From: Legionella shakespearei DSM 23087 | GTDB taxonomy: Bacteria; Pseudomonadota; Gammaproteobacteria; Legionellales; Legionellaceae | Length of the DNA stretch: 64,000 bases | NCBI RefSeq assembly: GCF_000373765.1 | Contig: NZ_KB892435.1 | Coordinates: 8,468-72,467, forward strand | Reading direction: 5' to 3' | Shown: positions 1 to 64,000 of the stretch, piece by piece | How positions within the stretch are numbered: position 1 is the stretch's first letter | Layout: every line of letters starts with the position of its first letter | Position numbers and translations under genes: made by a program | The notes under the pieces: model-generated | Databases searched by the model: none | The model's input: only the letters and a program-made list of their open reading frames with translations | What the model was told of the DNA's origin: nothing

Positions 1-146
1 CGGGGGAGGGTGCCCGACAGGGTGGGTGGGGGGATCAAAAAGAGAACTTATTTAAGGTAAAAGGTCTAAAATAACATGGTCTATTTGATAGAAACTCCTT
101 TTTTGATCCCCCCATCCGCCCTGTCGGGCACCTTCCCCCGGAGAGG
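1..146. repeat. Long imperfect inverted repeat (hairpin) at the window edge
   Basis: A GC-rich arm at about 1-41 is repeated inverted at about 99-140, around an AT-rich centre. The arms share the GTGCCCGACAGGGTG-type core and the run of G reading into GATCAAAAA. The left arm may continue past the window start. It resembles the other palindromic intergenic elements here in size but not in sequence. No gene is supported in 1-268. Confidence 0.75.
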
Positions 147-268
147 GAAGGCGATCCTGCATCGTTCTGAGTGGTAGAACGCAGTATGGAATTAGCTGTA
201 GCCGGTTGAAACATGCACAATCAAAGGGTAAACTACAGGCATTTTAGCAAATAAGTGAGCATAAAAGC

Positions 269-1558
269 ATGAGTTTAACCATAAACGAATTAAGAGCATT
301 GATTCAATCAGCAAAACAACAATTAGTCGCATCTGCAGAAACCTGGCTTAATACACAGGGGGAAATAAACCCGCCGGTGCGTTTCGAGCACTGGCTTGAT
401 GCATTAAGAGCCCCTGATAGTGATGCCCTGCAAAGGGCATTGCAGTCAAAGAATTTTCCTTTGATAAGAGAGGATTTAACTCATGGTAGCGGTTCCGAGT
501 TGATATTAGATACTCAGCCCTGGATGGGGGCCCTGCAGGTACTTTTAAGACAAGACTCGTTGCCAACTCGAACCGGTGTTGCGATCAATTTAGATGCCCA
601 GACCATGTCTGAGCCCTCACGATCATTCAGTCAGGAGTTGGTTAATTCTGTATTACAGTATTCGGAGCACGCTCAACCGACAGAAAAAAAGGTGTACAGA
701 CCTGTATCGCATATGCAACAAACTCCTATATTAATTCAAATAGCTCGTATTACTACTTTGATGGGGCAGTTACACCAAATGGAGTCTTGTCTTGAAGTCA
801 TACAACCTCAGGTTGATTTAAGAGCGCTTCAATTGACACAGGCAATGATAATGAGCATCACTGTTAATGAATGGCGTTTTGTAGAGCCCGGAGTGGATAC
901 GGTAAATGCTTATGAGCAGCGTTTACAACTGGTCAGAGATCAACTGATGAAAGTTCAGCAGATTAATTTACCTAATTTAACTTTATTCGCAAAACAAATC
1001 AGCATTCAAGTATCGCAATTTGCACAAACTCTGCAATTTTTTACTGAATCCCTGAATGAGGCCTTTTCTTCTGAGCAGGATAATCGTTCATGGCTTATCA
1101 AAATGTTAACTTATCACCCATGGCATGGCATGATACATGGGCTCGCGGTTACATTATTCGGATCCAGACACGTTACTCATTCGAATGAAGGTGCGTTAGA
1201 AGTAGATCCAGCTACATTAAGTGATTTGAATGCACAGTTGCAGCAGAATTTACGTGAGCCATTAGTTAACCTAAGCACGGAATATGCAACATTAACACAA
1301 TCTGTAATATCAGAATTATCGGCTGGTCAAGAGAGGGTTGATAATATGAGAGACAATCTGAATCACGTTGCCAGACAGGGACTTGCAAGATTGTTTGCTT
1401 TACGTACTCCTACAGCAATCCTGGGACCTTATGGATTTTTCCAAAGAATACATGCACTTGCTCATACTACGCCGGTATCTCGAGGCCTTTTATGGGAAGA
1501 TCAACCAGGTGAAACACAATCCAGAGGACTTTCTTTAAGTGGTGGATCAGACGAGTAA
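269..1558 (+). CDS. Hypothetical protein, 429 aa, possible secreted effector
   Basis: I do not recognise a family. The protein is largely helical and Gln/Leu rich, with no signal peptide. One hydrophobic stretch near residues 285-300 (HPWHGMIHGLAVTLFG) is too short and polar to be a confident membrane helix. The C-terminus is polar and flexible (GETQSRGLSLSGGSDE), as is common in Dot/Icm substrates of Legionella, but that is weak evidence. The ATG follows a weak AT-rich leader. The gene stands alone: a bidirectional terminator follows it and rpsT converges on it. Confidence 0.7.
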   Translation: MSLTINELRALIQSAKQQLVASAETWLNTQGEINPPVRFEHWLDALRAPDSDALQRALQSKNFPLIREDLTHGSGSELILDTQPWMGALQVLLRQDSLPTRTGVAINLDAQTMSEPSRSFSQELVNSVLQYSEHAQPTEKKVYRPVSHMQQTPILIQIARITTLMGQLHQMESCLEVIQPQVDLRALQLTQAMIMSITVNEWRFVEPGVDTVNAYEQRLQLVRDQLMKVQQINLPNLTLFAKQISIQVSQFAQTLQFFTESLNEAFSSEQDNRSWLIKMLTYHPWHGMIHGLAVTLFGSRHVTHSNEGALEVDPATLSDLNAQLQQNLREPLVNLSTEYATLTQSVISELSAGQERVDNMRDNLNHVARQGLARLFALRTPTAILGPYGFFQRIHALAHTTPVSRGLLWEDQPGETQSRGLSLSGGSDE

Positions 1559-1563
1559 CAGAA

Positions 1564-1597
1564 GAACCGAACCGGTTTATACCGGTTCGGGTGTTTT
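1564..1597. terminator. Bidirectional terminator between the 429-aa gene and rpsT
   Basis: The stem ACCGAACCGGT / ACCGGTTCGGGT with a four-base loop is followed by TGTTTTC on the plus strand and by a T-rich tract on the minus strand. It sits between two convergent genes and could end both transcripts. Confidence 0.75.
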
Positions 1598-1624
1598 CGA
1601 ACTTAGAGCGACGGAAACACAGGA

Positions 1625-1891
1625 TTAAGCGGCCATCGCTTTAACGCGAGCGACCAGACGGCTTTTAATACGTGCAGCTTTATTTTTATGAATTAAACCT
1701 TTGCTTGTAGCTTTATCGATAATTGGTTGGGCTTTGGAATAAGCAGCACGCGCAGCTTCCAGATCACCAGCCTCAACTGCTTTAAGCACATTTTTAATGT
1801 AAGTGCGGAACATGGAACGTGCGCTTGCGTTATGTTGACGCAGTTTTACGTTTTGACGTGCACGCTTGATTGCTGATTTAATATTTGCCAC
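1625..1891 (-). CDS. rpsT: 30S ribosomal protein S20
   Basis: S20 binds 16S rRNA early in assembly of the small subunit. The N-terminus (M)[13 protein letters not shown] is diagnostic, and the 88-aa length matches the family. I chose the GTG at 1891, preceded by a GAGTGGAG ribosome-binding site. A second in-frame GTG five codons upstream would add MEISK, which is absent from S20 proteins, and it lies inside the Shine-Dalgarno sequence. The protein is rich in Lys, Arg and Ala throughout. murJ is divergent upstream, as in many gammaproteobacteria. Confidence 0.97.
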
Positions 1892-2034
1892 TTTGGAAAT
1901 CTCCACTCATTCAGATAATACAAAAGATGGTGATCATGCACAATGAGTTAGAATTTGTCAATATAGTCTTGATGTAAGTTTAGGAATTTAGGTATATCAT
2001 AGGGGATATTTTCTCTTTTGTAAGTTATAAGGCC

Positions 2035-3606
2035 ATGTCAGCGACGGATATTATGGTACCAAAACGACAAAGTTTACTGCGTTCGACAACGCTTGTTTCA
2101 ATTATGACCTTTGTATCACGCATGGCAGGTTTTGTCCGTGATATGGTAATCGCCAATTTTTTTGGCGCCCAGGCGGGAATGGATGCTTTTTTTGTCGCAT
2201 TCAGAATACCTAATTTTATGCGGCGTCTTTTTGCCGAAGGTGCTTTTGCCCAGGCCTTTGTTCCTGTGTTGGCTGAGTATCAAAAAACACGCTCTCCAGA
2301 TGATGTGCGGGTTTTTATTGCGAGGATTGCAGGTTATTTAAGTTCTATCCTTACGCTGGTGACTGTGGTGGGCATTATTGCCAGCCCGGTTATTATCTTT
2401 TTGTTTGCTCCAGGCTTTAGTCATGACAGCATGCGTGCCGATCTGGCCACCCAAATGCTGCGCATTACTTTTCCCTTTCTGATGCTTGTTTCTTTAACCG
2501 CTATGGCGGGCGCGGTACTCAATACCTACGGTTATTTTGGCGTACCTGCGTTTACCCCGGTTTTGCTGAATATCAGCATGATTCTGGCCGCTCTTTATTT
2601 ATGCCCTAATTTGCCAGTACCGGTCATGGGTCTGGCCTGGTCTATCCTCATAGCGGGGATTGCCCAATTGCTTTTTCAGCTTCCTTTTTTGTACCGCCAT
2701 CAATTATTAGTGCGGCCACGAGTGGTGCGTAATGATGAAGGGGTTAGCAAAGTATTGAAGCTGATGATCCCTGCCTTGTTTGGAGTTTCTATTGCCCAGC
2801 TTAATTTGATGGTGGACAGTATTTTTGCTTCTTTTTTGCAAGTAGGCAGTGTTTCCTGGTTGTACTATACTGACCGGTTGACGGATTTTCCTTTGGGGGT
2901 TTTTGGTGTGGCTGTGGCGACAGTAATTCTTCCTCATTTATCGCGTAAACATACGGAACGCAGCGTGGAGCAATATTCCCGCGCACTGGATTGGGGCCTG
3001 CGTTCTATTCTTCTGATTGGCATTCCTGCCGGATTAGGATTATGCCTGTTTTCCATGCCTTTGATTGCCAGTTGTTTTACTTACGGCAAATTTCATGCAA
3101 TTGATTTGCTCCAGACCCAAAAAAGCCTGATCACCCTGGCTTCAGGAGTGCCTGCCTTTATGATGGTTAAAGTTCTGGCTTCTGGCTTTTACGCACAACA
3201 GGATATTAAAACCCCGGTTAAAGTGGGGGCGATATCTATGGTTATTAATACCATTTTATGCTCCATTTTTGTGTGGCATTTTGCCCATGCCGGTTTAACT
3301 CTGGCCTCAGCTTTGGCAGGTTATGTGAATTGCGGCTTATTACTGTATTTATTGGTTAAACGCGGCGTATTTAAGCCATCACCTGGCTGGTTTAAGTACA
3401 GCATGCAATTGTTAATAGCCAATGCGGCAATTACCGTTTATCTGTATTTTATGACAGGTACCGTAGAATATTGGTTAAGTTTCACCGCAGTGGCACGCTT
3501 AGGCTTATTGATGGCTCATGTTATGGCGGTAGTAGTTATTTATTTATTGGCTTTGGGGCTTACAGGGCTCCGACTAAGCCATTTCCGTGGTCAGATGAAG
3601 GAATAA
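2035..3606 (+). CDS. murJ: Lipid II flippase MurJ (MviN)
   Basis: Inner-membrane flippase of the MOP superfamily that moves lipid II to the periplasmic face for peptidoglycan synthesis. The 523 residues contain about 14 hydrophobic segments. The N-terminus (SLLRSTTLVSIMTFVSRMAG) and the following GFVRDMVIANFFGA are typical of MurJ, with the conserved Arg residues of the first helix. Length is close to the E. coli protein (511). It lies divergent from rpsT and is followed after 3 nt by an M17 aminopeptidase gene, so the two are probably cotranscribed. Confidence 0.96.
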   Translation: MSATDIMVPKRQSLLRSTTLVSIMTFVSRMAGFVRDMVIANFFGAQAGMDAFFVAFRIPNFMRRLFAEGAFAQAFVPVLAEYQKTRSPDDVRVFIARIAGYLSSILTLVTVVGIIASPVIIFLFAPGFSHDSMRADLATQMLRITFPFLMLVSLTAMAGAVLNTYGYFGVPAFTPVLLNISMILAALYLCPNLPVPVMGLAWSILIAGIAQLLFQLPFLYRHQLLVRPRVVRNDEGVSKVLKLMIPALFGVSIAQLNLMVDSIFASFLQVGSVSWLYYTDRLTDFPLGVFGVAVATVILPHLSRKHTERSVEQYSRALDWGLRSILLIGIPAGLGLCLFSMPLIASCFTYGKFHAIDLLQTQKSLITLASGVPAFMMVKVLASGFYAQQDIKTPVKVGAISMVINTILCSIFVWHFAHAGLTLASALAGYVNCGLLLYLLVKRGVFKPSPGWFKYSMQLLIANAAITVYLYFMTGTVEYWLSFTAVARLGLLMAHVMAVVVIYLLALGLTGLRLSHFRGQMKE

Positions 3607-3609
3607 GTA

Positions 3610-4974
3610 ATGCAAGCAGATTTATTTTATGAAACACACAGTGACAGGGCGATTCCACTTTATTTGATTTCCCAAATGCAATGGGAAGAGGGAATGGACA
3701 CTTTAACGCCAATGGAGCGTAATTGTTTTGCAACACGTCAGTTTAAGGGCAAATCAGGGGACTACTGCTTTATCAACAATGCAGACGGAATGATTGATAA
3801 AGCCTACATTGGTTCTGGAACTGGCGCTCAGGAATCCGCTCTGGCTCAGGCCGCATTGTTATTGCCCCCCGGAAGTTACCGACTGCAGGAAAAGCTGTCC
3901 CAAAAAGCTGCGGTGAATTGGGGTTTGGCGCAATATCGTTTTGTTGCTTACAAACACTATGATCTGCAACCCCGTCTTTTACTTGTTGACGAAGCTGAGT
4001 TACATGATGTGTTGGCATTAACCCAGGCGATTTATCTGGTACGCGATCTGATTAATAAACCCACCAATGATATGGGGCCTGCTGAAATGGCTTCAGTAGT
4101 GGATCAATTGGCACAAACCCATAACGCAGAATTTAAGCAATGGGTGGGGGATGAATTGGTTAAAGAAAATTTCCCAGCCATTCATGCAGTAGGCAGGGCC
4201 TCAGCAGCTGCGCCTCGCTTACTGTCGCTGACCTGGGGAAATCAAACCCATCCGCGTGTTACTTTAGTGGGCAAAGGCGTTTGTTTTGATAGTGGTGGTC
4301 TGGATATTAAACCATCCTCAGGAATGCGCCTGATGAAAAAGGACATGGGGGGCGCGGCTCATGTAATTGGCCTTGCCCAATGGATTATGCAGAAAAAACT
4401 GCCTGTTCGTTTACAGGTTTTGATTCCTGCTGTTGAAAATTCCATAGGCTCTGATGCATTCAGACCTGGCGATATTTTGACTATGCGCAATGGTTTGACA
4501 GTAGAAATCGATAATACTGATGCAGAGGGGCGTTTGGTTTTGGCGGATGCATTAGTCAAAGCCTGTGAAGATAATGCCGATTTAATCATCGATTTTGCTA
4601 CCTTGACGGGAGCTGCCCGGGCTGCCGTGGGTACAGAAATAGCGGCTATGTTTTCTAACAATGATGCTTTGGCAGAATCCGTAATGCAGGCATCCCAGAA
4701 AGCTGCTGATCCTGTCTGGCGTTTGCCTTTGTTTGCTGGCTATGAGGATTTATTAAATTCCAATATTGCCGATATGGCCAACTCGAGTTCATCTCCTTAT
4801 GCCGGTTCTATTGTCGCGGCTTTATTCTTACAGCGTTTTATCAGCAAAGCGACACCATGGGTGCATCTGGATGTTATGGCCTGGAATACCAGTTCCAAAC
4901 CTGGCAGACCTGAAGGAGGAGAGGCACTAGGATTTAAGGCAATTGCGGAATACTTATTGCATACTTATCAATAG
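3610..4974 (+). CDS. M17 (leucyl) aminopeptidase family protein, divergent paralogue
   Basis: Cytosolic two-metal aminopeptidase that removes N-terminal residues from peptides. The M17 signature [14 protein letters not shown] is intact, as are VGKGVCFDSGGLDIKPSSGM and the downstream FATLTGAA segment, so the metal and active-site residues look complete. At 454 aa it is shorter than classical PepA (~500), and its N-terminal domain is divergent. A second M17 enzyme, closer to PepA, lies at 6208-7662 on the other strand. This copy resembles the extra leucyl aminopeptidase family proteins of many gammaproteobacteria. It starts 3 nt after murJ. Confidence 0.92.
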   Translation: MQADLFYETHSDRAIPLYLISQMQWEEGMDTLTPMERNCFATRQFKGKSGDYCFINNADGMIDKAYIGSGTGAQESALAQAALLLPPGSYRLQEKLSQKAAVNWGLAQYRFVAYKHYDLQPRLLLVDEAELHDVLALTQAIYLVRDLINKPTNDMGPAEMASVVDQLAQTHNAEFKQWVGDELVKENFPAIHAVGRASAAAPRLLSLTWGNQTHPRVTLVGKGVCFDSGGLDIKPSSGMRLMKKDMGGAAHVIGLAQWIMQKKLPVRLQVLIPAVENSIGSDAFRPGDILTMRNGLTVEIDNTDAEGRLVLADALVKACEDNADLIIDFATLTGAARAAVGTEIAAMFSNNDALAESVMQASQKAADPVWRLPLFAGYEDLLNSNIADMANSSSSPYAGSIVAALFLQRFISKATPWVHLDVMAWNTSSKPGRPEGGEALGFKAIAEYLLHTYQ

Positions 4975-5027
4975 AGACAGGGATACTGCAACCGTGGCTG
5001 AGTACGATATTAACTATTCCCCGATCC

Positions 5028-5130
5028 ACGTCGTCCTGAGCGCGTCTTTTTGCGCGAAGGATCTCCAAATATTGGCACCATGCCACTTTCGGGAGATCCT
5101 TCGCGCAAAAAGACGCGCTCAGGACGACGT
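5028..5130. repeat. R1 palindromic repeat, copy 1
   Basis: Inverted repeat with arms beginning ACGTCGTCCTGAGCGCG and ending in its reverse complement, separated by a short unpaired centre. Full R1 copies are also at 5679, 13660, 35736 and 50469, with an internally deleted copy at 19882. This one lies just after the M17 gene. Confidence 0.9.
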
Positions 5131-5164
5131 ACAGCCATTAAAATATTAAAAGAAGGAGAATGTC

Positions 5165-5485
5165 ATGTTTGTTACTTTTCATTGCGATGCTTATGAAAAT
5201 ATTTCTTACTTCAATGGTGTGGCAAAACAATTATTGTCTTTAATGGGGCATAGCGGCACGGTTCCGGGAGCACTAAAATTTGAACAGGTTCCGGAGGCCT
5301 TAGGTAATTTACAGCGTGGGCTTGGCTTGGAAAAGGGTAAAGTCCCAATATTCCAGGGCAAAGACGATGATGACGACTCAGAAATCAGCCTGGCAAAACG
5401 GGCAATTCCTTTAATTCATTTATTGGAAGCGGCAAGCAGAGATAATTGTGATGTCTTATGGACAGAATCGCGCTCCCCTGGTTAG
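5165..5485 (+). CDS. DUF1840 family protein
   Basis: A small cytosolic protein of unknown function. The pattern of an N-terminal VTFHCDAY strand, then GVAKQLLSLMGHSGTVPGAL, an acidic linker (DDDDDSE) and a C-terminal RAIPLIHLLEAA helix is that of DUF1840. A strong AGAAGGAG site precedes the ATG. The usual family end, near the Trp of DVLW, is followed here by TESRSPG, which runs up to an R2 palindrome starting 8 nt after the stop. The last residues may therefore have been altered by repeat insertion. Confidence 0.82.
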   Translation: MFVTFHCDAYENISYFNGVAKQLLSLMGHSGTVPGALKFEQVPEALGNLQRGLGLEKGKVPIFQGKDDDDDSEISLAKRAIPLIHLLEAASRDNCDVLWTESRSPG

Positions 5486-5492
5486 CACTGTG

Positions 5493-5596
5493 TAGGAGTT
5501 CCGCCGTCCCGCGGCTTGTCCGCGGGATCCAGAGATATCACTCCGAGTCTAGATCCCTGGATCCCGCGGACAAGCCGCGGGACGGCGGAGCTCCTA
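5493..5596. repeat. R2 palindromic repeat, copy 1
   Basis: Hairpin with arms TCCGCCGTCCCGCGGCTTG and its complement, flanked by TAGGAG/CTCCTA. Other R2 copies are at 7755-7810 (short loop) and 30918-31007. Confidence 0.9.
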
Positions 5597-5678
5597 ACTT
5601 AGTGGCAGTGCCCCTACCAGGGAGATCCCCCCTGACCTATTACATCTTACCGATTTTTTTACACCCATTCCCCGATCC

Positions 5679-5781
5679 ACGTCGTCCTGAGCGCGTCTTT
5701 TGGCGCGAAGGATCTCCTGAAAGCAGCACAGTGCCAGTATTTGGAGAGCCTTCGCGCCAAAAGACGCGCTCAGGATGACGT
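5679..5781. repeat. R1 palindromic repeat, copy 2
   Basis: Same arms as R1 copy 1, with GG for TT in the left arm (TTTTGGCGCG) and the matching change in the right arm, so pairing is conserved. It ends just before the 3' end of holC. Confidence 0.88.
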
Positions 5782-5792
5782 ACTCTTTACCT

Positions 5793-6227
5793 TCAATCAA
5801 TGTTATGGGTATGTAGCTCGCAGCCTTTTGCTCGATATTCTTTGTAATGGGCACGACTGAGTTCTTTTTCTGTTTCGTCATTCGCCACCAGTTCGATCAC
5901 TCTTTTGAACTTGCTGTAAAAGGGAGGAATTGTGGCTGAGAAATTCAACAGAATGTCATTAAATCCACGGGGTTCTTTATCGTAGCCAATTTGTATTGGC
6001 GGAGGTGGCTCTGGTCCCTCTCCTTGCAGATTATGAGGAACAAAACTGTCATCACGAAAAGTCCATAACAATTCATCAATATATTCAGCCTGATGTTGAT
6101 CCGTACAAAAGACAAAAATCCGGTGTCCTTTATAATAGGCTTTTTCTAACAGGCGGCAGGCAACGAGGCCGCGTACATCGGCTTCGTTGCTGGCTAATAA
6201 ATAAAAATCAACGCGAGTTGGCGACAT
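5793..6227 (-). CDS. holC: DNA polymerase III chi subunit
   Basis: Chi is an accessory subunit of the clamp loader that binds SSB through its C-terminal region and pairs with psi (HolD). The 144-aa protein has the family layout: VDFYLLA at the N-terminus, [19 protein letters not shown], the D(E)[14 protein letters not shown] segment and a C-terminal helix with EYRAKGCEL. Length matches E. coli chi (147). Its start lies inside the end of pepA (20-nt overlap), so it is translationally coupled to pepA. The pepA-holC order is common in gammaproteobacteria. Confidence 0.94.
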
Positions 6228-7662
6228 GGCGTATCAACTGAGTAAGTAAAGGAACGGGTCTTCCGGTGGCATTGCGCTTTTTGCCCGATATCCACGCAGT
6301 GCCCGCGATATCCAGATGTGCCCAGCGGTATTTTTCAGTAAAACGGGATAAAAAGCATGCAGCGGTAATACTCCCTGCACTGCGATCAAAGCCCGCATTA
6401 ATCATGTCAGCCAAAGGACTGTCCAGCGCTTCCTGATAGTCATCTTCCAGGGGCATACGCCATACTTTATCCTGACTTTCTTTGGCTGCTTGTTCCAACA
6501 TGTTCGCCAGTTCATCGTCTTTGGTCATAAAACCGGTGGCTACACTGCCAAGAGCTACGATGATGGCACCCGTTAAAGTCGCTATATCAAGCACAAATCT
6601 GGGATTATAACGTTCGGCATAAGTGAGTGCATCTGCAAGAACCAGACGTCCTTCGGCATCGGTATTAATGATTTCTACAGTTTGTCCTGACATACTGGTT
6701 ACTATGTCTCCCGGTTTGACTGCCGAACCACCAATGACATTTTCAGCGCTGGCTATGAGTCCAATCACATTTACAGGAAGTTTTAACAGGGCGCAAGCTT
6801 TTAAAGTACCTAGCACACTGGCGGCACCTGACATATCGTATTTCATTTCATCCATGCCAGCAGCGGGTTTAATCGACAGGCCACCGGAGTCAAAGGTAAT
6901 CCCTTTGCCTACCAGTACAATAGGCGGCTCATCATTTCCTGCCCCTTTATATTGGATGTCAATGAGCCGTGGTGGCTGATCGCTGCCTTGAGACACCGCC
7001 AGCAATGTACCCATGCCCATTTCACGCATTTCTTCAGGCCCCATAACCATACAACTCATTAGCTCAAATTGTTCTGCCATATGGCTTGCCTGCTCTCCAA
7101 GATACGTTGGGGTGCAAATGTTGGCTGGCATATTGGCCAGGTGTCGGGCGAATTCAACCCCGATCACGATTGACTTTGCTAATTCCAGCGATTGTTCACT
7201 TGCTCCAGGCAGGTAAAAAGAAATGGATTCCAGTTTATGGGCTTTTGCATTTTTCTTTTTAAAATCAAGTAGTTGATATCTTAGATTATCCACTTGAACT
7301 ATCATTTGTTCTAACTGCCATTCAGCCGTTTGTTGTGGTAATTGCGGCATGCAAAGGGTTGCAGACGCGAATCTTTGCTTAATCAGAGAATCAGTAATTT
7401 CCGCCACACGCTTTTGTAAGGCAGTTGAATTAAATTCGTCTTTTTTACCGCATTGAACCAACACCAGACTATGGCCATTCAAGTCGGTTTGCCATACTGC
7501 ATCACCAGGTTCTGTGGCACGTTTGCTTAATTTGGTGAGAAGTCCCTGATGTTCTTTATCCAGGCCTGCAGCAAAATCAGGTAATCCTGCATCAGAAAAA
7601 ATACCCACTACGAGGCATTCGCTATCGGTTAAAAAGGGTTTTGAAGTTAATCCATAATTCAT
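6208..7662 (-). CDS. pepA: Leucyl aminopeptidase PepA
   Basis: M17 two-metal aminopeptidase; in E. coli it also acts as a DNA-binding accessory factor in Xer recombination and in carAB control. The 484 residues show [20 protein letters not shown] and the signature [17 protein letters not shown], with [12 protein letters not shown] between them. Downstream, ATLTGAI and [18 protein letters not shown] are also conserved. It overlaps holC by 20 nt. The 320-nt upstream gap to divergent lptF contains an R2 palindrome. It is the closer of the two M17 paralogues to classical PepA. Confidence 0.95.
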
Positions 7663-7754
7663 ATTGTGTTCCTGTAATTAAGTTTTGCATCTCCGTGGCT
7701 CGTATTAGCGAAGCGTAATATGGGCTACGGGTTATTGCCATTGAGTTAAGAAAT

Positions 7755-7810
7755 TCCGCCGTCCCGCGGCTTGACCGCTGGATCCCGCGGTCAAGCCGCG
7801 GGACGGCGGA
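7755..7810. repeat. R2 palindromic repeat, copy 2 (short loop)
   Basis: Nearly perfect hairpin TCCGCCGTCCCGCGGCTTG...reverse complement, with only a 7-nt centre. It lies in the pepA/lptF divergent intergenic region (7663-7982), so any promoter must read past or around it. The remainder of this gap holds no supported gene. A degenerate R4-like piece (TAATATGGGCTACGGG) sits near 7717. Confidence 0.88.
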
Positions 7811-7982
7811 GTAGTTCGCGGTTATGCTCGGATTCTTAAAAACAGAAGTATACCTAAACCATTTCTGCAATGAAACCAGCATTTATCAGAGGTTTTTCGC
7901 AACAGCTGTTTATGTTATTCTCAATGATATAAAACCAGCATAAGCGACTCAGCATGAAACCTACTTATCACAGAGGTATTGA

Positions 7983-9062
7983 GTGATCATTTTCCGTTAT
8001 TTAGCCAAAGAAGTGTTTGTTACGCTTGTAGCCTTGACTGCTATATTAATGCTGATCTTTTTGAGTAACCAATTCGTCCAGTATTTAAATCGGGCTGCGG
8101 CGGGAAATATTCCTGGCGTTATTATTATGAAGCTGATGATGTTGGAACTACCCATGTTACTTGGTTTGCTGTTGCCCTTAGGTTTTTATGTGGCTTTATT
8201 GCTGGCTTATGGTCGCTTGTATGCAGAAAATGAAATGACGGTTTTGCGCGCCAGCGGTTATGGGCCTGATCAATTATTTAAACACAGTTTTATAATGGCT
8301 ATTGTTGTCGCTATTGTTGTCGCTATTGCTGTAATGTGGGGTGGACCTGTGATTGCCACCGAACGCACCAAATTGTTACGCTCAACCGGCATACAGACTT
8401 TAATCCAGACCATTATGCCTGGTCGGTTTCATGCCATTAGTGGTGGAAATCAAGTGTTTTATGTGCAGTCTATGAGTCGGGATCATACCAAAGCAGAACA
8501 GGTCTTTCTCGCCAAAAGGACTGCCCTCACTGATAAAATACGCTGGGACGTGTTATGGGCGGATAAAGCCTTTGCTGAAAATGATGGGAAAACCGGGGAA
8601 GATTATCTGGTTTTTCAAAATGGCAAGGAGTATCAGGGGACGCCGGGGCAGGCTGATTACCAGATAGCGCAGTTTGCGGACTATAAAGTACGTTTACCTC
8701 ATCCCAATGTAAGGATAGAAAGCGATATCCGCACGGCAAAAACGTCCAGTTTATGGCCTTTAAATAACAGCGATAAAAATAAGGCAGCAGAACTGCAATG
8801 GCGTTTGTCTGTGCCGCTCATGGTATTGACCTTAACTTTAGTTGCAGTGCCTTTAAGCCGGGTTAATTCCCGTTCAGGCAAGTACGCCAAATTATTGCCA
8901 GCCATTATCATTTATATTTTGTATGCCAATTTTATGTTTGTTGCGCGTGATGCCATTGCTTCAGGAAAAATTCCTGTATGGATAGGAATGTGGTGGCTGC
9001 ATTTATTGGTCATAGGTCTTGGCTTTTTCCTGGTGTGGCGTAATCAGGTGAAACTGGCATGA
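7983..9062 (+). CDS. lptF: LPS export ABC transporter permease LptF
   Basis: Inner-membrane permease that, with LptG and the LptB ATPase, extracts LPS and feeds it to the Lpt bridge. Two N-terminal hydrophobic segments (about 10-35 and 55-85), a periplasmic beta-jellyroll around 130-260, then three C-terminal helices give the YjgP/YjgQ layout. Length is 359 aa (E. coli 366). Translation starts at a GTG preceded by AGAGGT. Its end overlaps lptG by 4 nt (ATGA). Confidence 0.96.
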   Translation: MIIFRYLAKEVFVTLVALTAILMLIFLSNQFVQYLNRAAAGNIPGVIIMKLMMLELPMLLGLLLPLGFYVALLLAYGRLYAENEMTVLRASGYGPDQLFKHSFIMAIVVAIVVAIAVMWGGPVIATERTKLLRSTGIQTLIQTIMPGRFHAISGGNQVFYVQSMSRDHTKAEQVFLAKRTALTDKIRWDVLWADKAFAENDGKTGEDYLVFQNGKEYQGTPGQADYQIAQFADYKVRLPHPNVRIESDIRTAKTSSLWPLNNSDKNKAAELQWRLSVPLMVLTLTLVAVPLSRVNSRSGKYAKLLPAIIIYILYANFMFVARDAIASGKIPVWIGMWWLHLLVIGLGFFLVWRNQVKLA

Positions 9063-10123
9063 AAATACTTGATCGCTATGTTGCCAAAACAGTGTTGTCG
9101 GCCATTGGCCTGGTTACCCTTATGTTGGCAGGATTACAGGTTTTCATTTTATTCGTGAACCAGATTGATGATTTGGGTAAAGCCGATTTTGGTATTGCCC
9201 AGGCAGCAGTCTTTGTGTTTTTGCAGATGCCTTATCAGGTGTATTTGTTTTTTCCCATGGCGAGTTTGCTGGGCTGTCTGATTGGTTTGGGTATTCTGGC
9301 CAATAACAGTGAATTGGTGGTCATGCGGGCAGCCGGAATGTCTATAGGCCAGATAACGGGTGCGGTGCTAAAGGCATCTGTACTGATTATTCTTTTGGTG
9401 ACTACTTTAGGTGAAACCGTTGTTCCACGTATGTCTTATTATGCCAGTGATTATAAAGCCTCTGCCTTAAGCGGTGGGCAGGCATTGAGGACGGCACAAG
9501 GTGTCTGGCTGCGCTATGGCAATGATTTTATTTCTATAGGCTTGATCCTGCCTGATAATGTGCTGCAGGCAGTTTACCAATTTCGTTTTGATGAATTGCA
9601 TAATTTACAGCTTGCCCGTGAAATCAGGGAAGCACGGTATGTGGATAATTCCTGGGTGGCTTATGATGTGAAACAAACCAGCTTTACCCCAGACCATACT
9701 AAAGTAGATCGTTTCGCTTCTTTACCCTGGGATGTACCGGTTAAACCGCAGGTTTTAAAAATCAGTGGTACGGATCCGGATGAAATGACGTTGCATGAAT
9801 TAAACCGTTATTTGCGTGAACAAAAACGCAGCCAGCAAAATGCCCAGAGTTATAAACTGGCCTTTTTACAACGGATCATCCAGCCCCTGACCACAGTGGT
9901 CATGATGGTTTTGGCCATCCCCTTTATTTTTGGCCCTTTACGTTCTTCTACTATGGGATCAAAGCTTTTGGTCGGTGCTGTTGTGGGCTTTGGTTTTCAT
10001 ATTGTGAATCGCTTTTTTGGTCCGGTAAGCATGGTGTTTCAGTGGCCTCCTGAATTGGCAGCCATAGGGCCGACTCTGGTATTTGCCCTGTTAGGCCTTT
10101 ATTTAATGAGACGGGTAAAATAA
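9059..10123 (+). CDS. lptG: LPS export ABC transporter permease LptG
   Basis: Partner permease of LptF. The 354-residue protein has the same helix-jellyroll-helix plan. The N-terminal LDRYVAKTVLSAIG and the cytoplasmic loop NNSELVVMRAAGMS, which contacts LptB, are conserved. The start overlaps the lptF stop by 4 nt, so the two are coupled. Its stop overlaps the next ATG (TAATG), extending the operon to a YdcF-like gene. Confidence 0.96.
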   Translation: MKILDRYVAKTVLSAIGLVTLMLAGLQVFILFVNQIDDLGKADFGIAQAAVFVFLQMPYQVYLFFPMASLLGCLIGLGILANNSELVVMRAAGMSIGQITGAVLKASVLIILLVTTLGETVVPRMSYYASDYKASALSGGQALRTAQGVWLRYGNDFISIGLILPDNVLQAVYQFRFDELHNLQLAREIREARYVDNSWVAYDVKQTSFTPDHTKVDRFASLPWDVPVKPQVLKISGTDPDEMTLHELNRYLREQKRSQQNAQSYKLAFLQRIIQPLTTVVMMVLAIPFIFGPLRSSTMGSKLLVGAVVGFGFHIVNRFFGPVSMVFQWPPELAAIGPTLVFALLGLYLMRRVK

Positions 10124-10872
10124 TGGCTATCTCGCGTCATTTTATCGAATTCCTGGTGAACCCCTTTTTTATTTGTTTCTTGTTATTGGCCTTGACCCTT
10201 CTTTTTGTGTGGCGAGGAACATGCTTGACTTTTGTGCGCCGTACTCTGCTTTTAGTGTGTTTGGTTTTGCTGGTCATAAGTACAGGCTGGTTGCCCAGAT
10301 ACATGACTCATAGCTTAGAGTCACAGTATCGGGTTGTTACAGAAATTGATCCAAAGGTGCAATGGATAGTAGTTCTAAGCGGCGGCCAGTTTACAGTCAA
10401 TGGCATGCCAGCAAATGATTTATTGTCTTCGGCAAGCATCAAACGTCTGGTTGAAGGAGTCAGGTTGCTGCGTCTTTTGCCTGAGGCAAAACTGGTTTTA
10501 TCTGGTGGTGGTTCTACAGGAGAGCAACCTGAAGCCGTACTTATGAATCAGTTAGTCCAATGGTTTGCTATTTCTCAGAAACAGATTGTGTTGGAAAAAC
10601 AGTCCATTAATACAGCAGAACAAGCTCGGGAATTGGCTGCCTTGGTCAAGGACGAACCTTTTTATCTGGTGACTTCTGCAGTGCATATGCCGCGATCTAT
10701 GAAACTGTGCCAGAAGCAGGGTTTACACCCCATTGCTGCACCTACCGATTTTACCTTCTTTTGGAACACAGAAAACTGGGCAAAGTTAGTTATTCCAAAT
10801 CCTTATAATGTCACTTATTTTTCAATAGCCATGCATGAAGTATTGGGACGAATATGGAATTTAACGACTTAG
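10123..10872 (+). CDS. YdcF/ElyC/SanA-like DUF218 envelope protein
   Basis: DUF218 proteins are membrane-anchored and include ElyC and SanA, which affect envelope integrity; the precise reaction is unknown. Two N-terminal hydrophobic helices (about 12-32 and 37-55) are followed by the DUF218 fold with IVVLSGGQ, LVLSGGGSTGEQPEA and YLVTSAVHMPRS, the conserved nucleotide-like motifs. The start overlaps the lptG stop by one base, so it is translationally coupled to the LPS-export operon. That fits an envelope role. Its 3' end overlaps a convergent gene by 4 nt. Confidence 0.88.
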   Translation: MAISRHFIEFLVNPFFICFLLLALTLLFVWRGTCLTFVRRTLLLVCLVLLVISTGWLPRYMTHSLESQYRVVTEIDPKVQWIVVLSGGQFTVNGMPANDLLSSASIKRLVEGVRLLRLLPEAKLVLSGGGSTGEQPEAVLMNQLVQWFAISQKQIVLEKQSINTAEQARELAALVKDEPFYLVTSAVHMPRSMKLCQKQGLHPIAAPTDFTFFWNTENWAKLVIPNPYNVTYFSIAMHEVLGRIWNLTT

Positions 10873-12050
10873 GCTACTTGGCCTGCGGCCCATCCTGAAG
10901 CCCAGGCCCACTGGAAATTATAACCGCCTAACCAACCCGTGACATCCAGCGCTTCTCCGATAAAATAAAGCCCCTGAATATCATTAGCTTCCATGGTTTT
11001 TGAGGATATGGCATTACAATCTATGCCGCCAATAGTTACTTCAGCAGTACGGTATCCTTCTGTTCCATTAGGTTTTACAACCCAGGCTTGCACTTGATGA
11101 GCTACTGCTTCCAAATCGGTATTGGAAATTTCAGAGAGTTTTTTCTCGGCCAGATTTTTGGGTATAAATACTTCAACAACCCGTTTGGGCAGGTAGCTGG
11201 ATAACACTGAATTCAACTGTCTGGTGCCTGTAGTTGTTCTCGCCTCTTTCAAAGTTTCCAGAAGTTGCTGCTCTGGTAACAAATTAATGGAAATGGTTTC
11301 CCCGGCTAGCCAATAGGAAGACAATTGCAAAATGGCGGGGCCGCTTAAGCCGCGGTGGGTGAATAATAAATCTTCACGAAACTGGTTGCGTTCATTTGTT
11401 ACCAGGCTGTCAACGCTCACCCCGGATAAGACAGACAGTTTTTCTTTGTCTGTAACATCCAGAGTAAAAGGAACAAGTCCTGCCCGGGTAGGCCAGACCT
11501 TGATATGAAACTGTTCTGCCACTTTATAAGCAAAGGGACTGGCACCCATAGTGGGAATAGACAATCCGCCGCTGGCTATTACTAAAGACTGGCAGCGGAA
11601 TTTTCCCTTGGTAGTCTTCAGGTTAAAATGGTGATTTCCTGCTTTTTCAATGGTTTCAATGCTTGTGTTTAAATGGATTGTGACTCCAGCCTGCTCCGAT
11701 TCTTTAAGCAGCATGTTCACAATGTCTTGAGATTTATTGTCACAAAACAGTTGTCCTAAGGTCTTTTCATGAAAGGGGATACGATGCTTTTGCACTAAAT
11801 CGATAAAATCCCATTGGGTGTATCGTGATAAGGCTGATTTAAAAAAATGGGGATTATGGGAAAAATATTTGCCGGGCTCTATGTAATAATTAGTAAAATT
11901 ACAACGGCCTCCACCCGACATAAGGATTTTCTTGCCGGCTTTATTGGCATGATCCAGCACCACTACTTTTCTGGAGCGTTTACCTGCTTCAATGGCACAC
12001 ATTAAACCAGCCGCACCAGCACCAATAATAATTACATCTACTTCTTGCAT
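10869..12050 (-). CDS. HI0933/YhiN (BaiN-like) FAD-dependent oxidoreductase
   Basis: A Rossmann flavoprotein of the HI0933 family. The N-terminal dinucleotide motif VIIIGAGAAGLMCAIEAGKR, then GKKILMSGGGRCNFTN, is diagnostic, and the C-terminal FAD-contact segment GEALDVTGWLGGYNFQWA is intact. Length, 393 aa, is normal. The physiological substrate of this widespread family is not established. It lies 10 nt after the GIY-YIG gene on the same strand and converges on the YdcF-like gene. Confidence 0.93.
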   Translation of the reverse strand: MQEVDVIIIGAGAAGLMCAIEAGKRSRKVVVLDHANKAGKKILMSGGGRCNFTNYYIEPGKYFSHNPHFFKSALSRYTQWDFIDLVQKHRIPFHEKTLGQLFCDNKSQDIVNMLLKESEQAGVTIHLNTSIETIEKAGNHHFNLKTTKGKFRCQSLVIASGGLSIPTMGASPFAYKVAEQFHIKVWPTRAGLVPFTLDVTDKEKLSVLSGVSVDSLVTNERNQFREDLLFTHRGLSGPAILQLSSYWLAGETISINLLPEQQLLETLKEARTTTGTRQLNSVLSSYLPKRVVEVFIPKNLAEKKLSEISNTDLEAVAHQVQAWVVKPNGTEGYRTAEVTIGGIDCNAISSKTMEANDIQGLYFIGEALDVTGWLGGYNFQWAWASGWAAGQVA

Positions 12051-12060
12051 AGCATACTCT

Positions 12061-12378
12061 TTAAGGGGCTAACAATTCCGGCTTAATCGGTCGAACGCGA
12101 GGATCAGCCGAGAGGGTTTCCGGATTTTTGATAATCCTGATTTTTTGTTCCCTTGTCTTTTTCTTGATTTCCCGTTCCAATTGCATGGCCAATATTTTAT
12201 CGCCATCAATTAACCAGGATTGGGCAATGGTAACAGGTTTGAAACTGCGCGTGTATTTACATTTGCCAGTGCCATTCACATGGGAACGATAGCGTCGCTC
12301 AAGATTATCGGTGTATCCGGTGTAATAGCTTTCATTTTCACAGAGAAGAATATAAACCCAATAATCTTTTTTAGACAT
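12061..12378 (-). CDS. GIY-YIG nuclease domain protein (UPF0213/YhbQ-like)
   Basis: A single-domain GIY-YIG protein of 105 residues. WVYILLCENESYYTGYT carries the two motif tyrosines, followed by DNLERRYRSHVNG with the catalytic Arg, and an EREIKKKTREQK segment with the metal-binding Glu. Members of this group are stand-alone DNA nucleases of unclear role. It probably forms a two-gene unit with the downstream flavoprotein. Confidence 0.88.
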   Translation of the reverse strand: MSKKDYWVYILLCENESYYTGYTDNLERRYRSHVNGTGKCKYTRSFKPVTIAQSWLIDGDKILAMQLEREIKKKTREQKIRIIKNPETLSADPRVRPIKPELLAP

Positions 12379-12527
12379 CTGGCAATCCTTAATCTATTCT
12401 TTAAACAGAATGAATTGGGTCAATACAACCAAATAATCATGGAATCACGAAAAATAAAGGGTATTGTAGTGATTCTTCACGGTTAAAGGAACATGAACAC
12501 GTAAAAAACACTGAAAAGGAGTTTGTA

Positions 12528-13400
12528 ATGAACGTTACGTTTATTGGTCTGGGTAAAATGGGTTCAGCGATGGTTGAGCGCCTTCTGCAATCAGGTTATG
12601 ACGTTACTGTATACAATAGAACTGCTTCTAAAGCCCTGCCCTTGGTCAAACTGGGTGCTAAATATGCTGATTCAGTGGGTCTTGCAGTTAAGGAAGCGGA
12701 TGTGGTGATGAGCTGTCTGTTGAATGATCAGGCAGTGCTTGAGATGGTGAATGAGGCGGTGAAACATATGAAATCCAAGGCGCTTCATGTGTGTTTGTCG
12801 ACTATTTTGCCGGATACTTCCGTCATTCTTGAGCAGTTGCATGAAAGCAACAACACTCAGTTTGTTTCTGCTGTGGTTTTAGGAATTCCTAAAGTAGTGC
12901 AAAAGGGGGCGGCAACTGCTTTTTGCGCGGGCTCCGAACAAAACGTTGAAACAGTTCTGCCTTTATTAAAAACTTTTTCAACCGATGTCATTCCGCTTGG
13001 TGACAATATTAAAGCTGCGAATATTATGAAAATCTGCCTTAATTACAGTTTAGCTACAGCCCTGGAACTGATTAGCGAGCTGTATACCTTTGCAGAAAAA
13101 AGCGGCCTGGACAGTGAAGTGATCAAAATGGGTTTGCATCAGATATACGGCCATCCAGCCTTTAAACTGTATATAGATAAAATTCATGAGCGCAATTTTG
13201 ATGACGTGAATTTTGATATGAAGGGTGGTAATAAAGACATCACAATTTTCCAGGAAGCCTTCGCCCGGGTAGGCGTTGTGCCTGAACTCGGAAATATCGT
13301 TAAATCAAGATTCATCTCCGCCTTATCGCATGGTATGGAAAATAAAGACTGGAGTGCTATTTACGAAATAGTCCGCGCCCAATCAGGTTTGAAGGAATAG
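12528..13400 (+). CDS. Beta-hydroxyacid dehydrogenase (3-hydroxyisobutyrate dehydrogenase family)
   Basis: NAD(P)-dependent oxidoreductase of the 6-phosphogluconate/3-hydroxyisobutyrate dehydrogenase superfamily. The N-terminal motif MNVTFIGLGKMGSAMVERL is the Rossmann GxGxxG. The conserved catalytic Lys is in AANIMKICLNY, within the substrate-side helix. Length, 290 aa, is normal. A strong AAAGGAG site lies 8 nt before the ATG. It is a lone gene; the substrate cannot be read from sequence. The end lies 10 nt from a repeat cluster. Confidence 0.9.
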   Translation: MNVTFIGLGKMGSAMVERLLQSGYDVTVYNRTASKALPLVKLGAKYADSVGLAVKEADVVMSCLLNDQAVLEMVNEAVKHMKSKALHVCLSTILPDTSVILEQLHESNNTQFVSAVVLGIPKVVQKGAATAFCAGSEQNVETVLPLLKTFSTDVIPLGDNIKAANIMKICLNYSLATALELISELYTFAEKSGLDSEVIKMGLHQIYGHPAFKLYIDKIHERNFDDVNFDMKGGNKDITIFQEAFARVGVVPELGNIVKSRFISALSHGMENKDWSAIYEIVRAQSGLKE

Positions 13401-13410
13401 GGTGGGAGCG

Positions 13411-13450
13411 GTAGCCCGGCCTGCTCGCAGCCGGGATCGAAGTGGCAATG
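13411..13450. repeat. R4 single arm
   Basis: One arm of the R4 element (GTAGCCCGGCCTGCTCGCAG...) with no partner arm nearby. It directly precedes the R6 hairpin. The same R4-arm then R6 order recurs at 27869-28051. Confidence 0.75.
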
Positions 13451-13471
13451 AACTTCAATGGTGCGGAGCAA

Positions 13472-13581
13472 GAAACGCCTTAACCTAAGCGTGTCTTTTA
13501 GGGAAACCTGCATCCCTGCGGTCGATGTGCGCGTCCCTGCGCACAACGCCCTAAAAGACACGCTTAGGTCAAGTCGTTTCC
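13472..13581. repeat. R6 palindromic repeat, copy 1
   Basis: Imperfect inverted repeat: GAAACGCCTTAACCTAAGCG at the left pairs with CGCTTAGGTCAAGTCGTTTC at the right. The inner arms are GTCTTTTAGGG/CCCTAAAAGAC. The second copy is at 27944-28051. Confidence 0.88.
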
Positions 13582-13659
13582 GAGAGATTGTGCCAAAGTG
13601 GTAGTGTGTTGATCGGTCTGTTTGCTGCTGACTTTTTTCCACATCTTTTCCATTACTCG

Positions 13660-13770
13660 ATCCACGTCGTCCTGAGCGCGTCTTTTTGCGCGAAGGATCT
13701 CCTGAAAGTGGCATGGTGCCAATATTTGGAGATCCTTCGCGCAAAAAGACGCGCTCAGGACGACGTGGAT
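13660..13770. repeat. R1 palindromic repeat, copy 3
   Basis: A near-complete R1 with ATCCACGTCGTCCTGAGCGC at the left end and the complementary end CGACGTGGAT at the right. It forms the third element in the R4-R6-R1 cluster after the dehydrogenase gene, and its right end lies 10 nt from the stop of the minus-strand repeat-protein gene. Confidence 0.9.
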
Positions 13771-13779
13771 GACGATATG

Positions 13780-14205
13780 CTATTGAGTCAAAACTGTACC
13801 ATCAGCACTCTTAATAATTTCACTACCGTCTTTATTAGTTAAAATTGACGATCCATCACTGTTAGTGATTAATTTGGATCCATCTGGATTTTTCTGCATA
13901 GAAGAGCCGTCAATATTCTTTATAATCTGAGTTCCATCTGCTTTGGTTTCAACGGATGACCCGTCTGCATTAGTGATCAGTTTTGATCCGTCGGGGTTAG
14001 TTTGCACTGACGAACCATCTGCATTCTTGATAATCTTGGCACCATCTGATTTGGTTTCAACAGAGGAACCATCCGCATTTTTTATGACAGTAGCTTGATT
14101 CGTTGTGGCGGCAAACAAAACAGCAGCAAAAGGCAGGTCAATTAATAATAATGCAATAATTAATAAAACAAGATGGATTTTTGGTTGGCTAATTATTTTA
14201 TTCAT
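13780..14205 (-). CDS. Exported DG-repeat protein (TCP10-C-like tandem repeats)
   Basis: A 141-aa protein. An N-terminal hydrophobic segment (about residues 9-32) acts as a signal or anchor, and the remainder consists almost wholly of tandem 9-residue units. Paired units such as IIKNADGSS and VQTNPDGSK form 18-residue repeats, about five to six in all. The DG-centred beta repeats resemble the T-complex 10 C-terminal repeats. The function is unknown; a surface or periplasmic elongated beta structure is plausible. The DNA is also repetitive, so repeat number may vary between strains. Confidence 0.75.
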   Translation of the reverse strand: MNKIISQPKIHLVLLIIALLLIDLPFAAVLFAATTNQATVIKNADGSSVETKSDGAKIIKNADGSSVQTNPDGSKLITNADGSSVETKADGTQIIKNIDGSSMQKNPDGSKLITNSDGSSILTNKDGSEIIKSADGTVLTQ

Positions 14206-14350
14206 TTTACCTTCGTCCCTGTTTGATTGAATAATATTTATAATCAGATCAATCTGATCTTATACGGTAATTTTTGAATAAATTATAATCCAATTGTTTT
14301 GCAATTTCCATTTTATGAAGCAATTGAATTGGCAGTCTTCATGTACCCAA

Positions 14351-14475
14351 AGAAAACCGAGCCGCGACCGTAAGGAAGCGGAAATTTTGGAGTTACACTT
14401 TTACACCTAATGAGTAATCAACAATGGAGTGCATCGAACTGCTCCGCTTCCTAACGGTCGCGGCTCGGTTTTCTT
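14351..14475. repeat. R3 palindromic repeat, copy 1
   Basis: Left arm AGAAAACCGAGCCGCGACCG, with TAAGGAAGCGGAA following, pairs with an inverted copy ending at about 14474 across a ~55-nt centre. It occupies most of the gene-free stretch 14206-14637. A partial R1 end (TTTAGGACGACGTATAC) sits near 14553. Confidence 0.88.
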
Positions 14476-14637
14476 GGCATGATGCTCTTTTGTGCTCTTG
14501 ATTACCGAGTCACAATACAGGCTCAAGGGGAAATTTCGTGGGGATTCCTCAGTTTAGGACGACGTATACTACTGACATAATGTGTCAGTAGCACGGTGTA
14601 CACTGGTTTCTTTAAATACATACTGAGGATAATGCAA

Positions 14638-15093
14638 ATGAACTCTGAACCAAAATTAATTCCTATCGATGGCTTAACCGTTGCTGGTTTTAGTGTGCGT
14701 ACTATGAATAAAGATGAATTTAAGCCAGAGACTGCCAAATTACCTGAATTGTGGGGGCGATTTGCTTCAAGCGGTCTTATGAAAGGGCAAACTGCAGTGT
14801 ATGGTGTGTATTCGGATTATGAATCGGATGCTTCAGGTTTTTACACGGTTACAGCTGGAATACCCCTTAGTTCTTCTTTGGACGGCGAATATGAAACAGT
14901 ATCTATCTTGCCTGGTCATTATCTCGTTTTTTCTGATAAAGGACCCATGCCGCAAACAGTGGTGCAGATTTGGGAACGGGTCTGGAATTATTTTACCGAA
15001 AATAAAGGATACAAACGCAATTTTTTCTCTGATTTTGAACTGTATACAAGCGAAGAGGATGTGGCGGTGTATATAGGTATTATTACCTCTTGA
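14638..15093 (+). CDS. GyrI/AraC-type effector-binding domain protein
   Basis: A stand-alone GyrI-like small-molecule-binding domain, 151 aa. The TVAGFSVRTMN strand, the ...LPELWGRFASSG helix, the GVYSDYESDASGFYTVTAG core strand and the C-terminal YIGI strand fit the family (also called integron-associated effector-binding proteins). I prefer the ATG at 14638 because GAGG at 14625-14628 is 9 nt away. The ATG at 14632 is too close, and the longer start at 14596 adds non-family residues. Ligand unknown; similar domains bind hydrophobic drugs or gyrase. Confidence 0.85.
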   Translation: MNSEPKLIPIDGLTVAGFSVRTMNKDEFKPETAKLPELWGRFASSGLMKGQTAVYGVYSDYESDASGFYTVTAGIPLSSSLDGEYETVSILPGHYLVFSDKGPMPQTVVQIWERVWNYFTENKGYKRNFFSDFELYTSEEDVAVYIGIITS

Positions 15094-15166
15094 ACGATGT
15101 CCTATCCCTCTGATGCAGGGTAAGCTCATCAGAGGGTTTAACAGGGCTCAATGTTTATCGAGGTGA

Positions 15167-15340
15167 TCATTGAAGAATGGGTCCAAACACTCTCCAGCCT
15201 AATATGGCTAATAAAACGAACAGCAGCAAATTACTGCCAATTAGTCCGTAATTACCACGAGTAAAATCACCTCTATACCAATAGAGACCCAAGACTAACC
15301 AGATAACCATAAGGACCCAGAACAACACTCCAATAGGCAT
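15167..15340 (-). CDS. Small two-helix membrane protein, 57 aa
   Basis: Begins MPIGVLFWVLMVIWLVLGLY and ends FGPILQ. The reading frame is full length and starts 7 nt after a strong AAGGAG site. Two hydrophobic helices (about 3-20 and 35-50) flank a polar loop (WYRGDFTRGNYG). Such short proteins are conserved as hypotheticals in several phyla; the function is unknown. It is convergent with the GyrI-like gene. Confidence 0.75.
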   Translation of the reverse strand: MPIGVLFWVLMVIWLVLGLYWYRGDFTRGNYGLIGSNLLLFVLLAILGWRVFGPILQ

Positions 15341-15470
15341 TTCTATCTCCTTAAAACTGGTACATCCAATTATATTATAGCTTATTTAGGTCAAAAAATT
15401 TACAGAAAAAAGAAAGCCTAAAATAACGTCAGCCCCTTTCCGGTGCACGATGAAGTATCTACGAACGCAC

Positions 15471-15504
15471 GAAAACCGAGCCGCGACCGTGAGGAAGCGG
15501 AATT
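15471..15504. repeat. R3 single arm
   Basis: One R3 arm (GAAAACCGAGCCGCGACCGT, then GAGGAAGCGG) without its partner. It lies just left of a complete R4 element. Confidence 0.75.
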
Positions 15505-15541
15505 TTTGTTGAGGCACAGAGCCTGATTTAGCTTGCAGTGC

Positions 15542-15608
15542 GTAGCCCGGCCTACTTGCAGCCGGGATCGAAGTGGCACAATTCCCGGCTGCAAGCAGAC
15601 CGGGCTAC
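15542..15608. repeat. R4 palindromic repeat
   Basis: GTAGCCCGGCCTACTTGCAG, with CCGGGAT following, pairs with CCCGGCTGCAAGCAGACCGG, with GCTAC following. The centre is short (about 14 nt). Confidence 0.85.
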
Positions 15609-15695
15609 AAAAACATCTTAAGTAGTGTCAGTATTGCTTGATAAGTTAGATAATTCAATCTAAAACTAAGTATTAAGGGCATCTTTAAACTAAGT

Positions 15696-15737
15696 GAGAT
15701 CCTTCGTGCAAAAAACGCACTCAGGGTGACGTGATCC
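15696..15737. repeat. R1 single arm, degenerate
   Basis: The right half of R1 (GAGATCCTTCGTGCAAAAAA, then CGCACTCAGGGTGACGT) without a left half. It runs up to the start region of the next gene, which is why the longer start at 15731 is unlikely. Confidence 0.7.
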
Positions 15738-15757
15738 GTATTAATATAGGAATGATC

Positions 15758-16030
15758 ATGAATGAGCTGGATATTTTAAATTTGTTTTATGATGAGATGA
15801 AGGCACAAAGTATTACTCGTGAACAGGTGTTTTTGAGTATTGAAGGAGAGGCTGCCGCAGCGCTTTCAGAGAAACTGGGTGTGCCGGTTTCCGTAGAAGA
15901 AGCGCAAAAGCTGGCTGGAGTCTGTATTGCCAATGAATGGTTGGAGCGCACCACTGCTGATGTTGAATTTAAATACTTGTCTTTGACGGAAGCCGGTCTG
16001 CAGATGGTTTTGGCTAATGCCTATAGCTAA
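15758..16030 (+). CDS. Small hypothetical protein with winged-helix-like layout
   Basis: 90 aa beginning MNELDILNLFYDEM. I chose this ATG because AGGAA lies about 6 nt upstream and because the longer start lies in an R1 arm. The pattern of three helices followed by LERTTADVEFKYLSLTEAG looks like a small winged helix, with a YLSLTEAG wing similar to restriction- or MarR-like proteins. This is inference; I do not recognise a named family. carB starts 140 nt downstream on the same strand. Confidence 0.7.
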   Translation: MNELDILNLFYDEMKAQSITREQVFLSIEGEAAAALSEKLGVPVSVEEAQKLAGVCIANEWLERTTADVEFKYLSLTEAGLQMVLANAYS

Positions 16031-16169
16031 AGCCGCATTACTGCCAAAAGATAAATCCACCTAAAAATCAGATAATTAAAAATTATATTAACAGAGTATC
16101 AATCAAGGGTATAATCTTTAGGCAAAACTCGGTAAAATACATCACTTTATTCTTTTTTTTGTTGCCACT

Positions 16170-19100
16170 ATGCCAAAACGAACTGATATTAAATCCATCC
16201 TTATTCTTGGGGCTGGCCCAATCGTCATTGGGCAAGCTTGTGAGTTTGATTACTCTGGTACCCAGGCAGTACATGCCTTGAAGGAAGAAGGTTACAGGGT
16301 GATATTGGTCAATTCTAATCCGGCAACCATTATGACCGATCCTGAAATTGCTGATGCCACTTATATTGAGCCGGTCAGTTGGAAAGAAGTAGCGCGCATT
16401 ATTGAAAAGGAACGTCCTGATGCCCTTCTACCTACCATGGGTGGTCAAACCGCACTGAACTGTGCCCTTGATTTGGTAAGGGAAGGCGTTTTGGCACAGT
16501 ACTCTGTTGAAATGATAGGAGCTACACGAGAAGCCATAGATAAGGCTGAAGACAGAGAGAAATTTCGCCAGTTAATGATTAAAATCGGCCTGGACATGCC
16601 GCGTTCCGCCATAGCTCACAGTCTTGAAGAAGCCATTCAGGTTCAGGCGCGGTTGGGCTTTCCTGCAATTATTCGCCCTTCATTTACCATGGGCGGTAGT
16701 GGTGGCGGTATTGCTTATAACCGTGAAGAGTTTGAAGAAATCTGTACACGAGGCCTGGAACTGTCACCCACCCGCGAACTGCTGATTGATGAATCAGTTT
16801 TGGGGTGGAAAGAATATGAAATGGAAGTAGTGCGCGATAAAAATGACAATTGCATTATCGTATGTACTATTGAAAACCTGGATCCTATGGGCGTCCATAC
16901 CGGGGATTCCATCACTGTAGCACCTGCACAAACCCTGACCGATAAGGAATACCAGCGCATGCGTGACGCTGCAATCAAGGTATTGCGGGCTGTAGGAGTG
17001 GATACGGGTGGATCAAACGTTCAGTTTGCTATTAACCCAGAAGATGGCCGTATGCTGGTGGTCGAAATGAATCCCAGGGTGTCGCGCAGTTCGGCTCTGG
17101 CTTCGAAAGCTACAGGTTTCCCCATTGCCAAAGTTGCAGCGAAACTGGCAATAGGCTATACCCTTGATGAATTGAAGAATGAAATTACTGGCGGCAAAAC
17201 TCCAGCATCCTTCGAACCCAGCATTGATTATGTGGTGACCAAAATACCACGCTTTAATTTTGACAAATTCCCTCAGACACCCACTACCTTAACTACTCAG
17301 ATGAAATCAGTAGGGGAAGTGATGGCCATAGGCTCCAATTTTCAGGAGTCTTTGCAAAAAGCGATTCGCGGTCTTGAAATCGGCCGCACGGGTCTGAATT
17401 CCCTGTTCGAGAAAGGGGATATTGCTCGTTTGAGAGGGCGTTTACATGAGCCAACCCCGGACAGGCTGTGGTATATAGCCGATGCTTTTCGTCAAAATCT
17501 GTCATTGGAAGAAATCCATCTCGAAAGCCGTGTTGATCCCTGGTTCCTTGCCCAGATAGAAGAATTGGTGCATTTGGAGCGTTCGGTTTTTGGTAAATCA
17601 GTTCATGAGCTGGATAAAACCACCTTGCGCTTATTAAAACGCCGTGGCTTTGCAGACGCTTATTTAGCTAAATTAATGTATTGTACTGAAGCACAAGTAA
17701 GGGATCGTCGTATTGAGCTGGGCATTACTCCTGTTTATAAACGTATTGACTCTTGTGCTGGCGAGTTTCCCAGTGATACCGCTTATATGTATTCCTGTTA
17801 CGAAGGCAGTTGTGAAGCACGTCCTGAAACCGGAAAGAAAAAAGTTATGATTCTCGGCGGTGGGCCAAACCGTATTGGCCAGGGCATAGAATTTGATTAT
17901 TGCTGTGTGCATGCTGCTATGGCTTTAAGAGATGCCGGTTACCAGACCATTATGGTGAATTGTAACCCTGAAACGGTATCCACTGACTTTGATACTTCAG
18001 ATCGGCTCTATTTTGAACCTGTTACCTTGGAAGATGTTTTATCTATAGTGGATATAGAAAAACCCGATGGTGTGGTAGTGCATTATGGTGGTCAGACTCC
18101 TTTGAAACTGGCCAGAGCTTTGGAAGCAAATGGCGTGAAAATCATTGGTACCTCTCCTGATGCCATCGATATGGCCGAAGATCGTGAGCGTTTCCAGCAA
18201 TTGGTGCAAGAATTGAAATTGCATCAACCCCAAAACGGAACAGTACGAAGTGAGGAAGAAGCCATTGAACTGGCAAACCGTATTGGTTATCCCCTGGTGG
18301 TAAGGCCTTCTTATGTATTAGGTGGGCGAGCTATGGAAATCGTCTATCAGGAAGAGGATTTGCGTCACTATTTGTCCCATGCTGTGGCTGTTTCTAACGA
18401 CTCACCCGTGTTGCTCGACAGATTTTTGAATGATGCTATTGAAGTAGATATTGATGCGGTATGTGACGGTAAAGAAGTTCTTATCGGCGCCATTATGGAG
18501 CACATTGAGCAGGCAGGGATACACTCTGGTGATTCGGCCTGTACCTTGCCTCCTTTTAGCTTAAGTGTGGTGGTGCAACAGGATTTAATGGAGCAGATGC
18601 GCCAGATGGCTTTAAAATTGGGCGTTGTGGGGCTTATTAATGCCCAGTTTGCTATTCAGGCCGATGATATTTATGTGTTGGAAGTGAACCCGCGTGCATC
18701 AAGAACTGTGCCTTTTGTTTCAAAGGCTACAGGTTTGCCTTTAGCTAAAATTGCTGCCCTGTGTAAAGTAGGGATCAGCCTTAAAGATCAAGGTCTGGCG
18801 CATAATCATCACATGCCTTCTTTTTACTCGATTAAATTACCGGTGTTTCCGTTTATCAAATTTTCCGGAGTAGATTCCATTTTAGGGCCAGAAATGAAAT
18901 CTACAGGCGAAGTCATGGGTATTGCCAAGCGTTTTGGACAGGCCTATGCCAAAGCGCAACTGGGGGCTAGCTGCAATATAGCCAAGCGTCGGCGTGCTTT
19001 TGTTTCAGTTCGTGATGCGGATAAGACCCGCGTGGGGGAGATAGCCAAGAGATTAATTGAACTGGGTTTTGAAATTATTGCTACACGAGGTACAGCGCTG

Positions 19101-19373
19101 GCCTTACAGGCTGCGGGTGTGGATTGCCGCCGCGTCTTTAAAGTCGGAGAAGGCAGACCTCATGTGCTGGATTTTATCAAAAATAATGAAGTGGATTTTA
19201 TTGTCAATACAACCGAAGGCAAAAAAGCGATTGCGGATTCTTTTGCTATTCGCCGCAATGCATTGCAGCATAAGGTTAGCTATACTACAACATTATCTGG
19301 AGCTGAGGCCGCGTGCCTGGCGATGAAATATGAAGACCGCGAAACCGTAACACGATTACAGGATTTACATTAG
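16170..19373 (+). CDS. carB: Carbamoyl-phosphate synthase large subunit
   Basis: Makes carbamoyl phosphate from ammonia (delivered by CarA), bicarbonate and two ATP, for arginine and pyrimidine synthesis. The 1067 residues show two homologous ATP-grasp halves. The first starts with [20 protein letters not shown], and the second, near residue 560, with [20 protein letters not shown]-terminal MGS-like allosteric domain follows, containing [20 protein letters not shown]. No carA is adjacent; the gene upstream is a small hypothetical. greA follows after 8 nt and is probably cotranscribed. Confidence 0.98.
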
Positions 19374-19381
19374 AGGTGGAT

Positions 19382-19855
19382 ATGAGCAAACATCCTATGA
19401 CAGTACAAGGTGCAGAAGCACTGAAAGAAGAATTACAACGTTTAAAGTTTGTTGACAGGCCCCGCATCATTGAGGCTGTTGCAACGGCTCGTGCCCATGG
19501 CGATTTGAAAGAAAATGCAGAGTATCATGCGGCAAGAGAGCAGCAGAGTTTTAATGAGGGCCGAATCCAGGATTTGGAAGCCAAATTGTCTCATGCGCAA
19601 ATTGTTGATATCAGCAAATTACCGAATAATGGCAAGGTAGTATTTGGCGCTACAGTGAAGATATGTCATGTCGCTACTGATGCAGAGCTGACGTATCAAA
19701 TAGTTGGTGAAGACGAAGCAGACATCAAGCTGAATAAAATTTCATACAGTTCACCTATTGGTCGTGCCTTGATTGGCAAAGAGCTGGATGACACCGTTAC
19801 CGTTAATACACCGGGCGGTTTGGTTGATTATGAAATTATTGATGTGCAGTATTGA
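19382..19855 (+). CDS. greA: Transcript cleavage factor GreA
   Basis: GreA enters the secondary channel of RNA polymerase and rescues backtracked complexes. Of the 157 residues, the N-terminal coiled coil ([20 protein letters not shown]...) carries the acidic tip within [17 protein letters not shown], and the C-terminal FKBP-like domain has [17 protein letters not shown]. The ATG at 19382 has GAGGTGG upstream; an in-frame GTG two codons earlier lies inside that site. Position next to carB is common in gammaproteobacteria. Confidence 0.97.
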
Positions 19856-19881
19856 TATAACCGGATCTACATCGTTCCCCG

Positions 19882-19977
19882 GATTCGCGTCGTCCTGAGC
19901 GCGTCTTTTGGCGTGGGTATGGTGCCAGTATTTGGAGATCCTTCGCGCAAAAAGACGCGCTCAGGACGACGTGAATC
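19882..19977. repeat. R1 palindromic repeat, copy 4 (one arm deleted)
   Basis: Ends GATTCGCGTCGTCCTGAGCG and the matching CGACGTGAATC. The left arm lacks the inner GCGAAGGATCTCC part that the right arm keeps, so the hairpin is asymmetric. Confidence 0.8.
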
Positions 19978-19997
19978 GGGAAAATGATAAAGTCAAA

Positions 19998-20073
19998 GTA
20001 GCCCGGCTTGCTTGCAACCGGGATGAGACGCTTGATTGTGGTACCGATCCCGGCTGCAAGCAGACCGGGCTAC
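19998..20073. repeat. R4 palindromic repeat
   Basis: GTAGCCCGGCTTGCTTGCAA at the left pairs with GCTGCAAGCAGACCGGGCTA at the right. It lies between R1 copy 4 and the 3' end of the Tim44-like gene. Confidence 0.85.
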
Positions 20074-20088
20074 GGCTTCGAAGAAGTT

Positions 20089-20901
20089 TTACGGTTGAAA
20101 CACTTCCTGTTGTATCCCGCCAACAACCCATTCGCCATTTTTGGAGAATTGACGGAAATGCCAGATTTCATCCAGGGAACTGGTTTCACCATTCTCTTTA
20201 ATCGAACCAGTGAATCGTACACTGGAAATAGTTGAATCAGCCTGTTTCGACACATCAAGCAATTCTGCATCCAGATGAATGATTTCTGTGATGTTGGGTG
20301 CATCGCCACGTTCTTCCAATTGCATTTTAATTTCGGCAAAAACTTCTGGTGCCGTAAAGCTGTTCAAATCCTCCAGGTTTTTCTGATCATAAGCTGCTTG
20401 CATGCGAATAAAGCATTTTTTCGCATTACGGATAAACGAGTCAGGAGCAAAATCAGCTTGATCAATATTAGACTGGTTGCTGCTACTGCTGTTTGCATAA
20501 GCCTGAGTAAAATTATTAAAAGGATTGCTTTGGCGAAATGCATTCGGTTGCGCTGACTGCAAGCCGGGTTGCATTTTTCTACGCAGGAAACTGACAACAA
20601 AGAAAAGGACAGAACCAAGTATCAACCAGGTCATCAGGCCATTGGCCAAACCATTGCCCATGAACAGACTGGCTAACAGGCCTCCGACTAACATTCCTCC
20701 TAACATACCACCCCATTTTCCTCTATTGGATTTTTGCGCCATAGAGGCCGTGTTTTGCGTTTTATGGGAAGAAAAGAGACTGCTTTGAGAACGTTGAACA
20801 CCAAAACTTCTCCCGCCACCAAAACGTTTGGCAGAAGCTTCATTGATGAACAGGCCAAAAGACAGCAAGGCAATTAAGAAACTTATAAAAAGAGTACGCA
20901 T
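20089..20901 (-). CDS. Tim44-like domain membrane protein
   Basis: 270 aa. A signal-like N-terminus (FISFLIALLSFGLFINEASA) is followed by a GGG-rich linker, two hydrophobic segments (about 64-82 and 85-107), a Ser/Asn-rich linker and a C-terminal Tim44-like domain (about 155-268). That domain contains FIRNAKKCFIRMQAAYDQKN and the final strand EIWHFRQFSKNGEWVVGGIQ. Bacterial Tim44-like proteins are membrane bound and of unclear function. The gene stands alone between repeat clusters. Confidence 0.85.
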   Translation of the reverse strand: MRTLFISFLIALLSFGLFINEASAKRFGGGRSFGVQRSQSSLFSSHKTQNTASMAQKSNRGKWGGMLGGMLVGGLLASLFMGNGLANGLMTWLILGSVLFFVVSFLRRKMQPGLQSAQPNAFRQSNPFNNFTQAYANSSSSNQSNIDQADFAPDSFIRNAKKCFIRMQAAYDQKNLEDLNSFTAPEVFAEIKMQLEERGDAPNITEIIHLDAELLDVSKQADSTISSVRFTGSIKENGETSSLDEIWHFRQFSKNGEWVVGGIQQEVFQP

Positions 20902-21046
20902 ATATCAGATCCTTATTGGGTACGAATCGGCATTATACCGCAACTGGGAAGAAGTTGCTTCTGATCAATTCAAGTCGTTCTTAGTCGTTATATATAAAAA
21001 AACTATCCCCTTGAGCCTGTATTGTGATTCGCTAATCAAGTACATC

Positions 21047-21150
21047 AAAATTTCCGCTCCCTCACGGTCGCGGCTCGGTTTCCGTGCATTCCTATTTACT
21101 TTATCATGCACCAGAAAACCGAGCCGCGACCGTGAGGGAGCGGAAATTTT
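21047..21150. repeat. R3 palindromic repeat, copy 2
   Basis: Inverted arms TTCCGCTCCCTCACGGTCGC and GCGACCGTGAGGGAGCGGAA. The R3 variation G/A in the arm is compensated on both sides. This and the next two elements fill the 20902-21436 gap; no gene is supported there. Confidence 0.88.
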
Positions 21151-21221
21151 GTTAAGGCACGGAGCCTGCTATCACTCATTCCATGACAGGTACAAGAAAC
21201 AAAGTACGTGCCAGTATAACT

Positions 21222-21255
21222 GTTCCGTTTCCTAACGGTCGCGGCTCGGTTTTCT
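21222..21255. repeat. R3 single arm
   Basis: A lone right arm (TTCCGTTTCCTAACGGTCGC, then GGCTCGGTTTTC), 70 nt after a complete R3. Confidence 0.75.
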
Positions 21256-21364
21256 TTAGGTAATGAGAGCATAAGGAAACAGAAGAGGTAGTGCTGATAA
21301 ATAAATCATTTTCGTGGGGATACTTCAGGACGACGTGGTTCCGGGAATGGCGCAGTCTTGTAGC

Positions 21365-21431
21365 GTAACCCGGTCTGCTTGCAGCCGGGATGGTGCCACT
21401 TCGATCCCGGCTGCAAGCAGACCGGGCTACA
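21365..21431. repeat. R4 palindromic repeat
   Basis: GTAACCCGGTCTGCTTGCAG, with CCGGGAT following, pairs with the inverted copy ending GACCGGGCTAC. It ends 6 nt before the stop codon of the minus-strand hydrolase gene. Confidence 0.85.
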
Positions 21432-21436
21432 CGTTT

Positions 21437-22927
21437 TTACCTGACATGGAGCATGTGACCAACCTGTTCTATCATATGGTCATGCAAATTGTGCGCCTTG
21501 GATTTGCTGTCCTGCATAAATCGGCGAGGGGCAGAGTGGGGCGAGGGATTGTCATTAATCTTGTCTTCCCTGTCCAGGGTAAAATCATGAGATTCCGGAA
21601 TGTCTTCCAACACTTGTTGTTCATCAGGGGAGAGCGCCTCATGATTTGCCAGTTTTTGCTGAATTTCAATTCGGTGCTCGTCCATCAGCGATGCAATGGA
21701 GGCAAAACTGTCATTAACAAAATCATCATCGTCAGGATGCTCTGGATCAAAATGATTCCGGGCTACTGAAAATGACTTATAGGCCTGTGGAATTTTATCC
21801 CATGCACCTGCTGAATTCAGGTGCCATCCAAGCATCCATAGTCCAGGCAGGACAAAAAGATAGGCAAGGCCTGCAAAGGCGTATTGCAACAAGGTCAGCG
21901 GGTTCCAAAGACTGCTTTTTTCGTCTGGCAAAACATACCCAACCATTAATCGGACTAGCGAACGGTAGGAGCGCTCGTTATAGAGGCTCACTTTTAAACC
22001 TTTTTCGTGCATTCTTGCTGCAGAAATAGTCGCAACAGCGCCACCCATGCTCATGCCTTCAAATGCGATATTTTCAGGGTTAGCCCCCATTTCAATCAGA
22101 CGTTGTGCCTGAGCGCAGGCGTCATTAACCAATTCTTCCTGGCTAAATACCGTACCTCTGCTGTACTCGATGCCGCGATAGTTGAAACTGACAACAGAAC
22201 AACCGATGCCGGCAGATGTAGTGTAAAGATCTTTAAGCCAATACATGTAATTCTGATTACGAGCCATACAGGAAATGACGAATTTTCTTTCTGCAATCGG
22301 CTTCATGCGTTCTTCAGCGCTGGAGAGTTCCAATGATTCAAGCAGGGCATCATCTGCAGTTTCCAGGGTGAAAAAATTCAGTCCAAGCGTACGGGGGTGC
22401 TCAAAAAAATCGTCGCCGTATTTTTGTTGTACTTGTTGTTTAAAGTAGTCCAGTAAGGGTGCCTGAAGTCTTTCCATTCCTTTGATGTGCAATTCTTCAA
22501 TAGCAAAGTGCTTGTTTTTACATTTTTTATTCTCGGATTTTCCTGTCATAAGACGTCCGATTTCATCAATTACGGAATCAACATAGGCCTTATGTTCAGG
22601 ATTATCCAATGAGTATTCGAGTCTTGTGCTTTCAGTAACTAGTGAAGGCAGTTTGCTGTAGTAACTTGTACCTGGTTCATTAATTTCGGGTGAAAGGAGG
22701 TTGAGGATCACAGAACCTTTTTCTGTTCTGTCATCAGTGAGAAACATCACATGCATGGGCTCCTGAGGCCTTACCTCATTTGGAGCCAAGGCAACATTAA
22801 TGATGACGCGTCTGAGGAAAAAAGAAAAAGCCCAGTTGGCATACATATTGACACTTCTAAAAAAGTCAGACCCTATTCCTCTTGGTGGTTTTTCAAGAGC
22901 ATAATATCCAGGTATGTCATTTTTCAT
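21437..22927 (-). CDS. Putative alpha/beta-hydrolase, possible secreted effector
   Basis: 496 aa with no signal peptide. An alpha/beta-hydrolase core is suggested by GCSVVSFNYRGIEYSRGT (oxyanion-side strand), by the nucleophile elbow EGMSMGGAVATISAARM (GxSxG) near residue 295, and by the preceding GANPENIAF turn. A hydrophobic hairpin (about 350-375) could insert in membranes. The C-terminal third is acidic, with EQQVLEDIPES and repeated Glu/Asp, like the E-block in some Dot/Icm substrates. It recalls the SidB/Sdb hydrolase-like Legionella effectors, but I cannot confirm that. AAGAGG precedes the ATG. Confidence 0.7.
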   Translation of the reverse strand: MKNDIPGYYALEKPPRGIGSDFFRSVNMYANWAFSFFLRRVIINVALAPNEVRPQEPMHVMFLTDDRTEKGSVILNLLSPEINEPGTSYYSKLPSLVTESTRLEYSLDNPEHKAYVDSVIDEIGRLMTGKSENKKCKNKHFAIEELHIKGMERLQAPLLDYFKQQVQQKYGDDFFEHPRTLGLNFFTLETADDALLESLELSSAEERMKPIAERKFVISCMARNQNYMYWLKDLYTTSAGIGCSVVSFNYRGIEYSRGTVFSQEELVNDACAQAQRLIEMGANPENIAFEGMSMGGAVATISAARMHEKGLKVSLYNERSYRSLVRLMVGYVLPDEKSSLWNPLTLLQYAFAGLAYLFVLPGLWMLGWHLNSAGAWDKIPQAYKSFSVARNHFDPEHPDDDDFVNDSFASIASLMDEHRIEIQQKLANHEALSPDEQQVLEDIPESHDFTLDREDKINDNPSPHSAPRRFMQDSKSKAHNLHDHMIEQVGHMLHVR

Positions 22928-23174
22928 TAGTGTTGCCTCTTAAGTTTTAAAGCCCGAATTTTAACGCACTTTTAAGTCATATTGCAAATTATTTTTACAT
23001 TTTTGTTGTGAGTAAAAGCAATAAATGCCTGTCTGGATTTGCATTAATATAATTTGAGCGTTTAAAAAACATGTTGGTTCCGAGAGTTTTTCGTAAATAC
23101 TTTCTGCATATTTTGTTGCATTTAGTTTTTCTCTTGATATGATGAACGAGGTTTATCTATAGGGATGTAATTAT

Positions 23175-24239
23175 ATGAATAAGTTAGCAAATATAGCTGT
23201 ACTGTCGTTGTCTACTTCATTAGCTTTTGCTGGTTCAGTAGCCTTAAAGGGAGAGATGGACGTTCATGTCACTCCTAAAAATTCCAGTGTTTCTGTTCAG
23301 GATTTAACTTTTAAACTACCCACATTTGAATTATCAAATGAAGCAAAATCTTATCTGCGCCAACAATTATCACAGTATCCGAAGAATTCCGTAAACAATT
23401 CTCCTTCCCTTTCTTCCGAGTTACCAAGAAAAGTGAATGTGGGTATGCAACTGACGCCTGTATTGAATCAGGGCTATCACGGTAGCTGTGTTACATTTGC
23501 TGTTACTGCTGCTATAGACGCTGCTTTAGGTGCTGGTGACTACGTCAGCCAATTATGCAGCCTTGAATTAGGCAGTTATCTGGCAATTAATGATAAAGCG
23601 CAGGCAAGCGGCTGGAATGGTTCTTATGGTTCCTGGGTTCTGGGGCAAATTTCTGAATACGGTATTATCAGTCAGAATTACCAGAAACTGAATGGCTGTG
23701 CCGGTGTAAGGGATTATCCTTTAACTGAGGAAGAGAACGAAGGCAAGCCAATGTCTGATTCCGAATATCTGGCGCACAGTATTCCTATTTCCAACCTGAT
23801 AAGCTGGGAAGCTTTATTAAGCGACCAGGAAGCCCTGTCTCCTGCCGTTAATATGAATGATATTGTCTATCAGATTAAATCAGAGCTGGCTAAAGGAAAC
23901 CGTCTGACTGTTGGTATGCTGCTGGACGTTTATGTCGGTGATGCTGGAGCAGTAGGTACCAATCGCGCGTTCAATGATACCTGGATGCTGACTCCTGAAA
24001 TCATCATGGATGCCATGAATGGACAAATTTATGCGGGCCATGAATTAGTAATTACTGCTTATGATGATGATCTTGAAGTAACTGACAATGAAGGCCATGT
24101 TAACCGCGGCGTATTTACCCTGCGTAACTCCTGGTCTAAATTTGCAGGAGACCAAGGTGATTACTATGTTACCTACGATTACATCAAGTTTTTAGCTCTG
24201 GAAGTAATGGCCGTTCGTATGAAGGGTAAAGCTGCTTAA
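23175..24239 (+). CDS. Exported papain-like (C1A) cysteine peptidase
   Basis: 354 aa. A signal peptide (MNKLANIAVLSLSTSLAFAG) is followed by a pro-like region to about residue 85, then a papain fold. The catalytic set is visible: Gln99 and Cys105 in LTPVLNQGYHGSCVTFAV, His289 in YAGHELVITAYDDD and Asn318 in LRNSWSKF. The usual disulphide Cys before GSC is absent (YHGSC). It is probably a secreted protease, perhaps a type II secretion substrate, by inference from the Sec signal only. A possible promoter lies in the AT-rich leader; AGGGATG precedes the ATG. A terminator hairpin follows. Confidence 0.88.
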   Translation: MNKLANIAVLSLSTSLAFAGSVALKGEMDVHVTPKNSSVSVQDLTFKLPTFELSNEAKSYLRQQLSQYPKNSVNNSPSLSSELPRKVNVGMQLTPVLNQGYHGSCVTFAVTAAIDAALGAGDYVSQLCSLELGSYLAINDKAQASGWNGSYGSWVLGQISEYGIISQNYQKLNGCAGVRDYPLTEEENEGKPMSDSEYLAHSIPISNLISWEALLSDQEALSPAVNMNDIVYQIKSELAKGNRLTVGMLLDVYVGDAGAVGTNRAFNDTWMLTPEIIMDAMNGQIYAGHELVITAYDDDLEVTDNEGHVNRGVFTLRNSWSKFAGDQGDYYVTYDYIKFLALEVMAVRMKGKAA

Positions 24240-24264
24240 TTGCTCTTATTCTTCGAGTTTCATT

Positions 24265-24303
24265 CTCCCCTCGCCATTCCACTTTGGATGAGGGGAGTCT
24301 TCA
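24265..24303. terminator. Terminator between two convergent genes
   Basis: Stem CTCCCCTC (24265-24272) pairs with GAGGGGAG (24290-24297), followed by TCTTCATTT. It lies just after the papain-like gene and at the end of the convergent phosphatase gene. Confidence 0.75.
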
Positions 24304-24304
24304 T

Positions 24305-24976
24305 TTAAGGCAAGTAATAGAATGGATTGGGTAATTTAAATCCTTTCTCTGCATAGCCACCATCAATATCACTTAATTGATCCCCAATAGTTGCAATAAT
24401 GGTATAGCCTTTTTTCTCAATATTGGCACGGGCTTCCGATTTAAAGGGAATAATCGAAGCATTCTGGTATGCATCCGGCCGTAAAAACAGACCAGACCAT
24501 TGGCTGTATCCGGCATTCAGCAGGTTCTTTTGTGTTGCTTCCCGTTCGGCCTCTACTCTGCCAGTGACGAAAAATACTTTAACGCCATGCTTTTGGGCGT
24601 TTTTATATAAAACGAGCATGGGTTTTATTGCGGGAGAATCAGCGGCCAGAATTTCTTTGTGGATTTGTTCACGGTTGCCTATGAAATCACGTACTACCAT
24701 TTTGTTGTAATTGGACAAACTGGTTTCATCTATATCCAGAACTACAGCCAGTTTTTTGGGCGTCTTACTTTGTTGGTTTGCCAGAGCCTGGGTTTCAATG
24801 TAGTGCTGTGCTTCATGGATTTTTTTTTCTAATTCCTGATGATAAAGTCCGGAATCGTAGTAGCTTTTAACTTCCTGTTTTACCAGACTGAGATTTGCTG
24901 GTTCCGGAAATGCTGGCTGTGAGGCCAGAGTAAAAATAAATAAAACTTGAAGTAACAGGTTAAAACGCAGTTTCAT
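24305..24976 (-). CDS. HAD-family acid phosphatase (class B / plant-type IIIB), exported
   Basis: 223 aa with a Sec signal (about 1-25, hydrophobic LLLQVLFIFTLASQ). The HAD catalytic motif is VVLDIDETSLSNY with Asp81 and Asp83. FFVTGRVEAEREAT is motif II, and IIATIGDQLSDIDGG supplies the distal Asp residues. The layout is that of the acid phosphatase/HAD IIIB family, periplasmic enzymes that dephosphorylate nucleotides or other phosphomonoesters. It stands alone. Confidence 0.9.
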   Translation of the reverse strand: MKLRFNLLLQVLFIFTLASQPAFPEPANLSLVKQEVKSYYDSGLYHQELEKKIHEAQHYIETQALANQQSKTPKKLAVVLDIDETSLSNYNKMVVRDFIGNREQIHKEILAADSPAIKPMLVLYKNAQKHGVKVFFVTGRVEAEREATQKNLLNAGYSQWSGLFLRPDAYQNASIIPFKSEARANIEKKGYTIIATIGDQLSDIDGGYAEKGFKLPNPFYYLP

Positions 24977-25062
24977 TGTTTATCCACAAATTAAAGGTAA
25001 CACGCATTATATAGAGATGAATCTGTTTGTCAATTGGTCATGTTGTCTTCTGGTGTGGCAGT

Positions 25063-25806
25063 TTAATGCTCTACTATATTGATATGGCTTCCGCCATCAA
25101 CAAATATGATATCTCCAGTAACGTACTCTGCTTCTGCCAGGTATAAAACGGCATTGGCCACATCTTCCGGTTTACCCCAGCGTTTCAGTAATGTACGTTC
25201 AGCAGATTTGATTTGTCGTTCAGCCGAGTATTGCTCGGGAGGTAAAACTGGTCCTGGAGCTATGGCATTGACCCGTATCGTTGGTCCAAGTTCTACTGCC
25301 AGATATTGGGTCAAACTGGCCAGAGCTGCTTTTGAAATACCGTGAAACATCATATTTTTGCAGGGATAAAAGGCAAATAAATCAATGATATTAATAATTG
25401 CCCCGTTCCCTTGGGGCAACATTATTTTTGCGGCTTCATTGGCACAATATAAACTGCCATAAACTGCTACTCCGAAAGAGTCGTACAAGGGTTGAAAATC
25501 GTCACAGGGAAATGAATGGCTTACATAGAGCGATGCACTATTTACCAGCAGGTCAATGCGGCCAAAATATTGCTGAATGGCCAGAAACATGTCATGGACT
25601 GCTTGCGGCGATTGGATGTCTGCTTTGACAACCAGGCAACGTCTGCCAAATTGCTCCACCAGTTGTTTTACTTCCTGGGACTGTTCATCAGAGGCGTGGT
25701 GGTTAATCACGACATCATAGCCATTTTGAGCTAGTTTCTCGACTATACTTCGACCCACTCGTTTGGCTCCACCTGTAACCAACGCTATTTTATTATCGGA
25801 TTGCAT
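25063..25806 (-). CDS. Pteridine-reductase-like SDR with His in place of the catalytic Tyr
   Basis: Short-chain dehydrogenase of 247 aa. The cofactor motif is VTGGAKRVGRSI, in which the Arg favours NADPH, and NSASLYVSHSF follows. The active-site segment IINIIDLFAFYPCKNMMFHG, then ISKAAL, aligns with pteridine reductases, which use Asp-Tyr-Lys. The Asp (IID) and Lys (ISK) are present, but the position 13 after the Asp, normally Tyr, is His (codon CAC; TAC would give Tyr). The enzyme may be inactive, altered in function, or carry a sequence error. A FolM-like role is inferred only from family resemblance. Confidence 0.85.
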   Translation of the reverse strand: MQSDNKIALVTGGAKRVGRSIVEKLAQNGYDVVINHHASDEQSQEVKQLVEQFGRRCLVVKADIQSPQAVHDMFLAIQQYFGRIDLLVNSASLYVSHSFPCDDFQPLYDSFGVAVYGSLYCANEAAKIMLPQGNGAIINIIDLFAFYPCKNMMFHGISKAALASLTQYLAVELGPTIRVNAIAPGPVLPPEQYSAERQIKSAERTLLKRWGKPEDVANAVLYLAEAEYVTGDIIFVDGGSHINIVEH

Positions 25807-25847
25807 GGCTCTTTCCCTGCTTTGTGAATAAGAGTGATTGACTTCAT

Positions 25848-26399
25848 CTAACTGGCAAAGAGGAGTTCAAACAGGCAGCGCTTTTCGCGCAGTCTCTCAT
25901 CCAGCCCTAACTGCAGTTCAAATTCTTTAATATGTTTCAATGCCTGATTTTTGTATGCTTTAGTGCTCTCAATTTCCAGGGCAAAAACTTCTTTATCCTG
26001 AGAATTAGCCTGATACAGGATGACTTCTGCTTCAGCGAAATGGAATACTTTCAGATGTTTGGTCAGCTTGTATTCTTTATAAGTGTTGAACGCTGCAATA
26101 AATTTTTCCACCTCTTGCAACAAATCCCCTTGTTCCTGAGCCAGAGGAATGTCGATTTCCATACGTGTTTCTGAATCTTCGCCGATATCAAATGATTTTA
26201 ATGTAAGGCTTTGTTTTTCTTCATCAACTTTGTGGCGAATAATAAAATGATTCAGCCCTTCAACGAGAAAATAGCGTTCGGCAACATCGATTTCATAATC
26301 CTGCAGAGGGTGTAGCTGTATTATGGCTGATTCGGTTTTTTCAAAACTTTGCTTGTCATTGAAGCAAAATTTATGTTCGACCTCGACAAATTTCACCAT
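25848..26399 (-). CDS. CYTH-domain protein (triphosphate tunnel fold)
   Basis: 183 aa. The N-terminal ExExK signature is VEVEHKF (Glu6, Glu8, Lys10). Alternating charged strands follow: FIIRHKVDEEKQSLTLKSFD, ETRMEIDIPL and FALEIESTK. This is the layout of CYTH proteins, which hydrolyse or cyclise nucleotide triphosphates or thiamine triphosphate in a metal-filled beta tunnel. The exact substrate cannot be read. It lies 41 nt upstream of the SDR gene on the same strand, so the two may be cotranscribed. Confidence 0.85.
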   Translation of the reverse strand: MVKFVEVEHKFCFNDKQSFEKTESAIIQLHPLQDYEIDVAERYFLVEGLNHFIIRHKVDEEKQSLTLKSFDIGEDSETRMEIDIPLAQEQGDLLQEVEKFIAAFNTYKEYKLTKHLKVFHFAEAEVILYQANSQDKEVFALEIESTKAYKNQALKHIKEFELQLGLDERLREKRCLFELLFAS

Positions 26400-26475
26400 G
26401 ATGGCTCGAAAATCATTACTTTATTAACAGTAAGTATTGATTGTGAGCAGTTGTTTTGCAAGTTTGTACTGCTAT

Positions 26476-27654
26476 TTAAGTTTTCTGTACAAAACGAATA
26501 AAGAGTATGTACAGAACGCACAACACAATAACAACTCCCAGCATGGTAATTGCTAATGGCAAAGGATCGCTATGGTCGAAGCTGGTAACAAATTGACTCA
26601 CAGAACCTACAACGATCATCTGAAAACTGGTGAGTAATGAAGAGGACAGGCCAAAATCGTGGGTCAGATTATTCATCGCTAACCCTATTGCATTGGGGAA
26701 AATAAACCCTTGGCTGAAAATGATTAAGAATACGGGGCCGACAACAGAAAGCACGGTAAATACATCAATGGCTGCGAAAAACACCATTAACCCCGCTGCC
26801 GCCAATGAAGTCACCAAACCACCTTGTATGATTCGTTCAACACTGAAGTAATGCAGGATAAAACTGTTTACCAAAACGCCAATAAGATATCCACCGGCAA
26901 CCACAAACATTAACCAGCCAAACTGAATTACATTTAAACCCATGTGCTTTTGAAACAAGAAGGGGGCGGCCGTACAAAAGGCTATCGTTAATGAAAAACT
27001 AAGCCCGGTAGTTATTACATAAAAAGTGAATTTGGTATTACGAAAAAGTTTGCCAAAACGGCGTATCACTGTTCGGAACGACAGTTGTTCCTTTTCGTGG
27101 ATGGTTTCTGGCAAGTAGCTCAACATAAAATACAAAATAGGCAAAGACCAAAGCAAAATAAAATAGAAATTACTGCGCCAGCCCAGACTGTCCTGAATGT
27201 GGCTGCCAATCACCGGAGCTACAATGGGAATAATTGCCCACATGAGCGACATATAGGATGATAGTAAAAGCAGCGATTTTCCCGTGGCAATATCACGTGC
27301 CATGGCTGATGTTGAAATTTGTAATCCACCTCCGGCAATTCCTGCAATAACCCGGAAAATCAGCATCCAGTATATTGAATTAGTAATGGCACAGCCCAGA
27401 TTTGCCAGTGTAAATAAAACGAGGCTGGATAATAATATTTTCCTGCGTCCGTATTTATCGGATAAAGGCCCCCAAAAAAAGGGGGCAATGCCAAAACCTA
27501 ATAAATATAAGGTCAGGGTTTCCTGAATCATTTTTGGAGGTACAGAAAAATGGTTTGCCATGTCTGGAAAAGAAGGCAAATAAATATCCACTGGAATTTG
27601 CTGTAGCAGGATCAGCAAAAAAATGCTGATCACTACGCTTGTTCGGCCTGACAT
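26476..27654 (-). CDS. MFS drug-resistance transporter (Bcr/CflA type)
   Basis: 392 aa with 12 hydrophobic segments. The N-terminal DIYLPSFPDMANHF and the A-motif GPLSDKYGRRKILLSSL are typical of Bcr/CflA exporters, and RVIAGIAGGGLQISTSAMAR fits helix 4. It probably exports drugs or small metabolites across the inner membrane. No good ribosome-binding site precedes the ATG. A possible 36-aa ORF ends 23 nt upstream and could couple translation. Confidence 0.9.
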   Translation of the reverse strand: MSGRTSVVISIFLLILLQQIPVDIYLPSFPDMANHFSVPPKMIQETLTLYLLGFGIAPFFWGPLSDKYGRRKILLSSLVLFTLANLGCAITNSIYWMLIFRVIAGIAGGGLQISTSAMARDIATGKSLLLLSSYMSLMWAIIPIVAPVIGSHIQDSLGWRSNFYFILLWSLPILYFMLSYLPETIHEKEQLSFRTVIRRFGKLFRNTKFTFYVITTGLSFSLTIAFCTAAPFLFQKHMGLNVIQFGWLMFVVAGGYLIGVLVNSFILHYFSVERIIQGGLVTSLAAAGLMVFFAAIDVFTVLSVVGPVFLIIFSQGFIFPNAIGLAMNNLTHDFGLSSSLLTSFQMIVVGSVSQFVTSFDHSDPLPLAITMLGVVIVLCVLYILFIRFVQKT

Positions 27655-27677
27655 AGCAGAGTACTATTCAACGATGA

Positions 27678-27788
27678 TCAGAACCTCCTGCTCATTATTT
27701 GTTCTAATTTTTTTTGATGATCTCTTTTTGGCGATGTGGGTTTTTCTTGTGATAAATCTATCAAATACTTCTTTGATGATGTGTGCAT
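27678..27788 (-). CDS. Possible 36-aa leader or small protein upstream of the MFS gene
   Basis: Frame MHTSSKKYLIDLSQ...QIMSRRF, polar and basic, with AAGGAG 7 nt before the ATG, the best ribosome-binding site in this area. Its last codons contain AGGAGG. It could be an independent small protein or a leader peptide for the transporter gene. No family is recognised, and it could be a chance ORF. Confidence 0.4.
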   Translation of the reverse strand: MHTSSKKYLIDLSQEKPTSPKRDHQKKLEQIMSRRF

Positions 27789-27868
27789 CGCAATGCTCCT
27801 TAATGAGATCCACTGTAATTCTAGAACATAAAACGATCTTTTGCCTGATGCCATTCCAAATGCGGATC

Positions 27869-27902
27869 GTAGCCCGGTCTGCTCGCAGCCGGGATCGGGG
27901 TG
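27869..27902. repeat. R4 single arm
   Basis: GTAGCCCGGTCTGCTCGCAG, with CCGGGATCG following, lacks the partner arm. It precedes R6 copy 2, as at 13411. The stretch 27789-28523 holds only repeats and repeat fragments. Confidence 0.75.
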
Positions 27903-27943
27903 GCAATAAGCTATGATAACCCCCAAAGCGAAAGATCGAAGCA

Positions 27944-28051
27944 AGAAACCCCTTAACCTCGCTTGTCTTTTAGGGAAACCTGCATCCATGCGGTCGGTGT
28001 GCACATCCCTGTGCACAACGCCCTAAAAGCCAAGCGAGGTCAAGAGGTTTC
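27944..28051. repeat. R6 palindromic repeat, copy 2
   Basis: GAAACCCCTTAACCTCGCTT pairs with AAGCGAGGTCAAGAGGTTTC. The outer arms differ from copy 1 at paired positions (CTCGC/GCGAG versus CTAAGCG/CGCTTAG), so the hairpin is kept while the sequence changes. Confidence 0.88.
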
Positions 28052-28194
28052 CGAGAGACCGTGCCAGAGCAACAGAGCCATTAAACCAGAATCTTGGCAG
28101 GGTCTGTAGCCCGGTCTGCTGTAACTGTCTCTTGATCACATCTTAGTCTATGCCCTAGACTAATGCTAAATCATGCTCTGTGCCGCAACAAAAC

Positions 28195-28287
28195 TTCCGC
28201 TTCTTGACGGTCGCGGCTCGGTTTCTGGTGCACGATGAAGTCAATACGAACGCACGAAAACCGAGCCGCGACCGTCAGGAAGCGGAA
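28195..28287. repeat. R3 palindromic repeat, copy 3
   Basis: TTCCGCTTCTTGACGGTCGC at the left pairs with GCGACCGTCAGGAAGCGGAA at the right. The centre TGCACGATGAAG...CGAACGCACG also occurs beside the R3 arm at 15446, so the centre is part of the element. Confidence 0.88.
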
Positions 28288-28523
28288 CAGTTATACTGGC
28301 AGGGACTGTGTTTCTGCTCTGAATCCATGGCTCCCTCGGACAAGCTGAGGGATGTCGGAGTCAATCCCAGATTGTGTTCTCAGAGATGTGTAGAAGAGTC
28401 AGCTGCTCGCAGCCGTGATCGAAGGGCAATAAACTCATTCCCCGTATTACGGCTGACGCCTAATATGGGCTACGAAATCTGATATATTGCGGTAGCATTT
28501 TTCCGGATATGGTTTTGTAAAAA

Positions 28524-30863
28524 TTAATAATAATATTTAGTACGCTTGGCCCATTCACTTTCCGGATAAAACCGATGTAATGCAGCGAAGGCACGTTGCG
28601 ACGCAAAGGAACTGCTGTTGTAGCAGGCCACAATACGTGTTGCACGGACAGACAATCCTAACAATTCCGCATACCTTTGATCTTTATGATGTTTTCTTGC
28701 CAGGCGGGCAGTTGTATCTGCAATCCATTGCGCGCCATCTGGCAGGGAGTTAATTTGTTCTTGCTCTTTTACCCATTCTTTTTGTTGTGCCGAGGTAAGT
28801 AGCTTAGCAATCGGGGTTTGCAACAAAACTCGATTTACATTTTCATTCACATCTTCGTCATATTTCATCTCCCTGGTTCGTGTCAGATTAGCACACCAAT
28901 AAGGCCATTCATGATATTTGCCCGCTACAATACGCGGTTCAATTCTGTAAGTTAATTCGTCATCATCAAGGACAGGATTCCAGGTGTTTCTAAGATTGAT
29001 TATCGGGTTGAGCTCGGGATAATGTAACAATGCATTAACGAACAATCGGTATCTTTCATCCTGATTTTTAGTTTTTCGGCTGGCTTTGATCGTAGTTGTT
29101 AACGCTGGGTTCAATTTTATTGTTTCAGCGGCTACAGCATCAGCAATTGCGAATTTGCCGAGCAAGGTGGCTCTTGCCCAGATGGAGGCATAAAGTTGTG
29201 GTCTGGCAAGTTTGGGTATTCGTTTTGATTCTGCAATTTGGGTTAATACTGATAAAGGCAGTTTATTGAGGGTTTGTGAAAAAGCAGAATGACTATAGAA
29301 AGGATATGGGGTGGTTTCTATAGCGGGATAAAGCGATACCATGGATGCAGAAGGCACAAAAAAACCATAGGAAAGTAACTGTTCTATGTTTTCTGAGAGT
29401 TGCAAGCCAAAGTTTAAAAAATACATGGACGTGGCAAAATCCTCTCCCGGCTGTAAAGCGGCCAAAGTACTATTAATGAGTTGCCGTTGTCTGCCAAACG
29501 AGGAGGTTTTATTTTCTGTCAGGGTGGCATTAATCCAGGCAGCGCGGATACTGAAAAATCCTGGATTAGCAGGTTGAACCTGTGCCGCAGCCTTAAATAA
29601 CTCATTTCTCTGTTCCGGATTTGCTACCTGAATGGTGTTCAGAGCAACAAGAAGCCAGGCCATATTATCGCGGTTTTTATCCCAACGGGCGTAAGCATTT
29701 GGAAAAGTCTTTTCGGCATTTTTGGACAGATATGCCGATAGCCATTCAGCAAGTTCTGAATCATCAGCAAAGACATCACGCCAGTTAACATTCTGATTAT
29801 AAAAAATGAGATCAGAAAATTCAGGATTGCTTATCTTTTGTTCCGTCTGGCGGGCAATCTCAACAAGCCTTCCTCTTATATCCAGTCGTCCTTTAATAAT
29901 ATTTCTGTAGTTAATCGCGTCCTGTTTTACACGAAGATCCTGAGCATTATCGGCTAATTGCTGCATCCCTGAGAGCGCTTTTTTTAATAGCTCATGATCT
30001 CGGGGGATGTAATTCGGGTATTCTGCATCCATGCATGCTGCCCTGGTAAATGCTCTGTAAATCAGGTATTGAGCCAATTCGTGCCAGGGATAATCGTCTT
30101 GTTGCGCGAGTGGTGCAAACAATTCAGCCGATTGGAGCAAATCCAGTTTTTCGTCTGAATTGAAATAAATGGCGGCACGCATGTATTTTATGTCCGCTTG
30201 TAACAGGGGGAGTGCATGGGTTGGGATTGCGTTAAGATCCGCATTTAAATCAAGGGTATCATTGCGGAACAATTTCTTTTGGGCTGCAATCCAGAGCATG
30301 ATGATTTCTCTTTGTTCCTCTGTGGAAAGAGTGCTCTGACTTAATTCGTTGACAATAGTATGTAACCTGAGAGTAGCAAAGCCAAACCTTTCATAGGTAT
30401 GGGAGGCATCATCTGTGACAGGTTGATTGAGTAAAGTAATAAATTCAAGTACAGGTGAGGGGTACAAAGATGCATAATGCCAGCGCAATGGCTCCCTGGG
30501 GGGCGCGTATTTGAACCAAATTCCTTCTCTTTCATTTGCAGTCATAGGGTAGTAATCATCTGATAAACCTGCAAAAAAACTCAGATAGGCATCCAGTGCA
30601 TCTTGTTGCTCCGCCCTTGATAAGGGATTTTTCGATAAATACCGATAGGCAATAATCAGGTAAGACATGTGATATTGGGGACTTATCACTCCCAAATGTC
30701 CTGCGAGATATTTATTCATGGGAAAATCAGGATGAGTTCGTCCACCAAGTCCTCTGTTTTCCGGATAGTAATCACAGCTGAATGAATGAGGGGCATAATT
30801 GAGGCAGGAGCTGAAAATAAGTCCCCGTGCTATTAAGCCCATGTATTTTCTAATATGTTTCAT
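28524..30863 (-). CDS. Large exported hypothetical protein, 779 aa
   Basis: I do not recognise a family. The start at 30863 (MKHIRKYMGLIARGLIFSSC) has AGGGA a few nt upstream and gives a signal-peptide-like N-terminus. The start 13 codons earlier lacks this. The mature part begins near CDYYPENRGLGGRTHPDFPM. The body is mostly helical with repeating Leu/Ala/Gln pairs, suggesting a TPR-like solenoid. The many Trp and Tyr residues and the CDYY start suggest a periplasmic or outer-membrane protein. Flanked by repeats on both sides, it appears to be a single-gene unit. Confidence 0.75.
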   Translation of the reverse strand: MKHIRKYMGLIARGLIFSSCLNYAPHSFSCDYYPENRGLGGRTHPDFPMNKYLAGHLGVISPQYHMSYLIIAYRYLSKNPLSRAEQQDALDAYLSFFAGLSDDYYPMTANEREGIWFKYAPPREPLRWHYASLYPSPVLEFITLLNQPVTDDASHTYERFGFATLRLHTIVNELSQSTLSTEEQREIIMLWIAAQKKLFRNDTLDLNADLNAIPTHALPLLQADIKYMRAAIYFNSDEKLDLLQSAELFAPLAQQDDYPWHELAQYLIYRAFTRAACMDAEYPNYIPRDHELLKKALSGMQQLADNAQDLRVKQDAINYRNIIKGRLDIRGRLVEIARQTEQKISNPEFSDLIFYNQNVNWRDVFADDSELAEWLSAYLSKNAEKTFPNAYARWDKNRDNMAWLLVALNTIQVANPEQRNELFKAAAQVQPANPGFFSIRAAWINATLTENKTSSFGRQRQLINSTLAALQPGEDFATSMYFLNFGLQLSENIEQLLSYGFFVPSASMVSLYPAIETTPYPFYSHSAFSQTLNKLPLSVLTQIAESKRIPKLARPQLYASIWARATLLGKFAIADAVAAETIKLNPALTTTIKASRKTKNQDERYRLFVNALLHYPELNPIINLRNTWNPVLDDDELTYRIEPRIVAGKYHEWPYWCANLTRTREMKYDEDVNENVNRVLLQTPIAKLLTSAQQKEWVKEQEQINSLPDGAQWIADTTARLARKHHKDQRYAELLGLSVRATRIVACYNSSSFASQRAFAALHRFYPESEWAKRTKYYY

Positions 30864-30917
30864 GATGTTCCCTGAATTAATGATGTATGGTGTCACTGCC
30901 ATTAAGTTAAGCGCTAC

Positions 30918-31007
30918 TCCGCCGTCCCGCGGCTTGTCCGCGGTATCCAGAGATCTAAGTTCGGAGTGAGATTCCTGGATGCCGCGGACAAGCCGCGGGA
31001 CGGCGGA
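30918..31007. repeat. R2 palindromic repeat, copy 3
   Basis: TCCGCCGTCCCGCGGCTTGT pairs with ACAAGCCGCGGGACGGCGGA around a centre resembling that of copy 1 (AGAGAT...CGGAGT). It lies 3 nt from the stop codon of the 79-aa gene and upstream of the 779-aa gene. Confidence 0.9.
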
Positions 31008-31009
31008 AC

Positions 31010-31249
31010 TTAATGATAGTGATGTATGATGTCTGCCATATTTTGCGCTTTCTTTATAGTCTGTTCATTCCAGCTTCCTTTGGTAAAAACAAATACGGGC
31101 ACTTGCGCCCTCAATGGAATTTCCCATTGTTCAAAAGTCGCAAGCCCAATTGCTGATTGACATTCCGGGGCTAATCTACTGATGTTTTTGGGGAAATGGT
31201 CAATAAACGATTGCCGCTGCCATTTATAACGGCTAAGGCTGAAATACAT
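31010..31249 (-). CDS. Small hypothetical protein, 79 aa
   Basis: Frame MYFSLSRYKWQRQSFIDHFP...ADIIHHYH, with no recognised family. It is divergent from smc with a 76-nt gap, and an R2 hairpin abuts its 3' end. The ribosome-binding site is weak and an upstream in-frame TGA limits the start. The mixed hydrophobic/charged composition is protein-like, but coding status is uncertain. Confidence 0.45.
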   Translation of the reverse strand: MYFSLSRYKWQRQSFIDHFPKNISRLAPECQSAIGLATFEQWEIPLRAQVPVFVFTKGSWNEQTIKKAQNMADIIHHYH

Positions 31250-31325
31250 ACCTATGCGACTAAAATAGTCATAATTCGCTTCCTCAGTTATAATAGCCGA
31301 TTATTATTTTCAGCTCATAGCCTTT

Positions 31326-34300
31326 ATGCACCTTAAGCAATTGAAATTAGCCGGTTTTAAGTCATTTGTTGATCCTACCGTAGTCCATTTTCCCAGCCAG
31401 TTAGTTGCTGTTGTGGGGCCTAATGGTTGTGGTAAGTCCAATATTATTGATGCCGTGCGTTGGGTGATGGGGGAAAGTTCTGCCAAGAATTTGCGTGGCG
31501 AATCCATGACTGATGTTATTTTCAATGGGTCTTCTAACCGTAAACCGGTAGGGCAAGCTTCAGTTGAATTGGTTTTTGATAATAGTCTCGGACGTTTGAC
31601 TGGGCCTTTTGCCAGTTACGGGGAAATTGCGGTAAAGCGTGTGGTGACCCGTGATGGGGATTCTTCTTATTATTTAAATGGCAGCCGATGCAGAAGAAAA
31701 GATGTCACGGATATTTTTCTTGGTACGGGAGCTGGGGCACGTGGCTATTCTATTATTGGCCAGGGGACAGTGTCGCGTCTGATTGAAGCAAAACCGGAAG
31801 AATTAAGAGCGTTTCTTGAGGAGGCTGCCGGTGTTTCAAAATATAAAGAACGGCGTAAGGAAACACTACAGCGTATTGAGCATACCCGCGAAAATCTGAC
31901 TCGTATTTCCGATATCAGGGAAGAGCTGGACAAGCAATTACAACGTCTGGAGCGTCAGGCTAAAGCCGCTGAACGTTATACGCTTTTAAAAGAAGAAGAG
32001 CAGTTATGCAGGGCTGAAATTCTTGCTCTTAAATGGCAGGACTTTACTGAGCAGCAATTAGTAAAGCAGCGTGAATTGCATGATTTGGCGGTACGTTATG
32101 AACAGCAACAAAGTCTGCTGACTAATTCAAATAAAGAACGGACGTTGTTGAATGAACAACTTCATGATGCCAATGATCATTCACAACAAATTCAGGAATC
32201 CTTTTATCAATTAGGTACGGAAATCGCACGTCTTGAAGAAACAATCCAACAGCAGGAACGGGATAAAAGGCGTTTGGAACAAGACAGGCAACAATTGCAG
32301 GCGGATTGGCAAATTGCTGAAGAGCAGCTAAAGCAGGATAAGGAAGACTTGGTTCATTGTCAGCAAAACGCGAGCGAATTGCAGGAAAAATTACTGAAAC
32401 TAAACGTTGAATTCAAAGAAAAAGAACAGGATTGGCAGGATGCAAAACTGCAGCAGTCGCAATGGGAAACGCGTTGGCAAGAGGTGCAAAGTGCCGCCAG
32501 CACGGTTAAAAGTGAGTTGCAGGTAACACAACTTAAGTTGAATCATTTAGAGCAACAGCGCCAGCAAACCGTCCTGAGACTGGAAAAATTAAACCTGGAT
32601 GACATTTCAGGGGCACTGGAAGATTTGCACTATGCCAAAAATGAGCTGGAAGAAAAGCACAATAAATTAAAAGAAACTCAGGAGTTTGATGCGGAGCAAT
32701 TAAGGCAGGGGAATGAGAATACGAACCGCTTCCGCCTGCAATTGCAAGAAGCAGAACAGCAATTGCATCAATTACAGGACGAATTTCATAGCATAAACAG
32801 CGAGTATGCGGCATTAATCGCAGCCCAGAAAGCAGCAAGACAGGGTAATCAGAGCAAGAGGGAAGGGATAAAAGAGTGGTCTGATAAGCCGCGCCTGATG
32901 GATGTTTTACAAATAGCGCCACAATGGCAATCCGTTTGTGAAATGGTTTTAGGTGAAACCTTACATGCTTATGTGCTGGAAGACTTTGAGGAATTATGGC
33001 CGCAATGGGCTTCCTGTGAAAAACAGGGTGAGCATGTTGTGACTTTGAAATCTGCTGCAGGCAAGCAAACAACAAAACCACGGCTCGCTGATTGTGTGCA
33101 GGGGGCGATTCCAGTCACCTTAAATAATTTTGAACATATTTACATGGCCAGACACCTGGATGAAGCTATCAGTTGGTTAGCTGACCTGGCTGATTATGAA
33201 TCCATAGTCACAGCAAATGGATTCTGGTTGGGTAAAGGATGGGTAAAACTGGTTCGCCGAGAAGAACAAGATGACATGGGATTGCTTGCCCGGCAACAAA
33301 AAATTGCTGAATTAACCGGGCTTGTCGAGCAATTGCAGCAAAAAATCAGCTCTGTGCGTGAACAAAGAGATCAGTATCATGCCCAGCTGCAACAAAGCTT
33401 AAGTTACGTGGAACTGTATCAATTAAACCTGAACGCCAGCAATGATGCCTTAAGGGGTAACACCAACGCGATTGAAGGGAAGCAACAGGCCATTCAACAT
33501 GCCCAGCGGCAGATGGAGCAGCTTGGCTCAGAGCGCAGCGAGCTGGAATTACTGCTCGAAGATCTGGCTATTGAACACATGGACATTACAAGCACACTGA
33601 CTGAGCTGGAGTTACAATTCAAAGCAACAGAAGAGCAGCAACAGCAATTCATTGCAGAAAAACAATCCTGGCTGGAGGCTGTGGCTGTTCAAAATAAACG
33701 AGTTGATGAGTTGCGGGCAGTAGTGCATCAGGCTGAATTGGAATGCGACAGAGAAGTAAATAAAATTCAACAACTTAATGATAGAATTCATCGTGAGCAG
33801 GAACGGCTGGATGTGTTACAGGAGCGTTTGGAACATATTGCTCTGTTATGTGCCCAATCTGCAGAACCAGGTAACGAACTGCAGGAGCAACTAGCGGAAC
33901 AACTCATGCGACATGGTGAAGTCGAGTCGCAACTGACTTTGAGCAGGGAACGTTTGGCCGAAATCCGAATTGCGCTTGAGGCTTTAGAAAAATCCACTTT
34001 AAATCATGATCTTGAAGTAAAACGTGTCCAGGAAGCTATAGGCCAAACGCGAATGGAGGAACAGGCTTTGTCCGTACGTGCAAGCTCAGTTCAGGAGTCG
34101 CTGGATGAATTTGGTTTGCAGGCTTCTGCTTTATTAGAGCATATTGCTGCTGGAATAACGCAAAGCATGCGTGAAGATGATCTGCTTCACATTACGGAAA
34201 AAATCAAACGTCTGGGTGCGATTAATCTGGCGGCGATTGAAGAGTTTGCCACCGAACAACAGCGCAAGCTTTATCTGGACGAACAGCACGAGGATTTAAG

Positions 34301-34820
34301 CCAGGCTTTGGCAACACTGGAAACGGCCATAGACAAGATGGATAGAGAAACGCGTCAACGTCTTGAAAATACTTTTGATGAAGTGAATACTTCTTTTAAA
34401 GCACTTTTTCCACGGCTTTTTGGTGGTGGGAGGGCGCAGCTTGAATTAACTTGTGATAATCTGTTGGAAGCCGGTATCGTAGTAATGGCTCAGCCACCCG
34501 GAAAACGTAACAGCACCATTCATTTATTGTCTGGTGGTGAAAAAGCGATGACCGCAGTAGCTTTGGTGTTTGCGATTTTTCAGTTAAATCCTTCACCATT
34601 TTGTATGTTAGATGAAGTAGATGCACCTTTAGATGACGTAAATGTGGGGCGGTTTTGCGCTTTGGTAAAAGAGATGTCACAATTCGTACAATTCCTGTTT
34701 ATTACTCACAATAAGGTAACGATGGAATTGGCAGATCATTTGATTGGGGTAACTATGCGTGAACCAGGTGTATCACGTTTGGTTGCGGTTGATGTACAAC
34801 AAGCTTTGACTATGGAGTAA
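31326..34820 (+). CDS. smc: Chromosome segregation ATPase SMC
   Basis: Condensin subunit that compacts and segregates DNA with ScpA/ScpB. Of the 1164 residues, the N-terminal head has the Walker A VVGPNGCGKSNIIDAVRWVM (about 28-47). Long Gln/Glu-rich coiled coils flank a hinge near residues 515-660. The C-terminal head carries the signature LLSGGEKAMTAVAL and the Walker B FCMLDEVDAPLDDVNV. It is a SMC, not MukB, which fits Legionellales. zipA starts 3 nt after the stop, so the two form an operon. Confidence 0.97.
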   Translation: MHLKQLKLAGFKSFVDPTVVHFPSQLVAVVGPNGCGKSNIIDAVRWVMGESSAKNLRGESMTDVIFNGSSNRKPVGQASVELVFDNSLGRLTGPFASYGEIAVKRVVTRDGDSSYYLNGSRCRRKDVTDIFLGTGAGARGYSIIGQGTVSRLIEAKPEELRAFLEEAAGVSKYKERRKETLQRIEHTRENLTRISDIREELDKQLQRLERQAKAAERYTLLKEEEQLCRAEILALKWQDFTEQQLVKQRELHDLAVRYEQQQSLLTNSNKERTLLNEQLHDANDHSQQIQESFYQLGTEIARLEETIQQQERDKRRLEQDRQQLQADWQIAEEQLKQDKEDLVHCQQNASELQEKLLKLNVEFKEKEQDWQDAKLQQSQWETRWQEVQSAASTVKSELQVTQLKLNHLEQQRQQTVLRLEKLNLDDISGALEDLHYAKNELEEKHNKLKETQEFDAEQLRQGNENTNRFRLQLQEAEQQLHQLQDEFHSINSEYAALIAAQKAARQGNQSKREGIKEWSDKPRLMDVLQIAPQWQSVCEMVLGETLHAYVLEDFEELWPQWASCEKQGEHVVTLKSAAGKQTTKPRLADCVQGAIPVTLNNFEHIYMARHLDEAISWLADLADYESIVTANGFWLGKGWVKLVRREEQDDMGLLARQQKIAELTGLVEQLQQKISSVREQRDQYHAQLQQSLSYVELYQLNLNASNDALRGNTNAIEGKQQAIQHAQRQMEQLGSERSELELLLEDLAIEHMDITSTLTELELQFKATEEQQQQFIAEKQSWLEAVAVQNKRVDELRAVVHQAELECDREVNKIQQLNDRIHREQERLDVLQERLEHIALLCAQSAEPGNELQEQLAEQLMRHGEVESQLTLSRERLAEIRIALEALEKSTLNHDLEVKRVQEAIGQTRMEEQALSVRASSVQESLDEFGLQASALLEHIAAGITQSMREDDLLHITEKIKRLGAINLAAIEEFATEQQRKLYLDEQHEDLSQALATLETAIDKMDRETRQRLENTFDEVNTSFKALFPRLFGGGRAQLELTCDNLLEAGIVVMAQPPGKRNSTIHLLSGGEKAMTAVALVFAIFQLNPSPFCMLDEVDAPLDDVNVGRFCALVKEMSQFVQFLFITHNKVTMELADHLIGVTMREPGVSRLVAVDVQQALTME

Positions 34821-34823
34821 ATT

Positions 34824-35609
34824 ATGCAGGCTAATTGGAGCTTAATTCTTAATGTCCTGTTGTTAATCGGCGTGATAGTTGCTATCGGACGCTTAATGAA
34901 AGCAAGAAAACAGAGCTTGGGTGCAGAACGGTATCAACCTTCTCTTGGTAAAGTAGAGAATAGTCCTTATGATGCTCAACCCTATAATGACGATATTATT
35001 GCCGTTCGGAAAGTAAACAGAGAGGTGGCCCTTGAGTTGGAAACTGAACATGAGCCTGAACCGCAATTATTTGTTAAAAAAGCGCCTGCAAAACCCCAGC
35101 AGCCTCAGCTTATGCCTGATGACGAACCCAGAATTGAACGTCGTGAAGAAGTAAGAGCAGAGCCTGTAGGTGAAACCCCATCTACCTTAATGATGTTTTT
35201 ATTAGCCAAAGAAAACAGGCAATTTGCCGGATACGAATTATTACAGACCGTTCTCGCTTCAGGTTTACGCTTTGGTGAAGGGCATTTATTTCATCGTCAT
35301 CAATTCGCTAATGGCCAGGGGCCTGTTTTATGCAGTCTTGCTGCGGCAACAGCTACTGGAGTTTTTGATTTGCAAAATATTGGCGCGTTTAGTGTTCGTG
35401 GTTTGTGCCTGTTTATGCACGCATCCAAGAATCCCAGTATTGACGCAGAGCGCTTTAACATTATGCTTGAAACAGCGCGGCAGTTAAGTGAAGGATTAGA
35501 TGCTCATTTGCTGGATGATCAACGCAAACCTCTGACCGAAGCACGTATTACCCATTACCAAAGAGTCTTAAGGATTGAATCCTGGATGGAAGAGTGCGAA
35601 CCCGCTTGA
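34824..35609 (+). CDS. zipA: Cell-division protein ZipA
   Basis: Inner-membrane protein that tethers FtsZ to the membrane at the division site. One N-terminal helix (WSLILNVLLLIGVIVAIGRL) is followed by a variable charged linker with Pro and Glu, then the C-terminal FtsZ-binding domain (about 120-260, LMMFLLAKENRQFAGYELLQ). The protein is short (261 versus 328 aa in E. coli), mainly in the linker. It is coupled to smc. ligA, which often follows zipA, is not here; repeats follow instead. Confidence 0.93.
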   Translation: MQANWSLILNVLLLIGVIVAIGRLMKARKQSLGAERYQPSLGKVENSPYDAQPYNDDIIAVRKVNREVALELETEHEPEPQLFVKKAPAKPQQPQLMPDDEPRIERREEVRAEPVGETPSTLMMFLLAKENRQFAGYELLQTVLASGLRFGEGHLFHRHQFANGQGPVLCSLAAATATGVFDLQNIGAFSVRGLCLFMHASKNPSIDAERFNIMLETARQLSEGLDAHLLDDQRKPLTEARITHYQRVLRIESWMEECEPA

Positions 35610-35626
35610 TGTAAATAAAATAAATT

Positions 35627-35716
35627 GTAGCCCGTATCAGGCGGTAGCCATAATACGGGGAATGAGTTCATTGCCACTTCGATCCCGTATTACGGCTACC
35701 GCCTAATACGGGCTAC
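35627..35716. repeat. R4-variant palindromic repeat
   Basis: GTAGCCCGTATCAGGCGGTA, with GCCATAATACGGGG following, pairs with its inverted copy ending CCTAATACGGGCTAC. It shares only the GTAGCCCG end with R4. Related pieces occur near 28433-28472 and 7703-7731. With the next two elements it fills the zipA-murF gap. Confidence 0.82.
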
Positions 35717-35735
35717 ACCTGCTATTCCCGGATCT

Positions 35736-35838
35736 ACGTCGTCCTGAGCGCGTCTTTTTGCGCGAAGGATCTCCTGAAAGCAGCATGGTGCCAGTATTTG
35801 GAGATCCTTCGCGCAAAAAGATGCGCTCAGGACGACGT
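35736..35838. repeat. R1 palindromic repeat, copy 5
   Basis: ACGTCGTCCTGAGCGCGTCT pairs with its complement ending CAGGACGACGT, with one mismatch (AAAGATGCGC). Confidence 0.9.
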
Positions 35839-35875
35839 GAATTCGGAGGGAGGTTGTTCCGAAATAGCACAGTGC

Positions 35876-35912
35876 GTAGCCCGGCCTGCTCGCAGCCGGG
35901 ATCGAAGTGAAG
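35876..35912. repeat. R4 single arm
   Basis: GTAGCCCGGCCTGCTCGCAG, with CCGGGATCGAAGTG following, has a partial partner (GCGGGGTACGCC) but no full right arm. It lies about 100 nt before murF. Confidence 0.7.
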
Positions 35913-36009
35913 CGGGGTACGCCTGTTTTTAGCAAGCCAAAAATCCTGATGCACTTGAATTAAACGTTAAAGTGTTAGTACACTAGACTTTTAGGCCGAC
36001 TTTAATACT

Positions 36010-37338
36010 ATGAATCTGAATACTATCGCATCATTGCTGTCTCAAACCTGTCTGGTTAATGCCGAGATTAGTGGCGTGTGCACTGACAGCCGCCAATTAA
36101 AGCCTGGAAGCCTGTTTATTGCCCTTGAAGGCGAAAATTTTGACGGGCATAACTTTGTCAAAGAAGCCGAAGCTAAAGGCGCTTTAGCTGTAGTGGTGAG
36201 CCGGCTCACTGACGGTGTTACCATTCCTCAGTTCCTTGTTCCTGACCCCTTAATGGCGCTGGCAAAAATTGCCGCTGCCCACAGGCAGGAAATCCATTGT
36301 CCAGTTATTGCCCTGACCGGTTCTAATGGCAAAACCACTGTTAAAGAAATGATAGCGTCTGTTTTGCCCCAACCTTCATTAGCGACTAAAGGCAATCTGA
36401 ACAATCACATAGGTGCGCCCTTAACTGCTCTTGAATTAAATGCTCAACACCGTTATGCAGTATTTGAATTAGGTGCCAACCATCCCGGTGAGATTGCTCA
36501 TACTGTAGCCATTGTGCATCCTGATGTGACCCTTATTAATAACATAGCGCCAGCTCATGTCGAAGGCTTTGGTTCCATTGATGGTGTCGCTCGTGCTAAA
36601 GGTGAGATTCATCAGGGCTTGTCAGCCACAGGTATTGCCGTAGTGAACGATGATGATGCTTATGCCCATTTTTGGGATGATCTGATTGGCAATAAAAAAA
36701 TAGTGCGCTTTTCCGCCCTTCATCCAGCAGATGTATATGCTCAGGATGTCAGGCTTGATACGCACGGCCGTGCCCATTTCTCACTGGTTTTACCCAATGC
36801 CCATATAGACATCGAGCTACAGGTTCCCGGTTTACATAATGTACGCAATGCTCTGGCTGCGGCAGCTTGCTGTCATTCTGTCGGCATTTCGACTCAGGAT
36901 ATTCAAAAGGGCCTAAACAGTTTTGGCGGTGTGAAGGGGAGAATGACTGTTTTGGCTGGAAAAAATCAGACCACGGTTATCGATGATACCTACAATGCCA
37001 ATTTACGTTCCGTATTAACTGCTCTGGAAGTGCTTGCCGAGCGCTCTGGCAAAAAAATCTTTGTATTCGGAGATATGGGTGAGCTGGGCGAGTGGGCTGA
37101 ACAGCACCATCAGGAAGTGGGATTGGCTGCCCGCCAATTCGGTATTGACCGACTTTTAAGTTGCGGCACGCATAGTGTGTTAACTTCCCAGGCTTTCGGT
37201 GATGGGGGGGATCATTTTACGAATCAGGATGATTTGGTTCAAATATTAAACAAAGAGTTAGAGCCTGATACTACGATTTTAGTAAAAGGTTCGCGCTCAA
37301 GCGCCATGGAAAAAATTGTGCATAAACTGCTTAATTGA
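36010..37338 (+). CDS. murF: UDP-MurNAc-tripeptide-D-Ala-D-Ala ligase MurF
   Basis: Cytoplasmic Mur ligase that adds D-Ala-D-Ala to UDP-MurNAc-tripeptide. Of the 442 residues, the ATP loop is VIALTGSNGKTTVKEMIASV near 95-115, then KGNLNNHIGAPLTALEL, FELGANHPGEI and the C-terminal DDTYNANLRSVLTAL. It is the first gene of the dcw-type cluster here; murE, ftsI and ftsL are not upstream, and a repeat cluster separates it from zipA. mraY follows after about 100 nt. Confidence 0.97.
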   Translation: MNLNTIASLLSQTCLVNAEISGVCTDSRQLKPGSLFIALEGENFDGHNFVKEAEAKGALAVVVSRLTDGVTIPQFLVPDPLMALAKIAAAHRQEIHCPVIALTGSNGKTTVKEMIASVLPQPSLATKGNLNNHIGAPLTALELNAQHRYAVFELGANHPGEIAHTVAIVHPDVTLINNIAPAHVEGFGSIDGVARAKGEIHQGLSATGIAVVNDDDAYAHFWDDLIGNKKIVRFSALHPADVYAQDVRLDTHGRAHFSLVLPNAHIDIELQVPGLHNVRNALAAAACCHSVGISTQDIQKGLNSFGGVKGRMTVLAGKNQTTVIDDTYNANLRSVLTALEVLAERSGKKIFVFGDMGELGEWAEQHHQEVGLAARQFGIDRLLSCGTHSVLTSQAFGDGGDHFTNQDDLVQILNKELEPDTTILVKGSRSSAMEKIVHKLLN

Positions 37339-37436
37339 TGTAGTGTGAGTGTGATATGCTTGGTCGCTTTTTTGCCCTGCCCCATGCGGGTTAAACAGTG
37401 AATCGAACACGGCCTTAATTAACTAAAGGAACAACT

Positions 37437-38522
37437 ATGCTCTATTGGCTAACGCAATTATTCCAGGGACAATATCATGCGTTAAGAGTTTTTCAATATT
37501 TGACTTTCAGGTCAATTTTAGCGTCTTTAACTGCACTTATGGTGGGTTTATTGTGCGGTCCTTTAATGATTCGCTGGTTGCGTGGTTTGCAAATAGGCCA
37601 AATGGTTCGCAATGACGGGCCACAATCTCATTTATCAAAAGCCGGTACGCCAACCATGGGGGGCGTTTTAATTTTATTGGCGATTACGGTCAGCTGTTTG
37701 CTTTGGTGTGATTTAAAGCAATCCAGTTTATGGCTGGTTCTTTTGGTGACCTTGGGAAATGGGGTTGTCGGATGGGTAGATGACTACCGTAAACTGGTAT
37801 TGAAAAACAGCAAAGGCTTGCCTGGCCGCTGGAAGTATTTCTGGCAATCCGTAATTGCACTGATTGCTGTTACCTATCTTTATATGAATGCCAGCCTGCC
37901 AGTTCATACTCAATTAACTCTTCCTTTTTTAAAATCAATAACTCTCGATTTGGGGATTTTATTTCCAGTGCTCGCCTATTTTGTTATTGTAGGCAGTAGC
38001 AATGCGGTAAACCTGACAGATGGGCTGGATGGTTTGGCCATTATGCCTATAGTCATGGTAGCTGGAGCCCTGGGAGTTTTTGCCTATGTGTCCAGTAATG
38101 CGGTTTATTCTAATTATCTGGCGATACCATTTGTTCCGAACACGGGTGAGTTAACGATTTTTTGTTCTTCTATTGTGGGTGCCGGTTTAGGTTTTCTCTG
38201 GTACAACAGTTATCCAGCCCAGGTTTTCATGGGGGATGTAGGTTCCCTGGCCTTAGGCGCTGCTTTAGGTATTGTCGCTATCGTGGTCAGACAGGAATTG
38301 GTGTTATTGATAATGGGTGGTTTGTTTGTTATTGAAACCATTTCGGTGATTTTACAAGTAGGCTATTTCAAGTTATCCCACGGAAAGCGGTTGTTTCGAA
38401 TGGCACCACTACACCATCATTTTGAATTAAAAGGCTGGTCAGAGCCTAAAGTAATCGTGAGATTCTGGATTATTACTGTTGTGTTTGTGTTATGTGGATT
38501 GGCTACTTTAAAATTACGTTAG
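37437..38522 (+). CDS. mraY: Phospho-MurNAc-pentapeptide transferase MraY
   Basis: Integral membrane enzyme that makes lipid I from UDP-MurNAc-pentapeptide and undecaprenyl phosphate. The 361-aa polytopic protein has ten hydrophobic segments and the conserved loops [33 protein letters not shown] (catalytic Asp pair), [11 protein letters not shown] and the histidine motif [19 protein letters not shown] precedes the ATG. murD follows after 13 nt. Confidence 0.98.
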
Positions 38523-38535
38523 ACAAGGTGCATTC

Positions 38536-39873
38536 ATGAATCGTACATTATATTTGGTTGCAGGCCTGGGTAAAACAGGCTTGTCTATAGCCCGCTATCT
38601 TCATCGCAAAAACAAATCTTTTGTGGTATTTGATACGCGTCGGGATGCTCCCGGGTTGGACGAATTCAAAGCAGAATTCCCCGATACCCCTGTTTATTTA
38701 CACGATATACCACAAGATGTATTGAGTCAGTTGAGTGATATTATCACCAGTCCAGGCTTATCTCTGGATACTCCCTTTTTAAAGCAGGCGCTGCAATCAG
38801 GAGTGGCTGTTTATGGGGATATTGAATGTCTGGCCAGAGAAATAAGCGCACCTGTTGTAGCCATAACCGGCACTAATGGGAAATCTACGGTGACTACTTT
38901 AGTAGGCGAGATGGCTAAGGCTGCCGGATTTCGTGTCGCTGTAGCGGGTAATATTGGTACACCGGTTCTTGATTTGCTGGATGATGGGCATCAATATGAT
39001 TTATGGGTTTTGGAACTTTCCAGTTTTCAACTGGATTTAACTCATTCGCTGGCACCAAAAGTTGCGACCATTCTTAACGTAACCCCTGATCATTTGGACA
39101 GACACCATACGCTGGAGGCTTATGTTCAAGCCAAACAACGTGTTTATCATCAGTCTCAAGTGAATCTCTTCAATCGTGAGGATCAGTACACCATACCTCA
39201 GGATAAGACATCAGCTTTAAACATTTCTTTTGGAGAAGGTACTCCAGATGCAGGAAATTGGGGGTTAAGCCGTGAAAATAATAAAGTCTTTCTGGCAAAA
39301 GGTGATGAATGCGTCCTCCCCGTTGAGTCTTTGTTAATCAAAGGCGTGCACAACTGGTTAAACGCACTTGCTGCATGTGCCTTAGCTGAAACAGCCGGCA
39401 TTGCCATACAACATATTCTTTCTGTTTTAAAAACATTTTCAGGATTAGCTCATCGTTGTCAGTGGGTAAGGACTTTAGATGCTGTTGACTGGATAAATGA
39501 TTCTAAAGGAACAAACGTAGGTGCAACCATCTCGGCCATTAATGGAATAGGGGGTTCTATGCAAGGAAAAATTGTTCTCATCGCAGGCGGTCAAGGTAAA
39601 GGCGCTGATTTTCAGGAATTATCGCAACCGATTGCTGAGTATGTTCGCTCTGTTGTCCTTATCGGTGAAGATGCTGATAAAATGGAAGCAGCTCTTGCCA
39701 ATGTGGTTCCTATAGCTCGAGCATCTTCTCTTGAAGGAGCTGTTTCTATAGCTAAAGATTGTGCCAAGCCGGGAGATGTTGTTTTACTGTCACCAGCATG
39801 TGCCAGTCTGGACATGTTCCGTGATTTTAATCACCGCGGTGAAGTGTTTGCTGCTTCGGTAAATGGGTTATAG
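38536..39873 (+). CDS. murD: UDP-MurNAc-L-alanine-D-glutamate ligase MurD
   Basis: Adds D-glutamate to UDP-MurNAc-L-Ala. 445 aa with the UDP-binding start VAGLGKTGLSIARYL, the ATP loop VVAITGTNGKSTVTTLVGEM, the VTPDHLDRHHTLEAY central motif and the C-terminal INDSKGTNVGAT and LLSPACASLDMFRDFNHRG. It sits between mraY and ftsW with short gaps, typical of the dcw operon. Confidence 0.98.
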   Translation: MNRTLYLVAGLGKTGLSIARYLHRKNKSFVVFDTRRDAPGLDEFKAEFPDTPVYLHDIPQDVLSQLSDIITSPGLSLDTPFLKQALQSGVAVYGDIECLAREISAPVVAITGTNGKSTVTTLVGEMAKAAGFRVAVAGNIGTPVLDLLDDGHQYDLWVLELSSFQLDLTHSLAPKVATILNVTPDHLDRHHTLEAYVQAKQRVYHQSQVNLFNREDQYTIPQDKTSALNISFGEGTPDAGNWGLSRENNKVFLAKGDECVLPVESLLIKGVHNWLNALAACALAETAGIAIQHILSVLKTFSGLAHRCQWVRTLDAVDWINDSKGTNVGATISAINGIGGSMQGKIVLIAGGQGKGADFQELSQPIAEYVRSVVLIGEDADKMEAALANVVPIARASSLEGAVSIAKDCAKPGDVVLLSPACASLDMFRDFNHRGEVFAASVNGL

Positions 39874-39878
39874 AGATT

Positions 39879-41054
39879 ATGCGGCCAAGACATTTAAACC
39901 AAAGAGGAAAACCAGTCAGTAAACCCATTTCTCTCTATGATAAATGGCTCATAGGAGCAGTGTTTGGTTTATTGATTATTGGTTTAATGATGGTCGCATC
40001 CAGCTCTGTGATGATATCGACAAAATATTTCCATCAGCCATTTCATTTTTTAATTCGTCAGGCCTGTTATTTATTTGCGGGTTTGATGTTGGCCTTAATC
40101 GTGATTCGGACAGACAGTGATTTCTGGCAAAAAATCAGTATGCCCATGTTAATTGTCTGTTTATTGATGTTGTTGCTTGTATTGGTTCCCGGAATTGGTC
40201 GTTCAGTCAATGGAAGCCGTCGTTGGCTTTCCTTTGGACCTATAGGGATACAGGTATCAGAACTGGCAAAACTGACTATGATTTTCTATTTGGCCGGTTA
40301 TCTGGTTCGTCAGCAAAAGGCAGTCAGTGAGAGTATTTTAGGTTTTATCAAGCCTATGGTTATTTTGGGCGTTGTCTCTGTTTTATTGTTAATGGAGCCT
40401 GATTTTGGTGCCACTGTAGTTATTTCAGGTACCGTTATGGCCATGCTTTTTTTAGCCGGTGTAAAATTAAGATACTATATTGGTCTGATGATTGTGGTCA
40501 TCAGTGCGCTGGCAGTTTTGGCCGTGTCCTCGCCTTACCGGGTTGCTCGTTTGACTGCATTTTTAGACCCGTGGGCCGATCAATACAATAGCGGTTACCA
40601 GCTGACACAATCCTTAATTGCTTTTGGGCGTGGCGGATGGTTTGGTTTGGGCTTAGGTGAAAGTATTCAAAAATTGATGTATTTGCCTGAAGCTCATACA
40701 GATTTTTTATTTGCTGTACTTGCTGAAGAGTTGGGTTTGTTTGGTATTTTAGTAGTAATGGCTTTATATAGTATACTTGTCTTTAGGGGGCTTACTATAG
40801 CATATACAGCTCATGTTCAAGAGCGCTTGTTTGCATCATATACTGCTTACGGCCTGACGTTCTGGCTGGCTTTGCAAGCTGCGATTAATATGGGTGTTAA
40901 TGCAGGTTTGTTACCAACAAAAGGATTAACTCTGCCATTGCTTAGTTATGGCGGTGCCAGCATGGTAATTAATTGTGTGGTTATCGCATTGTTATTGCGT
41001 ATAGACCATGAAAATCGTTGGCAATCTCTGGGACTGAGAACGCAAACGGCATAA
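39879..41054 (+). CDS. ftsW: Septal peptidoglycan polymerase FtsW
   Basis: SEDS-family lipid II polymerase that works with FtsI at the septum. 391 residues, ten membrane segments. Conserved stretches are GRSVNGSRRWLSFGPIGIQV and SELAK, FLDPWADQYNSGYQLTQSL, PEAHTDFLFAVLAEELGL and LPLLSYGGASM. It starts 5 nt after murD. In many gammaproteobacteria murG follows; here murC follows after 9 nt. Confidence 0.97.
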   Translation: MRPRHLNQRGKPVSKPISLYDKWLIGAVFGLLIIGLMMVASSSVMISTKYFHQPFHFLIRQACYLFAGLMLALIVIRTDSDFWQKISMPMLIVCLLMLLLVLVPGIGRSVNGSRRWLSFGPIGIQVSELAKLTMIFYLAGYLVRQQKAVSESILGFIKPMVILGVVSVLLLMEPDFGATVVISGTVMAMLFLAGVKLRYYIGLMIVVISALAVLAVSSPYRVARLTAFLDPWADQYNSGYQLTQSLIAFGRGGWFGLGLGESIQKLMYLPEAHTDFLFAVLAEELGLFGILVVMALYSILVFRGLTIAYTAHVQERLFASYTAYGLTFWLALQAAINMGVNAGLLPTKGLTLPLLSYGGASMVINCVVIALLLRIDHENRWQSLGLRTQTA

Positions 41055-41063
41055 GGGGGAATT

Positions 41064-42485
41064 GTGAATAATTCAGAACAATTTTTATCTCCACGGATGG
41101 GGCGCGTAGAACAGATTCATTTTGTTGGTATTGGTGGTGTCGGCATGTGCGGTATTGCCGAAGTGTTACATAATCAGGGTTATCGAATCACCGGCTCCGA
41201 TCTTGGTGATGGCGCTAACGTACAACGTTTGAAATCTCTGGGAATCCAGGTTTATCAAGGTCATCGCGTAGAGCACATTCAGGGGGCTGATGTTGTTGTC
41301 CGTTCTTCTGCTGTAGATTTGAATAATCCCGAAATTAAAGCCGCTCTTGACCTGATGATACCGGTTATTCCAAGAGCTGCAATGCTTGCTGAGCTCATGC
41401 GCTTCAGACACGGTATTGCTATTGCGGGTACTCATGGCAAAACAACAACCACCAGTTTGGTAAGCAGTTTGCTTGCTGAAGGAGGACTGGATCCCAGTTT
41501 CGTGATTGGTGGAAAATTAAATAGTTGCGGTACCAATGCCCAATTAGGCAAATCGTCCTATTTCGTAGTTGAAGCGGATGAAAGTGATGCCTCATTTTTA
41601 TTTTTGAAGCCTATGATGGCGGTCGTGACTAATATTGATGCCGACCATATGGAAACCTATGAGGGGGATTTTAATAAATTAAGAACCACCTTCCTGGAGT
41701 TTCTCCATCATTTACCCTTTTATGGTTTGGCAGTTGTGTGTATTGAAGATGAAGAAATACGTACTATCCTGCCCGCTATTCAAAGGCCTACGATGACTTA
41801 TGGTTTTAGGGAAGAGGCTCATTATCGTGCAGTGGACTGGACTCAAAATGCTATGTTAAGTCAATTTACGGTAATCAGACCTGCGCCGCATAAACCATTG
41901 ACTATTGAATTCCAATATCCTGGTCGTCATAACGTATTAAATGCGCTGGCAGCCATTGCCATTGCAACGGAACTACACGTTGATGATGCGTCCATTATCA
42001 GCGGCCTGAAAAAATTCCAGGGTGTAGGGCGTCGCTTCCAGATGCTTGGCGAAAGGCATTTTGAACATGGTTCGGCAATAGTGGTCGATGATTATGGGCA
42101 TCATCCTCAGGAAATTTTATCCACTATCGATGCGTTCAGACGCGTGTGGCCTGACAAGCGTTTGGTTCATGTATTTCAACCCCATCGCTACACCAGAACT
42201 CAGTCACTGTATCGTCAGTTTGTTGATGTATTAAGCATGTCAGATGAACTGTTTCTCTTTGATATTTATTCTGCTGGTGAAAAAGCAATTCCTGGTGTGA
42301 GCAGTGAAGAACTGGCAAAAGAAATCAGGGGTAAAGACAGGCAGGTAACCATGGTCAATGAAGCGACCCTCAGGACAACGCTGAATCAATGCATTAAAGA
42401 TGGTGATGTGATTCTGATGCAGGGAGCTGGAAATATAGGCCAGATTGCAGTGAACCTGATGAAAGAAGAGTGCGAAGTAAGATAG
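41064..42485 (+). CDS. murC: UDP-MurNAc-L-alanine ligase MurC
   Basis: Adds L-alanine to UDP-MurNAc. 473 aa with IHFVGIGGVGMCGIAEVL, the ATP loop IAIAGTHGKTTTTSLVSSLL, the central ADESDASFL and NIDADHMETY motifs and DDYGHHPQEI. The start is a GTG with GGGGGA upstream. The gap to ddl (145 nt) contains a mini R1-type hairpin and no murB. Confidence 0.98.
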   Translation: MNNSEQFLSPRMGRVEQIHFVGIGGVGMCGIAEVLHNQGYRITGSDLGDGANVQRLKSLGIQVYQGHRVEHIQGADVVVRSSAVDLNNPEIKAALDLMIPVIPRAAMLAELMRFRHGIAIAGTHGKTTTTSLVSSLLAEGGLDPSFVIGGKLNSCGTNAQLGKSSYFVVEADESDASFLFLKPMMAVVTNIDADHMETYEGDFNKLRTTFLEFLHHLPFYGLAVVCIEDEEIRTILPAIQRPTMTYGFREEAHYRAVDWTQNAMLSQFTVIRPAPHKPLTIEFQYPGRHNVLNALAAIAIATELHVDDASIISGLKKFQGVGRRFQMLGERHFEHGSAIVVDDYGHHPQEILSTIDAFRRVWPDKRLVHVFQPHRYTRTQSLYRQFVDVLSMSDELFLFDIYSAGEKAIPGVSSEELAKEIRGKDRQVTMVNEATLRTTLNQCIKDGDVILMQGAGNIGQIAVNLMKEECEVR

Positions 42486-42488
42486 CCT

Positions 42489-42520
42489 ACGTCGTCCTGA
42501 GCGCAGCGCTCAGGACGGCC
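42489..42520. repeat. Mini hairpin made from R1 ends
   Basis: ACGTCGTCCTGAGCGC is followed directly by GCGCTCAGGACGGC, so only the outer ends of R1 remain, joined with almost no loop. It begins within 4 nt of the murC stop and could act as a weak transcriptional barrier before ddl. Confidence 0.8.
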
Positions 42521-42630
42521 TGGTGAAGGTTGCATTTAACACATCATATTGAAGCATTGATCTATTTGGTGCAAACTAAGGTTAAAGAACAAACAACGAT
42601 ACACGAAGTACCTATTATTGGAGACTGTTA

Positions 42631-43725
42631 ATGTCTAAGTCGGTCAAGCTGGTTTTGCTTTATGGTGGCAAATCCGGAGAGCATGAAGTGTCACTGGTTT
42701 CAGCCGCATCCGTTCTGGCTCATCTGGACGCTGAAAAATACACTATTATTCCTGTAGCTATGGATAAAAGCGGTCAGTTCCATGTGCATCAATACAATGA
42801 CTTGCTGTCTTGCAAAGACAAACTTCCAGTCGTGACGGAGCTATCAAAACCACTAGATAGTCTGTTAAGCAACGGACGTCTGGCCATAGATGCGGACGTG
42901 GTTTTTCCTGTAGTGCATGGACCATTGTATGAAGACGGCTGTTTGCAGGGATTACTTGAGTTAGCCGGTGTCGCTTATGTAGGTTGTGATGTGCTTTCTT
43001 CTGCTATTGGTATGGATAAAGACATGGCGAGAAGAATAGCCTGCATCAATGGCTTAAAATCAGCACAGTATAAAGTTTTGTCCTGGCACAGCAATGCTGC
43101 TGAACGTCAACATTTTTGCAATGAAGTGGCTGCCGAATTGGGTTGGCCTCTGTTTGTGAAGCCCTGTTCTCTGGGTTCCAGTGTGGGAATTCATAAGGCT
43201 AATAATCTGGCCGAACTCAGTGCGGCTGTTGATGATGCCTTGCGTTATGATGAAGAGATTCTGGTGGAACAATTTATTCAGGGGCGGGAAATTGAATTGG
43301 CTGTTTTGGAAAACAAAACACCTTATTCTACACCGCGCGTGAGCCGTATCGGTGAAATTCGCGTCAATCATCCAGATGGTTTTTATTCCTATACAGCCAA
43401 GTATCTGGAAAGCAATCAAACTGATTTAATCATTCCTGCAGTTTTATCCGCGAAACTTGAAGAGCGTTTGACCCAGGCCGCAGCAGATATTTTTACCCGC
43501 TTGAAGTGTAAAGGGCTGGCGCGCGTGGATTTCTTTGTTAATGATAAAACGGATGAAATCTATTTTAATGAAATTAATACCTTGCCTGGATTTACCTCTA
43601 TCAGCATGTATCCCAAATTATGGCAGGCAGCAGGTATTGCTTATCCTGATTTACTCGATGAATTGATTCAGCTTGCTATGACTCATCATCATTGCCGTCA
43701 ACATTTAGTGACGAATTATCTGTGA
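42631..43725 (+). CDS. ddl: D-alanine-D-alanine ligase (long, DdlA-like form)
   Basis: ATP-grasp enzyme that makes the D-Ala-D-Ala dipeptide for MurF. Of the 364 residues, the N-terminal [20 protein letters not shown], the [20 protein letters not shown] loop, [12 protein letters not shown] and the C-terminal [20 protein letters not shown] are conserved. Its length matches E. coli DdlA (364) rather than DdlB (306), although it sits in the dcw cluster where DdlB usually lies. ftsQ overlaps its stop (GTGA). Confidence 0.96.
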
Positions 43726-44462
43726 AAGAACATACTAAAAAAAAGAATGTTGATTCCAACAGCTTCGGTTATGCGGGGCTGTTGTTGTTACTGATTGCCA
43801 GTGCTGTACTGTTGGCTGGCCGTCTGGCTTATCTTTACCTCGCTGATTCTGAACGATTTCCTATAACGACCATTAAAGTTGCCGCGAGTTATGAGCATGT
43901 AACCCATAAGGAACTGGAAACCGTCCTGGCAAAATATATGGACGCCAGTTTCTTTTCACTTTCAGTCAGTACACTGCAAGACGAATTAAATAACATTAAC
44001 TGGATAGATACAGCTTTTGTTGAACGCGTCTGGCCTGATACTTTAAAAATTAAACTTGTAGAGAAGAAACCGGTTGCCATTTGGGGTGATGCCCTGATGA
44101 CGGAAGATGGAAAATTATTTAACGAGGGCTCAGTTCCAGTCGATTTGTCCATTCCCAAGCTAAACGGTCCACTATCACAACAACTAGACGTCTTACAAGT
44201 TTATGAAAAATTGAGTAAGATATTATCATCGTATGGTTTAAATGCTTCCGGATTGAACTTAAGAGACAATCAGGCCTGGGTCTTAACCCTGGGTAATGGC
44301 GTAAAAATATACTTGGGCAAAAAAGAGTTAGAAGCGCGATTACTGCGTTTTTGTAAAGCATATCCTGCAGTGTTTGCTGAGAAAGCAGAGCAGTTGGCGA
44401 GCGTGGACTTGCGTTATCCTCGCGGAATGGCAGTGCAGTGGAAACAACAAACGGGACGATAA
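43722..44462 (+). CDS. ftsQ: Cell-division protein FtsQ
   Basis: Bitopic divisome protein that links FtsB/FtsL to the early ring. A short basic cytoplasmic start (KEHTKKKN) is followed by one helix ([20 protein letters not shown]). A POTRA domain follows ([20 protein letters not shown]...), then the beta domain with [24 protein letters not shown] chose the GTG at 43722 because it overlaps the ddl stop by 4 nt; a TTG ten codons earlier is less likely. The stop overlaps the ftsA start (TAATG). Confidence 0.94.
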
Positions 44463-45700
44463 TGGCTAAAAAAATAGAAAAAAATATTATCACTGGATTG
44501 GATATTGGAACTTCCAAAATTATCGCTTTAATTGGTGAAGTGACCTCCGATGGGGCAATTGAAATCATTGGAATTGGTCGCCATCCATCCCGTGGATTGA
44601 AGCGTGGCGTGGTGGTGGATATTGAAGCCACTGTGAATTCAATACAACGCGCAGTCCAGGAAGCGGAACTCATGGCAGGCTGTGAAGTAAGAACAGTCTA
44701 TGCTGGAATTGCCGGCAGCCATATACGCAGCCTGAACTCTCATGGCATCGTGGCCATTCGTGATAAAGAAGTTTCTCAGGCTGATGTGGAGCGTGTTATT
44801 GATGCGGCCAAGGCGGTTGCCATACCCGCAGATCAAAAAATACTTCATATATTGCCACAAGAATTCATTATTGATCATCAAGACAGTATACGTGAACCTG
44901 TAGGCATGGCTGGAGTCAGGCTGGAATCCAGAGTACATATCGTCACAGGCTCAGTCAGTTCCGCGCAAAATATTGTCAAATGTGTGCGCCGTTGTGGTTT
45001 GGAAGTGAATGACATCATTTTAGAGCAATTGGCTTCAAGCCATGCAGTTCTTACCGAAGATGAAAAAGACCTGGGCGTGTGCCTGATTGATATCGGTGGG
45101 GGTACTACTGATATTGCTGTATTTTGTGAAGGGGCAATTCAACATACCGCAGTAATCCCTATTGCAGGAGATCAGGTCACCAATGACATTGCCATGGCAT
45201 TACGTACACCAACCAAAGCGGCTGAATCGATTAAATTAACCCATGCCTGTGCATTACCAGAATTAGCCAATCCTAATCAAATGCTGGAAGTTGCCAGTGT
45301 TAATGATCGCCCTGGTCGAAAAATTTCCGCTAAAGCATTGGCCGATGTAGCTTCTGCACGGTATGAAGAATTATTTTCTCTGGTGCGTAATGAATTACGC
45401 CGTAGTGGTTTTGAAGACAGAATGGCCGCAGGCATAGTCCTGACTGGTGGCGCATCCAACATACGTGGTGCAATTGAATTGGCAGAACTTTGCTTTGAAA
45501 TGCCAGTAAGAAAAGGTTGCGCTCATTATGTATCCGGTTTAGCTGAAGCAACGGAAAATCCTTCTTTTGCCACAGGCGTTGGTTTGCTTCTGCATGGTTA
45601 CCAACAGCAATATGAAGGCGGATACAACGCACCAACATTGAGTGACAATGCCAAAGGCATGTGGTCACGAATGAAAGAATGGTTTCAAGGTAATTTTTAA
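44462..45700 (+). CDS. ftsA: Cell-division protein FtsA
   Basis: Actin-like ATPase that anchors FtsZ to the membrane. 412 aa with ITGLDIGTSKIIALIGEV, the 1C-type domain after residue 85, LIDIGGGTTDIAVF and the C-terminal membrane-targeting helix MWSRMKEWFQGNF. The ATG shares a base with the ftsQ stop, so translation is coupled; the longer start at 44438 lies inside ftsQ and adds residues absent from FtsA. ftsZ follows after 72 nt. Confidence 0.97.
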   Translation: MAKKIEKNIITGLDIGTSKIIALIGEVTSDGAIEIIGIGRHPSRGLKRGVVVDIEATVNSIQRAVQEAELMAGCEVRTVYAGIAGSHIRSLNSHGIVAIRDKEVSQADVERVIDAAKAVAIPADQKILHILPQEFIIDHQDSIREPVGMAGVRLESRVHIVTGSVSSAQNIVKCVRRCGLEVNDIILEQLASSHAVLTEDEKDLGVCLIDIGGGTTDIAVFCEGAIQHTAVIPIAGDQVTNDIAMALRTPTKAAESIKLTHACALPELANPNQMLEVASVNDRPGRKISAKALADVASARYEELFSLVRNELRRSGFEDRMAAGIVLTGGASNIRGAIELAELCFEMPVRKGCAHYVSGLAEATENPSFATGVGLLLHGYQQQYEGGYNAPTLSDNAKGMWSRMKEWFQGNF

Positions 45701-45772
45701 TCAGGGGTTGCATCATAATGCAACAAACTAAAGCATTAAGCAAAAAAAAGCAGCGCAAAGGGGAGCAGGTTT

Positions 45773-46978
45773 ATGTTTGAATTAATGGAAAACAGCCAAC
45801 AAAGTAATAACGCTGTGATCAAGGTAGTTGGTGTTGGCGGTGGCGGCGGTAATGCCGTTGAGCATATGGTTGCTGAAAATATAGATGGTGTTGAATTTAT
45901 TTGCGCCAATACAGATGCGCAAGCCTTAAAAGCATCCAATGCAAAAATTCATATTCAACTGGGCGACGAGCTCACTAAAGGTTTGGGCGCTGGCGCAAAT
46001 CCACAGATTGGCCGTGAAGCAGCAGAAGAAGACAGAGATCACATCAGAGAAATTCTCAGTGGCGCTGATATGGTGTTCATCACTGCAGGAATGGGTGGTG
46101 GCACTGGAACAGGTGCTGCTCCAGTATTTGCTGAAATTGCCAAAGAACTGGGAATTTTAACTGTTGCGGTGGTTACCAAGCCTTTTTCATTTGAAGGCAA
46201 GCAACGCGCTCTGGCTGCTGAAGATGGTATTCGCCGTTTAGCCGAACATGTTGATTCGTTAATTACTATTCCTAATAACAAATTATTAAGCGTGTTAGGC
46301 AAAAACATCAGTTTACTTAATGCCTTTAAAGCCGCGAATAACGTGTTGCTTGGTGCGGTAAAAGGTATCTCTGATCTGATTACCCGTCCTGGCCTTATTA
46401 ACGTTGACTTTGCTGACGTACGTACTGTGATGTCAGAAATGGGTATGGCGATGATGGGAACTGGCAGTGCGACAGGTGAACAAAGAGCCCGTCAGGCTGC
46501 TGAGGCTGCTATTGCTTCTCCGCTACTGGAAGATGTGAACTTCTCTGGCGCTCGTGGAATACTGGTTAATATTACTGCCGGTCTTGATATGTCCATTGGC
46601 GAATTTGAAGAAGTTGGCGATGTAGTGAAAGAATTCATATCTGATGATGCAACTGTAGTTGTCGGAACAGTAATTGATCCTGAAATGACTGAAGAAATGC
46701 GTGTCACAGTAATTGTTACTGGTTTAGGGGATATGAGACAACGTCATCAACAACCCCAGCAACATTCTAACAGAGCGCGTCTGGTTGAATCGACTCGCAG
46801 TGATGGTTCCTTAGACTACCACCAGTTAGACAGACCTGCGCTTATTCGTAAACAAGCACAAACAACGACTGCAAGTGCTGCCCCAACAGCTACGAAACAA
46901 GCGGGTAATGAACATGTTCCTGATGTAGATTATCTGGATATTCCTGCGTTCCTACGCCGCCAGGAAGAAGTCCAGTAA
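45773..46978 (+). CDS. ftsZ: Cell-division protein FtsZ
   Basis: Tubulin-like GTPase that forms the Z ring. 401 aa. [16 protein letters not shown] is at the start, the tubulin signature is [20 protein letters not shown] (about 109-128), and [11 protein letters not shown] is the synergy-side loop. A Gln-rich linker leads to the conserved C-terminal peptide ([12 protein letters not shown]), which binds FtsA and ZipA, both encoded in this window. AGGGGAGCAGG lies upstream. A repeat-containing 384-nt gap separates it from lpxC. Confidence 0.98.
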
Positions 46979-47074
46979 GAAGAGGCATATTTGGTGCAGG
47001 TTGCACGGATCTGGCACGGGGAAAAATGCTCACACATATTTGCTGCGTTGTTTCCCTGAACTGACGTTAAGCCA

Positions 47075-47194
47075 AGAAAACCGAGCCGCGACCGTAAGGG
47101 AGCGGAGCTTTTCGGATAAGTGAAGAAATAATAATTGTAATCTGAGTATTGTGCTACCTCCAACTGTTCCGCTTCCTGACGGTCGCGGCTCGGA
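47075..47194. repeat. R3 palindromic repeat, copy 4
   Basis: AGAAAACCGAGCCGCGACCG, then TAAGGGAGCGGAG, at the left pairs with the inverted arm ending CGCGGCTCGGATTGG. It lies between ftsZ and lpxC (46979-47362). The rest of this gap is AT-rich and shows no gene. Confidence 0.88.
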
Positions 47195-47362
47195 TTGGAA
47201 CGCGATACTCCTTAACTTGCATGACAGATAACTACAGTATTGACCTGCATGTATGGCTGGTTTATTGCTGAATATTAAAAAAATAGACTAATCAATAAAT
47301 TATTGATAAAATCTATAGATTTTGCGCGCAAAATAAATATCAAAAATGAAGGTGAGCACTGA

Positions 47363-48277
47363 ATGATGAAACAAAGAACTCCTAAAAAGGTAATCCAGGC
47401 CACTGGCGTTGGATTGCATTCCGGTGAGAAAGTGCTTTTAACCTTGCGCCCAGCCCCTGTTAATACAGGCATAGTGTTCAGACGTGTTGATCTGTCTCCA
47501 GTAGTCGAAATTCCAGCATCTTATGAGTATGTTGGTGATACCATGTTATGCACTACCTTGCATCATGGCAATGTCAAAATTGCTACTGTAGAGCATTTGT
47601 TATCCGCTCTGGCAGGCCTGGGCATTGATAACGCGTACATTGATGTTAATGCGCCCGAATTACCTATTATGGACGGCAGCGCTGCCCCATTTGTATTTTT
47701 AATTCAATCGGCAGGAATAAGAGAACAGAGTGCTGCCAAGAAATACATCAAAATTCTTAAGCCAATTCGTGTAGAAGATAACGGAAAATACGTCCAGTTT
47801 CTTCCTCATAATGGGTATAAAGTATCATTTACCATTGATTTTGATCATCCGGTGTTTAACGATAAACCACAAACTGTATGTTTTGACTTTTCTGCAACTT
47901 CTTATGTTAAAGAAGTCTGCAGGGCGAGAACTTTTGGTTTTCTCTCCGATTATGAAAAATTACGTGAATGTGATTTAGCCAAAGGCGGTAGTCTGGATAA
48001 TGCTATAGTTGTTGATGATTATCGAGTGCTAAATGATGATGGTTTACGTTTTGAATCAGAATTTGTCACTCACAAAGTTCTTGATGCAATAGGTGATTTA
48101 TACTTGTTAGGTTCAAGCCTTATCGGTGCATTTGAAGGTTATAAATCAGGCCATGAGCTGAATAATCGATTGTTGCGTGAATTAATGGTAAGACAGGATG
48201 CCTGGGAATACACTTATTTTGATGCAGAAGATTATTTACCAGTAATGCATACCAGCTTTGAACCAGTCGAAGCCTGA
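47363..48277 (+). CDS. lpxC: UDP-3-O-acyl-N-acetylglucosamine deacetylase LpxC
   Basis: Zinc enzyme of the first committed step of lipid A synthesis. 304 aa, starting [20 protein letters not shown]. The zinc and catalytic motifs are [19 protein letters not shown] with [12 protein letters not shown], then [20 protein letters not shown] and the C-terminal [15 protein letters not shown] with a zinc-side His. It closes the dcw-type cluster as usual. A terminator hairpin follows. Confidence 0.98.
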
Positions 48278-48322
48278 TTCTCCATTGAATCGCGTCAAAT
48301 CCATTCACTTTAGGTCTTATTA

Positions 48323-48358
48323 ATCGAAAAGGCACGCTACGTTGCTTTTTCGATGTTG
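48323..48358 (+). terminator. Terminator after lpxC
   Basis: The stem ATCGAAAAGGCA pairs with TGCTTTTTCGAT around an 8-nt loop. It lies 45 nt after the lpxC stop and before the next gene. Confidence 0.65.
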
Positions 48359-48406
48359 CATTTAAGCATCAAATAAATTCCACTCATTATATGCATAGGA
48401 GTTGCA

Positions 48407-50446
48407 ATGAATATTAAATTAAAGCTGATTACTCTTTCTTTGCTCTGTTGTTCCAGTGGCTTTAGCGCCAGTTCTGAGAACGTGGTGAACGATAAAGCAA
48501 ATGATGCCTTACATCTTGACTGGATTGATACAAAAGTGTCTCCTGCACAAGATTTCTATACCTACGCTAATGGCAATTGGCAAAAGAATAATCCTATTCC
48601 ACCTGAATATGCTTCATGGGGAAGTTTTCATATTGTGAATGAAAAAGTACAGAAAATTATTCATCAAATGCTTATCCAGGCTTCAGAAGACACTAAGGCA
48701 AAACCCGGAAGTATTGAACAGAAAGTAGGGGATTTCTATTACAGTGGTATGGATGAAAAAAGCATTGACCAATTAGGTATTACTCCCTTAAAGCCAGAGT
48801 TCGCGCGTATTGATGCAGTCAAAACTTTGCCAGACTTACAAAAAGAGATAATCCATTTACATGAAATTGGTGTTGATGCCATTTTCGGTTTTGGCAGCAT
48901 GCAGGATTTTAAAGACAGTACGTCCATGATTGGAGCCTTGATGCAAAGCGGTCTTGGACTGCCTGACCGTGATTATTATTTAAAAGACGATGCTAAATTC
49001 AAACAAATTCGCGAAGCTTATGTAAAGCATATAGCAAAAATGTTTGAGTTACTGGGAGATGCTCCGGATAAAGCAGCAAGTCAAGCAAAAACGGTAATGG
49101 ATATAGAAACCAAACTGGCTACAGCCTCTATGTCGCAAGTTGCGCAACGCGATCCTCATGCCATTTATCATATGATGGCTGTGAATACACTGGATTCAAC
49201 TTACCCCAATTTTGCCTGGACTCAATATCTGGCAGCCAGAGGGCAGGGGGATATTAAAAACATCAATATGGCAATGCCAGAATTCTTCACAGCAACGAAT
49301 CAGATGTTATCTGATGTCAGTATCGATGATTGGAAGGTTTATTTACGCTGGCATTTAATCGATTCTTACGCAGCCTTTTTATCCAAACCCTTTGTCGATC
49401 AGAATTTTAAAATGGCGACCGTGCTGACCGGCGCTGAAAAATTATTGCCTAGATGGAAGCGTGTAGTGAACACTGAGAATGCTGCCCTCGGCTTTGCCAT
49501 TGGTAAAATGTATGTCGATAAATATTTTTCTGCCAGTTCCAAAGAAAAAGTGTTGGAGATAATGAAGAATATACGCACTGTGTTACAAGAGGATATGAAA
49601 ACTCTGACCTGGATGACACCAGAAACGCAAACTGCCGCTTTGAAGAAACTGGATCTTATGGAAGAGCGCATTGGTTATCCATCAAAATGGTGGGATTATT
49701 CCAGTTTGAAAGTGGATAGAGGCCCTTATGTGTTGAACGTGATCAGAGCTAATGAGTTCCTGATTAAGCGTGATCTTAATAAAATTGGCAAACCCATAGA
49801 TCGTAGTGAATGGGGTATGACACCACAGACCATTAATGCTTATTATGATCCATCAATGAATAACCTGAACATGCCAGCGGGCATATTACAAGCTCCATTT
49901 TTTGATCCGGATGCTCCGGCTGCCGTAAATTATGGTGCCGTGGGCTTTGTTATGGGTCATGAAATGACCCATGGTTTTGACGATCAGGGAGCGCAATTTG
50001 ATGGTCAGGGCAATTTAAAAAACTGGTGGACGCCTAGCGATTTGTCTCAATTTAACAAGGCCACCCAGTGTATTTCTGATCAATATTCCAATTACGTTGT
50101 GGATGGTGATTTACATGTTCAGGGTAAATTGGTGGTAGGGGAAGCTACAGCTGATTTAGGCGGTATTACTTTGGCGTACAGGGCATTCCACCGTTCAAAC
50201 GATTACAAAACTGCCAAGACTATAGATGGCATGACTCCTGATCAGCAATTCTTTTTAGGCACGGCTCATGTTTGGGCAATGAATGTCAGACCGCAGCAGT
50301 TACGCAATCAGGTAACTACTGATCCTCACCCACCGGCACAATATCGGGTGAATGGAAGTCTGGCCAATATGCCTCAATTCCAAGCAGCCTTTAACATACC
50401 GGACAACAGTCCTATGGTGAAACAAAATCGTTGTGTGATTTGGTAA
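48407..50446 (+). CDS. Exported M13-family (neprilysin/PepO-like) zinc metallopeptidase
   Basis: 679 aa. The Sec signal (about 1-22, ITLSLLCCSSGFSAS) may be a lipoprotein or cleaved signal. The zinc motif is VMGHEMTHGFDDQGAQFDG, with His518, Glu519 and His522. The third ligand, Glu579, is in VGEATADLGGI. The C-terminal NRCVIW is the typical M13 ending. It probably acts on oligopeptides in the periplasm or outside the cell. GGAG lies upstream of the ATG. An R1 palindrome follows. Confidence 0.95.
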   Translation: MNIKLKLITLSLLCCSSGFSASSENVVNDKANDALHLDWIDTKVSPAQDFYTYANGNWQKNNPIPPEYASWGSFHIVNEKVQKIIHQMLIQASEDTKAKPGSIEQKVGDFYYSGMDEKSIDQLGITPLKPEFARIDAVKTLPDLQKEIIHLHEIGVDAIFGFGSMQDFKDSTSMIGALMQSGLGLPDRDYYLKDDAKFKQIREAYVKHIAKMFELLGDAPDKAASQAKTVMDIETKLATASMSQVAQRDPHAIYHMMAVNTLDSTYPNFAWTQYLAARGQGDIKNINMAMPEFFTATNQMLSDVSIDDWKVYLRWHLIDSYAAFLSKPFVDQNFKMATVLTGAEKLLPRWKRVVNTENAALGFAIGKMYVDKYFSASSKEKVLEIMKNIRTVLQEDMKTLTWMTPETQTAALKKLDLMEERIGYPSKWWDYSSLKVDRGPYVLNVIRANEFLIKRDLNKIGKPIDRSEWGMTPQTINAYYDPSMNNLNMPAGILQAPFFDPDAPAAVNYGAVGFVMGHEMTHGFDDQGAQFDGQGNLKNWWTPSDLSQFNKATQCISDQYSNYVVDGDLHVQGKLVVGEATADLGGITLAYRAFHRSNDYKTAKTIDGMTPDQQFFLGTAHVWAMNVRPQQLRNQVTTDPHPPAQYRVNGSLANMPQFQAAFNIPDNSPMVKQNRCVIW

Positions 50447-50468
50447 TACCATGCATGTTACCTCATAA

Positions 50469-50585
50469 CCGATCCACGTCGTCCTGAGCGCGTCTTTTTG
50501 CGCGAAGGATCTCCTTACATTGGCACCATGCCGCTTTCAGGAGATCCTTCGCGCAAAAAGACGCGCTCAGGACGACGTGGATCGG
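50469..50585. repeat. R1 palindromic repeat, copy 6 (longest)
   Basis: Complete element with the extended ends CCGATCCACGTCGTCCTGAG and the complementary ACGTGGATCGG. It gives the fullest view of R1 and starts 23 nt after the metallopeptidase stop. Confidence 0.92.
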
Positions 50586-50736
50586 TGAATGGTAAGAAGA
50601 TGTGTATAAGAGGCCGATGCAAATAGATCGGGCTACAAAAACTCATTTAATTACAGAAAATAATTCAAACCAATTGAATTTATTATGATCAATAGGGTAG
50701 ACTACACATCAATATTCATCATAAAAGGTAATTATC

Positions 50737-50817
50737 ATGACTAAAGAAGAAATGATTTGTCGTATTGTTGGTTATATCACAAAGAAACCAAGTGCCAAGA
50801 AATCCTGTTGTCGCTAA
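50737..50817 (+). CDS. Possible 26-aa upstream ORF coupled to the next gene
   Basis: Reads MTKEEMICRIVGYITKKPSA, then KKSCCR, and ends in TAATG, sharing a base with the ATG of the 137-aa gene. AAAAGG lies about 7 nt before its ATG. It could be a coupled leader or a small protein. Alternatively, one frameshift would join it to the downstream frame. No family is recognised. Confidence 0.45.
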   Translation: MTKEEMICRIVGYITKKPSAKKSCCR

Positions 50818-51230
50818 TGATTCCTGAACTTGTAACCTTATTGCAGTATCAAAACACAGCAGTAATTGATTATTTTTGCCACCATCATCCAGAATATTCT
50901 CCGGAACAGGCTCAAGTCATCTTTACAGACTTGCTAGCCTGGATGTGGCTTAACAAACAAAGGCAGAAATTCAATAAAAATACTTACTTGTTTGGCCCCT
51001 TACTGATCCTCGATGAGATGTGGCACTGCTTTATTTTGCACAGCAGAGACTACTTTGATTTTTCATTGCAGTATTTTGGCGCCTACTTCCATCACGAAAT
51101 TGAGCCAGTTGGCTTTGAGCATGTTCTTGAAGAAGAGGAATTAAGTGATTTTCTTGAAGATTGTTTTGCTTATCTGCACCCGGATTGGGTAGAACGCCGT
51201 TTTGCACCTGCATTAACGCTTGAACCCTAA
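50817..51230 (+). CDS. Hypothetical protein, 137 aa, with DEMWHCFILHS motif
   Basis: Begins MIPELVTLLQYQNTAVIDYF. The central LLILDEMWHCFILHSRDYFD and the following histidine-rich stretch (FGAYFHHEIEP) resemble the D-x-x-WH-x-H-x-L motif of the glycine-rich domain (GRDP) group. The His, Asp and Glu residues may bind a metal; this is inference. The C-terminus is acidic (LEEEELSDFLED). I chose the ATG at 50817 because it overlaps the 26-aa ORF; a TTG 20 codons upstream is the alternative. Confidence 0.65.
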   Translation: MIPELVTLLQYQNTAVIDYFCHHHPEYSPEQAQVIFTDLLAWMWLNKQRQKFNKNTYLFGPLLILDEMWHCFILHSRDYFDFSLQYFGAYFHHEIEPVGFEHVLEEEELSDFLEDCFAYLHPDWVERRFAPALTLEP

Positions 51231-51276
51231 CAAAGATCCGTTAAAATGACGCATTTGTAATGAGCAGAGTAACCCT

Positions 51277-51723
51277 ATGCTACACATAGCACTGTATCAG
51301 CCAGAGATTCCTCCCAATACCGGAAATATTATCCGATTATGCGCCAATAGCGGCGCTCAGTTGCATTTAATTCATCCTTTGGGTTTTGCCCCTGATGACA
51401 AAAAAATGCGCCGTGCCGGTCTGGATTATCACGAATGGGCTTCAGTAAAACATTATGATGATTGGGAAGCCTTTGCTCAACAAAATGCAGGGCGCAGAAT
51501 TTTTTGTTGCACGACCAAAAGCCAGCAATCATACAGTGATGTAACCTATCAACCCGAAGACATTTTATTGTTTGGACCCGAAACACGCGGGCTTCCCGAT
51601 GACATCTGGAAAAACAACCTTTCCATCCGCATTCCGATGAGGGAAAACAGCCGCAGCCTGAATTTATCCAATGCTGTCGCAATTATTCTCTTTGAAGCCT
51701 GGCGCCAACTTAAGTTTGTGTAA
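51277..51723 (+). CDS. trmL: tRNA (cytidine(34)-2'-O)-methyltransferase TrmL
   Basis: SPOUT methyltransferase that modifies the wobble base of tRNA-Leu isoacceptors. 148 aa; [20 protein letters not shown], the central [20 protein letters not shown], then [13 protein letters not shown] and the knot motif [20 protein letters not shown] are conserved. The size matches E. coli TrmL (157). It is a lone gene. Confidence 0.96.
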
Positions 51724-51792
51724 TTGACAAGATACACTGGGCACAGGTATCCCCATGTCGTGAACGTTTGCGTGCCCGATATCAAATTCGAA

Positions 51793-51826
51793 GTTGAACT
51801 GACAACAATGATCATGTTAGTTCAAC
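51793..51826. repeat. Small hairpin after trmL
   Basis: GTTGAACT (51793-51800) pairs with AGTTCAAC (51819-51826) around an 18-nt loop. It has no clear T run, so a terminator role is uncertain. The gap 51724-51911 holds no gene. Confidence 0.4.
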
Positions 51827-51911
51827 TAATAAGTGATATATGGTGTTTGAAGTCCAATGGTACGAAAACGTACGCTAAGGATCAGGCATAGCTAAAAATG
51901 ATGAATGAAAT

Positions 51912-52196
51912 TCAATGGGAAGGTGGCCACTGTTGTGCCGCATGCAATACGCGAAGTATTTGAACAGAAAAAGCGTCTTCTTGGTACACGATGATATAAT
52001 TTGCCCACACGACCAATTCCCTGGTTCCTTCTATTCGACCAGGACGACCCATTTTAGGGAAATCTAGTAGTTTTGCGACTTTCACCTCAATATCATCCTT
52101 TACGCGCTGGGCTGCATCTGGGTTGTCATCTGAAATATAGTCTACAATCGCTAAAAGATCGGCACGAGCTAAAGCTAACCATTCCAATTCAGGCAC
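51912..52196 (-). CDS. ParE/RelE-family toxin
   Basis: 94 aa with the RelE/ParE fold pattern: an N-terminal ALARADLLAIVDYISDDNPD helix pair, AQRVKDDIEVKVAKLL, the PKMGRPGRIEGTRELVVWAN strand and the YIIVYQEDAFSVQILRVLHAAQ sheet. It is closer to ParE than to mRNA-cutting RelE by layout, so a gyrase target is possible. I chose the GTG at 52196, which overlaps the antitoxin stop by 8 nt; a TTG six codons earlier lies inside the antitoxin. Confidence 0.9.
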   Translation of the reverse strand: MPELEWLALARADLLAIVDYISDDNPDAAQRVKDDIEVKVAKLLDFPKMGRPGRIEGTRELVVWANYIIVYQEDAFSVQILRVLHAAQQWPPSH

Positions 52197-52482
52197 GGCG
52201 ACGCTTACGGTCAATTAATGTTTGTGCATCATCCATTACTTGTTTATGAGATACAGTGGGTCGCGTGTCAGCCAGAGCCTCTTTCACCTTGTCACGGAAC
52301 CAAGCATCATGTACTTTCGGATCAGCAGTTAATCCAACTGGCAAGCCGCCTTCTTTGGTTATGCGAGTCAGCAAAATACGAACGGCATCAGATACAGTCA
52401 AACCGAAACTTGCAAGATTTTTCGCTGCATTAGTTTTTAGCTCGTCGTCTACGCGAACATGCAACATTGAAGTATGAGCCAT
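52189..52482 (-). CDS. RelB/DinJ-family antitoxin
   Basis: 97 aa; the N-terminal MLHVRVDDELKTNAAKNLAS is a ribbon-helix-helix DNA-binding region, followed by GLTVSDAVRILLTRI as in RelB/DinJ proteins. The C-terminal half should wrap the toxin. It precedes and overlaps the toxin gene, the classic TA order. A palindrome upstream (52515-52535) is a likely operator. Confidence 0.92.
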   Translation of the reverse strand: MAHTSMLHVRVDDELKTNAAKNLASFGLTVSDAVRILLTRITKEGGLPVGLTADPKVHDAWFRDKVKEALADTRPTVSHKQVMDDAQTLIDRKRRRA

Positions 52483-52514
52483 GATTTCTCCGATTACTAT
52501 TCACACTTAAATTA

Positions 52515-52535
52515 TATGTCTCAATTGAGATACAT
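52515..52535. promoter_or_regulatory. Likely operator of the toxin-antitoxin operon
   Basis: Perfect palindrome TCTCAATTGAGA (52519-52530) within ATGTCTCAATTGAGATACAT, 33 nt upstream of the antitoxin start. Ribbon-helix-helix antitoxins bind such palindromes to repress their own operon; the binding itself is inferred. Confidence 0.65.
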
Positions 52536-52581
52536 TCAAGTTATTGTATCTAATTTTAATATTTTGTATGTGGGTCAATAG

Positions 52582-52631
52582 GGTCAGGCCTTGCTTTTTG
52601 CTAATGGAACGCAAAAGGCAAGGTCTGATCC
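52582..52631. repeat. Hairpin between the TA operon and the M48 gene
   Basis: GGTCAGGCCTTGCTTTTTGC pairs with GCAAAAGGCAAGGTCTGATCC around a 9-nt loop. A GGTCAGGCCT piece recurs at 58869. It may be a further repeat family or a terminator. Confidence 0.7.
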
Positions 52632-52722
52632 TGGTAAGTTCTCATAAGCCTGGCTATCATTGGGCGCTTTATTTGTGTTATTAATTTGCTCATCATGGAC
52701 ATTTATTGTATGAAAATATATA

Positions 52723-53931
52723 ATGACACTTTTTGTGAATGAGAAAAGCATGTTGATTCAGTGGAGAAGATTATTATATGGAGGAGCCCTGTTAGCTTGT
52801 TATTATAAAACCGATTACAGTCTATATCCTGACCAAAGCCAATTCTCTGACAGGGAACCAGCTTCAAATAGGTTGCAAAACATAATAAATACGAAAGCAG
52901 CAACCATGGGCATTCGACATCCCATTAAGGTCTACACAAAACAAGAGCGAGATGCTTTCGTTGAGGGGGTCAATACAGCTGGAAGCTGGAACAGCATGAG
53001 TATGACTTTAGGGGGTGACAGACAAAGCGACCCCTTTTGCGCCGCTCATGAGTTAGGGCATTTAAAAGAAAACCATCCTTTATGGAAGAATTTAGCTCTT
53101 TTATCGATTATCCATCTCCTCCCATTTATTCCGGGCTATTTTGCCTTGAGTTTATTGAGTGCACACATTATCCTTTTAGAACGTTTTCTTGAAAAGCGAG
53201 CAGACTTAACTGCTGCAGCCAATGTCTCCGTTAGTGAAATATATGCATTCATGCGCGAGCGAAAAGAATATCAGCAGCAGAGACTGTTACTAACAAGATT
53301 GCCTGGTTGTTCTTTCTTTGATCGATTAAATATTTCCAGCACTGGTGATAAATGGCTTGATTTCGGTACACTGATTCCGATAGATAATCATCCGTCTGAT
53401 ACCAGAAGGATGGCGTACTTAAGTCAATATATCGATGACAATAATTTGCAAGAACCGACCATTCAGGTATTCATAGACTACCAAATACAGGATATGGATT
53501 TATCTCATCGAATCCGGGAAATGATTAAAGCTCATCCAAAGTCAACCACATTTCGCACCATCAGGGAGATCCACGTTAATCCGGAAAAAGACGATGCTAA
53601 TGTAACATTTTATTTTTTTGGTAGTGCTAATCCTGCGGTTTTTGACTTTGATCCAGAGGCTTTAGAAAAACCGGATTTACTGCCTCAGGTGGTTGAAACA
53701 ATTATGAGTTCTGATGTCGGTTTTAGTTGTATCATTGATGCAGAGGATGCTGAACCACAGGACTTGAATAACGATAAAACAAAACAAAATCTTGGCTTTT
53801 CTCAAGACAGCCAATTGCACATCATGTGTGTTGAGGCGAACGAGCCTAAAGAAGGTATGAGAAAGTTTTTGATTAGGGAGAAGCGACCGCTTCGCTTGAT
53901 TAACACTAATAATGAGTTTAAATTCACGTGA
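52723..53931 (+). CDS. M48-family metalloprotease-like protein
   Basis: 402 aa. A zinc motif HELGH (His109, Glu110, His113) is in CAAHELGHLKENHPLW. The third ligand, Glu157, is in FLEKRADLTAA, and a hydrophobic hairpin (LLSIIHLLPFIPGYFALSLL) lies between, as in M48 proteases. The rest (about 200-402) is not recognisable and includes a DFDPEALEKPD stretch. A possible weak N-terminal helix is seen near residues 11-24. Ribosome-binding site weak. A Legionella-type accessory protease, function unknown. Confidence 0.8.
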   Translation: MTLFVNEKSMLIQWRRLLYGGALLACYYKTDYSLYPDQSQFSDREPASNRLQNIINTKAATMGIRHPIKVYTKQERDAFVEGVNTAGSWNSMSMTLGGDRQSDPFCAAHELGHLKENHPLWKNLALLSIIHLLPFIPGYFALSLLSAHIILLERFLEKRADLTAAANVSVSEIYAFMRERKEYQQQRLLLTRLPGCSFFDRLNISSTGDKWLDFGTLIPIDNHPSDTRRMAYLSQYIDDNNLQEPTIQVFIDYQIQDMDLSHRIREMIKAHPKSTTFRTIREIHVNPEKDDANVTFYFFGSANPAVFDFDPEALEKPDLLPQVVETIMSSDVGFSCIIDAEDAEPQDLNNDKTKQNLGFSQDSQLHIMCVEANEPKEGMRKFLIREKRPLRLINTNNEFKFT

Positions 53932-54025
53932 GTTCGGAATTCGCGGCACTCATACACAACGAATTCATTTTTAGGGAATATTATCCATTATCCTGCACTC
54001 AAATTAATAATAGAAGGTACAACAA

Positions 54026-54379
54026 GTGAAATTATTTAAACAAAAATCCTACAATTTAATGAATCAATTTACCAATAGTACCATTGGTGAATTAACTACA
54101 TCAGCTGTCGCCGTCCTTACAACAGTCAATATGATGATGGGTACTTTAGCGTTTACCGCCGGCTCATGTTTCATCGTCCTCTCCCCAGTAGCTCCCATCG
54201 GTTTACCCCCGGGACTTTTTCTAATCAATGCGGGTGCCATTATGGTTACTGGGAGTAATCTGGTGATCCTGATCGATGAAGAGTTAAGAAAAAAATTTGA
54301 TAGAGACTATGACGGGCGGATGCTCTTTATTGAGTTTTGTGAAGAAACTGCAGATGATCTGTTGAATCTTCGCCCATAA
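54026..54379 (+). CDS. Small membrane protein, 117 aa
   Basis: Starts at a GTG with AGAAGG 9 nt upstream. Two hydrophobic segments (about 26-55, TTSAVAVLTTVNMMMGTLAF, and 55-85, with SPVAPIGLPPGLFLINAGAI) are followed by an acidic C-terminus (EFCEETADDLLNLRP). No family is recognised. Its stop codon lies at the left end of the first ~270-bp direct repeat. Confidence 0.65.
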   Translation: MKLFKQKSYNLMNQFTNSTIGELTTSAVAVLTTVNMMMGTLAFTAGSCFIVLSPVAPIGLPPGLFLINAGAIMVTGSNLVILIDEELRKKFDRDYDGRMLFIEFCEETADDLLNLRP

Positions 54380-54646
54380 AAAAATTTTATTCTTTGGGCT
54401 TACTGTTCATTAAGTTGTCGTGAAAATGTTTCGTAGCCTGGTCTGCTTGCAGCCGGGAATGGAGACTTGGTCAGAACTTTTGTTGTGTAACGAGCGTCAG
54501 TTCCCGGCTGCAAGCAGACCGGGCTACGAATAGAGTTACCTTAAGTAAGTGCCATTCGGGCCTTGGTAAGTTCCCCTTAGTTACTCTTGTTCCTTTTAGG
54601 TTTTACATAATTATAATAGCTTATTGATACGTTAATACTACCTAAT
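54376..54646. repeat. Direct repeat DR, copy 1 (~270 bp)
   Basis: Nearly identical to 57772-58041 in the same orientation, with only scattered mismatches (for example TCGTAGCCTGG against TTGTAGCCCGG). It contains an R4 hairpin (54433-54527) and ends at CTACCTAAT. The right end includes the last codons of a minus-strand frame (...YNYVKPKRNKSN). The two copies bracket 3.1 kb of mostly accessory DNA. Confidence 0.95.
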
Positions 54647-54822
54647 TGTAGCGGCTCGCTTTCATAATCACACGGACCCGCTTTCATCCGCAAAACTGGG
54701 ACCACATTAATTGCGTCTATCCAAAATTTTGGATCCACATTAAATGATTCTATGATTTTCTCGGCCCACATTATTTGCACACGGCCCCACAATAATGATT
54801 TTATCCGGATCGGTAAATCCAC
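54577..54822 (-). pseudogene. Fragmentary coding region fused to the direct-repeat tail
   Basis: The frame MDLPIRIKSLLWGRVQ...RMKAGPCDYESEPLQ looks protein-like, and its last ~22 codons lie in DR copy 1. The same tail in DR copy 2 is attached to other sequence. It is probably the 3' remnant of a larger gene. The family is not recognised, and the start shown is arbitrary. Confidence 0.35.
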
Positions 54823-54998
54823 CAGAAAAACCCTGGTTTTCTAGCCGAGAAACCTTATATCAATATTTAAAATTTCGGGTCTGGAGCATTGCTTAAGGCT
54901 AATAGGTTCAGGTTTTTTGTCCCCAAAACACATGCGATTGAGATATAGCCTATTCTTGAATTAAGATAGGTGAGATTGAGTCATATGTAGGTTGAAAA

Positions 54999-55243
54999 AT
55001 GCAAAATCATTCAGATATTATCAACTGGGCAGTCGGCTGTTTGAAATCTAAAGGTTATTCCTTGGTCGGACAGCCTGAATTTCCAGAATAGTGTGGCCTA
55101 TATATTCAGCGTGTGTTAATTATCATTTTATGCATTGTGTGGATCTCCAGGCTTTAAATTCTTGGTATGCCAATAAACCTAATCGATTAGCCGGCATTTT
55201 TAGGCAATACATTGATGCAATGCATTATTCCAGGTTCATATGA
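54999..55243 (+). pseudogene. Remnant of a kinase-like or phosphotransferase-like gene
   Basis: A 30-codon frame beginning MQNHSDIINWAVGCLKSKGY stops at 55089. A second protein-like frame, NSWYANKPNRLAGIFRQYID, lies at about 55148-55240. The two pieces look like separated parts of one decayed gene. They recall the start of Legionella aminoglycoside-phosphotransferase-like proteins, but this is from memory and unproven. The region up to 55371 holds no intact gene. Confidence 0.4.
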
Positions 55244-55371
55244 TAATAAAGCATTGACTAATGGAATGAGTGTCCCTAAACGCCAAGACAATAAAGTATT
55301 AATACGTATATTATTTAATCAATTTGACCGCTAGAATATTTATAGCAGACAAAATAGGTTGGAGTAAGTTG

Positions 55372-56142
55372 ATGAAAGAATTAAAGCGTATATTTGTAGT
55401 AGGGCATCCCGCAGCAGGCAAAGCTTATTTTTCAAAACATTTGGCGGAGCGCCTTGGTTATAAATTCGTTGATGCAGATATGGGGCTGGAGCATAGAATA
55501 GGACTGACAATTAGCGAGATACTGGGCCAGGCTGGGCTTAAGCAGTATGAGCATACGCAAGAGGTAATATTTGACTCATTATCAAAACAATCGGGAATTG
55601 TAGTTGGACTTGATTGTCATGTTGGAAATACACTAAAGATACAGGAATATCTAAAGAACGCTTGTGTTGTATTTATTAAAACAACTCTTGAGACACAAAT
55701 CAGACGAGGTGGCAGTCAGCATGTTCCACTTACAAATGTGCATAATATTGAAGATGTACTCAAGACTCTCCATGATGAGCGCAATGAATATTATAATCAA
55801 ATCAGCGACATTGTCTTATCAACTGATGATGGAAATGTTGATAATCATATCGATATAGTCATGGCTTTTCTGAAGCAGAATGGATTCACCTTGGTTGATC
55901 CGGGAGAACTGGCTGATAGAGAACTAGTGTACTTCAAGTACAACACTGATATTCCGGTTCGTATTTCAGAGCAGCAAGCAATTAGTCTTAAGCATTTATC
56001 TAAAGGAAAAACTGCAAAAGAAATAGCTCGCGAGATGAATATATCTTATAGGACTGTTGAGGTCTATATCGCTCAGCTAAAAGAGAAGCTTGAATGTGAT
56101 TCAAGTAAAGATCTGATTAGTATTTACTTATTCAAGCATTAA
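55372..56142 (+). CDS. Degenerate shikimate-kinase domain fused to a LuxR-type HTH regulator
   Basis: 256 aa from the ATG at 55372, with TTGGAG about 7 nt upstream; an in-frame start 16 codons earlier is less likely. Residues ~4-170 align by eye with AroK: RIFVVGHPAAGKAYFSKHLA (P-loop), YKFVDADMGLEHRIG, then KTLHDERNEYYNQISDIVLS. Key residues are lost: the P-loop Thr/Ser is Ala18, the shikimate FR is LK, the GGG loop is GLD and the lid Arg is absent. Residues ~195-256 form a LuxR/GerE HTH (LSKGKTAKEIAREMNISYRT, then VEVYIAQL). It is likely a ligand-sensing regulator, not an enzyme. Confidence 0.85.
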   Translation: MKELKRIFVVGHPAAGKAYFSKHLAERLGYKFVDADMGLEHRIGLTISEILGQAGLKQYEHTQEVIFDSLSKQSGIVVGLDCHVGNTLKIQEYLKNACVVFIKTTLETQIRRGGSQHVPLTNVHNIEDVLKTLHDERNEYYNQISDIVLSTDDGNVDNHIDIVMAFLKQNGFTLVDPGELADRELVYFKYNTDIPVRISEQQAISLKHLSKGKTAKEIAREMNISYRTVEVYIAQLKEKLECDSSKDLISIYLFKH

Positions 56143-56206
56143 TTCATAACTGGTGGCACTCCCCCATCTTTTTACTCAGCAGGAGGTGGTGTCCCCAATT
56201 CCATAG

Positions 56207-56453
56207 TTAAATTATCCAGTAATAATTGGTGTTAAAAAAGAAAGTTGATCTTTTGAAAAGCAAGCCAAAACAACCTCATCACATGGTTTCTTACTTAGGC
56301 AATCTAAGCGATAATTTTTTAAAATCGCTTCTTGAATAAACCCACATCGTTTGGCAACAGAAATACTTTTTTTATTATCTAATTGAGTGCAGATTTGTAC
56401 GCGAACAGCATTAAACGTATCAAAAGCATATTGTGTAATACCGTTAATTACTT
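56207..56453 (-). pseudogene. 3' remnant of a GNAT acetyltransferase gene
   Basis: The open minus-strand frame reads GITQYAFDTFNAVRVQICTQ, then LDNKKSISVAKRCGFIQEAI. This is the C-terminal GNAT pattern of RimJ/RimL enzymes (xNxxSxxxxxKxGF). A stop lies directly upstream in frame, and no acetyl-CoA-loop half is found, so only about the last 80 codons remain. Confidence 0.75.
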
Positions 56454-56512
56454 AACTTGAGAGGACAGGGCAGCGGAGTAAAGAAATTCCCCGTTTTATT
56501 TACATATAAGTA

Positions 56513-56625
56513 GGTTCTTAAAGGTTCTTATTTTATTTAATAACTTTTAAGAACTTTGCTATTGTTGTCTATCTTAGACATAGATATAATACTTCTTAAA
56601 TTCATTAATAACTGTTAAGAAGAAT
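56513..56625 (+). promoter_or_regulatory. Promoter flanked by two operator-like palindromes upstream of the ATPase
   Basis: A near-consensus promoter is visible: TTGTTG at 56562-56567, a 17-nt spacer and TATAAT at 56585-56590. Related imperfect palindromes (TTCTTA...AATAACTTTTAAGAA) lie at about 56523-56554 and 56592-56623. TGTCTA-TCT-TAGACA overlaps the -35 and spacer. The second palindrome runs up to the ATG and would cover the start site. This suggests tight control, perhaps autoregulation by the ATPase's C-terminal helix-turn-helix or by another factor. Confidence 0.7.
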
Positions 56626-57747
56626 ATGGCTCAAACCGATTGGCACTATCCTCGTCCTCTATTAGCTGAGAAATATCTTAGTTTATTTGATATAGGATTA
56701 ACTTCTGCACGTGGATTATTTGCCAGGCGAAGAATGGGCAAAACGGAATTTTTAAAAAAGGATTTTATTCCTGTAGCTGAAAATGCTGGCTATTTGGTTG
56801 TATACACTAATCTTTGGGAGTTAAAGATAGATCCCGCTACAGCATTAGTATCAGAGTTTTATAAAATAATTGAACCCAAGGGATTTGCCAAAATTTGGTC
56901 CAATTTGAATACCCCAATCAATATTAAAAAGCTGAAAGCCTCTGGTAAAATACCAGGAATAGGAGAGGGAATGGTAGAAGCAGATCTGCCTGATCCCAAA
57001 AAATTGACAGGGACATTGTTAATGGAGGCGATGAGTTCCTACGATCGCAAAAAGCCTAAAATGGTGTTGATTATAGATGAAGCTCAAGTGCTTGCCTACG
57101 AAGAAAACTCTCATTTTGCTCACGCATTAAGAGCTGCTTTAGATGTAAGAAAAGACAATATTAAAGTTATATTTGCGGGAAGCTCTGAAACTACGCTAAG
57201 ACGAATGTTTGGGGTTGCGTCTGAGCCATTCTATAATTGGGCTCCACTGGAACCATTTGAATTGTTAGGTAAAGATTTTGTTGTAGCTATGGTGGATCGA
57301 GTAAATAAAATCTCAAAATTCCCCTTAACTTTAGATGATGCAATTGATGCTTTTGAAAATCTTAAAAGCACTCCTGAATTTTTCAGAAGATATATTGAAT
57401 ATTACTTAAGTAACCCCGAAGAGGGCAGTAAAACTGCGTTAGAATATACACAAAATAAAGTATTTAGTGACAAGAATTTTAAAAGACAATGGGAAGGGTT
57501 ATTACCCGCGGATAAAGTCATCTTATCTATGATTGCTAATGGGTTTAAAGACTTACATGGGCAGATAGCGATGAAAAAAATAGGAGACACTCTTGGCATT
57601 GAGAATAGTGTGAATAAGAATACTACCCAAAATGCATTGAGACGGCTGTCTAATAAGAATCTAATTACGAAAGTTGAATATGGTATATATCAATTTGAAG
57701 ATGAAACATTCGCTGATTGGGTTATGCATTTAGATGGCGACAGTTGA
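56626..57747 (+). CDS. AAA-type P-loop ATPase with C-terminal winged-helix
   Basis: 373 aa of the archaeal-ATPase/Orc-like group of stand-alone ATP-binding proteins. The P-loop is LFARRRMGKTEFLKKDF (Lys39). Walker B is KMVLIIDEAQVL (Asp151, Glu152). IKVIFAGSSETTL fits sensor 1. The C-terminal part (about 290-373), with IGDTLGIENSVNKNTTQNAL and RRLSNKNLI, looks like a winged helix. The role is unknown; such proteins occur in accessory islands and could act in regulation, DNA maintenance or defence. It lies between the direct repeats with its own promoter. Confidence 0.85.
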   Translation: MAQTDWHYPRPLLAEKYLSLFDIGLTSARGLFARRRMGKTEFLKKDFIPVAENAGYLVVYTNLWELKIDPATALVSEFYKIIEPKGFAKIWSNLNTPINIKKLKASGKIPGIGEGMVEADLPDPKKLTGTLLMEAMSSYDRKKPKMVLIIDEAQVLAYEENSHFAHALRAALDVRKDNIKVIFAGSSETTLRRMFGVASEPFYNWAPLEPFELLGKDFVVAMVDRVNKISKFPLTLDDAIDAFENLKSTPEFFRRYIEYYLSNPEEGSKTALEYTQNKVFSDKNFKRQWEGLLPADKVILSMIANGFKDLHGQIAMKKIGDTLGIENSVNKNTTQNALRRLSNKNLITKVEYGIYQFEDETFADWVMHLDGDS

Positions 57748-57771
57748 ATAACATGCCAATGTACGTCAGGA

Positions 57772-58041
57772 ATAAAAAATTTTATTCTTTGGACTCACTG
57801 TTCATTAAGTTGTCGTGAAAATGTTTTGTAGCCCGGTCTGCTTGCAGCCGGGAATAGAGACTTGGTCAGAACTTTGGTTGTGTAACGAGCGTCAGTTCCC
57901 GGCTGCAAGCAGACCGGGCTACGAATAGAGTTACCTTAAGTAAGTGCCATTCGGGCCTTGGTAAGTTCCCCTTAGTTACTCTTGTTCCTTTTAGGTTTTA
58001 CATAATTATAATAGCTTATTGATACGTTAATACTACCTAAT
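57772..58041. repeat. Direct repeat DR, copy 2 (~270 bp)
   Basis: Same orientation as copy 1, with a 25-nt gap after the ATPase stop. It contains an R4 hairpin (57827-57924) and ends at the same CTACCTAAT, after which the flanking sequence differs from copy 1. Confidence 0.95.
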
Positions 58042-58045
58042 CAAT

Positions 58046-58252
58046 CTATGAGATCACTCGCTTTGAGCGGGCAGTAAATTCCTCTGGTTTTGCAAACCAG
58101 ACGCCTTTCACTTTATTTTTTTCAAAGGCTAGTTTAAATTCTTCTGAGACTAATATATTACCTAAGTACTCTTTGTCTCTTGCTAATTTATGATGACTCA
58201 TTGCCGGCTTTTGTTTGGGTGTTTTCGACAGCGACCTCGTGTCGCACAGCAA
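58046..58252 (-). pseudogene. Truncated gene, possibly an immunity-type protein
   Basis: 68 codons; KEYLGNILVSEEFKLAFEKN, then KVKGVWFAKPEEF, recalls the C-terminal ...VSE.F...GV.F... motif of Imm11-like immunity proteins; this is from memory and uncertain. The preceding part (MLCDTRSLSKTPKQKP) looks unrelated. It abuts DR copy 2 and is probably a C-terminal fragment rather than an intact gene. The gap 58253-58489 is AT-rich with no gene. Confidence 0.4.
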
Positions 58253-58489
58253 GGCCTAACCCTATATATTTTAATAAATAAACAGATAAATTTAATTCAA
58301 CATGAATACAATATAATCTATTTGATTTATATTTAATTTCGATCTATAACTAGATAGAGCGATTACTTAGTACCTTCACCAGGATGTAATTGCAGGAGTG
58401 GCTTCAGTAGTAATATTTCAAGTACTAAATTAATAGGTCAGAAAGACTTATTAATTAAGACTAACTTTGTATTAAGTTGAGGAGGTATT

Positions 58490-58768
58490 ATGTTTCGTTA
58501 TCTAAGTGTTCTTGTCTTAAGCGCATTCCTTGCCAGCGGATCTGTTATGGCCGCACAAGATGCGGCAAAAACTCAAGCGTGTGGTAAAATTCTCGAAGAA
58601 TGCTGGGTGAAGGCCGTACAGATTAATTGCTATCCTAGTCCTTTGCGACCCAATGTTTGTAAAAAATTTAAGAAACAGAATTGTTCAACGAACCCTAGCT
58701 ACTATAAAGATATTTCTAATTTTGGTAAATTGGGGGTTGATATAGTTATCAAATGTGCAGGTTCATGA
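58490..58768 (+). CDS. Small Cys-rich exported protein, 92 aa
   Basis: GAGGAGG lies 5 nt before the ATG. A Sec signal (MFRYLSVLVLSAFLASGSVM, then AA) is followed by a mature ~70-residue domain with six Cys (31, 38, 47, 57, 65, 89), enough for three disulphides, and many Lys residues. No family is recognised. It is probably periplasmic or secreted. A separate transcription unit. Confidence 0.8.
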   Translation: MFRYLSVLVLSAFLASGSVMAAQDAAKTQACGKILEECWVKAVQINCYPSPLRPNVCKKFKKQNCSTNPSYYKDISNFGKLGVDIVIKCAGS

Positions 58769-58871
58769 TGGCTTCGTGGTTTGACACTCTGTGTTTTCAT
58801 AATGCAAGGGACGTGCTCCAAAAAAATGTATATTTTAAACTGGAGTGTGTTCCTTTTCGTTTAGTAAGGTC

Positions 58872-59006
58872 AGGCCTGAATGGTACTTACTTAAGGTTTT
58901 TAATTCTATTCGTAGCCCGGTCTGCTTGCAGCCGGGAACTGACGATCGTTACACAACCTAAGTTCTAACTAAGCCTCCATTTCCGGCTGCAAGCAGACCC
59001 GCTACA
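58872..59006. repeat. Inverted partial copy of the direct-repeat core
   Basis: Read on the minus strand it matches the central part of DR: both R4 arms (58913-59006), the spacer AACTTAGGTTGTGTAACGAT and the CCTTAAGTAAGTACCATTC flank. It is more diverged than the two direct copies, so it is probably older. Confidence 0.85.
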
Positions 59007-59111
59007 AAAACATCTTAAGTAAGTCCCCCTAGGTTCTTTTATTTGGACAGTATTCGGGTTTTTCCCATAAATAAATCTCATAGGAGTGGATACTCAATTT
59101 TTTTGGCTCAA

Positions 59112-59366
59112 TTAATAATCCATATTTATATTTCTTTTGCCAGCAATCAAATCATCGGCAATCTCATTCAACCTTTTGAAACATATACTAAACTCTGGTC
59201 CATCCTCCATTTTATTCAAAATTAGTAATATTCTTAAAAATTCCACATCTTGATCAGGAGATCCTTCGATGTAAACTTCATGAGCCCAAGCCGCTATTTT
59301 TCTAATATCCTCCTGAAAACTAACCCTTTCTTTTAATTCTTTGCCAAATCTAGCCCTTGTATACAT
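59112..59366 (-). CDS. 84-aa protein, possible immunity partner of the J-domain protein
   Basis: Begins MYTRARFGKELKERVSFQED. It is mostly helical, with FLRILLILNKMEDGPEF and LNEIADDLIAGKRN, and no known family. Its ATG shares one base with the stop of the 1229-aa gene (TAATG), so translation is coupled. The position directly after a toxin-like C-terminus is the usual place of an immunity gene; the role is inferred from that alone. Confidence 0.65.
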   Translation of the reverse strand: MYTRARFGKELKERVSFQEDIRKIAAWAHEVYIEGSPDQDVEFLRILLILNKMEDGPEFSICFKRLNEIADDLIAGKRNINMDY

Positions 59367-62300
59367 TATTTAAATCCTCTCTTTTCCGTGCCAGTAGGTG
59401 GGTAATGCTGAGCACGTAGATTTTGTCCATCAATCGTTTTAGGATGAACTCTATTCACATTACCTTGATGATCATAAGATTCGGCCCAAGTGCGTACTTG
59501 TCCTGTTTTAGTATTGTGTTCAGTTACGTAGGCATTTCCTCTTGTAGGTCCAGGTGTTCTCGAGGGACGTTCTATATCATAATAGCGAATTCTTCCATCA
59601 GCAAGATGTTCAGTCTTAACAGCAGTGAGTTGAGCGCTTTGTAGAATTCTTAGTTTATGATTCATGGCTGCTTGAGCATTAACATTATTAAAGGCACTTC
59701 CACCAATACGGCTCCCTCCTAAAGGAGCATTTCCTTGCTTTGTATTAATTTTTGGTTGAACATTAACACCACCATAGATGAAAAATGAGTAGCGAGATCG
59801 ACTCGCCTGTTCTGCTTGAGGCACTTCATGACGTACGCTGGCAGGTACCCAAAAGCATTGTCCTTTTAAATCGACTTCTTGTGCCTGAGTTCCTAGTTTA
59901 ACCGTCACAAATCCAGCCTCTAAAGCTGCTTTTGGGGTTCTACAATCTTGCAAATAGCGCCGTGATCTGGCTACAGCGACGCGTTGCGCTGCAACCTGTC
60001 CTGATTCCTCCAAAGCGTGTTCAATATCTTTAATATTAGATTCAATGAACTGCATTCGAATGTCTTGCGCGATGTTTTTATGACCGTAGCGTCGACCATA
60101 CTCAGTCGACTTTACCTTATCTCTTAAATCGTCAAATTGCTCAGTTACTTGTTGGCGGCAGGTTTCATACAGACGATGATATTTTTTATAACTTTCTGTA
60201 TTTGGAGGTGATGTTGTATGGGAATCTGCAATGATATAATCAATTGCTTCGAGTTCTTCACGATTGGATTGGCGTATGCTGTTTAAATAACGCACTAACA
60301 CTGTTATTTTACTCAGTTCCTTTAAGCGACCAAATTCGGGTAGATATTGCGCAAACTCATCATAATATTCGGTGAATTCATGCGCAAAAATAAATTCGGG
60401 CGAGTAACGATGTGATAACCCTGTTTGAGCGGCCATCTCTTTCGTAATTCTATAGAGTAAAGGCATTGATTCGGTTGTTGGTGGCACTTTTCCATCCACG
60501 TCTCGGGAATGAATGTACAATTCAATCAGGGTTTCACGGTAATCGATGGGGGTATGCTCACGGATCACCTTATTATTTTCCCAATACAGCAGTTGGACTT
60601 TATTGTAGATAAATATCATGGCATGGGTATTAATCTGACGTCTGCCTTCTTTCAGCTCTTCGAATTGCTCTGCTGTAAGAACATAAATTGGCCAGCCCTC
60701 ATCTTCATTACCAACGTCTTTCAGTTCTCCATTAAGGTCTCGCTCCATACGGTGTTTCTTAACCACCATTTTCAAATTGCCCAGACGAATACGAGTAATG
60801 TCCTTGGGCTCAACCTGTCCGTCTGATAAAGATAAATTGATTTCTTCCGCTTCAATCCAGAATCGATGTAATGCACCACTATGTTGGCTTTGCTGATACG
60901 CTTCAATTATTTGGCGTAAGTATTTGGGGACATGCGAGAGCATGTTCGCCACCGGACGTTGGTCAAAAGGATACTGGCCGCATACTTCCTGATTTGTAGT
61001 CATAAATTTTAACATGTAATCAGTCAATAACATGGTGTTTAATAATTCACTTTCAGCAAGTGAGGAGGGGGCAAATCGCATGGCGTTAAAGGGATGGTAC
61101 GGTTTGAGTGGGTCAACAGGGTCTAAGCTAAAAACAGCGCCACCGATATTCTTTTCCAAAAGTTCTTCTAAATCAAATTGGCTAAATACTTTTTCATATA
61201 CAGGGCGTCCTTCAGTCCATGGCGTCATATAGAAGTCGATTTTACCCGTTTTATGATTAATTTCAGCACCATTGATGGTTCTGTATTGCGTGCTACGCCC
61301 TGTCTGATAGGGCAGCATACGTGTGGGTTTTATCCAACCCTCTGCATCTCTATCGACCATAATCCAGGGGGAGTTTAAACGTTCTTCTACATCAAGAAAT
61401 GTCCAGCTATTCTCAAACAATAATTCATCCATTAAATCAATGCGAAATTGTTGTTCTAAATTCGAGTTATATTCTTCCTGATACCAGTTTTTTAAACAGG
61501 CTTCATACGCTTGATAAAGAATCTCAGTTGGGGCATGGTGTATGGCTTGAGGCGTTTCAGAGAGGTTTTTATTGTGTTGATAGATTTTAATTAGTGTGTG
61601 AAGGACTTGCCGCATTAAATGTAAACCCTTGCGCTCTTCTCTTAAAAACACAATATTTGACTGTGGCAATTCAAAAAATGGAAACATGTCCGCCAGGAGA
61701 TGAGTTCGCTTTTTTAGAGATAAAATGACTTCATTCAATGTGTCGTCTTGATACTTAAATGATGCCAGGTAACGCAGTACGTGGGTGATAGCATACATTT
61801 CTATATCTGGAGTGTCATGCTGTGCAATACCTATGGCTGTTAAATACATTTTCAATGCAAGTTGCTCGTCAGCCATTTGCAGCGTAGGATTATCTTCCAA
61901 CCGAGCCGCATTCTGGAATTTTAAGCCAATTTGTAAAAAATGGTTCATTAGAACGGCGCGGCTACTCTGATTCATCAAAAAGGATACCCAATCCAACGAT
62001 TGAAACGCATCTTCTCTGTAAACCTCTGCGGTTTGTTTACACTGTGACATTCGTTGTGAGGTTTTTTCATATTGGTACAATGATTTTACATGGCGAATAA
62101 GTTGGGTGAGATTCTTGTTCGTTCCATTCATGCTTAAACGTTCTTTTAACGTCATCAAGAGGTCTTTTGCATCCTGCATACCATCGTAAGATTTTAATTC
62201 ATCTAAATTGTGTTGTTCTTGCCAATAAAGATGTAATGCTTGTGCGTAAAGGGTGCGAAATAAGGGATCATAAAATAAAGGAAGGGTATGTGATAATGTC

Positions 62301-63055
62301 GCTGGATCAGTCGTTTTTGCAAAATTCGTTATTTTATTCACGGAATAAATCAATGTACTTATAGGGGCTTTTTGGCATGCAATCAGGGTGAGTTCGAAAA
62401 AGCCTTCATATAACTCCAGCTCAGCCCCAAGCTTCTTGTGCTGTTTGATTTTTTTTATCTCATCGGCTAAATAGGAGCTTAATTTGGTGAGTCGAGAACC
62501 GAAATAATCACCTGATAAAAATTCCATGAGTTGCTTAATGGCTAATCCGGGAGTTAAGGGGCGGGATTCTATAGTACTAACGGGTTGGTTTCCCTGCTCT
62601 GTTTTTTTACGGATCAACGCAAACACATCGTGGATCGTCTGAGCTGGCGAACCGTTTTCTGAGGGTGTAAAGGAATATTTCCCGGATTGAAATTCTGTAG
62701 CTTGCTTTTCCCAAAGAGTTAATGGGGTTTGCCTATAGCGTGCATTCAGAGATTCATGTTGCTTTCTGAACTGGTACGAATAAGGTAATGCATTGCCTGC
62801 TTTAATTCGCTCGTAAATAACGAGTTCACTCTCATCGTCTACATCTGCTTCCTGAAATAGACGCCACTTTTCATCATAATTTCGCCGTTCATTCGGGTCT
62901 GAAAGAGTTTGATACGCTTCGTTCAATAACCCCATCCGTTCCGAACTACCACCCCTGTCGGGGTGTTCGATTAATGATAGGGTTCGATATGCTTTTTTAA
63001 TTTCTTGTGCTGAAGCATCGTGTGAGAGGCCCAATAACAGATACAAATTGTTCAT
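59366..63055 (-). CDS. Large J-domain protein with polymorphic-toxin-like C-terminus
   Basis: 1229 aa. Residues 1-66 form a J-domain: LYLLLGLSHDASAQEIKKAY, the HPD motif at 31-33 in IEHPDRGG, then LNEAYQTLSDPNERRNYD. No zinc finger follows. The middle ~1000 residues are unrecognised and helical. The last ~95 residues change character: DGRIRYYDIERPSRTPGPTR, then QVRTWAESYDHQGNVNRVHP, resembling C-terminal tips of Rhs/CDI-type polymorphic toxins. No signal peptide; a T4SS route is conceivable for this genus. It forms an operon with the ankyrin-like gene upstream and the 84-aa gene downstream. Confidence 0.8.
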   Translation of the reverse strand: MNNLYLLLGLSHDASAQEIKKAYRTLSLIEHPDRGGSSERMGLLNEAYQTLSDPNERRNYDEKWRLFQEADVDDESELVIYERIKAGNALPYSYQFRKQHESLNARYRQTPLTLWEKQATEFQSGKYSFTPSENGSPAQTIHDVFALIRKKTEQGNQPVSTIESRPLTPGLAIKQLMEFLSGDYFGSRLTKLSSYLADEIKKIKQHKKLGAELELYEGFFELTLIACQKAPISTLIYSVNKITNFAKTTDPATLSHTLPLFYDPLFRTLYAQALHLYWQEQHNLDELKSYDGMQDAKDLLMTLKERLSMNGTNKNLTQLIRHVKSLYQYEKTSQRMSQCKQTAEVYREDAFQSLDWVSFLMNQSSRAVLMNHFLQIGLKFQNAARLEDNPTLQMADEQLALKMYLTAIGIAQHDTPDIEMYAITHVLRYLASFKYQDDTLNEVILSLKKRTHLLADMFPFFELPQSNIVFLREERKGLHLMRQVLHTLIKIYQHNKNLSETPQAIHHAPTEILYQAYEACLKNWYQEEYNSNLEQQFRIDLMDELLFENSWTFLDVEERLNSPWIMVDRDAEGWIKPTRMLPYQTGRSTQYRTINGAEINHKTGKIDFYMTPWTEGRPVYEKVFSQFDLEELLEKNIGGAVFSLDPVDPLKPYHPFNAMRFAPSSLAESELLNTMLLTDYMLKFMTTNQEVCGQYPFDQRPVANMLSHVPKYLRQIIEAYQQSQHSGALHRFWIEAEEINLSLSDGQVEPKDITRIRLGNLKMVVKKHRMERDLNGELKDVGNEDEGWPIYVLTAEQFEELKEGRRQINTHAMIFIYNKVQLLYWENNKVIREHTPIDYRETLIELYIHSRDVDGKVPPTTESMPLLYRITKEMAAQTGLSHRYSPEFIFAHEFTEYYDEFAQYLPEFGRLKELSKITVLVRYLNSIRQSNREELEAIDYIIADSHTTSPPNTESYKKYHRLYETCRQQVTEQFDDLRDKVKSTEYGRRYGHKNIAQDIRMQFIESNIKDIEHALEESGQVAAQRVAVARSRRYLQDCRTPKAALEAGFVTVKLGTQAQEVDLKGQCFWVPASVRHEVPQAEQASRSRYSFFIYGGVNVQPKINTKQGNAPLGGSRIGGSAFNNVNAQAAMNHKLRILQSAQLTAVKTEHLADGRIRYYDIERPSRTPGPTRGNAYVTEHNTKTGQVRTWAESYDHQGNVNRVHPKTIDGQNLRAQHYPPTGTEKRGFK

Positions 63056-63075
63056 TAATTTTACGTCCTTATTAG

Positions 63076-64000
63076 TTACAAGCTAAGGGATGAATTGCTA
63101 AGTTCCATACTTTTAGCACGCCAATATTCGGCTTTTTCCTCATTATGAAAAAATGATTTATACATTTGACTAAGTTCTAGTTTTTTGGCAGAACTCACTC
63201 TTTGAGCAAGGCGCTCCAGGGGGATTAATGCGTCTTCCTGGCCAAGCTGTGCCGCTTTTAAATAGGAATCAAATGCGGTATTTAAATCGCATGAGTCTGG
63301 ATTAATTTGATGGCGTTGTCCTAAATCAACCGCCGCCACCTTATCCTTCAACTCCACTGCCTCTGAAAGGAATGTGAGAATTTCTTGAGTGCTGGAGGTT
63401 GGCTCATAGGCTTGGGCAACTTTCACGCATACGCTTTCTGTATTGGCTGCACTCATAAGCGTTGCTTGTTGCTCAGGGGATGGGCTTTCATCACGTGCGT
63501 TATTAGCCTTTTCTATAAAACGATGAGCCAGTTGCTTTTGTTTGTATTTAAACCAAGATTCTTCGATGTATTTAATAAAAGTGTCATCTGATGCGGCAAT
63601 AAACCACCAGTTTTTCCTGGCACAATCAATCAGACTAATATCATTAAATAGACCACCATTAATAGAGCAATCCGCCTGCATTTCTTCTATAAAATACTGA
63701 ACAACGTCAAGATGTCGGTAAGCTGTTGCGACCATCAGCGCGTTATAAACTGATGTAAAAATCGCAAAACTTCCTAAAATAGCATGACTTACTCGTGTAT
63801 TTATCACGTCTGCGCTGACTGTATATTTTTTAATTTCAGACAGATTTCCTGCTTTGGCTAACTGGCATAACAAGTGGGCTGTAATTGGAGGCCTAGGTAC
63901 ATCGGGTGCTGCATTGGCATTGGCTGATTCGCTTTGTTTCATTGTTTCGGAAGGTTCTTCTGGCTCCGTAAGTGATGAATCTATTGTTTCATCAGTCAGA
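63076..64000 (-). CDS. Ankyrin-like protein, partial (5' end outside the window)
   Basis: The frame is open to the window edge (LTDETIDSSLTEPEEPSETM precedes the internal ATG at 63942), so the start lies outside. The visible 300 residues have an acidic N-terminal part. Ankyrin-like repeats follow (HLLCQLAKAGNLSEIKKYTV and YNALMVATAYRHLDVVQYFI), then a Sel1/TPR-like C-terminal half (AFDSYLKAAQLGQEDALIPL). It ends 20 nt before the J-domain gene. Ankyrin proteins are common among Legionella effectors. Confidence 0.8.
   Translation of the reverse strand, partial: LTDETIDSSLTEPEEPSETMKQSESANANAAPDVPRPPITAHLLCQLAKAGNLSEIKKYTVSADVINTRVSHAILGSFAIFTSVYNALMVATAYRHLDVVQYFIEEMQADCSINGGLFNDISLIDCARKNWWFIAASDDTFIKYIEESWFKYKQKQLAHRFIEKANNARDESPSPEQQATLMSAANTESVCVKVAQAYEPTSSTQEILTFLSEAVELKDKVAAVDLGQRHQINPDSCDLNTAFDSYLKAAQLGQEDALIPLERLAQRVSSAKKLELSQMYKSFFHNEEKAEYWRAKSMELSNSSLSL

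What the first reader, a model, noticed from the sequence alone, without database searches (positions are those of the whole stretch)
59112..63055. J-domain polymorphic toxin with an overlapping candidate immunity gene
The 1229-aa protein starts with a J-domain (HPD intact) and ends in a ~95-residue segment that looks like a polymorphic-toxin tip. The next gene is 84 codons and overlaps by one base. A J-domain as the N-terminal, chaperone-recruiting or delivery part of a toxin would be an unusual trafficking design, perhaps keeping a large protein unfolded for secretion.
Basis: partly seen in the sequence, partly recalled or inferred. Interest (0 to 1): 0.85.

Follow-up and report, generated by a model that had tools for sequence, protein, structure and literature searches.

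The report
J-domain carrier for swappable toxins
This gene encodes a large protein that starts with a chaperone-recruiting J-domain and ends in an exchangeable toxin-like tip, followed by what looks like its matching protective gene; it belongs to a modular family found in Legionella-like and other host-associated bacteria and may show a new way of delivering toxins.

Summary
The 1229-aa ORF has an intact J-domain (residues 3-61, HPD at 31-33), a body conserved to about residue 1121 and a 108-residue tip; an 84-aa gene overlaps its stop (TAATG). Among 116 family members, 92 reach the tip boundary, and their ends fall into 19 clusters, including AHH, Ntox8, Ntox17, WHH and Tox-URI2. A carrier tree needs at least 38 tip changes. 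The downstream gene changes with the tip: five families, no cross-match. The window's tip also occurs on Rhs, CdiA-type and ankyrin proteins. A relative has an AHH tip, Imm11, then a cassette of the window's tip and immunity; the window keeps an Imm11 remnant. This is a polymorphic toxin architecture with an unusual carrier.

Two further findings: a Sel1/ankyrin gene with a characteristic C-terminal domain lies directly upstream of the carrier in 14 of 16 other loci examined and in the window, and in one relative the carrier follows an icmB-like gene inside a dot/icm cluster. IcmJ/DotN occurs in 22 of 23 carrier-bearing genomes, a type VI sheath gene in 2 of 23. Toxicity, Hsp70 recruitment and type IVB export are inferred, not shown.

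The parts
59366..63055 (-). J-domain polymorphic-toxin carrier with its tip, 1229 aa
   Evidence: ORF; 117 proteins match residues 63-1120, own protein included
62873..63049 (-). J-domain (residues 3-61); HPD at residues 31-33 (62957-62965)
   Evidence: Pfam PF00226 E 9.3e-17; HPD in 82 of the 89 rows that have letters there, 93 rows aligned; fold match
61373..62551 (-). all-helical, repeat-like region of the carrier (residues 169-561), no known family found
   Evidence: AlphaFold2 model, mean pLDDT 88, pTM 0.83; weak matches only; not folded alone
60341..61303 (-). conserved alpha/beta core of the carrier (residues 585-905), no known family found
   Evidence: (many of the invariant columns)
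59702..59863 (-). beta module just before the tip (about residues 1065-1118, CFWVPASVRH...YGGV); its sequence is repeated in the orphan cassette of a relative
59369..59692 (-). exchangeable toxin-like tip (residues 1122-1229), one helix plus antiparallel beta strands, conserved R/H/K/E/T residues
   Evidence: same tip on other carriers; model pLDDT 90; no confident fold match
59112..59366 (-). proposed cognate immunity protein, 84 aa, overlaps the carrier stop by one base
   Evidence: the same family follows this tip type in other loci, including an Rhs locus on a Protochlamydia plasmid
63076..63999 (-). upstream partner gene (346 aa in all, 20 bp before the carrier; continues past the window end), weak ankyrin-like stretch
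   Evidence: Ank_2 E 0.0038, below cut-off
63079..63381 (-). C-terminal Sel1-like domain of the partner, conserved in the gene directly upstream of other carriers
59038..59076 (-). remnant of the start of an Imm11-type immunity gene (partner of AHH tips)
   Evidence: tblastn 92% over 13 residues, E 1.4e-4 in a small search
58076..58234 (-). remnant of the end of an Imm11-type immunity gene
   Evidence: E 1e-14 to 2e-11 in a small search; Pfam Imm11 E 0.018, below its cut-off

Best explanation
This is a polymorphic toxin-immunity system whose carrier is a J-domain protein. The 84-aa protein protects the producer by binding the 108-residue tip (inferred). The body and J-domain stay fixed while tip-plus-immunity cassettes are exchanged next to the beta module before the tip (the exchange is shown by comparison; recombination is the inferred route). 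The J-domain most likely recruits an Hsp70, the producer's DnaK or the recipient's, to hold or pull the large protein in a transport-competent state (inferred). The upstream Sel1/ankyrin protein, with its characteristic C-terminal domain, probably acts as scaffold or adaptor for the carrier (inferred). The most likely exporter is the Dot/Icm type IVB system and the main targets are rival bacteria sharing the same protist host or biofilm (inferred, about 0.45). Sub-confidence: polymorphic toxin architecture 0.95; this tip is a toxin neutralised by the 84-aa protein 0.85; partner works with the carrier 0.75; J-domain engages an Hsp70 0.8; T4BSS export 0.5.
For: Body conserved, tip not; 19 end clusters among the 92 of 116 family members (window included) that reach the boundary with more than 60 aa after it (one singleton is a 62-aa stub). 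Toxin families at the ends: AHH in all 32 members of the largest cluster (precomputed Pfam; placed at 1250-1340 of P0002), Ntox17, Ntox8, WHH/Colicin-DNase on one protein, Tox-URI2. At least 38 tip changes on the carrier tree. Near-identical bodies with unrelated tips. Co-varying downstream families: Imm11 for AHH and DUF2750 for Ntox8, own families for Ntox17, the L035 tip and the window tip. Orphan cassettes in L038, L020 and L029. Same tip on Rhs, TPS/haemagglutinin and ankyrin proteins. Upstream partner: 14 of 16 loci, plus the window; in 143 genomes the 12 strongest matches to its C-terminal domain (E <= 1.7e-23) all lie on carrier contigs, the best on another contig 5.3e-10. Carrier 158 bp after an icmB-like gene behind icmE-, icmG- and icmJ-like genes in L035, an order matched from icmG to icmB in the window's own genome. 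IcmJ in 22 of 23 carrier genomes, T6SS VipA in 2 of 23. HPD kept in 82 of 89.
Against: No experiment. The tip has no Pfam match, no sequence match in the PDB and no confident fold match, so its activity is unknown. Only one locus links the carrier to dot/icm genes; there IcmJ alone passes its curated cut-off, IcmE and IcmG lie below theirs, and IcmB is named from position and similarity only. IcmJ co-occurrence is nearly uninformative inside the window's family, where all 18 genomes have it; outside it is 4 of 5, G195 carries the family without a detected IcmJ, and 2 of those 5 do have T6SS VipA. No base rate for IcmJ in the class was measured. No translocation signal was tested. Rows come also from Wolbachia and Jidaibacter, which lack a T4BSS (recalled). 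Divergent relatives hold a kinase or an ADP-ribosyltransferase-like domain, which fits host targets. 7 of 89 rows have lost strict HPD.
Confidence: 0.75

Rival explanations
1. Host-directed effector family: the carrier delivers payloads into the protist or animal host, and the immunity genes only protect the producer from nuclease payloads before export.
For: Sel1 and ankyrin partners and intracellular lifestyle; divergent J-carriers hold a protein kinase domain (L071, residues 2243-2314 of 2467, E 1.4e-8) or an ADP-ribosyltransferase-like domain (L073, E 4.7e-5, frame cut by the contig end); Dot/Icm link; P0018 has an internal OTU protease domain.
Against: Arrays of orphan tips and immunity genes, tips shared with Rhs and CdiA-type carriers and co-varying immunity genes are the signature of conflict between bacteria. 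Both uses may coexist in the wider family.
Confidence: 0.25
2. Internal suicide or anti-phage system: the toxin is never exported; the J-domain/Hsp70 pair senses proteotoxic stress or phage and releases the toxin from the immunity protein.
For: No N-terminal signal sequence (the J-domain starts at residue 3); chaperone-gated conflict systems are described, and in some GAP1-N2 systems with HSP70 a DnaJ domain is fused to an FNIII-repeat protein (PMC7159879, passages seen).
Against: No PADLOC match for carrier or partner at E 0.01, and only a weak one (E 0.0033) for the 84-aa protein; no Hsp70 or GTPase gene was noticed beside the window's carrier; arrays of orphan cassettes fit competition better.
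Confidence: 0.12
3. Ordinary co-chaperone with a fast-evolving tail and an unrelated small gene downstream.
For: J-domain present; no Pfam hit for the window's tip or the 84-aa protein.
Against: Ends match curated toxin families in relatives, the downstream gene changes with the tip, and the tip occurs on unrelated toxin carriers with the same downstream family.
Confidence: 0.02

Closest known systems
Polymorphic toxin systems (CdiA, Rhs and others; Zhang et al. 2012, PMC3482391, passages seen)
   Same: conserved carrier, variable C-terminal toxin, immunity gene next door, orphan cassettes; Tox-AHH with Imm11 (DUF1629) and with Imm43 is listed there
   Different: no known trafficking domain found in the window protein; the N-terminus is a J-domain; 'dnaj' and 'j-domain' occur 0 times in the held text of that paper (first 300,000 of 357,715 characters)
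Polymorphic toxin systems of the Bodo saltans endosymbiont (PMC8163844, section 19 read)
   Same: intracellular bacterium; AHH end followed by a protein matching Imm43 and DUF1629; orphan modules repeating part of the carrier
   Different: [quoted passage not shown] 'dnaj' and 'j-domain' 0 times in the main text; T6SS is suggested there
Kib type IVB killing system of Pseudomonas putida IsoF (PMC9519443, abstract and passages seen)
   Same: a T4BSS delivering an antibacterial effector with immunity
   Different: passages describe one effector-immunity pair; 'sel1' and 'ankyrin' occur 0 times in the main text; no homology test made
GAP1-N2 GTPase conflict systems with HSP70 (PMC7159879, passage seen)
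   Same: a DnaJ domain on a large protein of a biological conflict system
   Different: there fused to FNIII repeats beside GTPase and HSP70 genes; no tip/immunity cassettes in the passage seen
J-domain proteins of class C, and J-domain effectors such as HopI1 (recalled)
   Same: J-domain with HPD; no DnaJ zinc finger or C-terminal domains found by Pfam
   Different: huge body of unknown kind and exchangeable tip

Membership tests
Polymorphic toxin system | long conserved carrier with exchangeable C-terminal toxin domain | tested here: met
Polymorphic toxin system | immunity gene immediately downstream that changes with the tip | tested here: met
   window pair overlaps by one base
Polymorphic toxin system | tip shared with other polymorphic toxin carriers | tested here: met
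Polymorphic toxin system | orphan tip/immunity cassettes next to the carrier | tested here: met
   in relatives L038, L020, L029; in the window only an Imm11 remnant
Polymorphic toxin system | the tip is toxic and neutralised by the next gene's product | not testable with these tools
   no bench work
J-domain protein | J-domain fold with HPD | tested here: met
J-domain protein | stimulates an Hsp70 | not testable with these tools
   HPD kept in 82 of 89 rows is indirect
CDI (CdiA/CdiB) | TPS secretion domain at the N-terminus of the toxin | tested here: not met
   Pfam finds only DnaJ above cut-off in the window protein; TPS is found on P0177, which has the same tip
T6SS effector | genome encodes a T6SS sheath (VipA) | tested here: not met
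   window genome 0 matches; 2 of 23 carrier genomes have it
Dot/Icm (T4BSS) substrate | genome encodes Dot/Icm | tested here: met
   IcmJ E 1.1e-118 with icmG-to-icmB-like neighbours; IcmJ in 22 of 23 carrier genomes
Dot/Icm (T4BSS) substrate | Dot/Icm-dependent translocation and signal | not tested
   only gene linkage in L035
Anti-phage defence system | matches a described defence family | tested here: inconclusive
   PADLOC: no match for carrier or partner, a weak one for the 84-aa protein

The most novel reading that the evidence does not exclude
A dedicated delivery class for polymorphic toxins in Dot/Icm bacteria: the toxin carries its own co-chaperone. The J-domain recruits Hsp70 as an export or import ratchet, the Sel1/ankyrin partner loads it on the type IVB system, and the same chassis carries immunity-protected nuclease tips against rival bacteria or, in divergent members, kinase and ADP-ribosyltransferase-like payloads suited to eukaryotic hosts. 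Dot/Icm in Legionella relatives would then also be an antibacterial weapon.
Probability: 0.3. Interest if true: 0.93.

Novelty: new variant of a known kind. Interest (0 to 1): 0.8.

Why it matters
Polymorphic toxins are classed by how they travel. A J-domain chassis with a Sel1/ankyrin partner was not seen in the listings of seven searches (one search showed 10 of 202 papers) or in the passages read. It would give host-associated bacteria such as relatives of Legionella, Rickettsiella and Jidaibacter a weapon class of their own. It makes two open questions testable: whether a toxin can bring its own Hsp70 recruiter to cross membranes, and whether type IVB systems of intracellular bacteria also fight other bacteria.

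Tried and rejected

Plasmid search with the carrier: no match. With the tip: 4 records.

Own genome: one full carrier and one immunity gene; the other four matches cover only the J-domain.

First clustering of tips chained 74 of 92 into one group through the shared linker; it was replaced by clustering the last 92 residues.

Samples: carrier in 7 of 57 near relatives and in 18 of 143 genomes of the order, both counts including own genome and some fragments or divergent members; L035-type carriers in 7 of 369 genomes of the class; carrier in 2 of 398 of the phylum; tip in 2 of 369 of the class.

OTU first looked like a tip type; one search places it inside the body of P0018 (154-282), so it is not counted as one. 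WHH and Colicin-DNase are the same stretch of P0096. Three tip clusters scanned (P0005, P0009, P0019) have no Pfam toxin name.

Rows dropped before counts: P0117 was left out of the 116; 24 of 116 without boundary or with 60 aa or less after it; rows under 1150 aa left out of the 93-row alignment; 4 of 93 rows without letters at HPD. For upstream genes, 15 of the 19 loci and L041 were read; L019, L033, L034 and L036 were not. Loci and G genomes overlap (equal contig lengths, e.g. L025 and G005), so they are not independent. The A5 model held rows from most of the genomes it later matched; G064 and G059 were not among them. At E <= 1e-6 A5 matched 60 of 143 genomes, mostly weak matches of general Sel1 type, and not all candidates were scored in each genome.
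Full report
What is there. The window lies in contig C55 of a 3.5 Mb genome. It is put in one genus with G005, whose contig C1 has the same length (101,092 bases) as the Legionella worsleiensis contig. The minus-strand ORF 63055-59366 encodes 1229 aa; the next ORF, 59366-59112, encodes 84 aa and shares one base with its stop. Pfam finds one domain above cut-off, DnaJ at residues 3-61. The HPD motif is intact, and 82 of the 89 aligned rows with letters there keep it (3 HTD, 3 HSD, 1 TTD; 93 rows). The AlphaFold2 model of residues 1-1120 is confident (mean pLDDT 88, pTM 0.83): J-domain, a helical repeat-like stretch, an alpha/beta core, long helices, and a small beta module before the tip. Only the J-domain has a clear match in the PDB.

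Carrier and tips. A search with residues 63-1120 found 117 proteins, the window's own included, with source names from Legionella and other Legionellales, Rickettsiella, Wolbachia, Jidaibacter and others. Identity to the window is high through much of the body and falls after about residue 1121. Of 116 family members (window included, P0117 left out), 92 reach the boundary motif with more than 60 aa after it; their last 92 residues fall into 19 clusters at phmmer E 1e-4. The largest cluster has 32 members, and all 32 carry PF14412 in the precomputed Pfam column; a scan of one names it AHH and places it at the end. Other ends: Ntox17 (P0060), Ntox8 (P0072), WHH overlapping Colicin-DNase (P0096) and Tox-URI2 (P0104). 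Several clusters, among them those of P0005, P0009, P0019 and the window, have no Pfam name. On a FastTree tree of 88 carriers the tip type changes at least 38 times (18 types, least possible 17, shuffled mean 54, as low in 0 of 200): tips are clustered but swap often. P0171 and P0078, both named for the Rickettsiella endosymbiont of Dermanyssus gallinae, are 85-95% identical in each of the first twelve 100-column blocks and 28% in the last.

Partner genes change with the tip. In loci with a readable end, AHH tips are followed within 10-26 bp by Imm11 proteins (4 of 4 scanned; also L074 by phmmer, and L038 by tblastn; L041 seen in sequence only). Ntox8 is followed by DUF2750, Ntox17 in L028 and L072 by a third family (mutual E 1.6e-7), the L035 tip by a fourth (two copies), and the window's tip by a fifth. 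No pair from different families scored below E 1e-3 in that comparison of 19 proteins. The window's tip type also ends proteins with Rhs repeats, TPS/haemagglutinin domains or ankyrin repeats. On a Protochlamydia plasmid (annotated RHS repeat protein) and in Cupriavidus the frame behind it is a distant member of the same immunity family (E 6.9e-6 and 4.5e-6 in a small set).

Signs of swapping. In G015 (L038, a 3 kb contig) the carrier ends in AHH followed by Imm11; then comes a cassette that repeats the last part of the carrier and continues into the window's tip type and its immunity. In L020 an AHH tip, out of the carrier's frame, and Imm11 are followed by pieces of the window's tip type at four places and four of its immunity genes. 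The window shows the reverse state: its tip and immunity, and directly behind them two remnants of an Imm11 gene (59076-59038 and 58234-58076). A copy of the window's palindromic repeat lies between the remnants, with an inverted mate beyond the second. I read this as an AHH/Imm11 pair replaced by the present one (inference).

An upstream partner. The gene 20 bp upstream (346 aa, reaching past the window end) has a weak ankyrin-like stretch and a C-terminal Sel1-like domain. A gene with that C-terminal domain lies 1-44 bp upstream of the carrier in 14 of 16 loci read (15 of the 19 loci, and L041), plus the window; the exceptions are L022, which has a copy downstream, and L035. The rest of the partner varies: many Sel1 repeats, ankyrin plus Sel1, or nothing recognised. 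A profile of the C-terminal domain searched in 143 genomes of the order gave 12 matches at E <= 1.7e-23, all on carrier contigs; the best match on any other contig is 5.3e-10, and 60 genomes have some match at 1e-6. Most of the 11 genomes with strong matches contributed rows to the profile, so what this shows is specificity; two (G064, G059) did not.

Delivery. The J-domain begins at residue 3, so no Sec signal precedes it. The window's genome has no T6SS VipA match and has IcmJ/DotN. In L035, a MAG named Legionellales bacterium, the carrier starts 158 bp after a 1010-aa ORF that I name IcmB-like from its place and its 47% identity to the ORF beside icmJ in the window's genome. Before it lie IcmJ (above cut-off) and IcmG- and IcmE-like genes (E 9.4e-36 and 2e-72, below their cut-offs). 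The order from icmG to icmB is the same in the window's own genome. IcmJ occurs in 22 of 23 carrier genomes and VipA in 2 of 23. Within the window's family (18 of 18) this says little; outside, IcmJ is in 4 of 5 and VipA in 2 of 5, and G195 has neither. Type IVB killing of bacteria is known in Pseudomonas putida (PMC9519443, abstract and passages). I therefore favour T4BSS export with about even odds, not as a result.

Wider family. Divergent J-carriers exist: L072 ends in Ntox17, L071 contains a C-terminal kinase domain, and L073 an ADP-ribosyltransferase-like domain near the contig end. The chassis may serve against both bacteria and hosts.

Literature. Seven searches showed no paper describing a J-domain polymorphic toxin carrier; one search listed 10 of 202 papers, most listed papers were seen as listings only, and the library holds no preprints and few subscription papers. 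Zhang et al. 2012 (passages) lists AHH with Imm11 and Imm43 but holds no 'dnaj' or 'j-domain' in the text held. The Bodo saltans endosymbiont paper (section 19 read) shows the same cassette layout with carriers of unknown kind. One eLife paper (passage) has DnaJ domains in other, GTPase-centred conflict systems.

Verdict. Toxicity, Hsp70 use and the export route remain to be shown.

Noticed in passing
window 55324-56142 (+): 272-aa ORF with a shikimate-kinase domain followed by a LuxR-type HTH (Pfam SKI E 3.8e-21, GerE E 3e-12): a kinase-regulator fusion that looks unusual.
   Followed up: no
window, 14 places, e.g. 57828, 57905, 58912: Palindromic repeat GCAAGCAGACCGGGCTAC and variants, 14 matches with up to 2 mismatches against 0 expected; a 116-nt inverted pair lies at 57818-57933 and 58901-59016, near the Imm11 remnants.
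   Followed up: partly
window 52482-51912 (-): Two overlapping small ORFs that look like a RelB/ParE-type toxin-antitoxin pair (by eye, not tested).
   Followed up: no
window 56626-57747 (+): 373-aa ATPase resembling ATPase_2 / AAA_14 (below cut-offs).
   Followed up: no
L037:10582-14364 (+), beyond the window end: 1260-aa ORF with a kinase-like start and a possible NUDIX-like middle (by eye), near the toxin locus; could be an effector.
   Followed up: no
L071:9329-1926 (-) and L073:4606-1 (-): Very large J-domain proteins with a kinase domain or an ADP-ribosyltransferase-like domain on the C-terminal side.
   Followed up: partly
P0018 residues 154-282: An OTU-like cysteine protease domain is inserted inside a J-domain carrier.
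   Followed up: no
P0090 from residue 1002, P0112 from residue 1287: Residue strings that look like translated sequencing adapters, so these database rows may carry assembly artefacts (by eye, recalled pattern; positions).
   Followed up: no
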